Of a DNA stretch of 64,000 nt, positions 1 through 64,000 are shown piece after piece. The translations under genes and the position numbers were made by a program. Position 1 is the first letter of the stretch; every line of letters begins with the position of its first letter. A model generated the notes under the pieces. The model did no database searches. It was not told where the DNA came from and was given only the letters and a program-made list of their open reading frames with translations. Source of the DNA: Periplaneta americana (Eukaryota > Arthropoda > Insecta > Blattodea > Blattidae); contig NC_091119.1 in the NCBI RefSeq assembly GCF_040183065.1, positions 66,016,392-66,080,391 on the forward strand. Reading direction: 5' to 3'.

Positions 1-630
1 CGATTTTTCGAGTTTCTGTTATGAAAAGCTGCTCAGGCTCAGTGCTTCCAGTTCGAGGTTCTCTCTGTCACAGGGCATGCTCTCTATTCCAAGTTCGAGT
101 TATAAAGCACAGCGCATGCTCTGTATACCGATTTCGAGTCATAACCCACTGCGCATGCTCAGTATTCAAAGTTCGAGTTGTAACTCACTGCACACACTCA
201 GTATTCCAAATTATAGTTATAACACTGAGCTGGTTCAGTATTCCAAGTTCGAGCAATAACGCTCTGCGCATGCTCAATATTCCATGTTCGAGTTATAAAG
301 CACTGCGCATGCACATTATTCGAAGTTCGAGTTATAGCGCACTGCTCACGCTCAGTGTTACAAGTTCGAGTCAAACGCACTGCGAATGCTCAGTATTCCA
401 AACTCGAGAAATAACACACTACAGATAATCAGGATTCCAACTTCGAATTTTAACACACTGTACATATTCACTATTACAAGTTCGAGTTATAACGCACTGC
501 GTATGCAGAGTATTTCATGTTCGAGTTAATACGCTCTCCGCATACTCTGTATTCCAAGTTCGAGTTATTACGCACTGCGCATACTTAGTTTCCAAGTTCG
601 AGTTATAACTCACTACCCATGCTCATTATT

Positions 631-1224
631 CCAAGTGTGAGTTAAAACTCACTACCCAAGCTCAGTATTCCGAGTTACAGTTTAACTCAATGCGCATGCT
701 CAAAATTCCGAGTTTCTTCTATGACAAACTGCGCATGCTAGGTATTCCTATTTCGAGTCTCTCTCTCTATGTCTGTCTCTCTCTTTCTCTCTCGGCACAT
801 GCCCAGTATTTCAAGTTCGAATTATAATGCTCTGTGCATGCTCAGTATTCCAAGTTCGAGTTACAAGACACTTCATAAGCTCAGTATTCCAAGATCGAGT
901 TATTACACAGGGCGCATGCTCAGTATTCCAAGTGTGAGTTAAAACTCACTACCCAAGCTCAGTATTCCGAGTTATAGTTTAACACAATGCGCATGCTCAA
1001 AATTCCGAGTTTCTTCTATGACAAACTGCGCATGCTAGGTATTCCTATTTCGTGTCTCCCCTCTTTATGTCTGTCTCTCTCTTTCTCTCTCGGCACATGC
1101 CCAGTATTTCAAGTTCGAATTATAATGCTCTGTGCATGCTCAGTATTCCAAGTTCGAGTTACAAGACACTTCATAAGCTCAGTATTCCAAGATCGAGTTA
1201 TAACACACGGCGCATGCTCAGTAT
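631..1224 (+). repeat. 297-bp tandem duplication within the satellite
   Basis: The segment beginning CCAAGTGTGAGTTAAAACTC at 631 recurs almost unchanged at 928, including the same (CT)n interruption and the same variant units. This is a recent segmental duplication of about seven satellite units. Confidence 0.8.
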
Positions 1225-2157
1225 TCCAAGTTCGAGCTACAACACACTGCGCATGCTCAGTATTCCTAGTTCTAATCATAACGCCCTGCGCATTGTGACT
1301 ATTTCATGTTCGAGTTATAACGCACTGTGCATGCTCACTGTTCCATGTTCGAGATATAACGCACTGCGCATGCTCAGTAATCCAAGTTCCAGTTATCACA
1401 CTGCGCATGCTCAGGATTGTGAGTTTTTCTTATGATATACCTCGCATGCCTAATGTGCCCACTTCGAGTCTTTCTCTTACTACGCATGCTCTGTATTCCA
1501 AGTTCGAGTTATAACAAACTGCGCATCCTCTGTATTCCTAGTTCGAGTTATAACGCACTGCGAATGCTCAGTTTCCAAGTACGCCTTATAACGCACTGCG
1601 CTGCTCAGTATTCCGAGTTGCAGTTTTAACACAATGCGCATGTACAGCATTCCAAGTTTCTGTTATGATACACTGCGCATGCTCAGAGTTACCATTTCGT
1701 GTCTCTCTGTCTCTGCGCATGCCCAATATTCCAAATTCGAGTTATAACGCACTGCGCAAACCCAGTATTCCGAATTTGATTTATAATGCACATCATATGC
1801 TCATTATTCCAAGTTCGCGTTAAAACGCACTGCGCGTGCGTATTATTCTAAGTTCGAGCTATAACGCGCTGCGTATCCTCAGTATTCCAAGCACAAATTT
1901 TAACACATTTAGCATCCTCAGCTTTACAAGTTTGTTTATGACTAAGTGCGCATGCTCAATGTTCCCATTTCGAGCCTCCCTCTCTCTCTCTCTGGGCATG
2001 CTCTGTATTCCAAGTTCAAGTTATAACGAACTGCGCATGAACAGTATTCCAAATTCCAGTTTTAACACAAATCGGACCTGTGCGGTGTACAAATTCCTGT
2101 TATTGCTCCCATTGCGTGCTTAGTGTTGCCCAGTTCAAGTCTCTCTCTTTCTCTCTC

Positions 2158-2786
2158 ACTGCGCAAGCTCAGTATTCCAAGTTCGAGTTATAAAGCACTG
2201 CCCATGCTTAGTGTTCCAAGTTCAAGTTATGACGAACTTCGCATGAACAGTATTCCAAATTCCAGTTTAACACAAATCGCACCTGTGCGGTGTACAAATT
2301 CCTGTTATTGCACCCATTGCATGCTTAGTGTTGCCAGTTCAAGTGTCTCTCTCTCTCTCTCACTGCGCAAGCTCAGTATTCCAAGTTCGAGTTATAAAGC
2401 ACTGCCCATGCTTAGTGTTCCAAGTTCGAGTTATAAAGCACTGCCCATGCTTAGTGTTCCAAGTTCAAGTTATGACGAAGTTCGCATGAACAGTATTCCA
2501 AATTCCAGTTTAACACAAATCGCACCTGTGCGGTGTACAAATTCCTGTTATTGCACCCATTGCATGCTTAGTGTTGCCCAATTCAAGTCTCTCTCTCTCT
2601 CTCACTGCGCAAGCTCAGTATTCCAAGTTCGAGTTATAAAGCACTGCCCATGCTTAGTGTTCCAAGTTCAAGTTATGACGACCTTCGCATGAACAGTATT
2701 CCAAATTCCAGTTTAACACAAATCGCACCTGTGCGGTGTACAAATTCCTGTTATTGCACCCATTGCATGCTTAGTGTTGCCAGTTC

Positions 2787-2837
<51 letters not shown>

Positions 2838-2850
2838 CGCAAGCTCAGTA
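2158..2850 (+). repeat. Higher-order repeat of about 204-242 bp within the satellite
   Basis: The landmark GCGCAAGCTCAGTATTCCAA starts near 2161, 2365, 2607 and 2837. Each block carries the same unusual internal units (for example CGCACCTGTGCGGTGTACAA) and ends in a (CT)n tract. The third block end has the tract expanded to over 40 bp. Block lengths differ by whole satellite units. Confidence 0.8.
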
Positions 2851-3394
2851 TTCCAAGTTCGAGTTATAAAGCACTGCCCATGCTTAGTGTTCCAAGTTCG
2901 AGTTGCAACGCACTGCGCATTATCAGTATTCGGATTACAATTTATGACGCACTGCACATGCTCACTATTCCATGTTCGCCTTATATTGCACTGTGCATGC
3001 TGTCTAATCCAGGTTCGAGTTCTAACGCACTGCGCATGCTCATTATTTCAATGTCCACAATTAACACACTCCTCATGCTCAGAATTCCAAGTTCAATGTA
3101 TAGCGCACTGCGCATACACATTATTAAAATTTTCAGTTATATCGCACTGCCCATACACAGTATTCCAACTTCGATTATAACGCAGTGCGCATGCTCACTG
3201 TAACTATAACATGCACTTGGATTATTGTTTGTGTGCAGTGCGTTATAACTCGAAATTGGAATATTGAATATGCGCAGTGCTTTATAACTCGAAATTGAAA
3301 TACTGAGCAAGAGCAGTTCTTTATTACTCGAAGTTGGAATAATCAGGATCCACAGTGTGTTACAACTTGATCTTGGAATACTGAGCATGCGCAG

Positions 3395-3780
3395 TGGACA
3401 GACAGGCAGATCATTCCAAACTTGATACAAAGAACACATTAAAGAAATAACCAGAGGACACAATATATCTACATATGCCGAACACAAAACTAATGCTAAC
3501 CACACATACAATAACATAAATACAGACATGGAAATACTACACATACAACCCAAAAACCAAAAACTCAACACTCTAGAACAATATGAAATACACAGACACA
3601 CTAAAACACACCCTGATCAAATTCTCAGCACACAGATCAATTTCAGAACATACACAGGATTTGACACCACATTTAAACACTTTTCAACAATCGAACGCAC
3701 CTACACAATAGGCAGCGGAGTTCGAGATGACGCCGAGATCTAGTAGGCTCTGAGGATGGTGTGAAGAAGCACCGAAACAG
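3395..3780 (+). mobile_element. Penelope-like element, 3' fragment with the C-terminal part of the GIY-YIG endonuclease
   Basis: Read in frame, the DNA from about 3410 gives RSFQT, a stop, YKEHIKEITR, then TLEQYEIHRHTKTHP and LSTQINFRTYTGFDTT. This is the conserved C-terminal pattern of Penelope-like retroelement endonucleases. A CGA to TGA change interrupts it. A typical 3' tail follows (CTGAGGATGGTGTGAAGAAG, near 3750). The reverse transcriptase part is absent. It abuts the inverted satellite block. Two related fragments lie at 44161-44395 and 58498-58670. Confidence 0.75.
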
Positions 3781-3879
3781 CTGTAAGTCGCACATTCTTA
3801 CACAATTAACACGAGTAAGATCGCCATTATTCAATTATTTATGTTCAAGTGTTAAAAGTAGTGTACGAAAGACTCAACA

Positions 3880-4054
3880 TGGATTATCAAGAATTAAGTT
3901 GCCTGTACCAGAAATTCAATTCCTTCAACTGTATCCTGCTTTGATTTCACTCACACCTGAGAAAGAGAGAGATTTGCTTGACATGTGTCAATGTCTGCAG
4001 TCACAGGACAAGCAATTTTTTGTCGACTTACTCTCTATAAGATGTGGAGAGTGA
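3880..4054 (+). pseudogene. Short transposase-like C-terminal fragment
   Basis: The open frame gives LPVPEIQFLQLYPALISL then TPEKERDLLDMCQCL and ends at a stop at 4052-4054. The pattern of KERDLL followed by a Q/Y-x-FF motif resembles the C-terminus of the DUF7869-type transposon proteins seen again at 50.3-50.9 kb (PDAKKRDLLSMLDFL). The match is short, so the assignment is tentative. Confidence 0.3.
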
Positions 4055-5008
4055 GGTTTTGCAGGTTGTACTCGTATATTTGAAGTTTATTATGTATTAT
4101 AATTAAAACACAGGATACAAGACGTGTGTTGTGAAACATAAAACACAATTTTGTTTTACTTACATAAGACACATTCTGTTTTATTTCTTCACAATTTGTT
4201 ACATGAATAAAATATCTCATAGCGTCCTAATTATAATAAATGAAGTATTGTATACTGTGTTTAGTGGCTCCCTTTGCTACAAAAGTACCCATGATCCTTC
4301 TTTTATGCATTTATAATAAAACAATGTACTGTATGTATTTAGAGAATTCATATATTTACGCTAACTAAAAGTATGCAGCACAAGAACTTGTGATAATATG
4401 ATATACAACATTCTAAATCTGTGGTGATATACAACTTTCTTTCACGGAGGTTGCCGTTTTCTCACTATAATCCTTGCATGGTACCATGTAACAGTAAAAT
4501 ATTTACAGAATGACTTAAACCAAGATCACTGTTACATAAAGAACAAACTTTTTTTTCATTCCTGTGAACTTGCCAAATGTAATGTACAACGTTCTTTGAG
4601 GGCAGTCTTCAATTGTTCTAATTTCAATAGTTTCAAAATTACACTAATTTGAAGTTGTCTGTAAAATACTTTTTTCCGTTAGTTTTAAGGGTAAAAGAAT
4701 AATTATTACAAAATCGTATCAAGAGTGTTCAGTATATGATGAAAAATAGGAGCTCTCATCATGTCATTTTAAGCATGAATGTAACCGTTCTCTATGTGGG
4801 CACCAGTTTTTTTTTATTATGGTGGTTACATCAACAACTCACTCAAAACAACCAGTACGAATGGAGGGCCGCATCTGTCCATCGAGCCTAATCGGGAGAA
4901 GTCTTTTGAATCCACAAACCAATTCCCCCAATCGCCACTTTTGGGTCATTACCTGGTAAAAAAGCATTTCATCTATTTCTGTTGTGGTTATACCACAGTC
5001 TAGTATGT
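4055..5008. other. No recognisable gene
   Basis: AT-rich DNA with only short chance open frames. GTGGTTATACC at 4984-4994 recurs at 5159-5169, on the far side of the MITE. Confidence 0.5.
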
Positions 5009-5160
5009 ACAGTCACGAAGCTCAATACGTAGTAAATATGCATCCATAGATAGTTGCTAACCACTAGGATCGCTAATATCGCCTCATTACAGACAATGCG
5101 AAATAGTACCGGCATAGTCTATTGTTCTTAGCACTCTTACAACTCAAGCTTCGTGACTGT
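5009..5160. mobile_element. Short MITE with ACAGTCACGAAGCT terminal repeats
   Basis: The left end reads ACAGTCACGAAGCTCAATAC and the right end is its inverse (AGCTTCGTGACTGT), giving perfect 14-bp terminal inverted repeats around about 150 bp with no coding capacity. A lone left end of the same family lies at 47934-47968. The family looks mariner-like but the target duplication is not clear. Confidence 0.65.
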
Positions 5161-5169
5161 GGTTATACC

Positions 5170-6130
5170 GCCAATATTCGATATCCAGAGCCTTATTTGT
5201 AGAAGAAGGTTCCACCACGAGGAGATTTAGGGTGAGATTTGGATAGGAGAGTTTGTGGAATACACCTCACTATCCTTTGCAACCCACAACTTAATACGTA
5301 CCTAATAACAAAATACTGTAATGCAGTTTTTATGGTGTACCGCTGAAACATCTTAACAGGGTTATCCTGTTCTCCAACAGATGGCAGGAGAATTGCGTTT
5401 CATGAAACTTGTTGCATTTATTTTTTGTTATGCATGAAGTCTTCAGAATATTATAATATTAAGTGAAATGTAATAAACTATTTGTTCACATTATAATTAT
5501 ATTAGGAGTAATATTTAATTACAAACATTTTAAAGTAAATATTAAATATATAGCGGATTATTCAACAGATCTTTCACCGAAGTTCGCTGTAATTACACTG
5601 CGCTAAGTATGTAGGTCAGTTGCGAAAGCTGCCGTTAAGATATTTTCTAGCAATTCCTGTGAACATTATTCAGATTGTATCACTTTAAGTTGCTGCAGAG
5701 TTGTGTGAGGAGTAATGAAGCCTGAATCTGTAGTGTAAGTGTTGGACGTCTTCAAATGTAAAAGCACCGTACTATTGGCAAAGCTACAATACCAGTCTCA
5801 ACTTCACATAGTGCATTTGTGAGTGCTGTGATAATTTAATGTAAACTTTCAATTAATTTCAGAAAATAGTTTAGACAAGGCAAGCGATTTGGATTATTGA
5901 AATTAGTAAGTAAACAATCATAAACCTCATTGTTCAGGGCTTAGTATATTGCGCCTCTTCTGATTCCAGATTCAATATTATCCGCAACGTATTTTTAAAG
6001 ATCTTTTTTCCTCTGTTAGGTCTTTGTTCAGCTTAGCATGTCACTATTTAAATAATATGTGATTTTTATGTATTTGAGAGGCCTGCTAGTATTCTCTGTG
6101 AGCTCTCTGAGCTTAGGCGGTAGCGCGTTT
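5170..6130. other. No recognisable gene
   Basis: AT-rich sequence without a convincing open frame or repeat; nothing further seen. Confidence 0.4.
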
Positions 6131-6145
6131 GTAGTAGTAGTAGTT

Positions 6146-6207
<62 letters not shown>
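6131..6207. repeat. (GTA)n microsatellite at a LINE 3' end
   Basis: About 25 GTA/TAG triplets with one GTT variant. It sits directly at the 3' end of the minus-strand LINE, where it reads as an (ACT)n tail, so it probably grew from the LINE tail. Confidence 0.85.
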
Positions 6208-6285
6208 TTTATTTCGCCTGCCAGAGTTAAGGCCATAAGACCTTCTCTTCCACTGAATCAGGTTTGAATAATACAGGCCTATATG

Positions 6286-6535
6286 CAGGGTGCGAATAAC
6301 GGGGGGTGGGGGGGTTTCCCTCTCTGTTGGAAAGTTATCCCCCTGTCATAAATTCATATTAACATCCCTGCCAGGGATAACATCTATCCTCCCCTCACAA
6401 AATATAATTGTTTTAATACGAGTATACATTATAAAATATAAAGTAAGGAAAAAAATAATACTAATGTATTATCATAACTGGCAAGCTGACAGCAATCAAT
6501 AACTTAGGAATTACACATCTTATCTTAAGCCTGGT

Positions 6536-6591
<56 letters not shown>

Positions 6592-6637
6592 TAATTGCAT
6601 ACATTATAATAATAATAATAATAATAATAAAAATAAA

Positions 6638-6676
<39 letters not shown>

Positions 6677-6838
6677 TATTATTATTATTATTATTATTAT
6701 TATCAAGATGTAAGACAAGCAACACAGTACGACAAAGCGTTGAGCCGTATCGAATGAGGGTAATAATAATTTTATATAGGTATGGTACTCTCTATCTAGG
6801 ATTCTTTCCCCCCATCAGAAATCTTAATTCGCACCCTG
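6286..6838. mobile_element. hAT-type MITE (553 bp) inside the LINE 3' UTR
   Basis: The terminal inverted repeats read CAGGGTGCGAATAACGG on the left and, inverted, CAGGGTGCGAATTAAGATTT on the right. The flanks CCTATATG (6278-6285) and CCTACATG (6839-6846) are an 8-bp target duplication matching at 7 of 8 bases, which is diagnostic of hAT insertion. The inside is non-coding and includes a long AAT/ATT tract. Confidence 0.85.
6537..6705. repeat. (TAA)n that turns into (TTA)n, a palindromic microsatellite
   Basis: About 45 TAA-type triplets switch at about 6676 to (ATT)n. The right part can therefore pair with the left part as a hairpin. The poly-Ile and poly-Tyr open frames here are artefacts of this tract. 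Confidence 0.9.
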
Positions 6839-8093
6839 CCTACATGAAATACAAAATTATGTAATAGAATACAAAACAATATAAAAGAAGATACCTTGAG
6901 ATTACATAAAATATAGTTGTTGTTTAGTCAACTGTCCAAAGATAGGTCTGAACTTCACAAGTGATACCAACATGGCATCACTTATGAAGCAACTAGGCCA
7001 TGAGATAATGGGGTAGGGTGGCCAGCTCCTTTCCCCCTCCATTGCATACATTTCCGACTAGTTACATATTACACTAGCCTGACTTCAGATGTACATAAGC
7101 AATTGTCCTTTCTATGACACAAGTGAGATGTACTGCCTGATAATAGATGTACGTATCAGCCAGAATCTCAATCAGAGGATATAAAATATAGGTAGTAGAA
7201 AACTATAAATAGACAAGATCAGTTACATAATATAAGGAGAATTTAAAATAAAATAGGAAATTACATATTAATCAAATAGGAATATATACAATTTATAAGA
7301 CATAAATTGCTCGAGATAAACTTGACGATTAATTCACTTGAGATATAATAGACAGTTAATGTACTAATAGAAGAATATATATGACTTACAAGACATAAAA
7401 AGTTGAATCGCAAAAACGTACTATATAGCATATGAATATAAACGATTAAGTGAAATATCAAGATAATAAAAAAAAAAAAGAAAAAGCTTGATCGTGTAAA
7501 GCAATTTATTTAGAAACTTCCGCAAGAGTCTAGTTCTGTTCAATAAAAACATGTCTAAGTAAAGTGTACTTAAAAGATTTTAGACTTCGACTACTCCTGA
7601 TTTCCTGTGACAAGGAATTCCAGGAACGGGCTGTGTGTATTTTGAAGAAAGCAGAGTAGAGAGATGTTTGATAATATGGTATGCTGTGAACGTGTATCAC
7701 GTTATGGTGGGATGCTAAAAGTGTGAAGCGAGGAACTAGGTAAATAGGTGTGAAATTATTTAGAATCCTATACAGCAAACAGAGTGAATGAACTGAACGT
7801 CTCTCTCGTAAACGAAGCCAAGATAATTGTAAAGAATACTTGGAGACATTTTCATAGCCACGGCTGTTAAAAGTGAAACGGGCAGAAGCATTATGAGCAC
7901 GATGAATCCTCAATGACAATTCAACACTAAGGTCACTATACAAAACGTCGCAATAGTCAAAGTAAGGCATCACCAGGGTCTGTATCAAGATCTGTTTCAG
8001 TTTAGAAGGAAAAAAGTCTTTCTAGTGAATGCAAGATTGAGAAAGTTTTCTTACAGACATATTTTACCTGTGCATTCCAGCTGACAAGCAAAC

Positions 8094-8690
8094 ATTCTGA
8101 TGGGGGCAGATAAAAAAGTTAAATGTTTTCCTCCACCATGTCAATCATGTCAAAAAAGTGCTTATTCAAATTTTGGCCACTCGACCGCAATTATGAGGCC
8201 GTCCAGAAAGTGATTTTCTCTGGGGCCGTCTACATAAAAAAGCACAATATATGGAAAGATTTATTTAAAGAGATACAGAAATTGTTGCGCTATTTGTCAA
8301 CATATCCCCCACTGGAATTGAGACATTTGTCATAGTATGGGATCAATTTTTGTAACCTTGTGTCGTAGAAGTAAGCCGCCTGGGATCGGAACCAGCGTTT
8401 GACAGCCATCTGCACCTCTCTGTCAATCCCATGATATGACAAATGTCTCAATTCCGACAGGGAATATGTTGAAAAATAGCTCGACAATGACTGTGTCTGT
8501 TCTAATAAATTTTTTCCAATGAAATTGTGTTTTATTTCTGTTAACGGCCCATGGAAAACTTATTTTTTACGGCCCTCGTAATTGCGGTCGAGTGGCCAAA
8601 CCTTGTATAAGCACTTATTTTGACATATTAACATGGTCAAAGAAAAAATAATTAACTTTTTTATCTGCCCCCACCAGAATGTTTGCTTGT
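8094..8690. mobile_element. Foldback mariner-derived element (597 bp)
   Basis: The left end ACAAGCAAACATTCTGATGG matches the inverse of the right end (CCACCAGAATGTTTGCTTGT). The inverted match continues inward over more than 100 bp (for example CACTCGACCGCAATTA, repeated inverted near 8585). A second inverted pair lies around 8286-8335 and 8430-8480. The loop, minus strand 8463-8290, encodes AVKRWFRSQAAYFYDTRLQK and ends in GGYVDK, the mariner transposase C-terminus. So it is a palindrome built from the 3' end of a mariner. Confidence 0.7.
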
Positions 8691-8716
8691 GAGATTGGAG
8701 TCAAAATGGAAACCCA

Positions 8717-8922
8717 AGGGCCGTATTCATAGACATTCTTAGCGCGGGCTTCCGTTGGATGATCAGCGAACTAACGTTTTTCCTATTCATAAACCAGTGT
8801 TAGCGATATGATATGATATTATACGATACGATACGAATCCTGTGCAAGTAACCAGTCGATAGCCGAGGCTAGTTTAGCGCGCACGTAGCGCGGGCTAGCG
8901 AAATGTCTATGAATAGCACCCT
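8717..8922 (+). mobile_element. MITE family A, copy 1 (TATTCATAGACAT ends)
   Basis: Begins AGGGCCGTATTCATAGACAT and ends ATGTCTATGAATAGCACCCT, an imperfect terminal inverted repeat. The inside holds the family landmark GATGATCAGCGAACTAA. Other copies lie at 38018-38178, 49722-49903 (reversed) and 51212-51363. Confidence 0.8.
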
Positions 8923-8949
8923 GCGTTTTTAACGGTAGTACTGAATGAC

Positions 8950-9084
8950 ATTACAGTATTGTTCAGTAGTACAGAGAAAAACTTAGTTTTCTATTTCGAC
9001 TCGAATCTCAACTGGAATGCATAGGTAAAATATGTCTGTAAGAAAACTTTCTCAATCTTGCATTCACTGAGAAGACTGAAAAAC
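8950..9084 (+). mobile_element. LINE ORF2 fragment, opposite in direction to the 6.2-8.1 kb LINE
   Basis: The + strand reads VFYFDSNLNWNA, a stop, VKYVCKKTFSILHSLRRLKN. This is the same ORF2 segment that lies on the minus strand at 8024-8090. Two fragments of one LINE family therefore face each other across the mariner foldback element and MITE A. Confidence 0.65.
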
Positions 9085-9300
9085 TTCTTTCTCTGCTGAT
9101 CCGGAGTTCTCTCGAGCGTGGGTTCGATTCCCCCTTGGGCTGATTTCCTGGTTGGGTTTCTCGGAGGTTTTTCCTAAGCTTAAGGTGAATGTCACGTAAT
9201 CTAAGGCGAATCCTCGACCTCATCTTGTCAAATACCATCTATCATCAATTCCACTCAAGCTAAATAACCACTAGGCGTCGTTAAATAGCCAAGTGAAAAA
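9085..9300 (+). mobile_element. tRNA-derived SINE
   Basis: A B-box-like segment (GGGTTCGATTCCC at about 9120) is followed by the body seen in inverse at 17935-18190, with landmarks such as ATTTCCTGGTTGGGTTT and a tail containing AAATAACCACTAGGCGTCG. The tRNA head is incomplete at its 5' side. Confidence 0.7.
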
Positions 9301-9982
9301 AGTATTCTCTGCCAAAAGTGAAGAACTTTCGTTTACATAAGCAAATCTAATATTATTACAACATCAGTGTTTGTTATTAATATCGACAAGAGTAATGCGG
9401 GCACGTACTGTGGTCTGACTGCTAGTATTTTTACACTCTTTTCTACGTGTCAGTCTTGTGATTTAAAAAGAAGAAAGGGATACAGATGAAGGAATAATTC
9501 TACAAACAGAAATAGTAGACGTAACAACATTGATTTTAAAAGATACCAGATAAGCCTCATTTACAGTCCTTGAAGAGGTGTTGAAGCATTTTATATTATA
9601 ATCACGCTTTTAACTGCAGAGTTTATTCAGAGTCAAATAATTTCAATGTGGGCAAAAATATTACAGACAAATTTTGCCAAGAGCTCTTCATTAGGGGAAG
9701 GTTCATCTACGTTCAGTAAATTTAAGATACGGAATCCACAGCTTTACTTCCCTTCCTGGGAAAGACATGCTAAAAATTTTCTGTGGATACGTTTGCACCA
9801 GTCATTGTTTAGAAGGGCTATCATGAGGGCCAATGATAACATAATTGGAACACCAATGGTGACATAATTAAAGCGCCAAAGTAAACATATTAGCGAAAAA
9901 TGAAAGCATCCCTAAGAAAGATTTGGCAACGCTGCTACAAACAATATTGTGCTGTGTTTAGTTGATAATTTACAAATATCGC
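9301..9982. other. No recognisable gene
   Basis: An isolated open frame at 9646-9867 has no recognised domain, no neighbouring exon signals and no clear homologue. I do not call it a gene. Confidence 0.4.
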
Positions 9983-11136
9983 AGGTGAGCAATAAATATG
10001 AAATATTGATAATAATTTTATAGTGTGAATGTTTCTTAAAAGCGTTAAGTGCTATATTTACTAGATACATACCGCTTAATATTTTGCACTTAATTTAGAA
10101 ATTTTATATCATCGTCTAAACAGAGTGTGCAAAAAAAAAATCACACATTTTACTTAAATGACAGCTTATATATATTTTTGCATTTTTTAACTCTCTCTCA
10201 ATTCTGTGTGTGAAGAGGCCAGTTTATTAGTTATTGTATTGTTTATTTTATTTTAATTTTGACCTTATGAAAATACAATATTATGTAAAGTGAGCGGCCT
10301 GGATAGTGTAGTTGGTATAACGCTGGCCTTCTGTGCTCGAGGTTGCGGTTTCGATCCCGGCCTAGGTCGATGGCGTTTAAGTGTGCTTAAATGCAACATG
10401 CTCATGTAAATAGGTTCACTGGCATGTAAAAGAACTCCTGCGGAACAAAATTCCGGCATACCGGTGACGGTGATATAACCTCGGCAGTTGCGAGCGTTGT
10501 TAAATGAACCATAATTTAAATTTTTGCATAGTGAGTTTTTGTAATTATATTACTATTTAAAAAACGTTTTTTTAAGCTAACATGCATCTTTCTGGCTGCT
10601 CTTACCCTATAACAAATAATGTTCGAAATGAGCACCGTTTACTACCAAACAATGTTCCAGTCTGAGTTCTTGTTCTATCACCATATCCAACCATCAGTAA
10701 GACTTGTATTCTTTTCATTTCCGTGAGATTTGCTATGATATGCAATATTCTACACTATGAATGACTAATTTTGTTTTTAAAATAGTGCTCATGACGTTCT
10801 TTAATACCTAAAACAATTTCATTCTCTATTGAAATTAATTCACTATCTCTGGATAAGGTTAATATTAAAAAAAAAGAAATAAACAATACAATAAGGAATT
10901 AATTGACCAATCCATATACAGAACTAGAGAACAGTTTAAAAAATGTAAAAATAAATATATTCTGTCATTTAAGGCAAATGTATTTTTGGCACACTCTGTA
11001 TACATGAGGATATAAAGTTTCTAAATTTTATATGCAAAATATTAAGCGATATGCATCTAATAAATATGGTATTTAACACTTTTAAGAAACATTCACATTA
11101 CAAGTATTAGCCATTTTCCATACTTATTGTTCACCT
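9983..11136. mobile_element. Long-inverted-repeat (foldback) element with about 200-bp arms
   Basis: The left arm (9983-10190) and right arm (about 10925-11136) are inverted copies. The outer ends are AGGTGAGCAATAAATATG and its inverse, a shared inner landmark is GTGAATGTTTCTTAAAAG, and the inner landmark ACAGAGTGTGC appears at 10119 and inverted near 10987. The middle holds a SINE (10292-10512) and non-coding DNA. I see no transposase. Confidence 0.65.
10292..10512 (+). mobile_element. tRNA-derived SINE inside the foldback element
   Basis: The head has an A box (TAGTGTAGTTGGTAT) and a B box (GGTTTCGATCC) at about 35-bp spacing, as in RNA polymerase III promoters. A non-tRNA body follows, including GGTTCACTGGCATGTAAAAG. 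The body differs from the common SINE tail family of this window. Confidence 0.75.
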
Positions 11137-11324
11137 AGAATAATGGGCGATGGTGAAATACCTTGGAGATGTACTTTTAATACAATTGCAACTAACAACA
11201 AAAGCACAAATATTTTAAGCGAGACTAAAAATTATGGATATGAAACACTGAACGTTCAGTTACGAATATCCACGTTTCACGAAATAGAAAGTTGTAAAGC
11301 TGAAGCAGATATTATCTGTTACAT

Positions 11325-11371
11325 GAGAAATCCAGCTCGCACTCTACCGACTGCACCACCCGGGCCGACAC
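11325..11371 (-). mobile_element. Partial SINE head (minus strand)
   Basis: The minus strand reads CGGCCCGGGTGGTGCAGTCG then GTAGAGTGCGAGCTGGATTT, a tRNA-like 5' half containing an A box. It is cut off where the next SINE begins. Confidence 0.5.
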
Positions 11372-11374
11372 TAC

Positions 11375-11632
11375 TGTCTGTGGAGTAACGGTTAGCATGC
11401 CTGACCGTGAAACGAGCGGTCCCGGGTTCAAATCCTGGTTGGAACAAGTTACCTGGTTGAGGTTTCTTCCGGGGTTTTCCCACAATCCATTAAGAGCAAA
11501 TGCTGGGTAAATTTCGACACTGGACCCTGGACTCATTTCGCTGCCATTATCATCTTCATCTCATTCAGACACTAGATAACCACAGCAGTTGATAAAGCAT
11601 CATAAAATAACCAATTAAAAAACTAAACACTG
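11375..11632 (+). mobile_element. tRNA-derived SINE (common-tail family)
   Basis: The head runs from TGGAGTAACGGTTAGCATG to a B box in CCCGGGTTCAAATCCTGG. The body follows with GTTACCTGGTTGAGG and the tail with GAGCAAATGCTGGGTAA, TTGATAAAGC and TAAAATAACC. The same tail recurs at 12340, 17460, 33460 (inverse), 58800 (inverse) and elsewhere. Confidence 0.85.
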
Positions 11633-11698
11633 TCTATCTCTGTTTTCATATTTTAAAATTAAGGTTAAGTTCCTTCCGCGACCAATCTCACGTCTATT

Positions 11699-11936
11699 TG
11701 AAGGGTTCAGAATCATAGTGGGTCAAGCGCCATTTAGACTACTAAAACCGTAAAAAAGAAGGGTTAAAATGAAGTTATTATATTTCAATGGAAACATATA
11801 GCAAGTAATATAAAGTATACACATTAAAACTAAATATGTTAATCTTCATCAAACTATGGTATTCACTTAACTTTAACCCTTGCTTTCTCCGTTTTTAATA
11901 AATGGCGCTTGGCCCACTATGGCTCTGAACCCTTCA
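11699..11936. mobile_element. MITE family B, copy 1 (TGAAGGGTTCAGA ends)
   Basis: Palindromic ends of about 38 bp start TGAAGGGTTCAGAATCATAG and close with the inverse TATGGCTCTGAACCCTTCA. Length is about 238 bp with no coding capacity. Further copies lie at 34100-34258 (partial), 35393-35642, 56814-57049 and 61773-61986. Confidence 0.85.
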
Positions 11937-12139
11937 TTTCCTGTCCTCGGGTTACCATTTTTTTTAAAGATACTGCATAGACGATAAAAAATATTTTCTC
12001 TAATTTAACAGCAGGAACCGAATTCTCCCATCGTCAGTACAGCTTATATCTGTCAGTGGTTCTATTTTAGACGCGTACTCGCATTATGTTGTGAAATTTG
12101 TATGTTAAAAAATTGAAGAAATTACATTACAAATAATGA

Positions 12140-12497
12140 GCTGCTACTGTGGCCTAGTGGCTGGATCGCTAGACTTAGCCTATAATCCTGTGGACCCGGG
12201 TTCAATCCCCATCGTATATCGATTTATATATTGTATTGGACAAGCCCGTGGTACAGGAGTTTTCTCCGGAAGCTCCGGTTCTCCTGTGGCATCCCAATAA
12301 TTCTCCATCACCATCTCATCGCGGGCGTAACGTAGACCAGCCTCCTATGCCGCATCCATTGAGAGCAAATGCTGGGTAACTTTCGGCGCTGGACCCCGGA
12401 CTAATTTCGCTGCGATTCTCACCTTCATTTCACTTAGACACTAGATAACCAGAGCAGTTGATAAAGCGTCGTAAAATAACCAACAAAATAAAAAGAC
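12140..12497 (+). mobile_element. SINE with a different tRNA-like head on the common tail
   Basis: The head contains CTGTGGCCTAGTGGCTGGAT (A box) and CCGGGTTCAATCCCC (B box) and is unlike the other heads. From about 12355 it carries the shared tail (GAGCAAATGCTGGGTAACTT, then GCGTCGTAAAATAACC). It ends about 115 bp upstream of the aaNAT-1 exon. Confidence 0.8.
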
Positions 12498-12611
12498 TGA
12501 CTCGCGAGATCACATTATTGTGCATATAAGAACTTTTCTGAATCGAGGCGCTTTTGTAACTGATGCTGACAGCCATTATAACTTTTTGCAGGACTCTTCT
12601 TGGTGTTGCAG

Positions 12612-13292
12612 ATGGAAGGCGTGGATTTCAAAATCGTGAAAGCCACAATCGAGGACGACGAGAGAATCAACAAGTTCATGGAAGAAGCGTACATCAAGCA
12701 CGAACCTCTGTCTGTATCTTTGGGACTCAACAACGCCGGTTGGTCTGAAGAAGACGATGAGGGTCCGGAGATTCTGTCCGAAGGCGTATCCTTGATGGCA
12801 GTGGCCCTTGAGGGACGAGAGTTCGAGACGGGCGAGATCCTCGGACTATGCCTGAATGGCGAGATGTCGAGCAACGACGCCGAAATTCTAGCCCGGATGG
12901 CTGCCAACTGCAAAGACAGGAAGTTCGCAAAGATTATGGCTTTCCTGTCCAGGATGGACCGCGACGCCAACATTTGGGGCAGATTTGACGTGCAAAGGGC
13001 CATGGGGATTTTCGTGATGGCTGTGGATAGCAGGGCGACGGGGCGCGGCATCGGAAGGGCGCTGATGGAGCGGTCTCGCGATGTGGCGCGGGCACAGGGC
13101 TTCCCCATGCTGAGGGTGGACTGCACCAGCGATTTCACGGCCAGGATCTGTGGGCGCCTCGGCATGGACTGCGTGCACGTCCAGCCCTACCAACTGTACA
13201 CGGACGACGACGGGCACACCGTATTCAGGCCGCCCGATCCCCACACGCACTTCAGGATGTTCACGCAGAGACTCGACAGTCAACAGACATGA
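12612..13292 (+). CDS. Arylalkylamine N-acetyltransferase-like protein 1 (GNAT fold)
   Basis: Encodes 226 residues from ATG at 12612 to the stop at 13290-13292. Insect aaNATs transfer acetyl from acetyl-CoA to arylalkylamines such as dopamine, serotonin, octopamine and tyramine, serving cuticle tanning and amine inactivation; substrate cannot be told from sequence. The HEPL motif (Glu31) matches the EPLN site that holds the catalytic Glu in Drosophila Dat. RATGRGIG fits the RxxGxG acetyl-CoA loop and is followed by LRVDCTSDFTA and LGMDCVHVQPY, typical of motif B. In the Ser-rich segment this copy has Thr where the paralogues have Ser. The ATG directly follows a consensus acceptor (GTGTTGCAG, 12603-12611), so an upstream 5' exon is likely and not located. 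The domain is unbroken, and a possible poly(A) signal follows at 13393. Confidence 0.85.
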   Translation: MEGVDFKIVKATIEDDERINKFMEEAYIKHEPLSVSLGLNNAGWSEEDDEGPEILSEGVSLMAVALEGREFETGEILGLCLNGEMSSNDAEILARMAANCKDRKFAKIMAFLSRMDRDANIWGRFDVQRAMGIFVMAVDSRATGRGIGRALMERSRDVARAQGFPMLRVDCTSDFTARICGRLGMDCVHVQPYQLYTDDDGHTVFRPPDPHTHFRMFTQRLDSQQT

Positions 13293-13392
13293 ATTCGTAA
13301 CCGAAAATATTGTTATTGGGTACTATGTTAATGTGTTCTTCCTTCAGTTTCAGGATTACGCCTTCGTTCATTTCCTCTTCACAGTTGCCGAT

Positions 13393-13398
13393 AATAAA
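13393..13398 (+). promoter_or_regulatory. Possible poly(A) signal of aaNAT-1
   Basis: AATAAA, about 100 bp after the aaNAT-1 stop codon. It is the first canonical hexamer downstream; in AT-rich DNA this could be chance. Confidence 0.4.
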
Positions 13399-13489
13399 TT
13401 ATCACTTTTTTATGTGCTTCCACTACATGGACATAGTACATTATCTGTGTATATAGCCTAATATATTCGTACATAATATTCTGCCAAAT

Positions 13490-13860
13490 CTCAAGTCTTT
13501 CACTGCAAACCCAGCATTCTTCAATCCTTCCTATTTTATGCCTTCCTCTTAGTCTCCGCAGATGATCCATATAATATCTTAATGTCATCTATCATTAGAT
13601 ATTTACTTCTGCCCCGAACTCTTCTCCCATTTACCATTCCTTCGAGTGCATCCGTCAGTAGGCAGTTTCTTCTCAGCCAGTGACCCATTTAATTCCTTTT
13701 TCTCTTCCTGACCTCAGTTTCAGCATCATTCTTTCTTCATCTTTCTCTTTCCAACACAGCTTCATTTCTTATTCTGTCTGTCCACTTCACACGCTCCATC
13801 CTTCTCCATATCCACATTTCACATGCTTCTACAAGAACCTAATTTTAGACGAAGGACGGT
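13490..13860 (-). mobile_element. LINE ORF2 C-terminal fragment (same family as 29745-31292)
   Basis: On the minus strand it carries the segment that in other copies reads KLGL, QMIDD.K.YGSYEE and EKKL, plus the IRNEA stretch upstream. It aligns over its length with 29760-30110 and shares a closely similar end with copies at 23035 and 37388. Heavily decayed and 5'-truncated. Confidence 0.7.
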
Positions 13861-14454
13861 TATCTTCGACCAATTGGGATCACAGGCTTCATTTAGAGGA
13901 GCTCCGAGGGCGCTTAGACACCTTAGAAGGGCTGTTGGAATGGATTCTGTGCTGTTTGGTCACCTTGACAGTATGAACCTAAGGCGGGGAGTGTAGAGGG
14001 CCCATTGGGTGAGCGGGTGAGGATCCCATGTGGCCTGTGGGCTGGTACATCTCATTTTTATTCACCCCAAATTCGGAGTGCACAGTAGGCCACTGTCGAG
14101 TCGACGTGGTGAAGGGTCGTCCCTACCCCGCCCCTAGCCATTCAATACAACTACTACTCATTTGGAAGGGCACGGGGGCAATTGTTCCCCCTGAGTTTAA
14201 AAAAAATAATATTTGAGTAATACTACTGAAAAAAAGAATGTGAAAACTTTACTCTCAACATTAAGATATTGCACTTTTATAAACCTTTTTTTTTTCTCTT
14301 GTACAGAGGAGGGACCCGAAGGCTTACACTGCAGGCTAATTTAAGGCTTATTGTGCTTATCACTCCTAATCTGTGAATGATTGGGTAGCCGAACGGCCGC
14401 ACTCTTGTACAAGTATAGTACGCCGCACCGGGAACTTAACTCGGGCTATAGTAT
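13861..14454. other. Unclassified, possibly transposon-derived
   Basis: Open frames read ECTVGHCRVDVVKGRPYPAP and nearby pieces with a moderately GC-rich composition. I recognise no family. It directly follows the LINE fragment and could be decayed repeat sequence. No splice or start signals support a gene. Confidence 0.3.
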
Positions 14455-14675
14455 GGATGATGATGATGATGATGATGCTATGTGAATTAATGATGGCGAA
14501 ATGAGTCTGACGTCCAACGCCGAAAGTCATCCAGCAATTCTGCTTCAATTGGTTGAGAAAAAACCGCGGAAAAAACCCGAACAGGTAACCTGTCCTAACG
14601 AGGATTCGAAATCGGGCCCGCTCGTTTCATGACCAGACGCGCTGACCGTTACTCTACAGCGGTGGACTTAATAAA
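14455..14675 (-). mobile_element. tRNA-derived SINE (common-tail family), minus strand
   Basis: On the minus strand the head reads CCACCGCTGTAGAGTAACGG with a B-box-like GATTTCGAATCC, followed by the usual body. It ends in a (CAT)n tract where the usual tail is lost. Confidence 0.75.
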
Positions 14676-14689
14676 TCCTTAAGAAATAA

Positions 14690-16546
14690 AAGACGAGCTA
14701 GTTAATGACTTTGCTCAAATGGAACCAAGGCGTTATCCTTCGCAACATTAGTGGTTGTTACTTATTGTAAATAAAATACAACTTTTTTGTTAATTGAAAT
14801 TAACATTGCTTTAGTAATAAAATTGTTTTATGTTCATTTTTTCGGATCTACATCATTGTAATAGCAAATGCACGCAAATTACATATCGTATAAATATGAT
14901 AAAAAGTTAAAAGTCTATGTGTGGAAACTAGAAATGTATGTACGAGGGCATTTCAATATTTCCTCTTCTTTGTTGTCCTTTTTGCCATGAAGCGTCGGAA
15001 TCCTTCAGCCACATTCCGCTTCAATACAAGAGCTCCAAATGCAATCGATATGTGTAATTAGAATTTTGTATTATGCGAGTCCTGTAGTCATACGTGTTTC
15101 AGCAGCCTTGATACTGAAAAAAGAGGTTTTCGATATTTTCTTCCGCGAAAATACCGAAATCCATACTTTGCTGTATCACAAAATTTTCCATTTATATTGA
15201 CTAAGTGACTAAATTATATTCTATGTCATAAAAATCCAAGTTCTAGACATCATGAACGATCAATGTGCAAATAATTTATTTTAGAACATCATTAAACAAT
15301 TTTGATAATGGACAGCACAGATTGTTGTGGAAACATGTTGTAAATGTCACGTATCAACTTCGGCTGGGTAACGTTTTCTATCAACGCTTATTGTTCACTT
15401 CAAAAGCCATTTTGTACTTGGCGCCGATTATGACGTCACTGAAGTCGATTGGGTTCTTAGTTAATCGTATCGACAAGCGATGTCGTTTTCTACTCGTACC
15501 AAGAGATGTCGGTGGCACCGCAACGTTTGCATTGATAAGAACAAGGTCAGTCAGCTGGTTGGTTATGGATTTATCATTTCTTTAATGCATTGGAGTAATT
15601 CTGTGTGTCGTACTGGCAAATAACCGTTCGTCTTGGAATGTTTAATAACGGGGCAGAGGTAAGACTGGAAACACTTTTTTTATAAATACACTGACGTCAT
15701 TCAAATCTTCATACTGCTTGTTGGATCTGTTCCAGCGAACGTTTTTACACACATGTGAGTTGTGTAACAATCAACGTAAGAGACTGAGCTTTTTTTTTTT
15801 TGTACGATAAGCTTAATCGAATACGAATTAGTAATGACTCCTTGTGCTTTTATAATTAGATTTTATTGGTTTATTATTTAATTTAACGCTTTAAACAAAA
15901 ATGCGAATTAACATGCACCAAAAATGGTACGGAAGTAAAATGTACTTTCTCACTCAGCACTGATGAAGTTATGCGCTCAGTCGTAGGGCCCCTGTTCCTC
16001 AAATAGGGATATCCTGAACTAGCACCAACAGATAGCACACGTGTACTTTGAGGGATGCCCTTTGCGTGTGCATTTGTTTTTCGGTATATAAACATTGAGG
16101 GTATACGTAGTGTATTAGTATATTAAATACTCTTAAAAACAACTAAAAACGGCAAATTTTTGTTATGTTCCTATATGTAAAAACCAGGGAAAGCTTTTTG
16201 TCTTCAATCAGGTCCCGAAATATTCTGAATATATGCTTTAAACCTAAAAATTATAAGTAATTAAATTGCGCCTCTAAATTGCTAGCTATTAAATAAAAGT
16301 AACTACTTCAAGTAAGGAATTGTTGACTACAGTTTCATTTTGGAAGAGGAAAAAGAAAAATTAATAAAGACATATGCAACCTCGACAGCAAGCTATGTTA
16401 GCGCCTTAGATTATATTATGCAGTAGTTGTAGGAGTCTCCGAAGTTTACGCCTGCAGTAAACTCTCGATAAACTGGGATGTTTATTATCCAGGACGATCC
16501 GTAGTGAAATCCATTTCCTGAATTACGTTTTTAATGTACTGTACCC
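14690..16546. other. No recognisable gene
   Basis: About 1.85 kb of AT-rich DNA. Open frames at 15265-15585 and 15883-16095 (minus) show no domain I recognise, and no repeat could be paired with another copy in the window. Confidence 0.4.
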
Positions 16547-16750
16547 CAGGGGCGTATACTGGTTAAAGGGTTTGGGCTACCGCTGACCCTATTATTACAC
16601 AAAATATATCTAACAATTACTTTAATTTTAATTACTATGGTAAAACTAATAATACAAAATTATTACATTATGTTATATTATAAACTTTTTCTTTTGTAAT
16701 TTCCTTGGGCTACCGCCGGTAGCCCCGGTAGCCCGCAAAATACGCCCCTG
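16547..16750. mobile_element. hAT-like MITE (204 bp)
   Basis: Ends read CAGGGGCGTATACTGG and, inverted, CAGGGGCGTATTTTGCGG, with GGGCTACCG repeats just inside both ends. Both flanks contain GTACCC, consistent with a slightly eroded 8-bp target duplication. Non-coding. Confidence 0.75.
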
Positions 16751-17334
16751 CGTGTACCCTAATTATTAAAACCATGTTTTAACTTCAAATTTTCAAAATC
16801 ATACTACATAGTATTCAAAACTGCATGTCTTTAACCTACAAAACGCACGACTAATATTGATACTACTGCGAACATATTATATCATCCTATTCAAAATTTC
16901 ATTTGATCTTTCTGCAACTACAAAAAAAATACAAGGAATTCAATCTCGATAGTCCCTTCCCTATATAAAAAAAAAACACATTGGTGGCTGCATATCCTGT
17001 TTTTAGCGTACGGTTCGTAAATACTAATGATTAAAGATGATATTCACCTTCGACATAGTTCCTATTTTTTTATTCGTGCACCTCGTTCTCAAAGTTCTCG
17101 TTTAGTTTCATGAACATTCAAATTACTCGTATCTATATTCTGCATACTGCAGATTTCCCCATCCATCTCTTAAGGGGAACCGCTCAATATTATACAGGTT
17201 TACGTTATTCTTTATTGTAAATTAAATTAAATTATGAGGTAAGAAAATACTGAATTATATTAAATTATACTAGGTTATACAAAATAATTGTAAATATAAT
17301 TTTGACACGCACAGAAAACCAACAAGCGGGAAAG
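16751..17334. other. No recognisable gene
   Basis: AT-rich sequence; nothing seen beyond chance short frames. Confidence 0.4.
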
Positions 17335-17600
17335 TCCACACCTGTGGAGTAACGGTCAGCGCGTTTGGCTGCGAAACCAGGTGGCCCGGGTTCGAATCCC
17401 GGTCGGGGCAAGTTACCTGGTTGAGGTTTTTTCCGGGGTTTTCCCTCAGCCCAATACGAGCAAATACTGGGTAACTTTCGGTGCTGGACCCCGGACTCAT
17501 TTCACCGGCATTATCACCTTCATATCATTCAGACGCTAAATAACCTAGATGTTGATACAGCGTCGTAAAATAACCCAATAATAATAACAATAATATAACA
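17335..17600 (+). mobile_element. tRNA-derived SINE (common-tail family), well preserved
   Basis: Head TGTGGAGTAACGGTCAGCGC, B box GGGTTCGAATCCC, body GTTACCTGGTTGAGG, then GAGCAAATACTGGGTAACTT, and the end GCGTCGTAAAATAACC followed by an AAT-rich tail. This is among the best-preserved copies in the window. Confidence 0.9.
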
Positions 17601-17934
17601 AGCGGGAAAACGTAATTAACGTAGCATATGACATAACATAGCCCTACAACATGTTGCGCCGCATGGAACGCTCCCACCATCTAGCGGTAAAACGTCGCAT
17701 AAGATATCCCTATTAGCAACATATGCCTCTCGCCACTCGCTCGGTTTAGTCCCGGCTTACATCTACGCTAAGGGTAGGCTACGTAGTACTGTACATTTTT
17801 TATGTACAGTACATGTTTGAGCGGCGATAATAGACTCTATTATAGCGGCGATCCTACAAGTGCGGCGAATTTAGAGTCTATAGGAGAGATCTTGTTAAAG
17901 TAAATATATATGTATATATTTATCTTATTTCAAG
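17601..17934. other. No recognisable gene
   Basis: Contains two close copies of a GCGGCGAT(A/C) motif and a short palindrome, TGTACATTTTTTATGTACA (about 17790). Otherwise nothing. Confidence 0.35.
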
Positions 17935-18190
17935 TTGGTTAGTTAACGACGCTGTACCAGCTACTAGGTTATTTAGCGTCGATGAGATTGCTGATAGAGA
18001 GATGGTATTTGGCGAGATGATGCCGAGGATTCGCCATAGATTACGTGACATTTGCCTTACATTGGCGGAAAACCTCGGAAAAAAACTCACCCAAGTAATC
18101 ACCCCAAGCGGGAATCAAACCTACGCCCGAGCGCAACTTCGGATCTGTAGGCAAGCACCTCAGTCGACTGAGCTACGCCGGTGGCGACAA
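17935..18190 (-). mobile_element. tRNA-derived SINE, second body type, minus strand
   Basis: On the minus strand the head reads CGGCGTAGCTCAGTCGACTG then a B-box-like region, and the body includes GGTGATTACTTGGGTGAG and a tail AACCTAGTAGCTGGTACAGC. It is the same body type as 9085-9300, including the AAGCGGGAATCAAACC landmark on the + strand. Confidence 0.85.
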
Positions 18191-18312
18191 AATATAAAAG
18201 CGGCGATAATAAAGTAATTCTCGTCCAGCTTATCATGCTTATCAATTATTATTAATGTCCATGATCAAGTGAAATATTAATTGTATATCAATAAAAATAG
18301 TATCATACTATT

Positions 18313-18552
18313 AATTCTGCATTGCTCGGGAAAAGTGACACAAGTCAGTTTCCACAAACCTTTTTTAATAATTTATTGACAACCTACGGAACATCTGCTC
18401 GCTTGGAAAAAAATACATAAGTATTTCTCCCATTACAATAATTCATACAGAAAAAAATCAAATCGCCATAAACCAGTGTAAGTTGTCAATGAATTATCAA
18501 AAAAGGTTTGTGAAAACTGACTTATGTCACTTTTCCCAAGCACTGCAGAATT
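18313..18552. mobile_element. Foldback MITE (240 bp, ~70-bp inverted arms)
   Basis: The left arm (ATTCTGCATTGCTCGGGAAA) is matched in inverse by the right arm (TTTCCCAAGCACTGCAGAAT). Pairing continues through GACAAGTCAGTTTCC-like sequence to GTTGTCAAT. TA lies at both flanks, consistent with a Tc1/mariner-type insertion. Confidence 0.8.
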
Positions 18553-18853
18553 ATTATAATTATACTAATATTAATAGCAATTAATATCTTTAAATCCAAT
18601 AGCTAATAATATAGAAATTATAGTTCATGAAAATATTTATTCTACAGAAAATGAAATAATAAATTCTTTAAATCTATATGATCGAACAAAAAATCTTACT
18701 ATAATTATCACTATCGATTATTATGTGGTAATAAGGTAACAGCTATTTGAATAAAATATGCTCCATTCATTTGAAGGTACGAACATCAGTATTGTTTATT
18801 ATTGTTTACTTAAAGATATTTGCGAGGAAACCTTTATGGAACCAAACAGATAA

Positions 18854-19093
18854 TACAGTGCGATCGAAAAGTCCCTCCGCAGCTCTATTACTTCTAGTAA
18901 CCCTAGAATACAACCTTATAGAAAGTTGGCGCTCCCCCATTCATTCCGGTTTGACAACTTCACACCCCCAGTCCATCATATGCTTAGCGGCCAGTGCTGC
19001 CACTTGAATTCTCTACCAAATACACTTGAATTCTCTGCCTAGTGGATTCTCGGCTACACAAGCACTGCGGAGAGACTTCTCGATCGCACTGTA
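18854..19093. mobile_element. Mariner-type MITE with TACAGTGCGATCGA ends
   Basis: The 29-bp ends TACAGTGCGATCGAAAAGTC... and TACAGTGCGATCGAGAAGTC... (inverse of the right end) differ at 2 of 29 positions and begin with the TA target. Inside are two direct copies of CACTTGAATTCTCT. Non-coding. Confidence 0.85.
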
Positions 19094-19637
19094 TGTCTCA
19101 TCATAATAGTTTTATTTTGTACAGATTTTGAAGTCCGTTAATAATAAAGGAAAGGAACAGTTATATGAACTGTTTGTTGCATATATTGTAGGCTTTTCTT
19201 TGATAGGAAAAGCTTATTAATGCGTAGAAATCAATAGGAATTGTACCTTTATGGGTCTTGACTGAAGCAAATCGTCCGTCTTACTAAATATGATACGAAA
19301 CGTTGATACACTCATTGTCATGTGACCAAAAATTCGTTTGGATGTTCCTATAGATTCCTATGTAAAAGACGAAATTCTCCAAAAACATGTTTTCTTTCAT
19401 TGATCGGATGTTCGTAAAATCTACGTCATTCTTGTTAAATAAAATGTGCCATATTACTAACGTGTAATTCGTGCAAGTTCCTTAGTCAGAATTAATCATA
19501 TTTTAATTATTAAGTAAACACCAACACTGCAAAAGAAAACAGTGATAAGATGATGCGTAAAAAGAAGTAAAAGAACAAACATTTTGTTCGCCTCAAATTC
19601 GTCATATTGGTCTATATATAACAGCAATCGCTTGATC
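19094..19637. other. No recognisable gene
   Basis: AT-rich spacer leading into the large tetranucleotide tract. Confidence 0.4.
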
Positions 19638-20360
<723 letters not shown>

Positions 20361-20654
20361 TCTTGAGGGGAGGGGCATGGACTGGGAACTGCTCTAGCAT
20401 ATAGGCCGACCGCAGTACAGATTCCCTTGCGGGCCTGCTCCTAGCTCTCCTACATTCTACATTATTGCTTTACTTTTCCGCATAGATCTCACCGCGATCC
20501 CTCAATTCCGGTTCCATAAGCTACCAGAGACCAGGGGAGGCCACGGTAGATATCACTACCATCAGCAACTAATGACCACACACTACCGGGTCCAAGTTCA
20601 GTGGTGGCCCGCAGTCGACTCTCGGAGCAAGTCTGGGGAAGAAACGAACGAGGG
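20361..20654. other. No recognisable gene
   Basis: Moderately GC-rich DNA before the SINE, perhaps an unrecognised repeat; no supported feature. Confidence 0.3.
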
Positions 20655-20826
20655 GAAGTGTGATTATGGTGGCGAAAATGAATCCGAGGTCCAACGTTGA
20701 AAGTTACCCAGAAATTCTGCTTCAATTGGTTGAGGAAAAACCTCAACGAGATAATTTGTCCCAACCAGGATTTGAACTCGGGCCATCTCGTTTCACAGTC
20801 AACATTCTAACAATTACTTCACAGCG
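20655..20826 (-). mobile_element. tRNA-derived SINE (common family), minus strand, split by Transib
   Basis: On the + strand it carries CCAACGTTGAAAGTTACCCA, GGTTGAGGAAAAACCTC and a B-box inverse (GGATTTGAACTCGGGCC). The head should end near CTACAGCGGTGGAC, but after CACAGCG it is broken by the Transib element. The missing piece CAGCGGGGGAC resumes at 22990. Confidence 0.85.
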
Positions 20827-20865
20827 CACAGTGTGCAATTTTTCCAATCTAGGTGGACAAAAATC
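20827..20865 (+). promoter_or_regulatory. Left Transib end, 23-RSS-like (heptamer, 23-bp spacer, nonamer)
   Basis: Heptamer CACAGTG (20827-20833) equals the V(D)J consensus. The spacer is exactly 23 bp (20834-20856). The nonamer ACAAAAATC (20857-20865) matches the consensus ACAAAAACC at 8 of 9 positions. Such ends are the binding and cleavage sites of Transib transposases. Confidence 0.85.
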
Positions 20866-21512
20866 AAATTTCGACTTGTCTAGTTTGGCATAGATGAATA
20901 TGAATTCATGTTCTTTAATGTTTGGAGAATGTTGTGACGGATAGCTTTTACTGTTTTATCAGGAGCAAGCTATTTTTAGAAGGGTGGGAGCACTGAGTTC
21001 TTCCTTGCATTTCTTGCTCCGGTTCAGTCGTAGGCAAAGTAGCTTACTGTGTGGGCGAAAAAGTGCCAGCTGATAGTTATTATTTGTATTCTGAGACATG
21101 GAATCTGTTCAGACAGGTATGTTCTTACTAATGATACTTCAGTTTTTAGTTTGTAAATTATTATTCTTCTTACAATAGGGTTTAAATATTACAATTGAAA
21201 AAAATATTTTTTTTTTCAAGTTCTCCAAATATAATCGGAGTTTTAGTGTCTCCGGTCACGTCCGGTTACGACAATTCTTTTAGCATTTAATAAAACAACA
21301 TTTAGAGTGGTAAATCCTTGTTTTAAATTTTGCGCGTTCTTGCGCATTTATCAGCAATTAATTGTTTTCAGTGGCGGCGCACACTGTAACGCGGCTGCAA
21401 CTATTCCATGTTTGGCTAAGCAGTAAAGAATCACGAAATGTAATTTTTAATGTGTGAGTGTTTTAGGCCTACAGAATTATTCACATGACATTGAAGTTCA
21501 GATTAAAATACA

Positions 21513-22205
21513 TTGGAAACATTTTTATCCAACCTCAACAAACGGTGGACAAATCCGTATGTAACGAAAGGAAAAAAAGTAATACAAGAAAAATTCAGAA
21601 CTGATATGGGTCCCATAGTTGACAAACCTCAACCAGGTAGTGGCACCAGTAATGATGGTAATACTGCAAGAAGATTCTTCAGAAATTCAAAACAAAGTAG
21701 TGATATTACTGGAATTAATGAAGAACTTATACGACGATTCTGTGTGATTTTGGAAACAATAGCAAGTGGTTACGATATAAATTTAGAAGCATTCAGATTA
21801 TACACAGCAGAAACAAAAACAGTCCATATGGAATTATATCCCTGGTATTTCATGCCGGTAACAGTTCACAAAATTTTATTTCACAGCACAGAAATAATAA
21901 AATCTTGCATATTACCCATTGGGCAACTTTCTGAAGAGGCACAGGAAGCAAGGAACAAAGATTTGAGAAAGTTTAGGGAAGGACATACCAGAAAGAAGTC
22001 AAGAATATCTACAAATCAAGATCTTTTATCAATGTTGCTCGTGTTATCTGATCCCCTCATTTCTTCATTAAGAAAACTTCCCATGAAGAAAAGTGGGAGC
22101 CTATCACCACACGTGATTAATCTGCTACTGCCCAGTCCACCAGTAAGCAGGTCGGCAACGTCAGAAGCATCTGGCGATATTTCCAGTGAAACGGATAGTG
22201 AATAA
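21513..22205 (+). CDS. Transib/RAG1-like transposase, C-terminal exon
   Basis: The frame is open from 21507 to the stop at 22203-22205. Counting from 21513 it has 230 residues and no ATG at its start, as expected of an internal or last exon. GTSNDGNTARRFF (44-56) matches the NGNxAR region of the RAG1 core. VHKILFHSTEIIKS (118-131) followed by GQLSEEAQEARNKDLRKFRE (137-156) aligns with the RAG1 stretch holding the third catalytic acid (mouse Glu962, in ASEGNESGNK followed by FRRFR). The tail ends in an acidic, Ser-rich piece. RAG1 alignment is from memory of the family and should be confirmed by profile search. The two upstream aspartates are not encoded here. Confidence 0.75.
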   Translation: METFLSNLNKRWTNPYVTKGKKVIQEKFRTDMGPIVDKPQPGSGTSNDGNTARRFFRNSKQSSDITGINEELIRRFCVILETIASGYDINLEAFRLYTAETKTVHMELYPWYFMPVTVHKILFHSTEIIKSCILPIGQLSEEAQEARNKDLRKFREGHTRKKSRISTNQDLLSMLLVLSDPLISSLRKLPMKKSGSLSPHVINLLLPSPPVSRSATSEASGDISSETDSE

Positions 22206-22950
22206 AGCACGCCTGTAAATTAGCCTATATTTTTATTAGTGTTATAATTTTTATTCTAGACAAATAACAGCAGATCTATTGTCTCAGTTGTATATATACT
22301 CTTCATTACGGCATAAAATAATATGACGGATTTGTTTAAAGAAATTGTTGTAAATTCAAATCATTTCGCACATTTATGTTATAAAGTGTATTATTTATTT
22401 TGCCATATCACTTTGAGTGGAGTAAAACTTAGATAATTCACTACAATAAATTATGAAACTGAGAATAATGTTATAATATGTAAATTCACTTTCAGTTAAA
22501 TATTTAATTCAAATATTAATGTTCCTGGCATTGGGTCAAAATAAATAAATTAATTCAAATCAATTATTTCTTTAACAGAAATGGTTCAAAATATATTCTG
22601 TCCTGTTACAACACTTCAAATATTTCAATATTTAATACACATATTAATTTTAATTAGGCCTACAATGTGTTCTGTGGAAAAGAAAATAATATTTTCACTC
22701 TTATTTAAGGGGATTTATAAATATCATTTTCCCATTAAACATTACATTCTACATTGGAGAAATATTTCACACTAAGAACTTATTTTCAATGTAATATGTT
22801 CATTCAAAACAAATATATCGTTCTCACCCTTATGTGAAAGGGTTGAATTAATCACCCGATTTAAATCAAAATTGAAACACATCTTTCTAAGGTTGATATA
22901 AACTTTAATATAAAGTTTCATCGAAATCTGACCAAAGGAAAGTGAGAAAT

Positions 22951-22989
22951 TAGTTTTGTCCAGCTAGATTGGGAATATTGCACACTGTG
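22951..22989 (-). promoter_or_regulatory. Right Transib end, 23-RSS-like
   Basis: Read inward on the minus strand: heptamer CACAGTG (22989-22983), 23-bp spacer (22982-22960) and nonamer ACAAAACTA (22959-22951), which matches the V(D)J nonamer at its first six positions. The spacer is nearly the same sequence as the left one. Confidence 0.8.
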
Positions 22990-23034
22990 CAGCGGGGGAC
23001 TTTAGTTATGCTCGTTCATATAATTCCTCTGAGG

Positions 23035-23255
23035 TGACTGACTGAGAAGAAACTGCCTACTGAAAGATGCATTGGAAGGAATGGTGAACGGGAGAAGAGT
23101 TCGGGGTAGAAGAAGACATCAGATGATAGACGACTTTAAGATATATGGATCATATGAGGAAACAAAGAGGAAGACAGAAAATAGGAAAGATTGGAGGAAG
23201 CTGGGTTTGCAGTGCAAACCTACCCTTGGGCAGAACACTAAATAAAATGAATAAC
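23035..23255 (+). mobile_element. LINE ORF2 extreme C-terminus and 3' tail
   Basis: The + strand reads LTEKKLPTERCIGRNGER, then RRRHQMIDDFKIYGSYEETK and DWRKLGLQ, ending in a short AT-rich tail. It is the same 3' end as the minus-strand copies at 13490, 29745 and 37388, and is strongly 5'-truncated. Confidence 0.8.
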
Positions 23256-23925
23256 TAGGGGCGGATTCATATGAACAAAAAACGCAAAATATGCTTACAT
23301 GTATGCTCTTAAAAATCAGGATACACCTACTCGTATATGCACTAAAAATAACAAAATAGGCACGTTAAAATAAAAAAAAAAAACATACGAAATTTTTTAT
23401 TTTAAGCAATTTGTTATTATTGATGGTTTTCCTGTTATATGTAAGAATATTGAGCCATTTGCTTATTTTTCTAAACTTTTAGCAACAAGCTTTTTCTATT
23501 GTCAACACCAAGAATCTTTTTAAATGACAAGAAGCGCCTTTCAACATCAGAGGGCTTTGTTGATTGCCGCGGAATTGCCCACAATGATTCGCTGATAGCA
23601 ATGCACTGCCTGTATGTTGTCGTATTGTAATAAATAACATATAATTGCAATGTCTCTCAATGTCTGCGTTTCATCTGCATTCCATTTTTGCTGATTTTCC
23701 GCGTTCTTACTCTTGGTTTATGCACTAGAATGCCCAAACACAACAAAATATGCTTTTATATGCGCTATACGCTTAAATATACATTAATAACTTAAATATA
23801 CATAAATATGCACTATAAAATCTTGACGTTTACTTGCAAATAACTTGTAAATCATTTATATAATGGTAGCATATGATTTGCAACTAAAGAATAAAACATG
23901 CAAATATGCTAAACTCCGACCCCTA
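23256..23925 (-). mobile_element. hAT-like remnant with TAGGGG...CCCCTA ends
   Basis: Ends read TAGGGGCGGATTCATATG and, inverted, TAGGGGTCGGAGTTTAGC. On the minus strand a frame gives KPSDVERRFLSFKKILG, resembling the hAT dimerisation-domain signature (VERSFS-type). The remaining transposase is missing or unreadable. Confidence 0.5.
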
Positions 23926-24126
23926 ATAATAAAGCTAGAAACGAAACTATCGAGAACAAATAATGAACAGAAAGCAATTTTTCTTGAGGATTTTGAATTA
24001 TTTAGGTTACAGAGTAAAAAAACATCATGAACAATGTAGTATTCAAATTGGCAAGGAAGACTCAACGAAAGACGGCAGTAAAGATATAGAAGTTAAGAAT
24101 TTTAATTTCTAAAAATGTAATATCCT

Positions 24127-24129
<3 letters not shown>

Positions 24130-24179
<50 letters not shown>

Positions 24180-24190
24180 TAATAATAATA
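24130..24190. repeat. (AAT)n microsatellite
   Basis: About 20 AAT triplets with one AAC. Confidence 0.9.
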
Positions 24191-24534
24191 CTCTTCTTCC
24201 ATTTGCAGTTCGGGATAACCAATGCCCTTTCCGCGACTACGAAAATTGATCTATCACCGAAATTGTCTTCCTATGTTTTGGGTTACTCTTACTTTATAGT
24301 TTATTAATAATTTCCTAGGTAAACGGTTAACTGGAATCCTCTGAACGTGATGACTCCATTTGGACTGTTGTTTTTTTGTTACCTTTTCTTCGACATGCCA
24401 TTTTTCTCTAATTTCCTCAGTTATAATGCTATCTCGTAAAGTAACTCCACTCAACGAGCGTAGAAATAATATTTTTATTACTATTAATATTATTGTTATT
24501 AATAATAAGCGATCGCTAGTGTGGACTTGTGCAG
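24191..24534. other. Upstream region of aaNAT-2, non-coding
   Basis: AT-rich, ending in the acceptor-like GACTTGTGCAG (24524-24534), so it is probably intron or promoter-proximal DNA of aaNAT-2. A minus-strand frame that runs through it is a shadow of the GC-rich exon. Confidence 0.4.
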
Positions 24535-25203
24535 ATAGGTGAGTACGGCATCGTGCAGGCCAGAGCGGCAGACAGAGAGCGAATACTGCATTTTCTGCGC
24601 CTGTACTTCTACACTGAGGAGCCGTTGAACGTGGCCATGGGCGGCCCGCCCAGCGCAGCGGACGAGGAAGACACACTGGCGCTGCTGGAGCACGGGCTGA
24701 GCTACCTGGTCGTGGGCTGCGACGGCACACTGCTGGGCGTGGTGCTCAGCGGGCCCGTGAGGCCCGACGAGGCGGACCACATGGAGGCGCTGGCCGCCTC
24801 GTGCGGCTGCGCCAAGTTCTCCAAGCTGCTCCGCTTCCTGGCGGCGGTGGAGCGCCGTGCCGACGTGTGGCGGCTCAGCGGAGCGACGCGCGCGCTCAGC
24901 GTCCAGGCCCTGGCCGTGCTGCCCGCCGCGCGGGGCCGGGGCTTCGGGCTCTCGCTGCTCCAGAGGACGCGCGCCGCCGCCCAGGCCGCCGGCTACCCGC
25001 TGTTTCGGCTGGACTGCTCCAGTTGCTATTCGGCGCAGCTGGCCGAGCGCCTGGGGATGCAGTGCGTGCACTCTCTGCCGTACACGCAGTACACGGACGT
25101 GGACGGCCATCCCGTCTTTGACATCCCTAGCCCTCATCTGGAGATGAGGACGTACATCCAGTCTATTGAGTGCAGCGGACCACTGTGGTCACTCGAGAGG
25201 TAG
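24535..25203 (+). CDS. Arylalkylamine N-acetyltransferase-like protein 2 (exon without ATG)
   Basis: Encodes 222 residues and a TAG at 25201-25203. The predicted role is the same as aaNAT-1: acetyl-CoA-dependent N-acetylation of an amine, cytosolic, substrate unknown. Motifs include EEPLNVAMG (catalytic-type Glu at residue 29), RGRGFG (RxxGxG loop), LDCSSCYSA and LGMQCVHSLPYTQY. The exon opens with ATA after an acceptor (TTGTGCAG), exactly where the other two paralogues have ATG. So its start must lie in an upstream exon, or the copy has lost its start. The coding DNA is strikingly GC-rich against AT-rich flanks. The frame is intact to the end and carries a C-terminal extension (GPLWSLER) missing in aaNAT-3. 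An ATTAAA at 25250 is a possible poly(A) signal. A functional gene is more likely than a pseudogene because no stop or frameshift occurs. Confidence 0.8.
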   Translation: MGEYGIVQARAADRERILHFLRLYFYTEEPLNVAMGGPPSAADEEDTLALLEHGLSYLVVGCDGTLLGVVLSGPVRPDEADHMEALAASCGCAKFSKLLRFLAAVERRADVWRLSGATRALSVQALAVLPAARGRGFGLSLLQRTRAAAQAAGYPLFRLDCSSCYSAQLAERLGMQCVHSLPYTQYTDVDGHPVFDIPSPHLEMRTYIQSIECSGPLWSLER

Positions 25204-25360
25204 CCCGGTGGTCACGATGTGGACTTAGTATGTGCCAGAAATAATATTAATTAAATTGAACAAATTATAATGTCTTTCTATTATTTGCAATCCGGTACTG
25301 AAGTTTTGGGAGCTTTCATAGATGCAGGAATTTCTGATATTTCAGAGCGACATAGGCTAA

Positions 25361-25891
25361 CAGCGTATTCCGAATCTCACCGGACCGGTGGACAAAGATG
25401 ACGTCACGCTGCAGCGAAATAGGAACAAAACTTCTGGAAGGTTCGATGGCTATCATGAAGGCTGTAGCCTACAAGTTGTCTGTACTACGCTAGCAAGATT
25501 TTGCGAAATTTCCATACTGTCATCTCGTTCAAAGAAAAGAGAGCATGGACAATTTATTTCTTGAACCGGTAGTAATAACTGGTCCGCTGACATGTTCGCT
25601 CATAAGCCATTATCACATTGTTTTTACGTTGTGCTCATTACAAACAATACAGCAGAACCAAAGCAGAACACATCGCCATGACACAACAGTGCACGATGTC
25701 ATTTGTCTGCTAATTCTCGCCTTATACAAGAACCAACCAGATTCACTGATGACGGCTGATGCAGACTGCCACCACCTCTGCTAGCTAATGGCACCGGTGC
25801 GACAACGGTGGAGCATCAGTGACGTCATCGTTGAAATTCGGAACACAGTGATGCCATCGGATTGCTCAGCGCTGAGATTCGAAATACGCTC
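25361..25891. mobile_element. Harbinger-like MITE (531 bp) just downstream of aaNAT-2
   Basis: Ends read CAGCGTATTCCGAATCTCA and, inverted, GAGCGTATTTCGAATCTCA. TAA flanks both sides, matching the 3-bp TAA target duplication of PIF/Harbinger elements. A second inner inverted pair surrounds GATGACGTCAC and GTGACGTCATC. No transposase. Confidence 0.7.
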
Positions 25892-26215
25892 TAAGTAAAC
25901 GATAGGAAAGAAAAAGGAAACGTATCGACTTGATCCAACAGATAGGCTTTCTTTTCTTTGGATTCAAAAGATAAACTCTTTCCTTGCACCCAATAAATAG
26001 AAGTCTTTTTCCTTTCATCGGCAAATAGGTTTTCCTTTTCTTTGATCCACAGATAGGTTCTCCTATCCTTGAATCCAAATGACAGACTCTTCTTTCTTTG
26101 AATCCGGATAATATGTTTCTCTTTTCATAATCCAACCGTTATGACTACTTGGTGGATAGGTTGTTGTTTCCTTGAATCCATATGATAGGTTAACATTTCA
26201 GAAATCCATTAGATA

Positions 26216-26451
26216 TGAGGGGATCAGAAGAAGGGGTACAAGTGACATTCTAGGAACATGAGTTAAATGCATCTAGGACAAGCTAAAGCATCTAAAATTT
26301 CATTGGCAAAGGGATACATATTTTAGCCACTTCAGACACTAAAAGTGAAATAACAAATTTCACGGAATTTACGGAAGCTTAAATATTTTCAAACAGATTT
26401 TCTAAAAAATAACTTAAGTGCACTTATACCTCTTTGTTTCTGATCCCCTCA
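26216..26451. mobile_element. TA-inserting MITE in the minisatellite
   Basis: Perfect inverted ends TGAGGGGATCAGAA and TTCTGATCCCCTCA, flanked by TA at 26214-26215 and 26452-26453. Size 236 bp, non-coding, probably Tc1/mariner-related. Confidence 0.8.
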
Positions 26452-26529
26452 TATGTTCTGCTATTCTTTAATTTATCGAACAGGTTCTACTTTTCTTTAA
26501 TCTATCACGTAGGTTCTCCTTTTCTTTAA

Positions 26530-26987
26530 CTCTTTACGGACTGGCGGTTAATATATTAAACGCAGATTCTAGGGTTAGCCAGGAGGTCAGTAATAGTAGT
26601 ATTGTGTATTAGTCATAAAGTACATTGTTATTCTTAAATTTTATGTAACAGAGTTAATTAAATTAATTTAAAAATATTTTTATAAAAAAAGGTGCAAAAT
26701 CATTTTAATTGCAGTCAACTAAAACTCCGTGAGCTTCCATGTATACCATGTCACCGATTGTTTTACATGGGTCCTCCCCATCCTTTACAACAGATTCAAT
26801 TGACTGCAGTGGCTGGGCGTCGCGGACTGCGATCTTAGGCACGATATGCTGGCCGGATATATTTTGTGCTAAATCGCTCCGCTAACGAACCCAATACGAC
26901 ATTACCAGATTATGCAGGTATATGAACTTGTGGTTAATAGTTAGAAATTTCATTCAATAGTAGTATAAGTTTTCCGTCCCTTGAGAG
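26530..26987. mobile_element. TTAA-flanked, piggyBac-like non-autonomous element (458 bp)
   Basis: TTAA lies on both sides (26526-26529 and 26988-26991). The ends CTCTTTACGGAC and (inverse of right) CTCTCAAGGGAC agree at 9 of 12 positions. The repeat unit reads through once the element and one TTAA are removed. Non-coding inside. Confidence 0.6.
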
Positions 26988-27368
26988 TTAATCTATGCAA
27001 TAAATTCTTTCCTTAAATCCATCATATAGATTCTCATTTTCTTTTATCCAACTGATAAGTTGTCTTTTCCTTTAATCCATCAGATAGGTAACTCACTTTC
27101 TCTATTCCGTCAGATATATTATTCTTTTTTAATTCATTAAATAGGTTCTTCTTTTCTATAATCCAACCAATAGCTTCTCCTCTTCTTTAATCCATTAGTA
27201 GGTTCTTCTTTTATTTATTTCATAGGACAGCTTCTCCTCTTCTTTAATCTATAAGATAGGTTTCGTTTTATAGGTTCTTCTTTCTTTAATACATCAGCTA
27301 CGTCCTTTTTGTCTTTAATCCAACATACGTTTTTTTTTCAGAAACACAGGATAATATAAATATCACAT

Positions 27369-27543
27369 CGCGTCGAAAACGGAAACGAAAGAACAAAATG
27401 GCGAACGATTATACCCAGTATTTATCGAGCCTTAGGAAGTGCATAATGTGTACAACAGCGAATGACAAGACGCAGACGTTTAAATGTAGCCGATCTGCAA
27501 CGCGATTGGCTGCCAGAAATAAGAGCGACGCAACTATAATACA
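27369..27543. mobile_element. Partial copy of the 45275-45691 MITE family
   Basis: Shares AACAAAATGGCGAACGAT and the right end AATAAGAGCGACGCAACTAT with the full element downstream of aaNAT-3. The left half is missing. Confidence 0.6.
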
Positions 27544-27773
27544 GGAATTTTTCTTTTGTGACAGACTTTGCAATAATGAAATTTATAATTCTAATTTATA
27601 ATTTACAACAATGAGACATTCCTTGTTATGCGAACGCGATTATAAAACTGTTTAACATTCAGTTGCAATAAAGTTTTCAGTGAAGAATGTTCCAGTCACT
27701 ATATTTTAGTTACCGGTACTGTTAAAAAAGAAAAGTATTTTAAAAACTAACCCGTTCCAATATTAACGTTATT

Positions 27774-29451
27774 ATGCCTAAGGTTAAACCTTCCAAAGCG
27801 TGGCATTTCAAACAACTTGTTTCAGAGTTTGGTGAGGAAATATTATCTACAGATGGTGAAATTTTATTTTGGAAATTTTGTGAAGTTAAAGTATCGGCGG
27901 ATAAGCGGATCACTGTGAAGCAGCACATCGGCCGCGATAAACATACAGTCCGCATTTCACGAGAAGATCCGACCAACGAATGTAAGTTTTTCCCCCACTC
28001 TTATAACCTATCCCCGACACGGAACCAGCCGGCCATTGACTGAGCCTTGTTTGTCCCAGCCGGCCAATGACATCACTCCCATCCACCTGCTCCTTCAAGA
28101 CCGCTGAGTTACTGGCTTATTCTCTCCTTTTACCCCGCAAGAACCATACTCCTCTAGCAGGGATCTTCTCGTGAAATTTGGAGAGTACGCGCTATGCAAA
28201 ACGCGAACAAGAAAACGTCTCAGGTGATCATTTGGACAAAGTGTATCTGCAACTCCAACTGCATCTTCCGTGTTTTTCACGGATTTGTGCGATGTTCTTG
28301 CTTCAGCTAATATCCCTTTATGGAAATTATCGAACAGTAAATTCAAGGACTTTCTGGAGCGGCATACAGGTCGTTCCATCCCTGACGAGAAAGAACTATG
28401 TACCGGTACTTGTATGCTACGATAACACTTTGACAAGAATCAGGACCAAGTTCACGGAAAGAGAATTTTTGTTTCCATCGAGGAGACACCCAACGTCGAA
28501 ACCCGGTGCATAGCTAAGGTCATCGTGAGGACGCTATAAGTCGAGGGGCCAGGTGGGTCCACAGCAGAAATACTAGAGTCCCTCAACCATTCTACTATTT
28601 GCTGACTTTTCGACAAGTCCATGTTTCTCCTATGGCCTGACGGTATACGGCTCTTCGTCACTGATGCTGCGCCGTACATGGTGAAAGCAGCCAAGTCCAT
28701 AATGACATTTTATCCTAAGATGATACATGGAATATGTTTGACTCATGAGTGGCACAGAGTAGCGGACGAACTGAGGGGACACTTTTCTGAAGTTGACGAC
28801 CTAGTCTCGAACACAAAATAAATCTTCGTGAAGGGCCCATCGCGAAGGGAAGTCTTTAAATCCCTTGCTCCGAACGTTCCTCTTCCACCGGAACCCGTGA
28901 TCATACGTTGGGGTACTTGGATCGATGCCTGCATTTATTATTGTGACAAATTTGAAATTATTAAAACAATTGTCGATGCTCTTAAATCGGAGGACGCGAA
29001 GTCTATTCAAAATGCCCAAGAACTGTATCCAGACTGAACTGAAGAGTAAATTAGCGTACATATCACCAGCTATAACGCAACTTCAGAAAAAAGGGAGGTT
29101 CTAGTGGATTCAGTGGCACTTGTAAAGAAAATAGAACTAGATATGGGCAGTAGATTAGGTGAAGTTGGAAAAATGGTAGCAAGTAAGCTGAAGCGTGTCC
29201 TTGAGAAAAACTCAGGTTTCAAAATATTGTGCAGAATTTCAAAAGTGCTATCGAGAGACGTGTTTGACACATCAGATAATAAACAAGAACTCACTCCCTG
29301 TGACCTAGTGTACTTCACGTATGCACCCATTGTTTCTTCGGATGTGGAAAGGAGCTTCTCCATATATAAAAGTATCCTAGCAGACAGTTGGTGGTCATTT
29401 TCCTTTGACCATCTCCGTGTGTTCGCAGTGATCTACTGCAATTCTGAATAA
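27774..29451 (+). mobile_element. hAT transposase remnant
   Basis: Pieces appear in order. The N-terminus has MPKVKPSKAWHFKQLVSEFG with a degraded zinc-finger-like domain (27774-27960). LWKLSNSKFKDFLERHTGR lies near 28320. WPDGIRLFVTDAAPYMVKA lies near 28635. The C-terminal dimerisation domain reads YAPIVSSDVERSFSIYKSI near 29315. Stops and frameshifts separate the pieces, for example at 28819 and 29035, so the gene is dead. A 224-bp segment bounded by inverted repeats interrupts it at 27954-28177. The 3' end of the element probably lies at 31430, beyond an inserted LINE. Confidence 0.8.
27954..28177. mobile_element. Small insertion with perfect 17-bp inverted repeats inside the hAT gene
   Basis: ATTTCACGAGAAGATCC at 27954-27970 is the exact inverse of 28161-28177. 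The 190 bp between contain two direct copies of AGCCGGCCAWTGAC and are not part of the transposase frame. No clear target duplication. Confidence 0.5.
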
Positions 29452-29744
29452 GGTACGGTTCAGATGCCTATTTTTTTCATAAAACATTTAAATAAAATTA
29501 CTTGGCTACTGTAATCCAACATTTCAAGTCCTGTTTTTTTTCTTTCTTTCTTTACAGAAGTTTCAAAGAGAAAAATGATGCTCTGAGATTATAGATTTTA
29601 ATTAATTATTCAGATTATCTAATTAATTCGTTAATTTTGTTCTTGTTTTCTAATTTTCTAATTATTAAAAAATAAGTATGTATGCCTACTAATTCAATAA
29701 TCTTTACTCTGTAACTTTTCTACAATAGTTTATTATATTTCATT

Positions 29745-31292
29745 TCATTTAGTTTTCTGCCCAAGGCAAACCCAGCTTTCTCCAATCTTTCCTATTTTCT
29801 TCCTTCCTATTTGTTTCCTCATATGATCCATATATCTTAATGTCGTCTATCATCTGATATCTTCTTCTGTTTCGAACTTTTCCCCCGTTCACCATTCCTT
29901 CCAGTGCATCCGTAGACAGTTTCTTCTCAGCTAGTGACCCAACCAATTCCTTTTCCTCGTCCTGATCAGTTTCAGCATCATTCTTTCTTCACCCACTCTT
30001 TCCAACACCCTAAACATCGTAAGATGAAGATTACAGCTTCATTTCTTATTCTGTCTGTCCACTTCACACGTTCCATTCTTCTCCATATCCACATTTTAAA
30101 TGCTTCTATTCGCTTCTCTTCACTTCGTCGTAATGTCCATGTTTCTGCCCCATACAATGCCACACTCCATACAAAGCACTTCACTAGTCTCTTCCTTAGT
30201 TATTTTTCCAGAGGTCCGCAGAAAATGCTCCTTTTCCTATTAAAAGCTTCCTTGGCCATGCTACTGCTTAAAGTACACCCCAAGTATTTGAAGCTATCCA
30301 CTTGCTCTACTGCCTCATTTAGAATTCGCAAGTTTATCTTCTGTATTTTCCTCACTATGACCATGCTCTTCGTCTTATTTGCATTTATCTTCATCCCATA
30401 TTGCTCATAGCTCTAATTTAGCTTCAATAGCATATCCTTTAGTATCATTTCCTCTTCTGTTAACAGCGCTATATCATCAGCAAATTTTACGCACTTTATT
30501 CTTCTTCCTTCTACTATCACTCCTCCCATGTTCTGAAAACAGTTCTTTATTAAATCCTCCAAGTAGATATTGAACAGGGTAGGTGATAAAGGGCATCTTT
30601 GACGTACTCCTCTCCCAATTTCACATCCTTCTGACATTTTTTCTTCTATCCTGACTTTGACTCGTTTCAAATGAAGATTACTGAATAGTCTTTTCTCTTT
30701 CCAATCCACACCAATTTTCTTTAGGATCCCCATCAGTTTATTTCAATCCACTCTGTCGAAATCCTTTTCTAGGTCCACAAATATTACATACACTTCTTTA
30801 GGCCTATTCTTCTCTAGGTATCTTTCGCCGATTGTCCGTAGCAGTCCAATTGCATCTCTCGTACCTTTTCCCTTCCTGAAACCAAACTACTCTTCTTCAA
30901 ACTGTTCCTCCGTCTTAGAATACAAACGTCGATTCAATATTCGCAAGAGAATCTTCACCGAGTGCGATATTAGACTGATAGTTTTGAACTCCTTACATTT
31001 CTTGGCATTATTTTTCTTCGGTATTGGAATCAACACTGTCTCCGTAAAATTTTCAGGCCAGTAGCCTTTCTCATATATTTCGCTGCATAATGATAGAATT
31101 TGCTTCTTGTCTTCACCCAAGCATTTCACTAATTCAGTGGGGATTCCATCAACTCCTGTTGCCTTGCCATTCTTTATTTCCTTAAGCGCTAGTTCATCTT
31201 CGCTTAAAATTGAAAATCCTTTTTCGTCTTTTGACACGGCTTCTTCGTCTTCTATAGCTAAGTCATCTGAACGATTCAGTAGTTTAATATAA
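29745..31292 (-). mobile_element. LINE with reverse transcriptase core (5'-truncated)
   Basis: On the minus strand from 31290: KEIKNGKATGVDGIPTELVK, later GVRQRCPLSPTLFNIYLEDL, the catalytic box FADDIALL, KINANKTKSMVI, SFKYLGC, YGAETWTL and the C-terminal QMIDDIKIYGSYEE. These are reverse transcriptase motifs in correct order, broken by several frameshifts. The endonuclease is missing. It sits between the hAT C-terminus and the hAT 3' end, so it is a later insertion. The clade is not assigned. Confidence 0.85.
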
Positions 31293-31299
31293 ACAATTA

Positions 31300-31430
31300 T
31301 TAATCAAAATAAAAATTCCAATTGTTTAGGTCATTTTTTTTTGTAATTATTAGGTCATTTTCATTACATTTTAGAGTCATTTTATAGGTAATTATTCAAG
31401 AATTTTTAGGTCATCAAAATCCGGGCCCTG
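31300..31430 (+). mobile_element. 3' end of the hAT element
   Basis: Four TAGGTCATTT-like subterminal repeats lead into ATCCGGGCCCTG, a hAT-type terminus (CAGGGCCCGGAT inverted). It fits as the right end of the hAT at 27774. Confidence 0.55.
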
Positions 31431-31442
31431 CTAATAACTAGG

Positions 31443-31444
31443 CC

Positions 31445-31493
<49 letters not shown>

Positions 31494-31494
31494 T
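31443..31494. repeat. (AAT)n microsatellite
   Basis: About 17 triplets directly after the hAT end. Confidence 0.9.
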
Positions 31495-33451
31495 GTAACA
31501 AAATAAACTTTTCACGAAGCATCCTGATACTGCATCCCTGAGTGAGTAAGTAAAAATTGATGACCTGGCTTTCTGGTTACACCAATCTTCAGACGTCTTG
31601 TGCATCCGTGTCTTCAGAACATACTTCGAAACCGTAACATGTTTATGTTAATGGGGTTATTAAAAATTGGCGTCTATCTTTGTTTGATTGCAGAGCAATC
31701 ATAGCAATGAAAGTAGCTCCGAGTGACTTGTTAATTGACTATTTGGAGCAAAGCGCGCCCATCTGCCGATTTAATCACGTGAGGAATATCTCAGATGAGA
31801 ATTGTTCACTACTGAATGAGGTCTATAAACACGAAGACTGCAGCTAGCCCAGGGACAGACACAACCTTGAGCCTTAGGCACTCGCGCCGCGTGGCACCCT
31901 ACATTGTAGAGAGCGTGGGCCTATCTACATATCTATCGTTATTTGTTAGGAAAACTGTCGATGAAGACTTAGGGGTAGATATCTGATGTTTACAAACTAA
32001 CAATTTTGTAGGAAATAACCTTTTGAGAATGTTGAATTATGGACTTATAAAAATCGGAGCAATCAAATAATTCTTATTTTGAACTTTTTGTTTTTTGTCA
32101 TAAATTCCTTTTACTTTCCCATTATGTGAGGTATAAAATGAAAATACGTATTGCGATGCTACAAAAAGTGTATACTCCTTTCCAGCGTCACTAAATTCGG
32201 ACAATGGCTAGAGCAATGATGTCAAAACAAGCACATTTTTCTCACCTTGACGTCGTGCGGGGGCATCAAGCGCTAGGTATGGAAAGAGGAAGGATTATGT
32301 ATATGAATAAGCAGCTTTTTGGATTAAGAAAACAGTGGTGTACAAACTTGAAACGGAACGTGAAATTTTATGTCGTTATTTTTATATGGCTTCTTTCTGT
32401 TTGATATTTTATTTATTGCTTGTAAAATAAGAGTACTAACACCAATTTCTTAATATTGCAGTTTTGTTTTAAACGTTAATAATATAATAAAGAGTTAAGA
32501 AGGAATATTCACATAAATTCTATAGTAGTACAACTATACTTTACTAAGTGAATGAAACACATCATTCATAAAGAAAGTGATATCCCAAAGAAAGAGACTA
32601 AGTAGGACATAATAAGTTGGAATTGATATTGATGGTATCTTTAGTCTTATAAGAGTAAACAATAAACTAATCAAAACAATATTATAGTAGAAAACAAAGT
32701 TATCTATGTGTATGTTTTAACTGTAACTAATATTACATAATAAAACTCTTATCGCATTATGCTTTTAAGGTGATATTGGTGCGCAACTTCCTATCACCAG
32801 AATATTAAATTATTTTCTCGAATTATGCTGAAGCTATAGAGCTAACGTTTTACCAACATATCTTTTGTTTATGATGTAACAGTAGATGTTCTGTTAAATC
32901 ATTTCCTTACTAACATTTTCCATGCGAATATTTTTAAAAATTTCAATACACTATCTTCAGTAGCACGTATTTACGGCATATATTACATTTACGAAAATAT
33001 TGTTTCAGTACCTGTAAGGCTACTAAATAAACATATATGAAAATTTCACTTTTCTGTAAAAAAAATTTGAGAAAATATTCCTTTTGAATCAAAGAGCAAT
33101 CTTGTGAAAAATGAGTATTAAAATTAAAACTTACATTCTTATAATGCACTCATACTTCTCAGACAAATCTAAAAATTAACATGGATACAGTTTTAATAAA
33201 TTCTCTTCCCATTATCCATTGAATCAGTGCTGGCCATCCCTGTACATACGTATCTTGATCAAGCTGCATATACTACTTCATTCGTATGTCTCTTTCCTTT
33301 CCACTGTGTAACGCTTAGGCTCTTCTGAGCTCTAAAACGCGCGCTTGAGCCTATGGGCATCAGTTGACATGACTAGGCTAGAGCATGCATCCGTCTGTGT
33401 ATAATCATTTCTCCAAATCAATGGTCGGATTCTATTCATACCAAGTAACGT
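31495..33451. other. No recognisable gene
   Basis: Nearly 2 kb of AT-rich DNA; no frame with a recognisable domain and no paired repeat found. Confidence 0.4.
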
Positions 33452-33698
33452 TTAGTAGGTTATTTTACGACGCTTTATCAACATCTTAGGTTATTTAGAT
33501 TCTGAATGAGATGAAGGTGATAATGCCGGTGAAATGAGTCCGGATTCCAGCACCGATTGCTACCCAGCATTTGCCCATTTTGAGTTGAGGGAAAACCCCG
33601 AAAAAATCTCAACCAGGTAACTTGCCCCGACCGGCAATCGAACCCGGGCCACCTGGTTTCGCGCTGAGACACGCTAACCGTTACTCCACAGGTATGGA
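33452..33698 (-). mobile_element. tRNA-derived SINE (common-tail family), minus strand
   Basis: On the minus strand: head CTGTGGAGTAACGGTTAGCG, B box in GGGTTCGATTGCC, then CAAGTTACCTGGTTGAG, and tail TTGATAAAGCGTCGTAAAAT. Nearly full length. Confidence 0.9.
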
Positions 33699-34099
33699 CT
33701 CATACCAAGTATCCACAAACCAATTTATCTGAGAATGGTACACATGAAATATAAAAATTTCACTAGAAAGTTCTGCGCTGCAGAGGCGTACGCAAGGGAG
33801 GGGGTTACCGGGTTTTAAACCCCCCCCTTGGACTTAAAAATGACATATTTATTGTTTACTAGCCGTACCCGTGCGCTCCGCTGCACCCGTTAGAAATAAA
33901 TATAAAGTAATTACATAATTAAAATAGGACATTTGATCCAGGGAACATTCGTGTTTGTTAGAAGGATAAATCGTTTAATATGTTACTTAATTTAAATTGC
34001 ATCCAAATAATTAAAATGCGATCATTTTGATCCAGAGACACTCATTTGGTGCAATGACAATTCCTTTAACATGTTTCTTAATTTTTTATTACATGCAAC

Positions 34100-34258
34100 C
34101 ATAGTTTAATGAAGATTGACATCATTTAGATTTAATGTGTATATTTTATTTTACTTGTTACAGGTTTCCATTGAATTATGGTAATAACTTAATTTTAACC
34201 CTTGTTTTCTACGTATTGAGTAAATAGCGCTTGGCCCACTATGGTACTGAACCCTTCA
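34100..34258. mobile_element. MITE family B, copy 2 (partial)
   Basis: The right portion is present and ends CACTATGGTACTGAACCCTTCA (34237-34258); the left end is missing. Confidence 0.7.
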
Positions 34259-34261
34259 AAT

Positions 34262-34352
34262 AACTTAAATTATATTATATAATATTACATATTATATTAT
34301 ATTATATTATATTATATTATATTATATTATATTATATTATATTATATTATAT
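34262..34352. repeat. (TATTA)n pentanucleotide microsatellite
   Basis: About 16 near-perfect ATATT units directly beside the MITE B end. Confidence 0.9.
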
Positions 34353-35392
34353 CAGAAGTTACTGTAATACCATTATAGCATTATGTCCATCTAGAGAAAC
34401 TACACTTTCCAGTGGTGAAATAATAATTAATTATACAAATCGGCTAATTTAGCTTCCGATATTACTTCATACAAACACAGAAACATTCACTGTAGGCTAT
34501 CTTTCATAGCTTTCGATTGTTGCTGTCCAAGGCCCCTTATAGACGAAGTCATTTGTTTTTTAATTCATTACACGGCCTTAGATGCCAGCTATTTTAATTT
34601 TAAAACTCATTTATCTCACTAAATATCAGTCCTATCAAATTTTTCAAGGAATAAAACTTATCGCACATTATTTTTAAAGAAACTTTTGTTATGTAACATT
34701 TTTCACAAAAATCAATAATAAGCGAGATATTTCGATTTATTTAATTCAGGCCCCCTTATAACCCCCCTTTAAATAATGTATTTTGAATGCCATATAGCCT
34801 AAAATCTAAGTTACAACGAACTTAATTTATATTCCAATTTTCATCGAAATCCGTTCAGCCATTATCGCGTGAAAAGGTAACAAACATACAGACAGACAGA
34901 CAGACAGACATACAAACAAAAATAAAAAAAGCGATTTTCGGTTTCAGGGTGGTTAATTATATATGTTAGGACCACTTATTTTTGGAAAATCTAAAATTAC
35001 CAGAAAAATTTCGGCTACAGATTTTTTATCAGTATAGATTGTTTATTGTTAATAAAATAACATTGACAAAAATACAATCTTAGTTCTTCCCTGAAGGAGT
35101 AAATTTGAATATATTTATAATCAATTATCGTTTTCCCTTCTACAATTTTCGCTTTCAGAGTAGCAAAATCTACATCGACATAAGGCATAGTTCTCTTATC
35201 CACTCTTCAATATTATCCCGGCACATTCGAATTATAACAATTCTATATTTATTATAGAGAGATCTACCGCCTAATAGCGACATTGTAATAAAATGAAGCC
35301 AACACAATATGAAATTTAACTTGTTTGTTAAAAATTGGATAGCTATGAAAAAATTACGTTTAAAAAATTTTATAAGGATATTCATTAATATA

Positions 35393-35642
35393 TGAAGGAT
35401 TCAGAACCATAATGAGCCAAACGCCATTTACTAAAACCGTAGAAAACAAGGGTTAAAATGAAATTACTCGTATCACCATAATTCAATGGAGACATATAGC
35501 AAGTAATATAAAATATACACATTCAAACTACAGTAAATGATATGTAAATCTTCATTAAACTATGGTATTCACTTAAATTTAATCCTTGCTTTTTCCGTTT
35601 TTAATAAATGGCGCTTGGCCCACTATTGCTGTGAACCCTTCA
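35393..35642. mobile_element. MITE family B, copy 3
   Basis: Full-length, with ends TGAAGGATTCAGAACCATAA and GCTGTGAACCCTTCA, flanked by TATA on both sides, inserted in element X. Confidence 0.85.
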
Positions 35643-35688
35643 TATATTCTATTAGAACATAGTATAACATTATTAAATATACCGTAAC

Positions 35689-35693
<5 letters not shown>

Positions 35694-35740
<47 letters not shown>

Positions 35741-35768
35741 TAATAATAATGATAATAATAATAATAAT
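35694..35768. repeat. (TAA)n microsatellite in element X
   Basis: About 24 triplets with a few substitutions, at the same place as the tract in element X copy 2. Confidence 0.9.
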
Positions 35769-35769
35769 T

Positions 35770-35990
35770 AGTGGAATATGTAGCTAATCGGCGAAGTATG
35801 CAGTGGAGGGGGGAAAGGAACTGACCATCCTACCCCATTATATCCTGGCCTAGTTGCCTCATAAGTGATGCTTTTTGGTATCCCTTGTGAGGGGTCAGAT
35901 CCGTCTTCGGACAGTTGACTAAACAACAATTGAATGTCTTCAAACTTGTTCCTACTCATGGTTGCGGTTGCCCGAAACAACGACATTCCA
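35770..35990 (+). repeat. Dispersed repeat shared with the LINE 3' UTR at 6915-7050
   Basis: Contains AAAGGAACTGACCATCCTAC and GACAGTTGACTAAACAACAA, the inverse of the LINE 3' UTR segment near 7000. It may be a separate LINE 3' piece. Confidence 0.55.
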
Positions 35991-37387
35991 AATTCTGGGG
36001 ACTACAACTCATGGAGATGCTTACTATTACTTTTCTGTACGCCATATAGGCTATAATCAGAAGACCAATAAAAGCTTCCAGTTCAGTGTCATTTAATCCG
36101 CCATCTGTCAAGATAAGAATATTTCGCATTCAGTTCCTCTGCACAGTTATTAGTATGAACTTATTTAATTCTTCTCATTTCCTCGGTAATGTAGCATTAA
36201 AAATCTTCCTTTTTGATGTCTTTTTTCCTCTTACTCTTCGCGGCACTGATACATTTTTTTCTCTCAGAATATTTTTCGAAGCTCGTTTTCTAACTTTTGG
36301 CTGTACAGTACTATAAGCAATTTCTCCATTTATGCTTGTGAGTAGTTTACCGGTAATTTCAATATAATTGTAATTTTATTATATTCAGTGTCAATAATGT
36401 CTGAAATATCTTCTCCTCATTCATAATATAATCAATTTCTGTTTCACTTCCATCCCTCTCTGTAAATTGTACATCTTAATTTTCTAAATCTTCTAGAAAT
36501 TGTGTTTCACTATAATCTGCATCATAATATTATGTAACAGCCATTTCTGTATCTAATAATGCAAAACAATGCAACGATTTTGTCTCCACTTTAGAAATGT
36601 GACCACAGCATTGTTAGCAACTGGAGGCTTACAAAAACACCTAACACCTAACATTAAAGAAGTTAAAACTAACATTTTATTATAATTCCTAAAAGCGATA
36701 TTTTCTTAACCCATGTCATAAATTCTGCGATTACTATTTACATATCCATATTTAAAATGAGTTCATTTATTTATGGGTTAAAAAATAGTCCAGAAGGTCA
36801 TATCTATAAGCTGAAAGATATGGAATGAAAATTTTGCTTTCGAATAAACTTTATATTGGAGTTTGGGTCAGGAAAGAACCCAATTAGTATATAAATGTTT
36901 TAACAGTGGTTTATAAAGGAGCTGTATTAATTCGAAGGAATTAATCAGGTGATTTTCAGTGTTAAGAACCACAAAGAAATAAATGTTTCTAAAAGGTAAT
37001 GTTGTTCACATTGATTTTCACACTACTGTAGATCGAAAGCAACTGCCGAGGAAATAGTATGCATGTACATTTCTCCTGGTTCGAGCATGGGAAGGTTTGT
37101 GATGGAAAGAATTGATTGTTTTTTTTTATTTATTTATACATTTATTTTTGGAAGGTTAATCTATTCTCAGTTCCAACAAAAAACAAGAAATTCAATTGAA
37201 TGATTACAATTGTATTCGTAAGATTAAATAAAAAATTAATCTAATAAAAGAAATTGTTAAAATTTTAAAAGGAATTAGGCAAAGTTAATATTTTAGTATG
37301 GGCAGGCTGGAGGGACATCAAGGTTAGAACATTAGTATAGAGTGCAGTTCTATTTCGTGGTGATGCAATATACATTCATTCATATTG
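35991..37387. other. No recognisable gene
   Basis: AT-rich; a frame at 36086-36316 has no recognised domain. Confidence 0.4.
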
Positions 37388-37640
37388 TGCCCAAGGATAG
37401 ATCTTTCACTGCAAACCCAGCATTCTCCAATTTCTCCTATTTTCTGCCTTCCTCTTAGTCTCCGCATACGAACCATATATCTTACTGTTGTCTATCATCT
37501 GATACCCTCTTCGGCTCCGAACTTTTTCCCGTTCACCATTCCTTCCAGTGCATCCTTCAGTATTCAGTTTCTTCTCAGACAGTGACCCAGCCAATTGCTT
37601 TTCTCTTATTGATCAGTTTCAGCATTATTATTTCTTCACA
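37388..37640 (-). mobile_element. LINE ORF2 C-terminal fragment
   Basis: Minus strand: LSEKKLNTEGCTGRNGE and RRGYQMIDNSKIYGSYAETK, ending WRMLGLQ. Same 3' end as the LINEs at 23035 and 29745. Confidence 0.8.
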
Positions 37641-38017
37641 GTAAAACATTTGAAGAACGAATCTTCATCTACAGTATGATGAGGTGTATTACGAAAAAAA
37701 TCATACAGTAAGTGTCGCGCTATATTTTCAGCAGTCGACAGTCCCATCACTAATTATAAAGTAAGCTTACGTGTGTTTGTATCTATGCATGATGTGTATC
37801 TGTGGAGAGTTATGTCGTGTACTAGGGTGAGGGAGAAGGGGAAACTCGGTGCCGGTACGTAGCCTACTGTCGAATAGCACCAAAGAGGACTACCAGTCTT
37901 AACGTCCCCATCCGACGGACGAACCACTACCAACAGTGACATATGCATTCCCTTCATATGCACTGCGGAGAGATTTGAGATTTAACCCAGGCATATTAGT
38001 GCACAGTTTAGTAATTA
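37641..38017. other. Unclassified, perhaps a dispersed repeat
   Basis: Includes GTGAGGGAGAAGGGGAAACT and CCCCATCCGACGGACGAA. It looks like repeat DNA known from related insect sequences, but there is no second copy here to prove it. Confidence 0.3.
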
Positions 38018-38178
38018 AGGGCCGTATTCATAGACATTCTTAGCGCGGGCTTTCGGTGGATGATCAGCGAACTAAGGTTTTTCGTATTCATAAACCAGTG
38101 TCAGCGATATAATATGATATGAATCCTGTTTAGCACGCTCGTAGCCCGGGCTAGCGAAATGTCTATGAATAGCACCCT
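38018..38178 (+). mobile_element. MITE family A, copy 2
   Basis: Begins AGGGCCGTATTCATAGACAT and ends TGTCTATGAATAGCACCCT. Confidence 0.8.
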
Positions 38179-38189
38179 AGAAGTTGTGC

Positions 38190-38315
38190 ACCGCCATCTC
38201 TCCTAGTCCCGAGGTAGAAAATTTACATGAAAATTTCTGACCTCGACGGGAATCGAACCCGGGCCGGCTAGTCTGGAGACGGACGTGCTACCACAGAGCT
38301 AATTTGACACACTAC
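38190..38315 (-). mobile_element. Short tRNA-derived SINE, minus strand
   Basis: Minus strand: A box in TTAGCTCTGTGGTAGCACG, B box in CGGGTTCGATTCCCG, then a body with CCTCGGGACTAGGAGAGAT. The head is close to a real tRNA shape, but the attached body argues for a SINE. Confidence 0.65.
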
Positions 38316-38622
38316 TAATATATTATTAATTATTACATAATCCGTAATGTAACGCGTAAAGCTGACGTGCTGAGTCAAGCACCACTTGCCCATGTCACTT
38401 TTCACTTTTTCACAGCTCTTCTCTACTACACGAAAACTCTTTCTAGGCGTACACGCGTTAGATTTAGATACATGTGCGGTTAATAATATCGTGTGTCGAG
38501 AATTTCAAATTTACAATAATGAATATAAATTTTCTAACTTTGTTGCCAGACTTCTTGAATTACAAAATGTAAAATTAACGGATCTAGCAATAAACATTTT
38601 ATTTATGTCGTTTGTGGTTTAG

Positions 38623-38909
38623 ATGGACAAATTTGACATCGTGAGAGCAACTGAAAAAGATCGCGAGAGAGTGCAGCAATTTTTACAGGAGCACTACTAT
38701 CCATTTGAGCCAATCAACGTGGCGATGGGCTTGGAAAATGGTCATAGCTTGGCTGACGAGGCGCATTTGCTGGGTTGCTTGAGGGAAGGAACTTCACTGC
38801 TGGCATTAGCTCCAGATGAATCCAGGACGTTGCTGGGTGTCTGCATTAATGGGTCCATATTCAGCGATGAGAACATGGTTGAAATAGCATCAACGTGTTC
38901 CTGCCAGAG
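38623..38909 (+). CDS. Arylalkylamine N-acetyltransferase-like protein 3, exon 1
   Basis: Encodes residues 1-95 plus two bases of codon 96, from ATG directly after an acceptor-like TTGTGGTTTAG. Contains MDKFDIVRATEKDRERVQQF and FEPINVAMG (catalytic-type Glu29), then LLGVCINGSIF and IASTCSCQ. The donor AGAG|GTATGA gives phase 2. Joined to 44908 it completes the family pattern TCSCQR-YAKFLWFLETVDR with no gap against aaNAT-1 and aaNAT-2, giving a 214-residue protein. The predicted role is the same acetyl-CoA-dependent amine acetylation. aaNAT-1 and aaNAT-2 have no intron here. The donor lies in the target duplication of a hAT element starting at 38917. ATG may be the true start, or an upstream exon may exist. 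Confidence 0.8.
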
Positions 38910-38916
38910 GTATGAC

Positions 38917-40677
38917 CATGGGTGGGCAACTCGTGCTCTCAAACTGTGAACAAACTCAGTCAGGTAGAACGGACTCTGTGCTATCTGCAGTGTACGTGGG
39001 CCTTGCAAGACGAGTGGTTGTTGGCTCGCTTGCGTCTACATGAGTGGCGGCTCGTCATGAGTGAATCACAATGTAATCGTTCAAATATTTTCCCTTTAGT
39101 AACGAATGGGAAAACAAGTACTTTTTTTGTTAAGAAGGAAGGTAAAGCTGTGTGTCTTATATGTTCGTCTACACTTTCTTACGCGTCACAAATTTCTTAA
39201 GAACATTGACAGTGATTATCATGATCTCATTCATTACACTAAAGTAAGACAGCTTAGCAGGGGTGGCATGTTACACAGGTTTTTCATGCTCAAGGAAGAA
39301 ATAGATATTTTTACGATAAGCGGAGGTATAGAAATTCCACAACAAACAGACCCAGCATGGATTTCTGATCTTGTTTTTTTTTTTTTTTTTTTTTTTGATG
39401 GACATTTGTACGCACCTTAATGATCTGAACGTGGATGTACAAGAAAAAGATAACTTGATCATAAATATGATCGACCATCTGAGGGCATTTTTAGGTAAAT
39501 TAAGAATGGCAGTCTCAAGTAGAAAATAAACAACATTCACCACTTTCCTTCACTAGAAACTGTTTTCAAGAGCGATGAAGAAAGTCAGCTTATCAAATAT
39601 AAAACCTTTCTTCAAGACCTCTCAACAGAATTCATTGGTAGATTTGGAGAGATAGCGACAATGGACAAGGAATGGAGATTATTCTGCAATCCCTTTGGGT
39701 TTCAGCAGATAAAAGCTCCTGAAAATTTGGATTTAAATTGAAAATCTGCAGAACAGCACGCCGCTCAGAGTTTCGGAGAAATCAGGAATCGAACTGTTCG
39801 TAATGCTGCCTAAGTCATAATTTTCAAATCTATGCTTGTTTGCCTCCCGCCTAGTAGCCATGTTTGGTTCCACATATGTGCGAGTAGTTTTTCACTATGA
39901 TGACCAACAGCAAAACTGTTTGGCGATCCAAACAATTTAGTGGCTCTTTTACGCTTATGTGTTTTCAAACTTGAGCCAGATTTTAATGCTCTGACAGCAA
40001 GAAAAAGATGCCAAACGTCTAAATGTACAGAAGGAGTTCAGGAGTAAGTTTATTTCATTTTCTGTTATATGTATAAAATTACTTCCTTCATTTTGTATTA
40101 TTTAGGAATATAATACTTTTTTTGAAATCTCTTTATTCTATAAACACTTGTAAACTCTGATTACTTTCTATGTTTCAATGGAGACAAATAATAACTAATA
40201 TTAACAAACTGTATAATAAGTGCTGCAAGTATATTTGTTGTATCTTGAAAGGGTTGTATTTAATTTATGTTTTGAGCAGTAAATAATAACGTATTATAAT
40301 TTACAAAGCTTGGCAATAATGGAATTTCAGTTTTGTGTATTTAGTTATAGGTGTCTAAAACTACTGTAGGCCTAATTATTGTACCATGCATAATTTTGAA
40401 ATACAAATCATGGAGTAGGCCTCTTTAGCTTTGAGTATTTAGTTACAGCCTGTCTTAAACTACTGTAATTATTGTACCATGCGTCTTTCTGAAATACAAA
40501 TCATGGAGTAGGCCTAGATATCACGATCACCTGCACCAGCCGCCACAGCCCACCATGGTAGTGAACTGCTTCTGTAACGAAACTACACAGAGCTTGTAAC
40601 TGCAGCGGCTGCCTCGCTGTGTGCTTTTTTTGTGCCAAGGTTTTTAGCGCCTCGGGAGTACGAGTTGCCCACCCATG
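38917..40677 (+). mobile_element. hAT element (GTF2IRD2/ZBED-like transposase remnant) at the aaNAT-3 splice donor
   Basis: Ends CATGGGTGGGCAACTCGTGC and, inverted, CATGGGTGGGCAACTCGTAC. The 8-bp target duplication is GGTATGAC (38909-38916) and GATATGAC (40678-40685). Remnants of the transposase read FVKKEGKAVCLICSSTLS (zinc-finger start), QQTDPAWISDLV, LNDLNVDVQEKDNLIINMID and MFGSTYVRV. These are typical of the hAT genes related to vertebrate GTF2IRD2/SCAND3. Stops, a frameshift and a poly(T) tract at 39374 have killed it. Confidence 0.85.
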
Positions 40678-40789
40678 GATATGACTATGCTAAGCTCTCG
40701 AAACTCCCAGGTTATTGGCTTACGTATATTTTCCCGTGTTCGAAGCTAAACCAGAGGAAGTCTTCGGCGATTCAGAGTAGCTGATGTAT

Positions 40790-43640
40790 AAATTTGAAAC
40801 AACAATTCGAAAGAGGTGAACTAATAAAAGTAACCTATTAAAGAAACTCCCATTAGAAGTATCTCATCGTAGATAGAATCTTATTGGGAAATCTCCCCAC
40901 TGAAATGTAACTGATCCTGAATAGAATCCTATTAGAAAATATTCAATGAAGAAAATAACACATAATGGATAAAAGCCTATTTAAAAGTAACTATTCGTGG
41001 ATAGAATTCTATTGAGGAATCTCCCATTAAAATAACACACCCAATGAAGAAAGTATCTCTTCGTGGTTGGAAGTCTATTTGGAAACCTATCATTAAAAGT
41101 AAATGATTCTGGATAGAAGCCTATTAGAACACATCTTTGTAGGTAGAAGCCTATTAAGAAACCTCTCATTAAAAGTAACTGATCGGATAGAAGTCTATTA
41201 GAACACATCTTTGTAGGTAGAAGCCTATTAAGAAACCTCTCATTAAAAGTAATTGATCGGATAGAAGTCTATTTGAACACATCTTTGTAGGTAGAAGCCT
41301 ATTAAGAAACCTCTCATTAAAAGTAACTGATCGGATAGAAGTCTATTAGAGCACATCTTTGTAGGTAGAAGCCTATTAAGAAACCTCTCATTAAAAGTAA
41401 CTGATCGGATAGAAGTCTATTAGAACACATCTTTGTAGATAGAAGCCTATTAAGAAACCTCTCATTAGAAGTAACTGATAGGATAGAAGTCTATTAGAAC
41501 ACATCTTTGTAGGTAGAAGCCTATTAAGAAACCTCTCATTAAAAGTAACTGATCGGATAGAAGTCTATTAGAACACATCTTTGTAGGTAGAAGCCTATTA
41601 AGAAACCTCTCATTAAAAGTAACTGATCGGATAGAAGCCTATTAGAACACATCTTTGTAGGTAGAAGCCTATTGAGAAACCTCTCATTAAAAGTAACTGA
41701 TCGGATAGAAGCCTATTAGAGCACATCTTTGTAGGTAGAAGCCTATTGAGAAACCTCTCATTAAAAGTAACTGATCGGATAGAAGCCTATTAGAACACAT
41801 CTTTGTAGGTGGAAGCCTATTGAGAAACCTCTCATTAAAAGTAACTGATCGGATAGAAGCCTATTAGAACACATCTTTGTAGGTAGAAGCCTATTAAGAA
41901 ACCTCTCATTAAAAGTAACTGATCGGATAGAAGCCTATTCGAACACATCTTTGTAGGTAGAAGCCTATTAAGAAACCTCTCATTAAAAGTAACTGATCGG
42001 ATAGAAGTCTATTAGAACACATCTTTGTAGGTAGAAACCTATTGAGAAACCTCTCATTAAAAGTAACTGATCGGATAGAAGTCTATTAGAACACATCCTA
42101 TGAAAAAGGTAATCCATCGTGGATAGAAGTCTATTGAGAAACCACTCGTTACAAATCAATTAATTTATTGTGGATATAAACTTATTGAGGAATCTCCCAT
42201 CAAAGACATTTTATTATGGGGTAGAAGCCTGCTGGGTGACCTCCCATTAAAAGTAACTGATCCTGAATATAAACCTATTAGAACACATTCAATGAAGAAA
42301 GTAACTCATAGTAGGTAGAAGCCTATAGGGAAACCTCCCCTTAAAAGTAACGCATCGTGGATAGAAGCCTACTGAGGGACCAATCATTACTGCAGAATCT
42401 AATTCATCGTGGACTAGAGGTCTAATGGGGAACCTACCAATAGAAAGTAACTCATCGTAAATGGAAGTTAATTGGAGAACCCTGGATTATGAAATAACTC
42501 AGTTGAGTGAAGAGTACTCAGGAATCTCCTATTAACCCTTTGAAGCGCAGTGGTTACAGTACGTAACCACCTTTTAAATTTGAGTTTCCTGCCTACTTAC
42601 AGAGTGATTTTTATTTCAAAACTACTGTGCTGCGTTCACTGATCCCTAGTAACTGTAGAAGAATTTTATTTTCTCTATATTTGTGTTGCTCCATAAAGAT
42701 GGCCGATGTTGTTGTGTATAGTTGGGGTGTGGAAGACTCCCTACGTGTTTTTATTTCAGTTGTATGCTAAAATATCACAGTTACGTAAGTTTCTATTTAG
42801 TATTATTTGTCTTTCGGTCTTTTAGAACATATTTCAGTAACAAGATTGTAATTTCTTCGACACATGTGGCGTCAATATAGAAATAATGTGGTGGTTTCAA
42901 AACGTAACCACTACGCAAACAGGGTAGTTATGCTTACCATATCCAACAAAATGTTCCATTTTTGTGTCAGCTTATTTATCATGCCTACAAGGAGGAGATG
43001 GTTGGTGACAATCACAAAGTGTTCTTGACAACTTTTTCACAAGTTTGAATCTGATGATCTCTAAGGGAGCAAAATATCTAAGCATGTGGTACAGTTAGAC
43101 ATGGGCGTTTTGGTTTACCACACGACGAAGGAAGAGACCGCGACATAAAACTTGGTGAGAGTGATAGCCTAAGTCATATGCTGGATTGTCCTGGCTCAAG
43201 TGGAAGGATAGAAGGTCCATTCTTTTCTTTTCTAATTACCTCGCAACACATGTGAAGTGGCACTTTGCCTTAATGAAACCAGAAACTGTTTCCTTTTGTA
43301 TCATTCATAATAAGTCTCAAGACATTGTGTTCTGCAGTATTGCATAGTGGTTTTACCATGAAACCACCCATTTTCTGTGTAAAAAATGGAAGTTTTTAAA
43401 CTTTTTAAAATTTGAGGCACTTCTCTTAGACAAATAAAAGTTTAATTTCATTGCAAAAACAATTTTTTATTTCCTTCCCAAATGCGTGCATCAAAGGGTT
43501 AAAACGTAACTGAACCATGATAGACGTATATTATAGCACATCGAATGAAGAATGTAACTCATCGTGGATATGATCCTATCGGAGGATCTACCATTAAAAA
43601 TGGTTCATCGTGGATAGAAGGCTATTAGCCCTAATGAATC
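40790..43640. repeat. 74-bp satellite in the aaNAT-3 intron, with diverged edges
   Basis: Thirteen near-identical 74-bp units occupy 41129-42090, starting ACACATCTTTGTAGGTAGAA. Each is a fusion of two related subunits, AGGTAGAAGCCTATTAAGAA... (44 bp) and GGATAGAAGTCTATTAG... (30 bp). Outward the array decays into diverged subunits with CCCATTAAAAGTAACTGATC. A piggyBac-like element splits the right part at 42536-43498. Confidence 0.9.
42536..43498. mobile_element. piggyBac-like non-autonomous element in the satellite
   Basis: TTAA lies on both sides (42532-42535 and 43499-43502). Ends CCCTTTGAAGCGCAG and, inverted, CCCTTTGATGCACGC match at the first 8 bases and 11 of the first 13. Without the element and one TTAA, the site reads CTCCTATTAAAACGTAACTG, which fits the satellite unit CTCCCATTAAAAGTAACTG. 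No readable transposase. Confidence 0.8.
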
Positions 43641-44160
43641 TACCATTAAAACTTCGGAATCTCCTGGAATGTCTATGGTGCGCGATAAGAAGGATGTAAG
43701 TAACAAATTGGCGATCTACTTCTTCAAAGGCTATAGTCTATCCTTTTCTATAATGGTGTACAGCGTCAGTTTTCCAACCTATCAAACTTTGCTTTTTCTC
43801 TACTGAAAACTTGCAATTTATGAATTAATTGCACCGTAGAATTAAGAACATAAATACATATGTATTTTATAGCATAGTCCAAATATTACCGTATAGGCTT
43901 CGAAATTGAAGCCGAAAGAAGCACAAGACATGATGGAGGAATTAAGACATGTGAAATCAGGATTTCATCTTTACCTTTAACTCCCAATTTTACCCAAAAC
44001 CATAAAAGTTCACATCATATTACTGCAAGTTGTCATAGTGTTAATATGTTTCGTGGAAGTATCATGCTAGTCTCCGGAATCCCCTACACTTTTTAAAGTT
44101 GATTCCTTAATGTCGTGATTATTAGAATATGTATTATATATCTTTCGCGTGTTAAATATT
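43641..44160. other. aaNAT-3 intron, no feature seen
   Basis: AT-rich intronic DNA. Confidence 0.4.
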
Positions 44161-44395
44161 ATAGACCTGGTTAACATGTTTCAGCCTGCTATTGGCCATC
44201 TTCAGAACTAGTTGGTGCCTTTTGTTTGTGTTTCCTGTGGAGGTGTGTTTGTATAGTGTAATGTGTAGTCAAAGAGTGTGTATGTGGTTAGCATTTGAGA
44301 TGTGTTTTACATATGTGGAAGTGTTTTGTAGTTTTGTTATGGCTGTGATGTGTTCTTTGTATCCAGTTTTTAATTTGAGAAATCCTATGTTGTTG
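44161..44395 (-). mobile_element. Penelope-like element 3' fragment, minus strand
   Basis: Minus strand: GYKEHITAITK, STYVKHISNANH, then the tail AGTTCTGAAGATGGCCAATA. Same family style as 3395-3780. Confidence 0.7.
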
Positions 44396-44907
44396 TTAGG
44401 TGCATTCAGAATACATTTCCATAACAAGGAAATACACAGCAAATGTTAACATGAGGTCTGTGTTCTAATTGAAAGCATTTGAATATCGCACAAGTGAGAT
44501 GAAAATGATGATTTGCTGAATCCACATTCTCGTCCGCCACTCTTGGGTAGAAACTGTAAGTTCAACTTACTCGATTTAGTCCATACTGACCATGTAGCAA
44601 TGCTACGATGCCATACAACGAACAAACAATGACAAATTGTAAGAGAAAATGAGGGAGAGATAAAAAAAAAACATCGTTGAATTCATGCAACATCGATTCT
44701 TCATTTCAAAATCGTTAAAAGAGAATTTTTGGAACCGAAAAACAGCGTCAACCATTAAACCAAAGAGTACCGGCAGTTTCTTTTTATGTCTATTTTTCTA
44801 TGAACTGATGTACTACAATATTTATCTGGCTGAAACTGCCTGCACTCCCCTCGAGTTTGTAGAAGCTGAATCTAAATTCGTTTCTGGTTTAATTTTTCCA
44901 ATATCAG
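44396..44907. other. aaNAT-3 intron 3' end, with acceptor
   Basis: Ends in a pyrimidine-rich run and acceptor (TTTAATTTTTCCAATATCAG, 44888-44907). No other feature seen. Confidence 0.6.
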
Positions 44908-45265
44908 GTACGCCAAGTTTCTGTGGTTCCTGGAAACAGTGGATCGCTGCTCGGACTTCTGGAAGGTCGCTGCCGTGCCCATCGCCCTCACCTGCGAGGC
45001 CCTGGCCGTGCAGGGATCGGTGAGGGGCGTAGGAGTCGGAAAGGCGCTCCTGGAACACACTGTGAAGGTGGCCAGAGACGACAACTTTCCTCTGCTACGA
45101 GTTGACTGTTCCAGCTACTACTCTGCCAGACTGGCAGAGCAGATTGGACTCGAATGCATGTATTCGCTGCCGTACTCACAGTACAAGGATGAAGACGGCA
45201 ATCAAGTTTTGCAACCACCCAGTCCGCATACAGAGTTAAAAATGTTCATACACAGATTTCTATAA
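44908..45265 (+). CDS. Arylalkylamine N-acetyltransferase-like protein 3, exon 2
   Basis: Starts in the middle of codon 96 (AG|G) and encodes residues 97-214, with TAA at 45263-45265. Contains YAKFLWFLETVDRCSDFW, ALAVQGSVRGVGVGKALLEH with the RxxGxG acetyl-CoA loop, LLRVDCSSYYSARLAEQIG and YSLPYSQYKDEDG, ending KMFIHRFL. The Ser-Ser-x-x-Ser segment matches the serines implicated in Drosophila Dat, by family inference. The exon is less GC-rich than aaNAT-2. A MITE begins nine bases after the stop codon, so the native 3' UTR is replaced or interrupted. Confidence 0.85.
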
Positions 45266-45274
45266 TACACTGTA

Positions 45275-45691
45275 CTATAGTCCCGTCGCTCTTATTTCCG
45301 GCAGCCAATCACGTTGCAGGTCGGCTACATTTAAATATGTGCGTCTTCTCATTCGCTGCTGATGACGTTATGCAATTCCTAAGGCTCGATAAGTACTTAA
45401 TACAAACGCCCGCCATTTTTGTTTCTTTCGTTGGCGTTCGCAGAAAGCACACGAGAACGTTATTTGCCGCTCAATTATTTGCTCAATTACAGTGCGTTTG
45501 ATTTATTATCATAGGAGCTACGACATGATAATGTTTAACGGTGCAGCAAATAGATTCCTCGTCTGGTAGGTCGGCGACGAAAGAACAAAAATGGCGAACG
45601 ATACTACCTACCTAGACTTTATAGAGCCTTCACTTCCTAAGGCGTAAGCAAAGGAGGAGTTACGCCGGAAATAACAGCGACACGACTGTAG
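45275..45691. mobile_element. TA-inserting MITE directly behind the aaNAT-3 stop codon
   Basis: Ends CTATAGTCCCGTCGCTCTTA and, inverted, CTACAGTCGTGTCGCTGTTA, then TTTCCGGC at both. TA flanks both sides (45273-45274 and 45692-45693). Length 417 bp. A partial relative lies at 27369-27543. Confidence 0.8.
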
Positions 45692-45693
45692 TA

Positions 45694-46084
45694 TATTTTG
45701 TTTTCAGTCTTGGAAGTGACGTATTGTTGCTGCCAGTGGAGGTTAGGTTGCACTGGAGGGAGATATGAAATTTTCTCAGCGTCCTAAGGTTGTAATTAAT
45801 ATAGTCAAATCACTAGTAAATAATAAGTAAGATTTGGAGAATTATTTAACGATAATGATAATCATTTAATACCATATGAACAGATTGCTGGTACACCAAG
45901 TGACAAACATCGTGCAGAACATTTTCTTTTATTGTATTGGTATTTCAATATATTAATTCGCAGCTACTCATTTTGTCCAGTAATATGAAATATGAAAAGC
46001 CTGAAATCCCATAAGGGCAACGGCCTCCTGTAAGAGTGTAGGGTGAGCTGAAAGTCTACTACACTTGGGGAGCCAGTCCAAGAG
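45694..46084. other. No recognisable gene
   Basis: AT-rich DNA; nothing seen. Confidence 0.35.
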
Positions 46085-46510
46085 AGCTTACACTATACTT
46101 ACAAACTAAACACATAAACAAACTATATAAGCTAAACACGAAAAACTATACAGACCTGACACATAAATTATACAAACTAAACACCCACAAAAGAACTATA
46201 CAAACTGAACACATAAACTATAGTCTGATCACACAACTATCCACACTAAACACACAACAAATTTTACAATTATACAGTCTTAACCTATACGAATTGAACA
46301 CAGAAATTATAGTCTTAACACAGAAGAGCTATACAAACTGCAGACATAAATTATACAGTCTAAACACACAAACTATCTAATCTAAACACACAAAAACCAT
46401 AAAATTAAACACAAAAATTATACTAACTAAATACATTAAACTATACTAACTAATCACGGACTCAAACTATCTAAACTAACACACACAAAAAGAACTATGT
46501 ATAAACAATA
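46085..46510. repeat. AC-rich degenerate tandem repeat
   Basis: Repeated phrases of about 22 bp such as AACTATACAAACTGAACACA occur with loose periodicity. Strand asymmetry is strong: almost no G on the + strand. Confidence 0.7.
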
Positions 46511-46529
46511 CAAAACTATACACAGTTTA

Positions 46530-46722
46530 CATAGTGTTCATAATTTCTTCCAGTCCTTTCCATGCCTGCCTGTCCCTCGCTGTTCTCGTCCACTGCGCTC
46601 CAGTCTCGCTCCGAAAAGCGTTCGACCACCTTCTCCTTGGACGTCGTCTGCTTCTTTTCCCAATGCGTGGGTCCCACATGGCCGAGGATCCAGTAATACT
46701 GTATGCATAAAGCCAAAAGCTT
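46530..46722 (-). mobile_element. LINE ORF2 C-terminal fragment (different family)
   Basis: Minus strand: RRRPRRRWSNAFRSETGAQW then TRTARDRQAWKGLEEI, the basic GRP.RRW...W...A.DR..W signature at the end of many insect non-LTR reverse transcriptases. Confidence 0.65.
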
Positions 46723-46739
46723 TTAATTTGTGCTGATTT

Positions 46740-47334
46740 TATTGTCTTTCTGTTTTTCCATCTGTTATATTCTCACAAATATGTGTGAATAATATAGCTA
46801 ATACAGCTATCAGCTAATGACAGTGCCAAAGATATAAACCATAGAAAACAGAGCTTTCTTGTGCCACTAGAAATGTAATATACGCTTTGCACATCTATGA
46901 GAGAAGGTTGGGTCTAAATAAAATTGAAATGGAACTTATCATTTTTCTTAGTGGATTGAGCAAGGGACATAGCTTCTTTTTTGTTAAGCTAATTTTCAAT
47001 GATATTGGCACTTACAGCCTTTTTATGTTCAGTCTTCAATTGACTGCTCGATTTTGTTGTTTTGGAGTACACTATCCAACGGGAGTGTACGTTTCGTTTA
47101 ACAAAGCGCAAAAAATTACTTTTTTTTTTTAACTTCAGTGCACCATTAATGAAAAATATATTAGACCCTTTACTTTTTGCCGTTTGCCTGTCTTTGAAAT
47201 TCCACATATAAATAAAGCAACTCAACAAAACATGACATGAATACAAAAAAGCAGGTATATATAATCATGTATACATTTATAATGATATCAAGTTGTCTTT
47301 CGACATTTCTTGTCTCCTCTGCATGTAGTGGCCC
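46740..47334. other. No recognisable gene
   Basis: AT-rich; no supported feature. Confidence 0.4.
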
Positions 47335-47585
47335 AGATGTAACCCACTCCTGAGGTTCAGATACCTGGAAGGCGAAGTTACATTATTCCGTTGGTATAGG
47401 ATGTTCATGATTATGTGGCGCCAAGAGAGATCTTACATCTAAACTTAACCTAAATCTCAAGCCATTGACGAACACAGGAATAATACCTTTTAAGGAAAAA
47501 TTCCTGTGCTCTAACCAGGAATCGAACTCGAGACCTGATGAACTGTAGCCGCAAACTCTCACCATTAAACCATGAGACTGGCCAA
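47335..47585 (-). mobile_element. tRNA-derived SINE, third type, minus strand
   Basis: Minus strand: A box in TCATGGTTTAATGGTGAG, B box in CGAGTTCGATTCCTGG, then a unique body ending GGGTTACATCTGGGCC. Confidence 0.75.
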
Positions 47586-47933
47586 CAAAATATATAGAAG
47601 CATAAAACAAACAAAACGATAGTAGACCGTTAATATTGGTGGAAGGAAATTATTACGTAGTCTCAATTCAAAAAACACGCTTACATATTCGATTCCTGTC
47701 CATGCCGAGTGTGATTATAATTCCAACACCACCAAATGTGCGGGGACGAAACATAGCAAATGTTAGTTATTAGGACTGGACTGCATACTGAACTCGTACA
47801 CAAGTAACAAATCGGCCACAAAATGAGAACAATAAAAAATAAGACATGCGAATAAGAGATAGATGTATTACAGTATAGAGGATGTGACCAGCGTTTGACA
47901 TGTTACCACAGTATAGTAGTATATACAGTCACG
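47586..47933. other. No recognisable gene
   Basis: Nothing seen. Confidence 0.35.
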
Positions 47934-47968
47934 AAGCTCAATACGCAGTAAATATGCGTTGTATGATT
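47934..47968 (+). mobile_element. Lone end of the ACAGTCACGAAGCT MITE
   Basis: TACAGTCACGAAGCTCAATA and CGCAGTAAATATGC match the left end at 5008-5042. No right end is found downstream. Confidence 0.7.
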
Positions 47969-48025
47969 ATAATAGATTCATCAGGATATCAATAAATACA
48001 TCAATCAAAAGGATGATATTACTTA

Positions 48026-48135
48026 TGTATCCACCTATCTATTTACCTACTTATCCATATACTCACACATTCACCCATCCATCCATTTAACCAACTATCC
48101 ATCTGTCTGTCTACCTACCTATCTACCTATAGTGA
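48026..48135. repeat. Degenerate (ATCC/ATCT/ACCT) tetranucleotide tract
   Basis: Interrupted CCATC, CTATC and CTACC tetramers. Confidence 0.75.
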
Positions 48136-48842
48136 AGAGCACACAAGAACAGTTCCTAAACAGCAAATATTGCCGTCTTGTCAGTGTTGCCAGCTGTTAC
48201 CAGATATCACACGATCCTACGTACTGAATGACTTATTTACTTACCGTACTTTATGTTGGAAGGTTATCCTAAATAATTCAATAATTTGTAACATATTTTC
48301 ATAGGCAAACTCTACGGGAAAAGGATCAACATGTCAAGTATTTTGTCTGGAATTACGAAATGCATTGGTTTGACTAAACAATTGACTCACGAGACCTAAC
48401 CTAAAAATGTATTTTGTTTGACCACATGAAATTATTACTACTAACTTCGAAAACTTACCTGACTATAGTCTTGAATTATAACCACAACGCAACACATAAA
48501 ATAACTATTATTTGTATTAATATTAATAATGATATTAATTAATTATTAGTATCTTCAAATTTCACTAGCTTTCAGTAACTGGCTCAGAAATCTAGTACAA
48601 TTTTAATTTCATGGAACTCCAGTACCGACAAATATTGTCGATATGTGTCTCCAGTTACAAAATCACTACCATTTGTAGTATTTGTCAGTATCGAAATTCG
48701 AAACGAAGTTGGCAAAAGAAAATTCAACTTGCAAACTAGAAAATCACCACAGTCCACTAGCATATGTAGTAATGGTGGAAAAATGGTTAGGTTTCACCCT
48801 TGGGGTATGAAGCTGACCCGGACTATACCTATCCATATATCT
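48136..48842. other. No recognisable gene
   Basis: A frame at 48645-49085 runs into LINE sequence on the other strand and has no domain. Confidence 0.4.
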
Positions 48843-49050
48843 TACTTACTTACGGCTTTAAGGAACCCGGAGGTTCATTGCCGCCCTCACATAAGCCCGC
48901 CATCGGTCCATATCCTGAGCAAGATTTATCCAGTCTCTACCATCATATCCCACCTCCCTGAAATCCATTTTAATATTATCCTCCCATCTACATCTCGGCC
49001 TCCTACCTATCATTATCTCTCTACAACTGCTCCATTATTTCATTTCATCA
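48843..49050 (-). mobile_element. LINE ORF2 C-terminal fragment
   Basis: Minus strand: RPRCRWEDNIKMDFREVGYD then WINLAQDMDRWRAYVRA and MNLRVP. This is the common basic C-terminus of an insect non-LTR element, 5'-truncated. Confidence 0.75.
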
Positions 49051-49532
49051 CCTATCTATCTGTCTGTCTGCCTGCTCTCCTCTAGATACAAGGGTTATGG
49101 CTGAAGTCGATGAATTTTTCAGGCACAAAAGTCTGAAGGGCAAGTCCTCCGAGAGGAATTTAACCCGTGTGTCCTGTGTCAGAATTTTCCGGCAAGACCT
49201 CCAAGCCTAAATTAGAGCCTCTGGACAACATTATTATTTCTTTCGTATAGAAGTAATTCCTTAGTTGCATACTAGATGGCGTTTGAGGCTATGAGCTTAC
49301 CACTTGTCCCTAACGTCAGTGTCACATTAATCAAATTTCTCCATACGACTGCGAAAGGCAAGGGTCCATAAGAGACCTGTAACTTATTGAAACAGGCATA
49401 TAGTGTGCCACCAGAGAAAATAAAACACTTGTCCCTCTGCCTCCTGTCAGCAAATAAGTGTAATTAAATTCCTTATAGGTATGGAAACCTCAGCTAGGTA
49501 TGTTCCGACTTCTGAGCTATGGGTTAAATGAT

Positions 49533-49577
49533 GATGCTGCTGATGATGATGATGATGATGATGATGATGACGACGAC
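49533..49577. repeat. (GAT)n/(GAC)n microsatellite
   Basis: About 15 triplets, encoding only a poly-Asp chance frame. Confidence 0.9.
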
Positions 49578-49721
49578 AATGATGACATACTTACCTATTT
49601 GCCTACCTATCAATTCCTCAACACATCTGCTGCATTATTTTATTTCTTCGTCTATGAACAATTTCTAAAGTTGAAAGACCATATTAAATACAATAATTGA
49701 CTAGTATAATTTAAACACTTA

Positions 49722-49903
49722 AGGGTCCTATTCATAGACATTTCGTAGCACGCGCTACGAGCGTACTAAGCTAGCCCCGGCTATCCACTGGTTACTTGTA
49801 CAGAATTCAAATCATATCCTATCGCTAACACTGGTTTATGAATACGAAAAACGCTGATCATCCACCGGAAGCCCGCGCTAAAAATGTCTATGAATACGGC
49901 CCT
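49722..49903 (-). mobile_element. MITE family A, copy 3 (reversed)
   Basis: Starts AGGGTCCTATTCATAGACAT and ends AATGTCTATGAATACGGCCCT. TA lies on both sides. Confidence 0.85.
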
Positions 49904-50124
49904 TAGTGACAATCTTTCAAAACCTGTGTGCCTTTTGCGTTATCGTTCTAACTTCCTGTTGTCATCTGAAAACAGAGTATCACGAAATATGCTTCGACGT
50001 CTGAAGCATGATCTGCACGTCGATTTCACTCATAGAGTTTTCTACGTCAGGTTTATTCTAACGATTTTATTTTGAAACAATCAGTTTCAAGTTTCATACA
50101 GTTAAAAATAGATAAATGAGGCAT

Positions 50125-51149
50125 TGACATGGGAGAGGTCGTAACTGCCAAAAATTCGAATTTTCAGGTTTTTCATTGAGAAGGTAGTAAATGGCCATGC
50201 CAATGGCACAGAGAACGTAGTATGTCCGTATGTAATGAAACAAAGTTGGAAACGTAGTCACTAGATGTTGTAAGTTGTATGTGCACAGCTGTTGGCGCGG
50301 AGAAGGTAGTAACTTTTACAACTTCAGAGTGTGTCTAGACAAGTATGGGCTGGTAACTGTGCAGGGCAGAATAAGAATCGGTTGATTCTAATGGTCCTGA
50401 TTTACATTATTGTCAAGAAACATTTTGATTCAGTAGACTTGAAATTCCTGGTTTCAGAACATTCCTACATGCCATGTGATAGGGAATTTGGCATCATAGA
50501 GAAAAGAAAAAAAAAAAGATGCAAGACCATGGTTCCAGAAGAGGTAAGGCCTAATAATGTAATAATGATGAAGGATGATGATTTCTTCGACTTTTCTGCA
50601 TAATGTGACAAGTTTTTGAATACAACTCCTATCAAAATCAGCACCCTCAATTGGATTAGACTCTCAAGAGCTGATTTTCCTCTAATAAAAACAAGACAGT
50701 CATTTAATGACCTTGAAATGTGGACAGAGCTCAGGATTTTTAAGAAAGGACAGTCATTAACGTCAATTGCTAACTTGCAGTGCTTGCAACGCCTTGAAAG
50801 AAGACCGGTCGTCCCTGATGCCAAAAAGAGAGACTTGTTATCTATGTTAGACTTCCTCGATGAAAAGTATCATGCATTTTACCGAAACATTTGTGCATAA
50901 TGTATAAATAACGTTAATTCTCAGTTGGGCTAAGGAGAGATTTCAATGTTGTATTTTCATAAAATAGGATTTCACAGATGAATCTGTGCCAGACTTTTCA
51001 AATTTCATATGTAACACAAACATGAGTGTATGCCTTTCATTTAAAGCAGTTTCTGTAATAATGTAAATGAGAATGTGTTCATAAATTTGTTTTTTTTTTG
51101 CTTCCCATGAAAAATGTTGTTTTTGGCAGTTACTACCTTTCCCATGTCA
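50125..51149 (+). mobile_element. DNA transposon with 30-bp inverted ends and a DUF7869-type protein remnant
   Basis: The 30-bp ends TGACATGGGAGAGGTCGTAA... and (inverse) TGACATGGGAAAGGTAGTAA... match at 28 of 30 positions. Inside, 50331-50603 reads WAGNCAGQNKNRLILMVLIY, LVSEHSYMPCDREFGIIEKR and VIMMKDDDFFDFS, then 50616-50900 reads LNWIRLSR and PDAKKRDLLSMLDFLDEKYH. The NCAGQNKN and GHSY..CDR..G.IE patterns are those of DUF7869-type proteins, which I recall from transposon-like genes of arthropods. A stop at 50601-50603 splits the frame, and the N-terminal part is missing. Two more GAGAAGGTAGTAA copies lie near the left end. Confidence 0.75.
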
Positions 51150-51211
51150 GCGTCTCAAATATCCACAGAAAGGTTCATCTTCCTTGCTCATTAAACCTAA
51201 GCTGAACTAAA

Positions 51212-51363
51212 AGGGCATTCATAGACATTCTTAGCGCGGCTATCGGTGGATGATCAGCGAACTAACGTTTTTCATATTCATAAACCAGTGTCAGCGATAT
51301 GATATGAATCCTGTTTAGCACGCTCGTAGCGCGGGCTAGCGAAATGTCTATGAATAGCACCCT
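51212..51363 (+). mobile_element. MITE family A, copy 4
   Basis: Starts AGGGCATTCATAGACATTC and ends ATGTCTATGAATAGCACCCT. Confidence 0.8.
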
Positions 51364-52535
51364 AAGAGTTTAGATTAGATTTAATTTTTCTTCTTCACTT
51401 CATGGTATAGAGAGCAACCTGCCTGTTACGTTTTCAAAGATATTCCAGGCTTCTCTTCCTTGGTCTGCCTACAAGTCAGTTTCCCATAGGTTTATATTTC
51501 CATATTTGTTTAATTATTCTTGTACGAGTACCTGGCATTCTTTCTAATTGTTATTTGCATTGTCGTTTATAATTTTTCAATCCGTCATTCATGTTAAAAA
51601 TTCGTAGATTTGTTTACTTTAGGTAATTATCGAAAATGGTTATTCCTTGCAATGATCCGAATACACTGATAATTCGCATCTTGAAAAACGGTAAACCGGC
51701 ATGTTTTCTCTTTTATTGCTGTAGCATTCATAACAATGACAAATATCGCTATTGCACCTCTTTAGACTGAATTTTTGACATGAAATAATAGTACATTATG
51801 TGAGGACTTCCTGCATTTACCAAACCATACCTAAATTCTGAATTCTGTAGTTTATAAATAAATCTTGAGAAGAGAATGTGAAATAATAAGTGAGCTTTTA
51901 TTGTATACGTTCAGTAGCAGCTGTGTTGTCCGAAACAATGTATAGTGTATAGTCAGTCTATCGTATTTTTATTGCCTTCCTGATACAGGCCTACTGTACC
52001 TTTTGCCTGTGAGCTGCCTCACTGTGTCGAACGTAATTCATTAGAAATATTACCATATCCGTATTTTTACGTATTCTCTCTGTAGGTCGTGCTCGGTGAT
52101 CTGCTTACGAAGCTTGAAGTCTCGATTCCGGCTGAGTGACAGCATGGCTTCCCCGGGAGGAAAGTAAAGCTATCTTAAATGTGCGGTATGTACAAGAGGC
52201 CTGTCCCGGATAAAGGGTTCCAGGCAAAACTGACCGGCAATTTCTCTCGTTGAATAACATCGGAAGTTAAAAGCGTGATTAAATAAACTGTCTCTCTGAG
52301 GCAAGTGTTCCAAAACATTGTTTAACTGTAACTCGTTCCGGCTATTCTCACACGTTCTTATTCGATCTAAGTTGTTGCACAAGGAGATAGAATTTGGTCT
52401 TCACATTTTTTTTCATCAATTCACACGTCCCTGTCACAGTTTTATAAAGTTGGACATACATTTTCATGACGTAATATTGCTGAAGCTTCCTGAGCTCTAG
52501 ACCTAGTATTATCTACTAATTCTACAGGTCTATCA
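51364..52535. other. No recognisable gene
   Basis: A weak B-box-like GTCTCGATTCCGG lies at about 52119 but without an A box or SINE tail. Nothing else supported. Confidence 0.35.
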
Positions 52536-53765
52536 CTAAAGCCCGGATATTTGGCAAAATTCCTTTTTTACTGGGTGTAGTAAATCATTATTTGCATAGA
52601 TATAAATGTGATTTGGAGTAAACCAAAGTGATAGGGCCAATTTTTATTTTCCCTTTTTAATGTGTTTCTTATTAATAATTAAATGCCTTTTTTTGTCATT
52701 TTAAAGCTATATTTATTGTTTATTTACAATTTCCTAATTAATTGTAAAGTAATGTGTATGAAATTTAAATATTTGAAACAATGACTAACTTTACTAACAA
52801 TAGTAAATAAAGGTAATTTATTTCGGTGCTTAATCTGCTAATAATCGTCCTGAGCACACTTCTGTGAGTTTTAAATCTTTTACAATTTTCATGCAAAATT
52901 TCTGAATTTTAAACTACATAAACATACCTACAATACTATCATCTGTACAAAATTTGGTGCCGTTAGGGCTAATAGTTTTGACATGATATTTTTAAAATTT
53001 ATTTTATATTGACATCACTAAAAAGGCTCCTTGCGTCACAATTTTTAGTTTATATTAGCTCAAAAGCTTCAAAATAGTCATGGGAACAGTCACAATAAAT
53101 TTGTAAGTGGATTTTCTTATTTTTTCACCGTTATTTCACCATAGTGTCCCCTTAATACTATTGGTGTAATATGAATAATGATCGACAATCCACAATTACA
53201 AATATAATATTGCTATGTCTTCACGATACCAACAATTAGCTTTATAATTTTAAATATTAAGCTCTTTCTCATAGAAATTGCCACATAGCATTTTCAATTA
53301 TTTGCTTTCATATTTTCAAATCTTACTGTTACAATTTTGTGCTACACGTGTTTATAATTGTAGGAGAAAGAAATTTGAGTGAGAAACAGTCAGTTATTGT
53401 CGGTTGACAGAAGGTTAGCTAGAATGCCTAAATTCAGTACACCATTGAAAAGTAAACTTCATGCTTACGTTAGTGAATTTGGTGCCCACGTGTTTTCAAC
53501 CGAAGGAACAGTTTTGTTATGTAAGGTTTGTGAAAAGGCAGTTAATCACGGAAACAAAAAACGTATTTTATAAATCAACATGTGTCACCTACGAAGTAAA
53601 TATATGATTTATGTTGATATAAATTAAATTTATTGCTAAAATATATTATGCTTTCTTAAAATTTACAATGCCTTTTTGAAAGATTATTGTGCCTTTTTTA
53701 CGTTTTATTGCCTTTTTCCCCTGCCTATTTTAACTGTTATAAATGCCTAAACATCCGGGCTCTAG
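52536..53765 (+). mobile_element. Non-autonomous hAT element with an N-terminal transposase remnant
   Basis: Ends CTAAAGCCCGGATATTTGGCA and, inverted, CTAGAGCCCGGATGTTTAGGCA. 53424-53573 reads MPKFSTPLKSKLHAYVSEFG then LLCKVCEKAVNHG, the same N-terminal zinc-finger-like domain as the hAT at 27774. The rest of the transposase is gone. Confidence 0.7.
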
Positions 53766-53919
53766 TTAACACATAATAAATGAAGTCGGAAATAACGTCA
53801 ACGTTTCTCAAGGTATCACACGTAAAGACTGACCTGCTCTATTGGCGCACAGTTTCATTCGGGGGCGTCATTTCAGATTTTGCTTGATGAAGCAAAATTT
53901 TTTAGGAAAAATCTTGGTA

Positions 53920-55683
53920 GGGTAAACATTGGTAATTTCGTGGCAGTGGTTATTTCGTGATACTTTTTCTTTGCTCTTTTGTGAACTAACCAATGGTGTT
54001 ACGAGATTCAAATTTCAGCCAAGGGATTGCATATGTTGTCCGGTTTCCAGAAACATACAGCTACGCTTTGTGTGACTATTGTAGCTTCTTCAGTGAGCTT
54101 TTATGTTTGGAGAGAGCAAGTTAGCGTCGACTTCTCAGGCGTACAAATTTTGTGAATGTTTGTAATTACATTACAGGCTTATTACTAAAGGTAAGCATAT
54201 GATATTTGGTACAAAGATTTATTATATCTTAATGAAATTTTAGGAAATGTTTTTGGAATTTTAGATACAGCTGTAGTCGCCATATAGGCTTAGCTTTACT
54301 GATAGAAATCTTAGATGTTTGAGCGAAATTCTGTTGAGCATTAAGCGTTACATTTTATACTATTTTAAAAATTGTATTACAATACGAATTTTAGAAATCT
54401 GAAGATAAGATGTGATAACAAAAAAGAAAAGGGGAACGCAATGGGTTCAGTGTAGCTACTGTTTGATTTGTTATCATGCTAAGTGCCAATGATAAGTGCT
54501 AGATGACTTACTTGCAAGAATTGTGACAGAAGATGAAACATGGTTCCACACTTTTGGACTGGAGACAAAGGCAGACAATGGAGTGGCATCATGCAAATTT
54601 ACCAAAGAAATAGAAATTCAAAAGTGCACCTTCGGCAGGAAAGTTATGGCTACTGTGTTTTTCGATTCAGAAGGACTCTTGCTTGTGGACATCATGCCAC
54701 ACTGAACCACCATTAATTCTGACGTGTATGTGGCAACTCTCAAGAAACTTCAAGCTCCACTGAGTCGTGTTCGAATACATCGGGAGAAGCAGGATGTTCT
54801 GCTGTTGCACGACAACGAACAGCCATATGTCAGTCACAAGAACACAGACCAGATCAGAAAATTCGGATAGACAACACTGAAACATCCGCCTTACAGTCCT
54901 GAACTGGCACCATGCGATTACCATCTCTTTGGTAAACTGAAGGATACCTTCGCGGAACGAGGTTAGAAGATGACTTCCTTGTGCAGGCTACTAAAGAATG
55001 GCTCAGACGTGTTGATCCAGACTTTTACCGTGCTGGTCTACAGGCCCTCGTTCCTAGGTTACGTAAGGCAGTTGAAAGGGGGGATTATGTGGAAAAGTGA
55101 CATTTTGTTCCTAAAGGATGTATCTAAATTCTGTGAAAATAGCAAAGCTGTAGGATAAAAATATAATTTTTAAACAGATGTTATGCATTACTTTTGGAGT
55201 TACCCTAGTAAAATAGGCTATAGTAAAGTCCGTAATAAAAGTGTTCACCCTTTCAGGGCAAAGAAGATCCCTTTTCAATTTCAATTTTTACTTTTATTTC
55301 ATTCTTATTATGTGTTGATATGTATTTCTATGTTTTCTTGCTATGAATATTAGACGGAATTACTATGTTTGAAGTCTTCTAACAATAAATGAGAATTTCA
55401 TTTGACTTTAATGAATTTTTCCACAATTCTTCTACCTCTCACGAAATTATCAATGTAATATCACGAAATTACCAAAGTTATCACGAAATAACCAACCTTT
55501 TAGCTTAAGTTGTAAAAGTGATTTTTGGCACTTGTTCAAGAACGAGTCCAATGTTTTATGTCTCCAGATTTGTACAGCAAATTATCGTCTTTTAGATGAA
55601 AAAATCGGAATAGGGATATATGTACACGTTTGCATTTTAAATTAATTTTCATGTAATTATCACGAAATTACCAGTGTTTACTC
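53920..55683. mobile_element. TA-inserting element with GGTAATTTCGTG ends, carrying a mariner inside
   Basis: Ends GGGTAAACATTGGTAATTTC and, inverted, GAGTAAACACTGGTAATTTC, then GTG at both, with TA outside (53918-53919 and 55684-55685). Subterminal copies of CACGAAATTACC occur at 55440-55500. The mariner remnant inside appears to be a separate insertion. Confidence 0.6.
54440..55210 (+). mobile_element. mariner transposase remnant (D,D34D)
   Basis: LLARIVTEDETWFHTFGLET carries the first Asp, LLLHDNEQPYVSHKNTDQI the second and YSPELAPCDYHLFGKLKDT the third, with 34 residues between the last two as in mariner. Stops (TGA at 54703, TAG at 54868 and others) and shifts break it. The 3' terminal repeat reads inverted as TACTAGGGTAACTCCAAAAG and ends at 55210. 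The 5' end is missing. Confidence 0.85.
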
Positions 55684-56142
55684 TACACTACAACTCCAAT
55701 TCTGTATAAAATCCTCCTTAAAAAGAGCTCACTTCTTTTGGTTCATCAAGGTTGCAGCGATGCAGGGCACTAGGAAAAGACCCATAATCACTACAGCACC
55801 AATAAATATGCAGTGTTATAATAATATAACATTTCGGTAGTGTTGAACAGCAACCTCTTATGTAGAAAAATTGAACACAAAGATTTCTCTTGATTCCCAT
55901 TAAAGAAATTTTCCCGACCTTCTGCAAAGACGTCTTAAGTCAAGGCATGGATACTGACTTCACAAGAAGAGATTTAAATACCCTCTGGTTCAGTGGTAGT
56001 TATAGAAATGTTAACGTAGGGAAAATCGTGTAAGAGATGAAAAAAAGATAAGATTTTTATGAAATATGAAAATTTTACTAAAATATTATACAATATAAAT
56101 TGTTTGCAGTTCATTCCATTCTATACACAATGAAGAGTGTAA
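55684..56142. other. No recognisable gene
   Basis: Nothing supported. Confidence 0.35.
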
Positions 56143-56381
56143 TTGAACCGTTCAGAGCAAAAGTGGTGTAAGTCAAAATTCAGTAATGAGGTTTAAAGTA
56201 AAAATTCTGTAAAATATAGCGCAAAGTAGCAATTAATATGTCCTTCTTGCTATTAACTGACTACATATAGTTTAAATAAATTGAATATTAATTGCTACTT
56301 TGCGCTGTATTTTACAGAATGTTCAATTTAACCCTCATTACCCATTTTGACTTACACCACTTTTGCTCTGAACGGCTCAAT
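56143..56381. mobile_element. Foldback MITE (about 100-bp arms)
   Basis: The left arm TTGAACCGTTCAGAGCAAAA and the right arm inverse (TTTTGCTCTGAACGGCTCAA) pair inward through GTGGTGTAAGTCAAAAT to AGCGCAAAGTAGCAATTAAT. The loop is about 45 bp. Confidence 0.85.
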
Positions 56382-56813
56382 TCTTATTTCTATAACGCTA
56401 GCAGGAATGATTTAGTTTATAATATGAAATTTCATAGTTTGCCTGTCTCTACTCAGCAAATTTAGCTCCGTGTTAGCCGAGAAAATGTGTTTTCTGTAAA
56501 GTCCAAGTAAAATGAAAGGTTATATGACCGTGTAAAAGCATGATGCTCGACAGGCTACCAAATAAAACACTCGCATAGCATCTAAATGGAAATAGAAAGG
56601 GGGGACTGGAAACTACTTGGAAGCAGAAGATTTCAAGAAAGATACAAGAATTTTTTTTTTTTTTTTTTTTTTTGGAAAAACAACCATAGTCCAAAAACAT
56701 AAATTTTCAGGAGAAACAAAAAACTGTCATGGGTGTTGTTGGCGCTTCAAGTATGAAATTCATCATGCCGTTTCTTAAGGTGTTTTAGGAAGTTGGCAAA
56801 ACTGAAGTACAAG
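56382..56813. other. No recognisable gene
   Basis: Includes a poly(T) tract at 56651-56674; nothing else. Confidence 0.35.
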
Positions 56814-57049
56814 TGAAGGGTTCAGAACCATAGTGGGCCAAGCGCCATTTACTAAAACTGTAGAAAACAAGGGTTAAAATGAAGTTATTACCATAATTCA
56901 ATGGAAACATATAGCAAATAATATAAAGTATACACATTAAAACAAAATATGTCAATCTTCATTGAACTATGGTATTAACTTAACTTTAACCCTTGCTTTC
57001 TCCATTTTTAATAAATGGCGCTTGGCCCACTATGGCTCTGAACCCTTCA
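56814..57049. mobile_element. MITE family B, copy 4
   Basis: Full length with ends TGAAGGGTTCAGAACCATAG and ATGGCTCTGAACCCTTCA. Confidence 0.85.
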
Positions 57050-57156
57050 ATTGTAAATTGCCTCATAGAAATACATGTGTAAATGTAGATAATTGTGGAC
57101 AATGGTTGTTTTAAGAAATAAAATACTCTGTTATGGCTGAAGCCTACTCTCACCTT

Positions 57157-57668
57157 CAGGGGGCGTACTCAAAGGCGGGATTACAGGGTTAGAACCCTCC
57201 CTTGAACTTAAATAAAATGACAAATTTAGATTTGAGTTTTCTTTTATCCACAATCGTTTTCCCTTCTCTAATTTTTCACTGTCAGAGTAACAAAATCTAC
57301 ATCGACATAAGACATAGTTCTTCTACCGTTCCTTCAATATATTCTTCATGCCAGTTTCATTCTTCATCCTTGGTGAGGTCCATGTTCCATTATTGTGTTT
57401 AATTAAATTTATTTCAATACATTTTATTGTTCCCATGTATTTTCCTATTATGTAAAGTAAAATGTCTTACCTATCATATACAAATAACTGTTGACTGATA
57501 TTATATACATGATTATTGTGTAAATGTAATAATGACACAAGGATTTTTTATTATACAAAATTAAACAGACGTTAATATTTGTTAAAAATTGGAGGACAAT
57601 GAAAATATTACGTTTCAAAGATATTATAAGAATATTCATGAATATAATATTAATAAATATACCGTAAC

Positions 57669-57732
<64 letters not shown>

Positions 57733-57826
57733 TAGTAATAATGATACATAAAATTTAAAATACCGATAATGTAAATTATAAACAATTTTAATAACCCCCT
57801 TTTGACAAAATCCTGCGTACGCCACT
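57157..57826. mobile_element. Element X, copy 2 (uninterrupted)
   Basis: Ends CAGGGGGCGTACTCAAAGG and, inverted, CAGTGGCGTACGCAGGATTT. Shares TCTACATCGACATAAG and AAATATACCGTAACATAATA with copy 1. Non-coding, with an (AAT)n tract at 57668-57731. Possibly a hAT-derived MITE. Confidence 0.65.
57668..57731. repeat. (AAT)n microsatellite in element X
   Basis: About 20 triplets. Confidence 0.9.
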
Positions 57827-58454
57827 GCTCACCTTTTAATCTTCTTTTTCTTTATTATATCCTGTTTCTTCTTCTTTCGTTGCTACGTTTCTTCCACGGG
57901 TTACTTCTGCACCTAAAATGACTTCATAACTAATACAACAACTCACGTGTTAAAGTATTTTCCTCTGAAGTGACTTTTGCTACGTACATATGAAGCAGTA
58001 TTACCAATCTACTACAGTTTAAAATTGTATGGATAAATGTTTCAAGATGATATGAATGGGATATCTGTAAATGCTATCATCGTCCTAGACAACGGGTGTT
58101 TTCACAAAAAAAAAAAGTCTTTGGACTTTGGTTGTTTTATGAAAATCACGGAAAATTTCTACTTCTATAATATAAGACTATTGTGGTTTTTTCCACTAAC
58201 AACTAATTCAATAGATGGCCACTAAAATACGCTCACCACATGCTTAATATTTCAAATTTGCATTTTTTTGGGTTATTTAAAGAAAAAACTTCAATTTTAT
58301 TGAGAGAATGAGACTGCAAAACTTAGAAAAATGGAAGAGTAGAATAAAGTACGAGTATTAAATAGACTTAGAGAAAAACTGTACGATGCTATTCGCAAAA
58401 AGGGATAGATATACAAATAGATGGACAGGTGGTGGATACAGCACACATAAACAT
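57827..58454. other. No recognisable gene
   Basis: AT-rich DNA; nothing supported. Confidence 0.35.
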
Positions 58455-58497
58455 GTATGTATGTATGTATGTATGTATGTATGTATGTATGTATGTC
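58455..58497. repeat. (TATG)n microsatellite
   Basis: About ten GTAT units directly at the edge of a Penelope-like fragment. Confidence 0.9.
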
Positions 58498-58670
58498 CTA
58501 ACACCCAACTGAATTTCAGAACACACACTCTTTCCGCTGTAACATTACCAATCATGAACACACTCGCAAAGACTATAACAGAAAACTGAAAGAAATCTCG
58601 AGACCTTAATAGAATTCAGAAGATGATGCACACCACATCGAAACTAGTCAATTAAGGTAAAATACCGACA
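58498..58670 (+). mobile_element. Penelope-like element 3' fragment
   Basis: PNTQLNFRTHTL matches LSTQINFRTYTG of the 3.4-kb copy. The tail CAGAAGATGATGCACACCAC follows. Confidence 0.6.
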
Positions 58671-58797
58671 TAGTTTAATATTAACTCAGTGAAATATTTG
58701 ATCATTTAAGTAACAGTTCTTCACTAGTAATAGTCTTTCTGTTTTCTGCACCTACTTTTCCATTAAATTACGTACGTTAGGGTTACTCGTATTTAAC

Positions 58798-59010
58798 GAA
58801 GTTTTATCAACCGCTGCGGTTATCTAGCGACTGAATGATATGAAAGTGATAATGCCGGCGAAATAAGTCCAGGGTCCAGCGCCGAAAGTTACCCAGCATT
58901 TGCTCTTAATGAGTTGAGGGGAAAACCCTCAACCAAGTAACTTGTCCCAACCAGGATTTGAATCCGGGCCCGCTATTTTCAGGCCAATCGTTACTCTACA
59001 GCGGTGGACA
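58798..59010 (-). mobile_element. tRNA-derived SINE (common-tail family), minus strand
   Basis: Minus strand: CCACCGCTGTAGAGTAACG, B box in CGGATTCAAATCCTGG, TACTTGGTTGAGGG and the tail GAGCAAATGCTGGGTAACTT. Confidence 0.85.
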
Positions 59011-59859
59011 GTAAGGTACATAGGCCTACGTATTCTTGAAGAAATTGCTGCATTCACCAAGGTTTGTGTATTGGCTGTGAGTTGGTATGTAGCTTTTAAT
59101 GTTTTTGAAAAAGCGATTTCGATTGAGCTTCCTAATAACTAGTAAAGGAGCTTTTCTCGCATCCATTGCATTACAACCGAGACAGATTGTAACCTTCTGT
59201 TTAATTTGATACCACCATGACATGGGGCACCTTACTTGGATCTTACTTGGTTTAATTTTGTAGTAAAACCAATATTTTAACTGCACTGAATATGTTTTTG
59301 ATTTAGTAACCTTCAATTATTAACTACTGAAGCTGATCTTTCCAATTGCTCACAATAGACAGATCAACACTTGTACACTACTCAGAAACAGACTTCTAAA
59401 CAAGATTGTCTCGTCTTGAATCTTCGCCGTTTGATGTACTCAAGTTGTCGATCCCAAGCCACACAGTCATTATGTAGCGCCTTTCTTTCAAATAGGATCC
59501 ATTGGCTGTTCGTGGGGATGCGATTTTTTTTCTAATGGGTGAAACTTTCATTAATTACCAGTTGCTTTTTTTATTGTTTAAGATCACAATAAGCATAGTG
59601 GAGAAAATGTATTATGGTAGAAAAGGAGTTGTTGAAAAAATACATTTTTAAAAAGAATAAAGTAGTATCAGTATAAGTATCAAACGTGTTAGGCATACAA
59701 TAAGTAAATTAAACTTACATGTTATGTAGGCCAATGCTTCAATTATGTTGTAAGTATATTTAATGAACAGTCCGAATTTGTATTAGCGAAAATTAAATTT
59801 AAAGTTCAGGAAGAGGTTTTTTCTTATTTTTTATTCTCACACTACATTTTGACAATAAC
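59011..59859. other. No recognisable gene
   Basis: Nothing supported. Confidence 0.35.
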
Positions 59860-59866
59860 AACAACG

Positions 59867-59920
<54 letters not shown>

Positions 59921-59923
59921 GTA

Positions 59924-59965
<42 letters not shown>
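59860..59965. repeat. (AAT)n microsatellite
   Basis: About 33 triplets with two AGT variants. Confidence 0.9.
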
Positions 59966-59966
<1 letters not shown>

Positions 59967-60548
59967 TCATAATCATAATAACAACAACAATAAAAATTGA
60001 CTGAACTATTTCATATCTTTCTTACTTCGTATTATTCATTAACAAATACAGTAGCATATTTTTTTTAAATTAAAATAATATTAAAATGCACAAAACATCT
60101 GAAAAAGTAAAATTTTGTACATGGGGAATTATGGCAAAGATTAACAAGTGGAATGAACACACCTGTATGTCTTACTCCATATTTTCAATTTTAATTCTAA
60201 TAAACTTAGATTTAACTATTTCACGTCTTTCTTAATTCCTCTTATTAACAAATCAGAATAAGATTAAAATGCACAAAAACAGTTAAACATCTGAAAAGTA
60301 AAATGTTCTATATGTGAAATTCTTATGCCAAAGAGATAATGTAAAGACAGGCAATATTTAATATTATATGGACATGCAAAGGTTAACAAGTGGAATAAAA
60401 ACACACAATTCTCCAATTTGTGTTTTAAGTCTATATTTAAAATACATTATTTTATGCATAGAATGTATTATTTACTTTCAAATTTTGGTTTATTTTTCTC
60501 TGAATATTCCCTATTAAATTTAAATCCCTTTGCTTTTAGGTCTCTAAT
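59966..60548. other. No recognisable gene
   Basis: Contains a diverged direct duplication: AAATGCACAAAACATCTGAA-like text near 60084 and again near 60268. Confidence 0.4.
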
Positions 60549-61470
60549 TTATAGAACAATATCATTGCAAATGCAATCCCCTACTATTTCCATTACATCT
60601 ACATCATCATAAACTGTAATTGTTGCTGGGTGATGGATATACATAAGAGCAAGCAAGACCAGTGAGATTATTAATTGCTCTTTATTCCGCAGGAAACTTT
60701 TTATACTTTTCATTGAAGAGAATAATCTCTCTACTTCAGCAGTCGAAACAGGTAGGGTTGTTAGCACGCACAGCAGATAATAGATTCTTGGATAGAACTT
60801 CTTGTCACACTCTCAAAACAGTCAGCATCCCATTTGGGTTTTTATCTCTACAATCTGCTTTTCACACCATGTAAGATACTCAGTTGTGAGTACTGACTCT
60901 GATGTTCTATATTGAAATTAAACTTTCAGATTAAGTAGCTTCTCTAATCCAACACAGGATGAAGCATTTTTGAGTAGCAGGATTTCCAATTGTTGACAAT
61001 AACTCTCTATTTTTACTGAAGCGATGAATCAGTCCAGAAATAAGAAATTCTAGGCAAGGTATGAAGAATGATCGCCTGTAGAATTCTCCTGCAGAATTAC
61101 TGGGATGATTGTCTCTTTCTATTTTGTTCCCTGTTATACGATGCACCTCAATAATTTCTATATCGAGAACTCCTCTGCTATCCTCTGTATGAGCTTTATT
61201 GAATGTGCATTTGAAATTTGCACATCGCAGTCATTATTAGCGGAATATAAATCCTGAGTTTCTCTACTATATCGTCAGCATATTTTAAGGAAGAAACTAG
61301 ATTATGTAGTGGATTCTGGAGATAGATAAGAGGGCAATGTAACAGTGAAAACATATTTACAAACCAGCAGAGAAACTGAGAAGCCTTCGAAAACAGTTGA
61401 AAGTTACTCATTATCTGTACAGCAATCTTATGTGACAATAAATACAAGACAAAATTAGACATTTAAAAGG
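60549..61470 (-). mobile_element. hAT transposase remnant (ZMYM1-like type), minus strand
   Basis: In order on the minus strand: a decayed segment near 61462-61196, then RITGNKIERDNHPSNSAGEF and YRRSFFIPCLEFLISGL (61146-60931), then the dimerisation domain TLPVSTAEVERLFSSMKSIK and SFLRN (60760-60690). Such proteins occur in ZMYM1/TTF-type hAT genes. Frames are broken and the N-terminus is missing. Confidence 0.75.
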
Positions 61471-61772
61471 AGTTAAGGCAAATCCCAACAAAACAAAACC
61501 TGAAATTGCAAAAGGTTTTTAATAAACATGTATAGACTAATGTGAAAAATTAATAATTAATACATATATTATATGATACTTTAAATTCTAAGTTCATGAT
61601 TGAAGAAAATATTGTATGCAGTGCATTTTTATATCAAACATTACAATTCAAGTCACTTTCTATTAATTAAAATATTTGGACGAGTTAAAAGAATCCTAAA
61701 GTGCTCCCAGCTCTATATTTTGTTAAACTGATTCCTAGGCATTCGAAAATTATGTTATATCCAGGCGTTATT
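61471..61772. other. No recognisable gene
   Basis: Nothing supported. Confidence 0.35.
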
Positions 61773-61986
61773 TGAAGGGTTCAGAGCCATAGTGGGCCAA
61801 GCGCCAATTAAAGTTAAGTGAATACCGTAGTTTAATGAAGATTGACATATCATTTAGTTCTAATGTGTATACTTTATATTACTTGCTATATGTTTCCATT
61901 GAATTGTGGTAATAACTTCATTTTAACGCTTGTTTTCTACGGTTTCAGTAAATGGCGCTTGGCCCACTATGGTTCTGAACGCTTCA
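61773..61986. mobile_element. MITE family B, copy 5
   Basis: Ends TGAAGGGTTCAGAGCCATAG and ATGGTTCTGAACGCTTCA. It has an internal deletion of about 25 bp compared with copy 4 and lies inverted relative to it. Confidence 0.85.
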
Positions 61987-63892
61987 TTTATACGTAGTTC
62001 TGAGTTGTGCGTAATTTAAGTCTTTAATCCCTTCTTTGTACAACCCAGGTTTTACTGTTGTTTCTGTTATTAGTTTGAGAACAGTCCTATTTTTTTTAAA
62101 TTTCTGTTTTTCTCTTTTTGTTCAAATGTGTCGCCACATAAACACTTTCCCCACTACTAATTTTTAAAGAAATTATACCTTTCAATTATTTATGATTTGA
62201 ATAGTTAGATTCTTCATGGATTTCATATTTTTCTACGCTATTTTTTCCAATTTCTAAATGGTGATTTAATCAGTGATCTCTTCTGGTGGGTACCCTTTCT
62301 TCTGCACTCAGGAGAAAAAAACACACAGTACTTGCAACACGCCCCATCACTTCTTTGGAATAAGCAAGCCACTATCATTTCTTTAGCAAATTCATCTAGA
62401 ACTTCAGTTTCTTGCCTTGCATTTTGCTTACTGGATAAGTAAATGTTTCATCAGGTACCTACAAACAATCTTCTCAACACATTGCGTTTTAACTAACGTT
62501 TATTTGCGACTGGTACTGCTTTACTGAATAACAGTAGATTATAAGACACTGAACCTATAGGTAAATAATTGCAAAACAAACAGGTTTAATATTTCAGTAA
62601 CACTTGAATTTGTTGAACGTGGTATATCTTGCTCAGTCGCGGTTGTCTGGAAGCACTTAATCCAGTGGGGACTATATTATTATTTTTAAACTCAAACTTA
62701 TTATCCGACATTAGCAGAAATCGTTTAAAAACGGTCTATTGTTGAACTACACGACTACACAATCTTCTCTTCGTAATATTCTTTCTCTCAGATCATTTTT
62801 CGATCAGTGAAAACACTACCACACTGATACAGAAAGTACAGCGATGATACGTGGAAAAAGGAACGGAAGCTAATAGAAGGCGGAAGTATTTGTTGGTGTG
62901 CATTCACAAAGACACTAAGATTATATAGGCCTATAATCGCAGTGCACATAATCTTTGTTGACTTTGAAAATGTTGTAAAAGTAAAATTTAAGGCGTTACA
63001 AAAGATTAATTTAAATTTGTTTTTACACTGATAAAAATAATAGTTAATTTTTTGAAATGTTTGTGGGAAATTGAGGGAGGTGGGAGTCCGTACACTCTAT
63101 GGCCCTGACTTCGGGTTTGTTTAAAGTGGGGTGCAGGCATAGACTCCATTTCTGTCATTGGAGAAACCTTTTTTGATTTTCCATTTCTTGAAAAGAAAGG
63201 TCTGCAAGGCACTTAACAGTTTTCCATTAATTTCAAGATTGTATTCAACGTAAATCAATTCTTGTAGGTAGATCCACACGTCTCCTCTATGCGCATTGAC
63301 TTATTCGAGTATTTTTCCTTCTCATCCAGCGAAAATGCGCAACTTTTCTTCTCCATAATTAATTCTCTCACAATACTTACAATCACAAGATTTACAAATT
63401 GAATATAATTCCGATTAGAAATTTGATATATTACATTAGCTATTATTCAGCATTTTAAAAACGAATTAGGCTTGCTTGATTTTTCTTCCATTCTTCTGTT
63501 ACTTTGTTGGCTGAGATTAATATTAGACTAATCGTAAAATTTTCCTTTCGAAGGCTTATTCTCCATATTGAATGTTATCCACCTTGTGTGACGTATTTTC
63601 ACTAAAAAATTCAACCATTCGTAACCTTTCTATTTCGAAAGCTTATTCTCTATATAAGACGATATCCGCCAACAGTGAAGTTCATAGGATAGAGATCGTT
63701 CATTGCGGCAGGGCTTGAAAATTTGAACACAATTTCAAGGAAAACGTAAAAAATAAGAACGAGAATACATAAAGTCGGAGAACGTAAAATTGAAGTTTCA
63801 TTATATACTGATCTACATAGATCACTCGTCCAATCGGTTCCAACACCTAGAGGAAAGCAAGTAAAAAGGGGAACTTATCTTGGAAGTTAGCC
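61987..63892. other. No recognisable gene
   Basis: Around 63550-63670 a weak direct duplication exists (TCGAAGGCTTATTCTCCATA and TCGAAAGCTTATTCTCTATA). Otherwise nothing supported. Confidence 0.4.
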
Positions 63893-64000
63893 CTTGGTGA
63901 TGCATCCAAGAGTAAGATTCCCTTGTCCTGCCTTTCCTGATGATGGAGACAATAGGAAGTTCTGAAACGTTGTATGTCTCTTCTTCTGACATGGAGAATA
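63893..64000 (+). mobile_element. Possible Penelope-like 3' tail at the window edge
   Basis: CCTGATGATGGAGACAATAG followed by GTTCTGAAACGTTGTATG resembles the 3' tails of Penelope-like elements (GATGATGG...CGAAACG). No coding support and cut by the window end. Confidence 0.3.

Follow-up and report, generated by a model that had tools for sequence, protein, structure and literature searches.

Features of the locus

Positions 20827-22989 of the window, by which we mean the whole 64,000-nucleotide stretch of Periplaneta americana DNA analyzed here, hold a copy of a Transib transposon that is 2163 bp long. Transib is a transposon family with a known kinship to the enzyme responsible for cutting antibody genes in vertebrates. 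The features of the copy, including those that resemble a V(D)J recombination signal (RSS), are given below in their order along the window.

20822..20826, no strand: left copy of the target site duplication (TSD), CAGCG, 5 bp; direct reading and the unduplicated site in two window repeats
20827..22989, plus strand: non-autonomous Transib copy, 2163 bp; terminal inverted repeats (TIRs), TSD, transposase remnant and empty-site paralogues
20827..20862, plus strand: left TIR, 36 nt, starting CACAGTG; repeat search and end comparison
20827..20833, plus strand: left RSS-like heptamer, CACAGTG; end comparison
20857..20865, plus strand: left nonamer-like sequence ACAAAAATC, 8/9 to ACAAAAACC, 23 bp past the heptamer
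21558..22202, plus strand: C-terminal third of a transposase, covering the homologous portion of the frame at 21513-22205; phmmer
21945..21947, plus strand: codon of the sole retained catalytic acid, residue 145 of the frame and the Glu of EARNK, which aligns with Hztransib E436
22951..22959, minus strand: right nonamer-like sequence ACAAAACTA, 6/9 to ACAAAAACC, 23 bp past the heptamer
22954..22989, minus strand: right TIR, 36 nt, starting CACAGTG on this strand and matching the left TIR at 33/36 positions; repeat search and end comparison
22983..22989, minus strand: right RSS-like heptamer, CACAGTG; end comparison
22990..22994, no strand: right copy of the TSD, CAGCG, 5 bp; direct reading

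Here, ACAAAAACC is the RSS nonamer consensus as it appears in PMC8289069 (this and the other papers cited by accession are drawn on through excerpts).

The copy is flanked by two different dispersed repeats. Its left flank (20646-20826) is part of a diverged repeat, at the 3' edge of which the element lies; the other copies, at 14490-14669, 17331-17521, 11378-11566, 58846-58981 and 33602-33691, are 71-77% identical to the left flank. The right-flank repeat begins at about 23033 (23033-23251) and has three further copies in the window (29939-29739, 37587-37385 and 13685-13498), which are 83-84% identical to the right-flank copy.

Other features of the window were recorded alongside these. A long tandem repeat on the plus strand (19584-20306) reads as YLSIYLSI in one frame. 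Two plus-strand frames, 12600-13292 and 24529-25203, are GNAT acetyltransferases (Pfam Acetyltransf_1), the first of which had only two database matches at an E value of at most 0.001, including the match to the window itself. Furthermore, a minus-strand frame at 7530-7988 looks retroelement-derived by eye and gave no Pfam match; five of its seven database relatives carry the name Periplaneta americana, and the closest, which is not among these five, is 80% identical. These relatives make a cockroach-type host likely.

Ends and target site of the element

The original prediction had placed the element at 20827-22989, and these boundaries proved exact according to the TSD, the inverted arms and the empty-site paralogues. 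The repeat search returned inverted arms of 37 nt that are 92% complementary (20826-20862 and 22954-22990), with one base on each side falling outside the element. Read inward, the two ends differ at three of their first 36 positions (14, 17 and 27), and the next mismatches are at 37 and 39. As in the Transib superfamily, the inverted repeats start with CAC within an RSS-like heptamer, CACAGTG at both ends, and a 5-bp GC-rich duplication, CAGCG, flanks the element on both sides. Compared with a 23-RSS, the heptamer is exact twice (7/7) and the spacer is 23 bp twice, so that the symmetric 23/23 arrangement and the exact heptamers of the original prediction hold, and recomputation returned the same nonamer scores of 8/9 (left) and 6/9 (right).

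The perfect CAGCG duplication, also predicted, was read directly, and two repeats in the window carry the site unduplicated. These were recovered by joining the two flanks in silico and aligning the product to the window repeats. The copy at 14490-14669 spans the insertion point at 74% identity, contains CAGCG once and reads CAGCGGTGGACTT vs CAGCGGGGGACTT for the joined site. The copy at 17521-17331, on the other strand, also spans the insertion point (71% identity), has CAGGT at this place and reads CAGGTGTGGACTTT. Both spanning alignments extend past the junction by only 8-9 bases. In three more copies of the repeat (11566-11378, 58846-58981 and 33602-33691), the alignment breaks off short of the duplicated site or partway into it, and a 36-base piece (12407-12372) matches the left-flank repeat farther left. 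Since the spanning paralogues retain an unduplicated site, the boundaries and the 5-bp duplication are supported independently of the ends themselves.

A search of the window with the end pattern, in which up to 3 mismatches were tolerated, revealed no second copy of the element. In viral contigs, protein, pattern and alignment searches confirmed no relative (15 and 31 candidate stretches with none confirmed, and zero in one search), and neither did alignment against prokaryote contigs (112 candidate stretches, none confirmed); neither collection is one in which an insect element would be expected.

Identity of the transposase remnant

The plus-strand frame at 21513-22205 identifies the element as a Transib, in agreement with the original prediction. 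Its residues 20-194 align to positions 293-469 of a transposase of solved structure, 6pqn_A, with an E value of 7e-55 (phmmer), and the end of the frame aligns with the C-terminus of the relative P0009. We take the 6pqn chain, together with 6pqr, 6pqu, 6pqx, 6pqy and 6pr5, to be Hztransib of Helicoverpa zea, with which the numbering of its catalytic residues agrees. It is labeled DNA-mediated transposase in the PDB table, and 6PQX, 6PQY and 6PR5, which have the same sequence as 6pqn_A, are termed Transib in PMC11844651.

The frame has 672 database relatives at an E value of at most 0.001 among 1458 candidates. Of these 672, 120 relatives were listed; 91 of the 120 are 560-760 aa long, and the seven that carry species names are all insects (Spodoptera litura, Zophobas morio, Eurosta solidaginis, Temnothorax curvispinosus, Bactrocera neohumeralis, Periplaneta americana and Aquatica leii). 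One full-length relative, P0002, gave an E value of 3e-122 against 6pqn_A and E values between 7.5e-8 and 9.5e-6 against 15 distinct RAG1 sequences from solved structures.

The original prediction had proposed a Transib/RAG1 profile search on the 21513-22205 product as a check. A profile of 687 positions, built from the 91 full-length relatives (560-760 aa) among the 120 fetched, matches the frame with an i-E value of 1.3e-104, which together with the 6pqn_A match makes it a transposase of the Transib/RAG1 type. The Pfam RAG1 profile scored the frame below its cut-off (E value of 0.14), and the match to the RAG1L chain 6b40_A is weak (E value of 0.0013). The Pfam RAG1 cut-off was reached by three of the four full-length relatives scanned, with P0004 falling below it.

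Extent of the deletion

Only the last third of the transposase is contained in the element, corresponding to positions 466-677 of the 687 in the profile. Positions 1-465 were not found when the 91-relative profile was run on 116 six-frame pieces of the element, and among the 20 profile rows listed nothing in the element outside the frame was better than an i-E value of 2.2. Likewise, this profile found no other Transib piece at an E value of at most 1 in six-frame fragments of the window. The tblastn search placed 93 pieces in the 21-kb bin of the window, with the best three listed; eight single pieces elsewhere in the window, with E values of 0.24-0.99, were weak and taken as chance.

The catalytic residues of Hztransib are D126, D225 and E436 (PMC6941560). 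By our own reckoning, an offset of 17 converts this numbering to that of the 6pqn chain, which puts D126 at the D of WGFD (109), D225 at the D of IDG (208) and E436 at the Glu of SEARNK (419). Since the frame matches the chain only from position 293, both catalytic aspartates are absent. Thus, in place of the complete DDE triad and full transposase of an autonomous Transib, the copy has the Glu and lacks the equivalents of D126 and D225. With only the last third of the gene and no catalytic aspartates, it is a non-autonomous deletion copy, unable to make a complete DDE transposase. It is no source of enzyme either, being a deletion derivative without two of the three catalytic residues.

The listed start of the frame, at 21513, is a TTG and an unlikely one for a eukaryote, since the frame has no ATG until 21606, which already lies in the homologous stretch. 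The element holds no second long frame: apart from that of the transposase, the longest on the list has 77 aa and extends over the left end, and the next two have 64 aa. Inspection of the list by eye, for what is a deletion copy, showed nothing like RAG2. An ATG at 21098 on the plus strand is followed by a donor-like GTATGT at 21117-21122 inside the element, also seen by eye. These are possibly the remains of a short spliced first exon, and the N-termini of the 25 relatives listed show no likeness to it.

Interpretation of the element and its ends

We conclude, with little room for doubt, that the locus is a copy of a DNA transposon of the Transib superfamily that has kept both ends, is without the initial two thirds or so of its transposase gene and has the CAGCG duplication of 5 bp on either side. 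It presumably moved by cut-and-paste. Since the ends are intact, a full-length relative could move such a deletion copy in trans, and this is the probable route of its movement. The RAG1-like DDE enzyme of the relative would bind the continuous 36-bp inverted repeats and cut at CAC, producing hairpins on the flanks, after which the element ends would be joined to a 5-bp target. A cut-and-hairpin mechanism of this kind is reported for Hztransib (PMC6941560). The deletion itself may have come after the insertion.

The reading of the ends is a separate matter. According to one alternative, the transposase of this family reads a true bipartite signal, a heptamer and a nonamer held 23 bp apart, through RSS-type recognition like that of vertebrate RAG. 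In its favor, each end has an exact heptamer and 23-bp spacing, the left nonamer scores 8/9, and excerpts of PMC8355894 and PMC6941560 describe RSS-identical elements at some Transib ends. However, if the signal had two parts, the spacer between them should vary freely, and in the two ends of this one copy the spacer agrees at 20/23 positions, compared with 7/7 for the heptamer and 7/9 for the nonamer. The block conserved between the ends stops inside the nonamer, after ACAAAA; the right nonamer scores only 6/9, and most Transib families, Hztransib among them, show little or no nonamer likeness according to PMC8289069. We consequently hold a bipartite signal to be quite improbable here. The same low probability applies to the more specific idea that the Transib enzyme of the cockroach lineage reads a genuine symmetric 23-RSS, with the vertebrate heptamer, a 23-bp spacer and an RSS-type nonamer, in which case it and vertebrate RAG might each process the other's ends.

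The comparison is instead suggestive of a single uninterrupted inverted repeat, some 36 bp long and rich in A at its inner edge, suggestive rather than conclusive because two ends of a single copy were compared. To describe these ends as near-perfect V(D)J signals, as the original prediction did, is too strong. The heptamer and the 23-bp spacing hold, but the right nonamer scores only 6/9, and the agreement between the ends continues across the spacer and breaks off within the nonamer. It is accepted that the RAG1 core and Transib share an ancestor, and the likeness to an RSS reflects this ancestry together with the run of A-rich sequence at the inner edge. On its own, the likeness is no demonstration of a two-part heptamer-nonamer signal.

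A further alternative concerns the coding remnant, which might be a domesticated host gene derived from the C-terminus of a transposase. The frame is indeed open, without stops, over 232 codons, and it keeps the columns that are invariant in a 13-sequence alignment (the frame itself included). However, a fairly young deletion copy accounts for the open frame equally well, both inverted repeats and the perfect duplication are present, no ATG precedes the one at 21606 within the homologous part, and two of the three catalytic acids are missing. Domestication is thus very unlikely, even more so than a bipartite signal, and a non-autonomous Transib copy remains our preferred explanation.

Finally, the likeness of the ends to an RSS could be sought in chance. 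The whole window was scanned for any CAC...GTG pair 150-6000 bp apart with an identical flanking 5-mer, and the single pair with at least 15/25 end matches was that of the element ends, at 23/25. In 40 shuffled windows, in which bases were permuted within 200-bp blocks and dinucleotides were not kept, the best end match was 16/25. A 26-base end pattern, allowing up to 3 mismatches, matched the window only at the two element ends and had 0 matches in 100 dinucleotide shuffles. At a fixed place and with the composition of the window, the chance of a nonamer score of at least 8/9 is about 1.8e-4 and that of at least 6/9 about 0.015, two scores that are not independent because the two ends are homologous. 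Although the heptamer CACAGTG alone is common, with 11 occurrences in the window on either strand, a chance likeness in unrelated DNA has a negligible probability and is already refuted by the combination of the 33/36 inverted match, the perfect TSD, the transposase homology and the empty-site paralogues, with shuffles reaching no higher than 16/25.

Comparison with known systems

The element is one more Transib of a known type, and signal-like ends have been described in Transib before. RSS-like ends of Transib families were reported by Kapitonov and Jurka in 2005, as related in PMC8355894 and PMC6941560; these families share with the present copy a heptamer and an A-rich nonamer-like stretch, some of them identical to RSS elements. 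With the likeness between Transib ends and V(D)J signals on record since 2005, our results confirm this picture rather than change it. The special place given to this family in the original prediction on account of its vertebrate heptamer is not supported, as excerpts of PMC6941560 and PMC8355894 already mention some Transib ends with heptamers and nonamers identical to those of RSSs.

Spacing is where the described families differ. PMC6941560 mentions some Transibs whose consensus heptamers and nonamers are identical to those recognized by RAG, with various spacer lengths. In PMC8355894, symmetric Transibs have spacers of 20-22 bp and a few have 12/23 asymmetry, some heptamers and nonamers of the latter being identical to canonical RSSs, whereas the spacer here is 23 bp at both ends. 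According to PMC8289069, most families have symmetric TIRs with heptamer likeness and little or no nonamer likeness. None of the excerpts of PMC6941560, PMC8355894 and PMC8289069 names a Transib with CACAGTG and symmetric 23/23 spacing, which may or may not be in print.

Among individual elements, Hztransib of Helicoverpa zea shares with the copy the transposase C-terminus (E value of 7e-55, chain positions 293-469), the TIRs and a 5-bp TSD, which in Hztransib is GCTCG (PMC1852546). In contrast, Hztransib is 3518 bp long with a deduced product of 489 aa (PMC1852546), and the copy here, at 2163 bp, is missing the initial two thirds of the gene. Insect Transib transposases in public data include P0002, P0009, P0021 of Spodoptera litura, P0047 of Zophobas morio and P0083 of Periplaneta americana. 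The frame is 50-57% identical to the 12 relatives aligned with it; many of the insect transposases are full length, unlike the frame.

Farther away, ProtoRAG of amphioxus has the heptamer CACTATG, spacers of 27 and 31 and little nonamer likeness (PMC8289069), all different from the ends described here. The vertebrate system shares the heptamer, CACAGTG being the RSS consensus, and a 5-bp GC-biased duplication (PMC8289069); unlike the 23/23 element, however, it pairs 12 with 23 and its signals are bipartite. The conservation through the spacer is a caution in this comparison, since it suggests a continuous repeat rather than a two-part signal. What the present copy adds, from a cockroach genome, is one well-delimited Transib that combines the exact vertebrate heptamer with symmetric 23-bp spacing.
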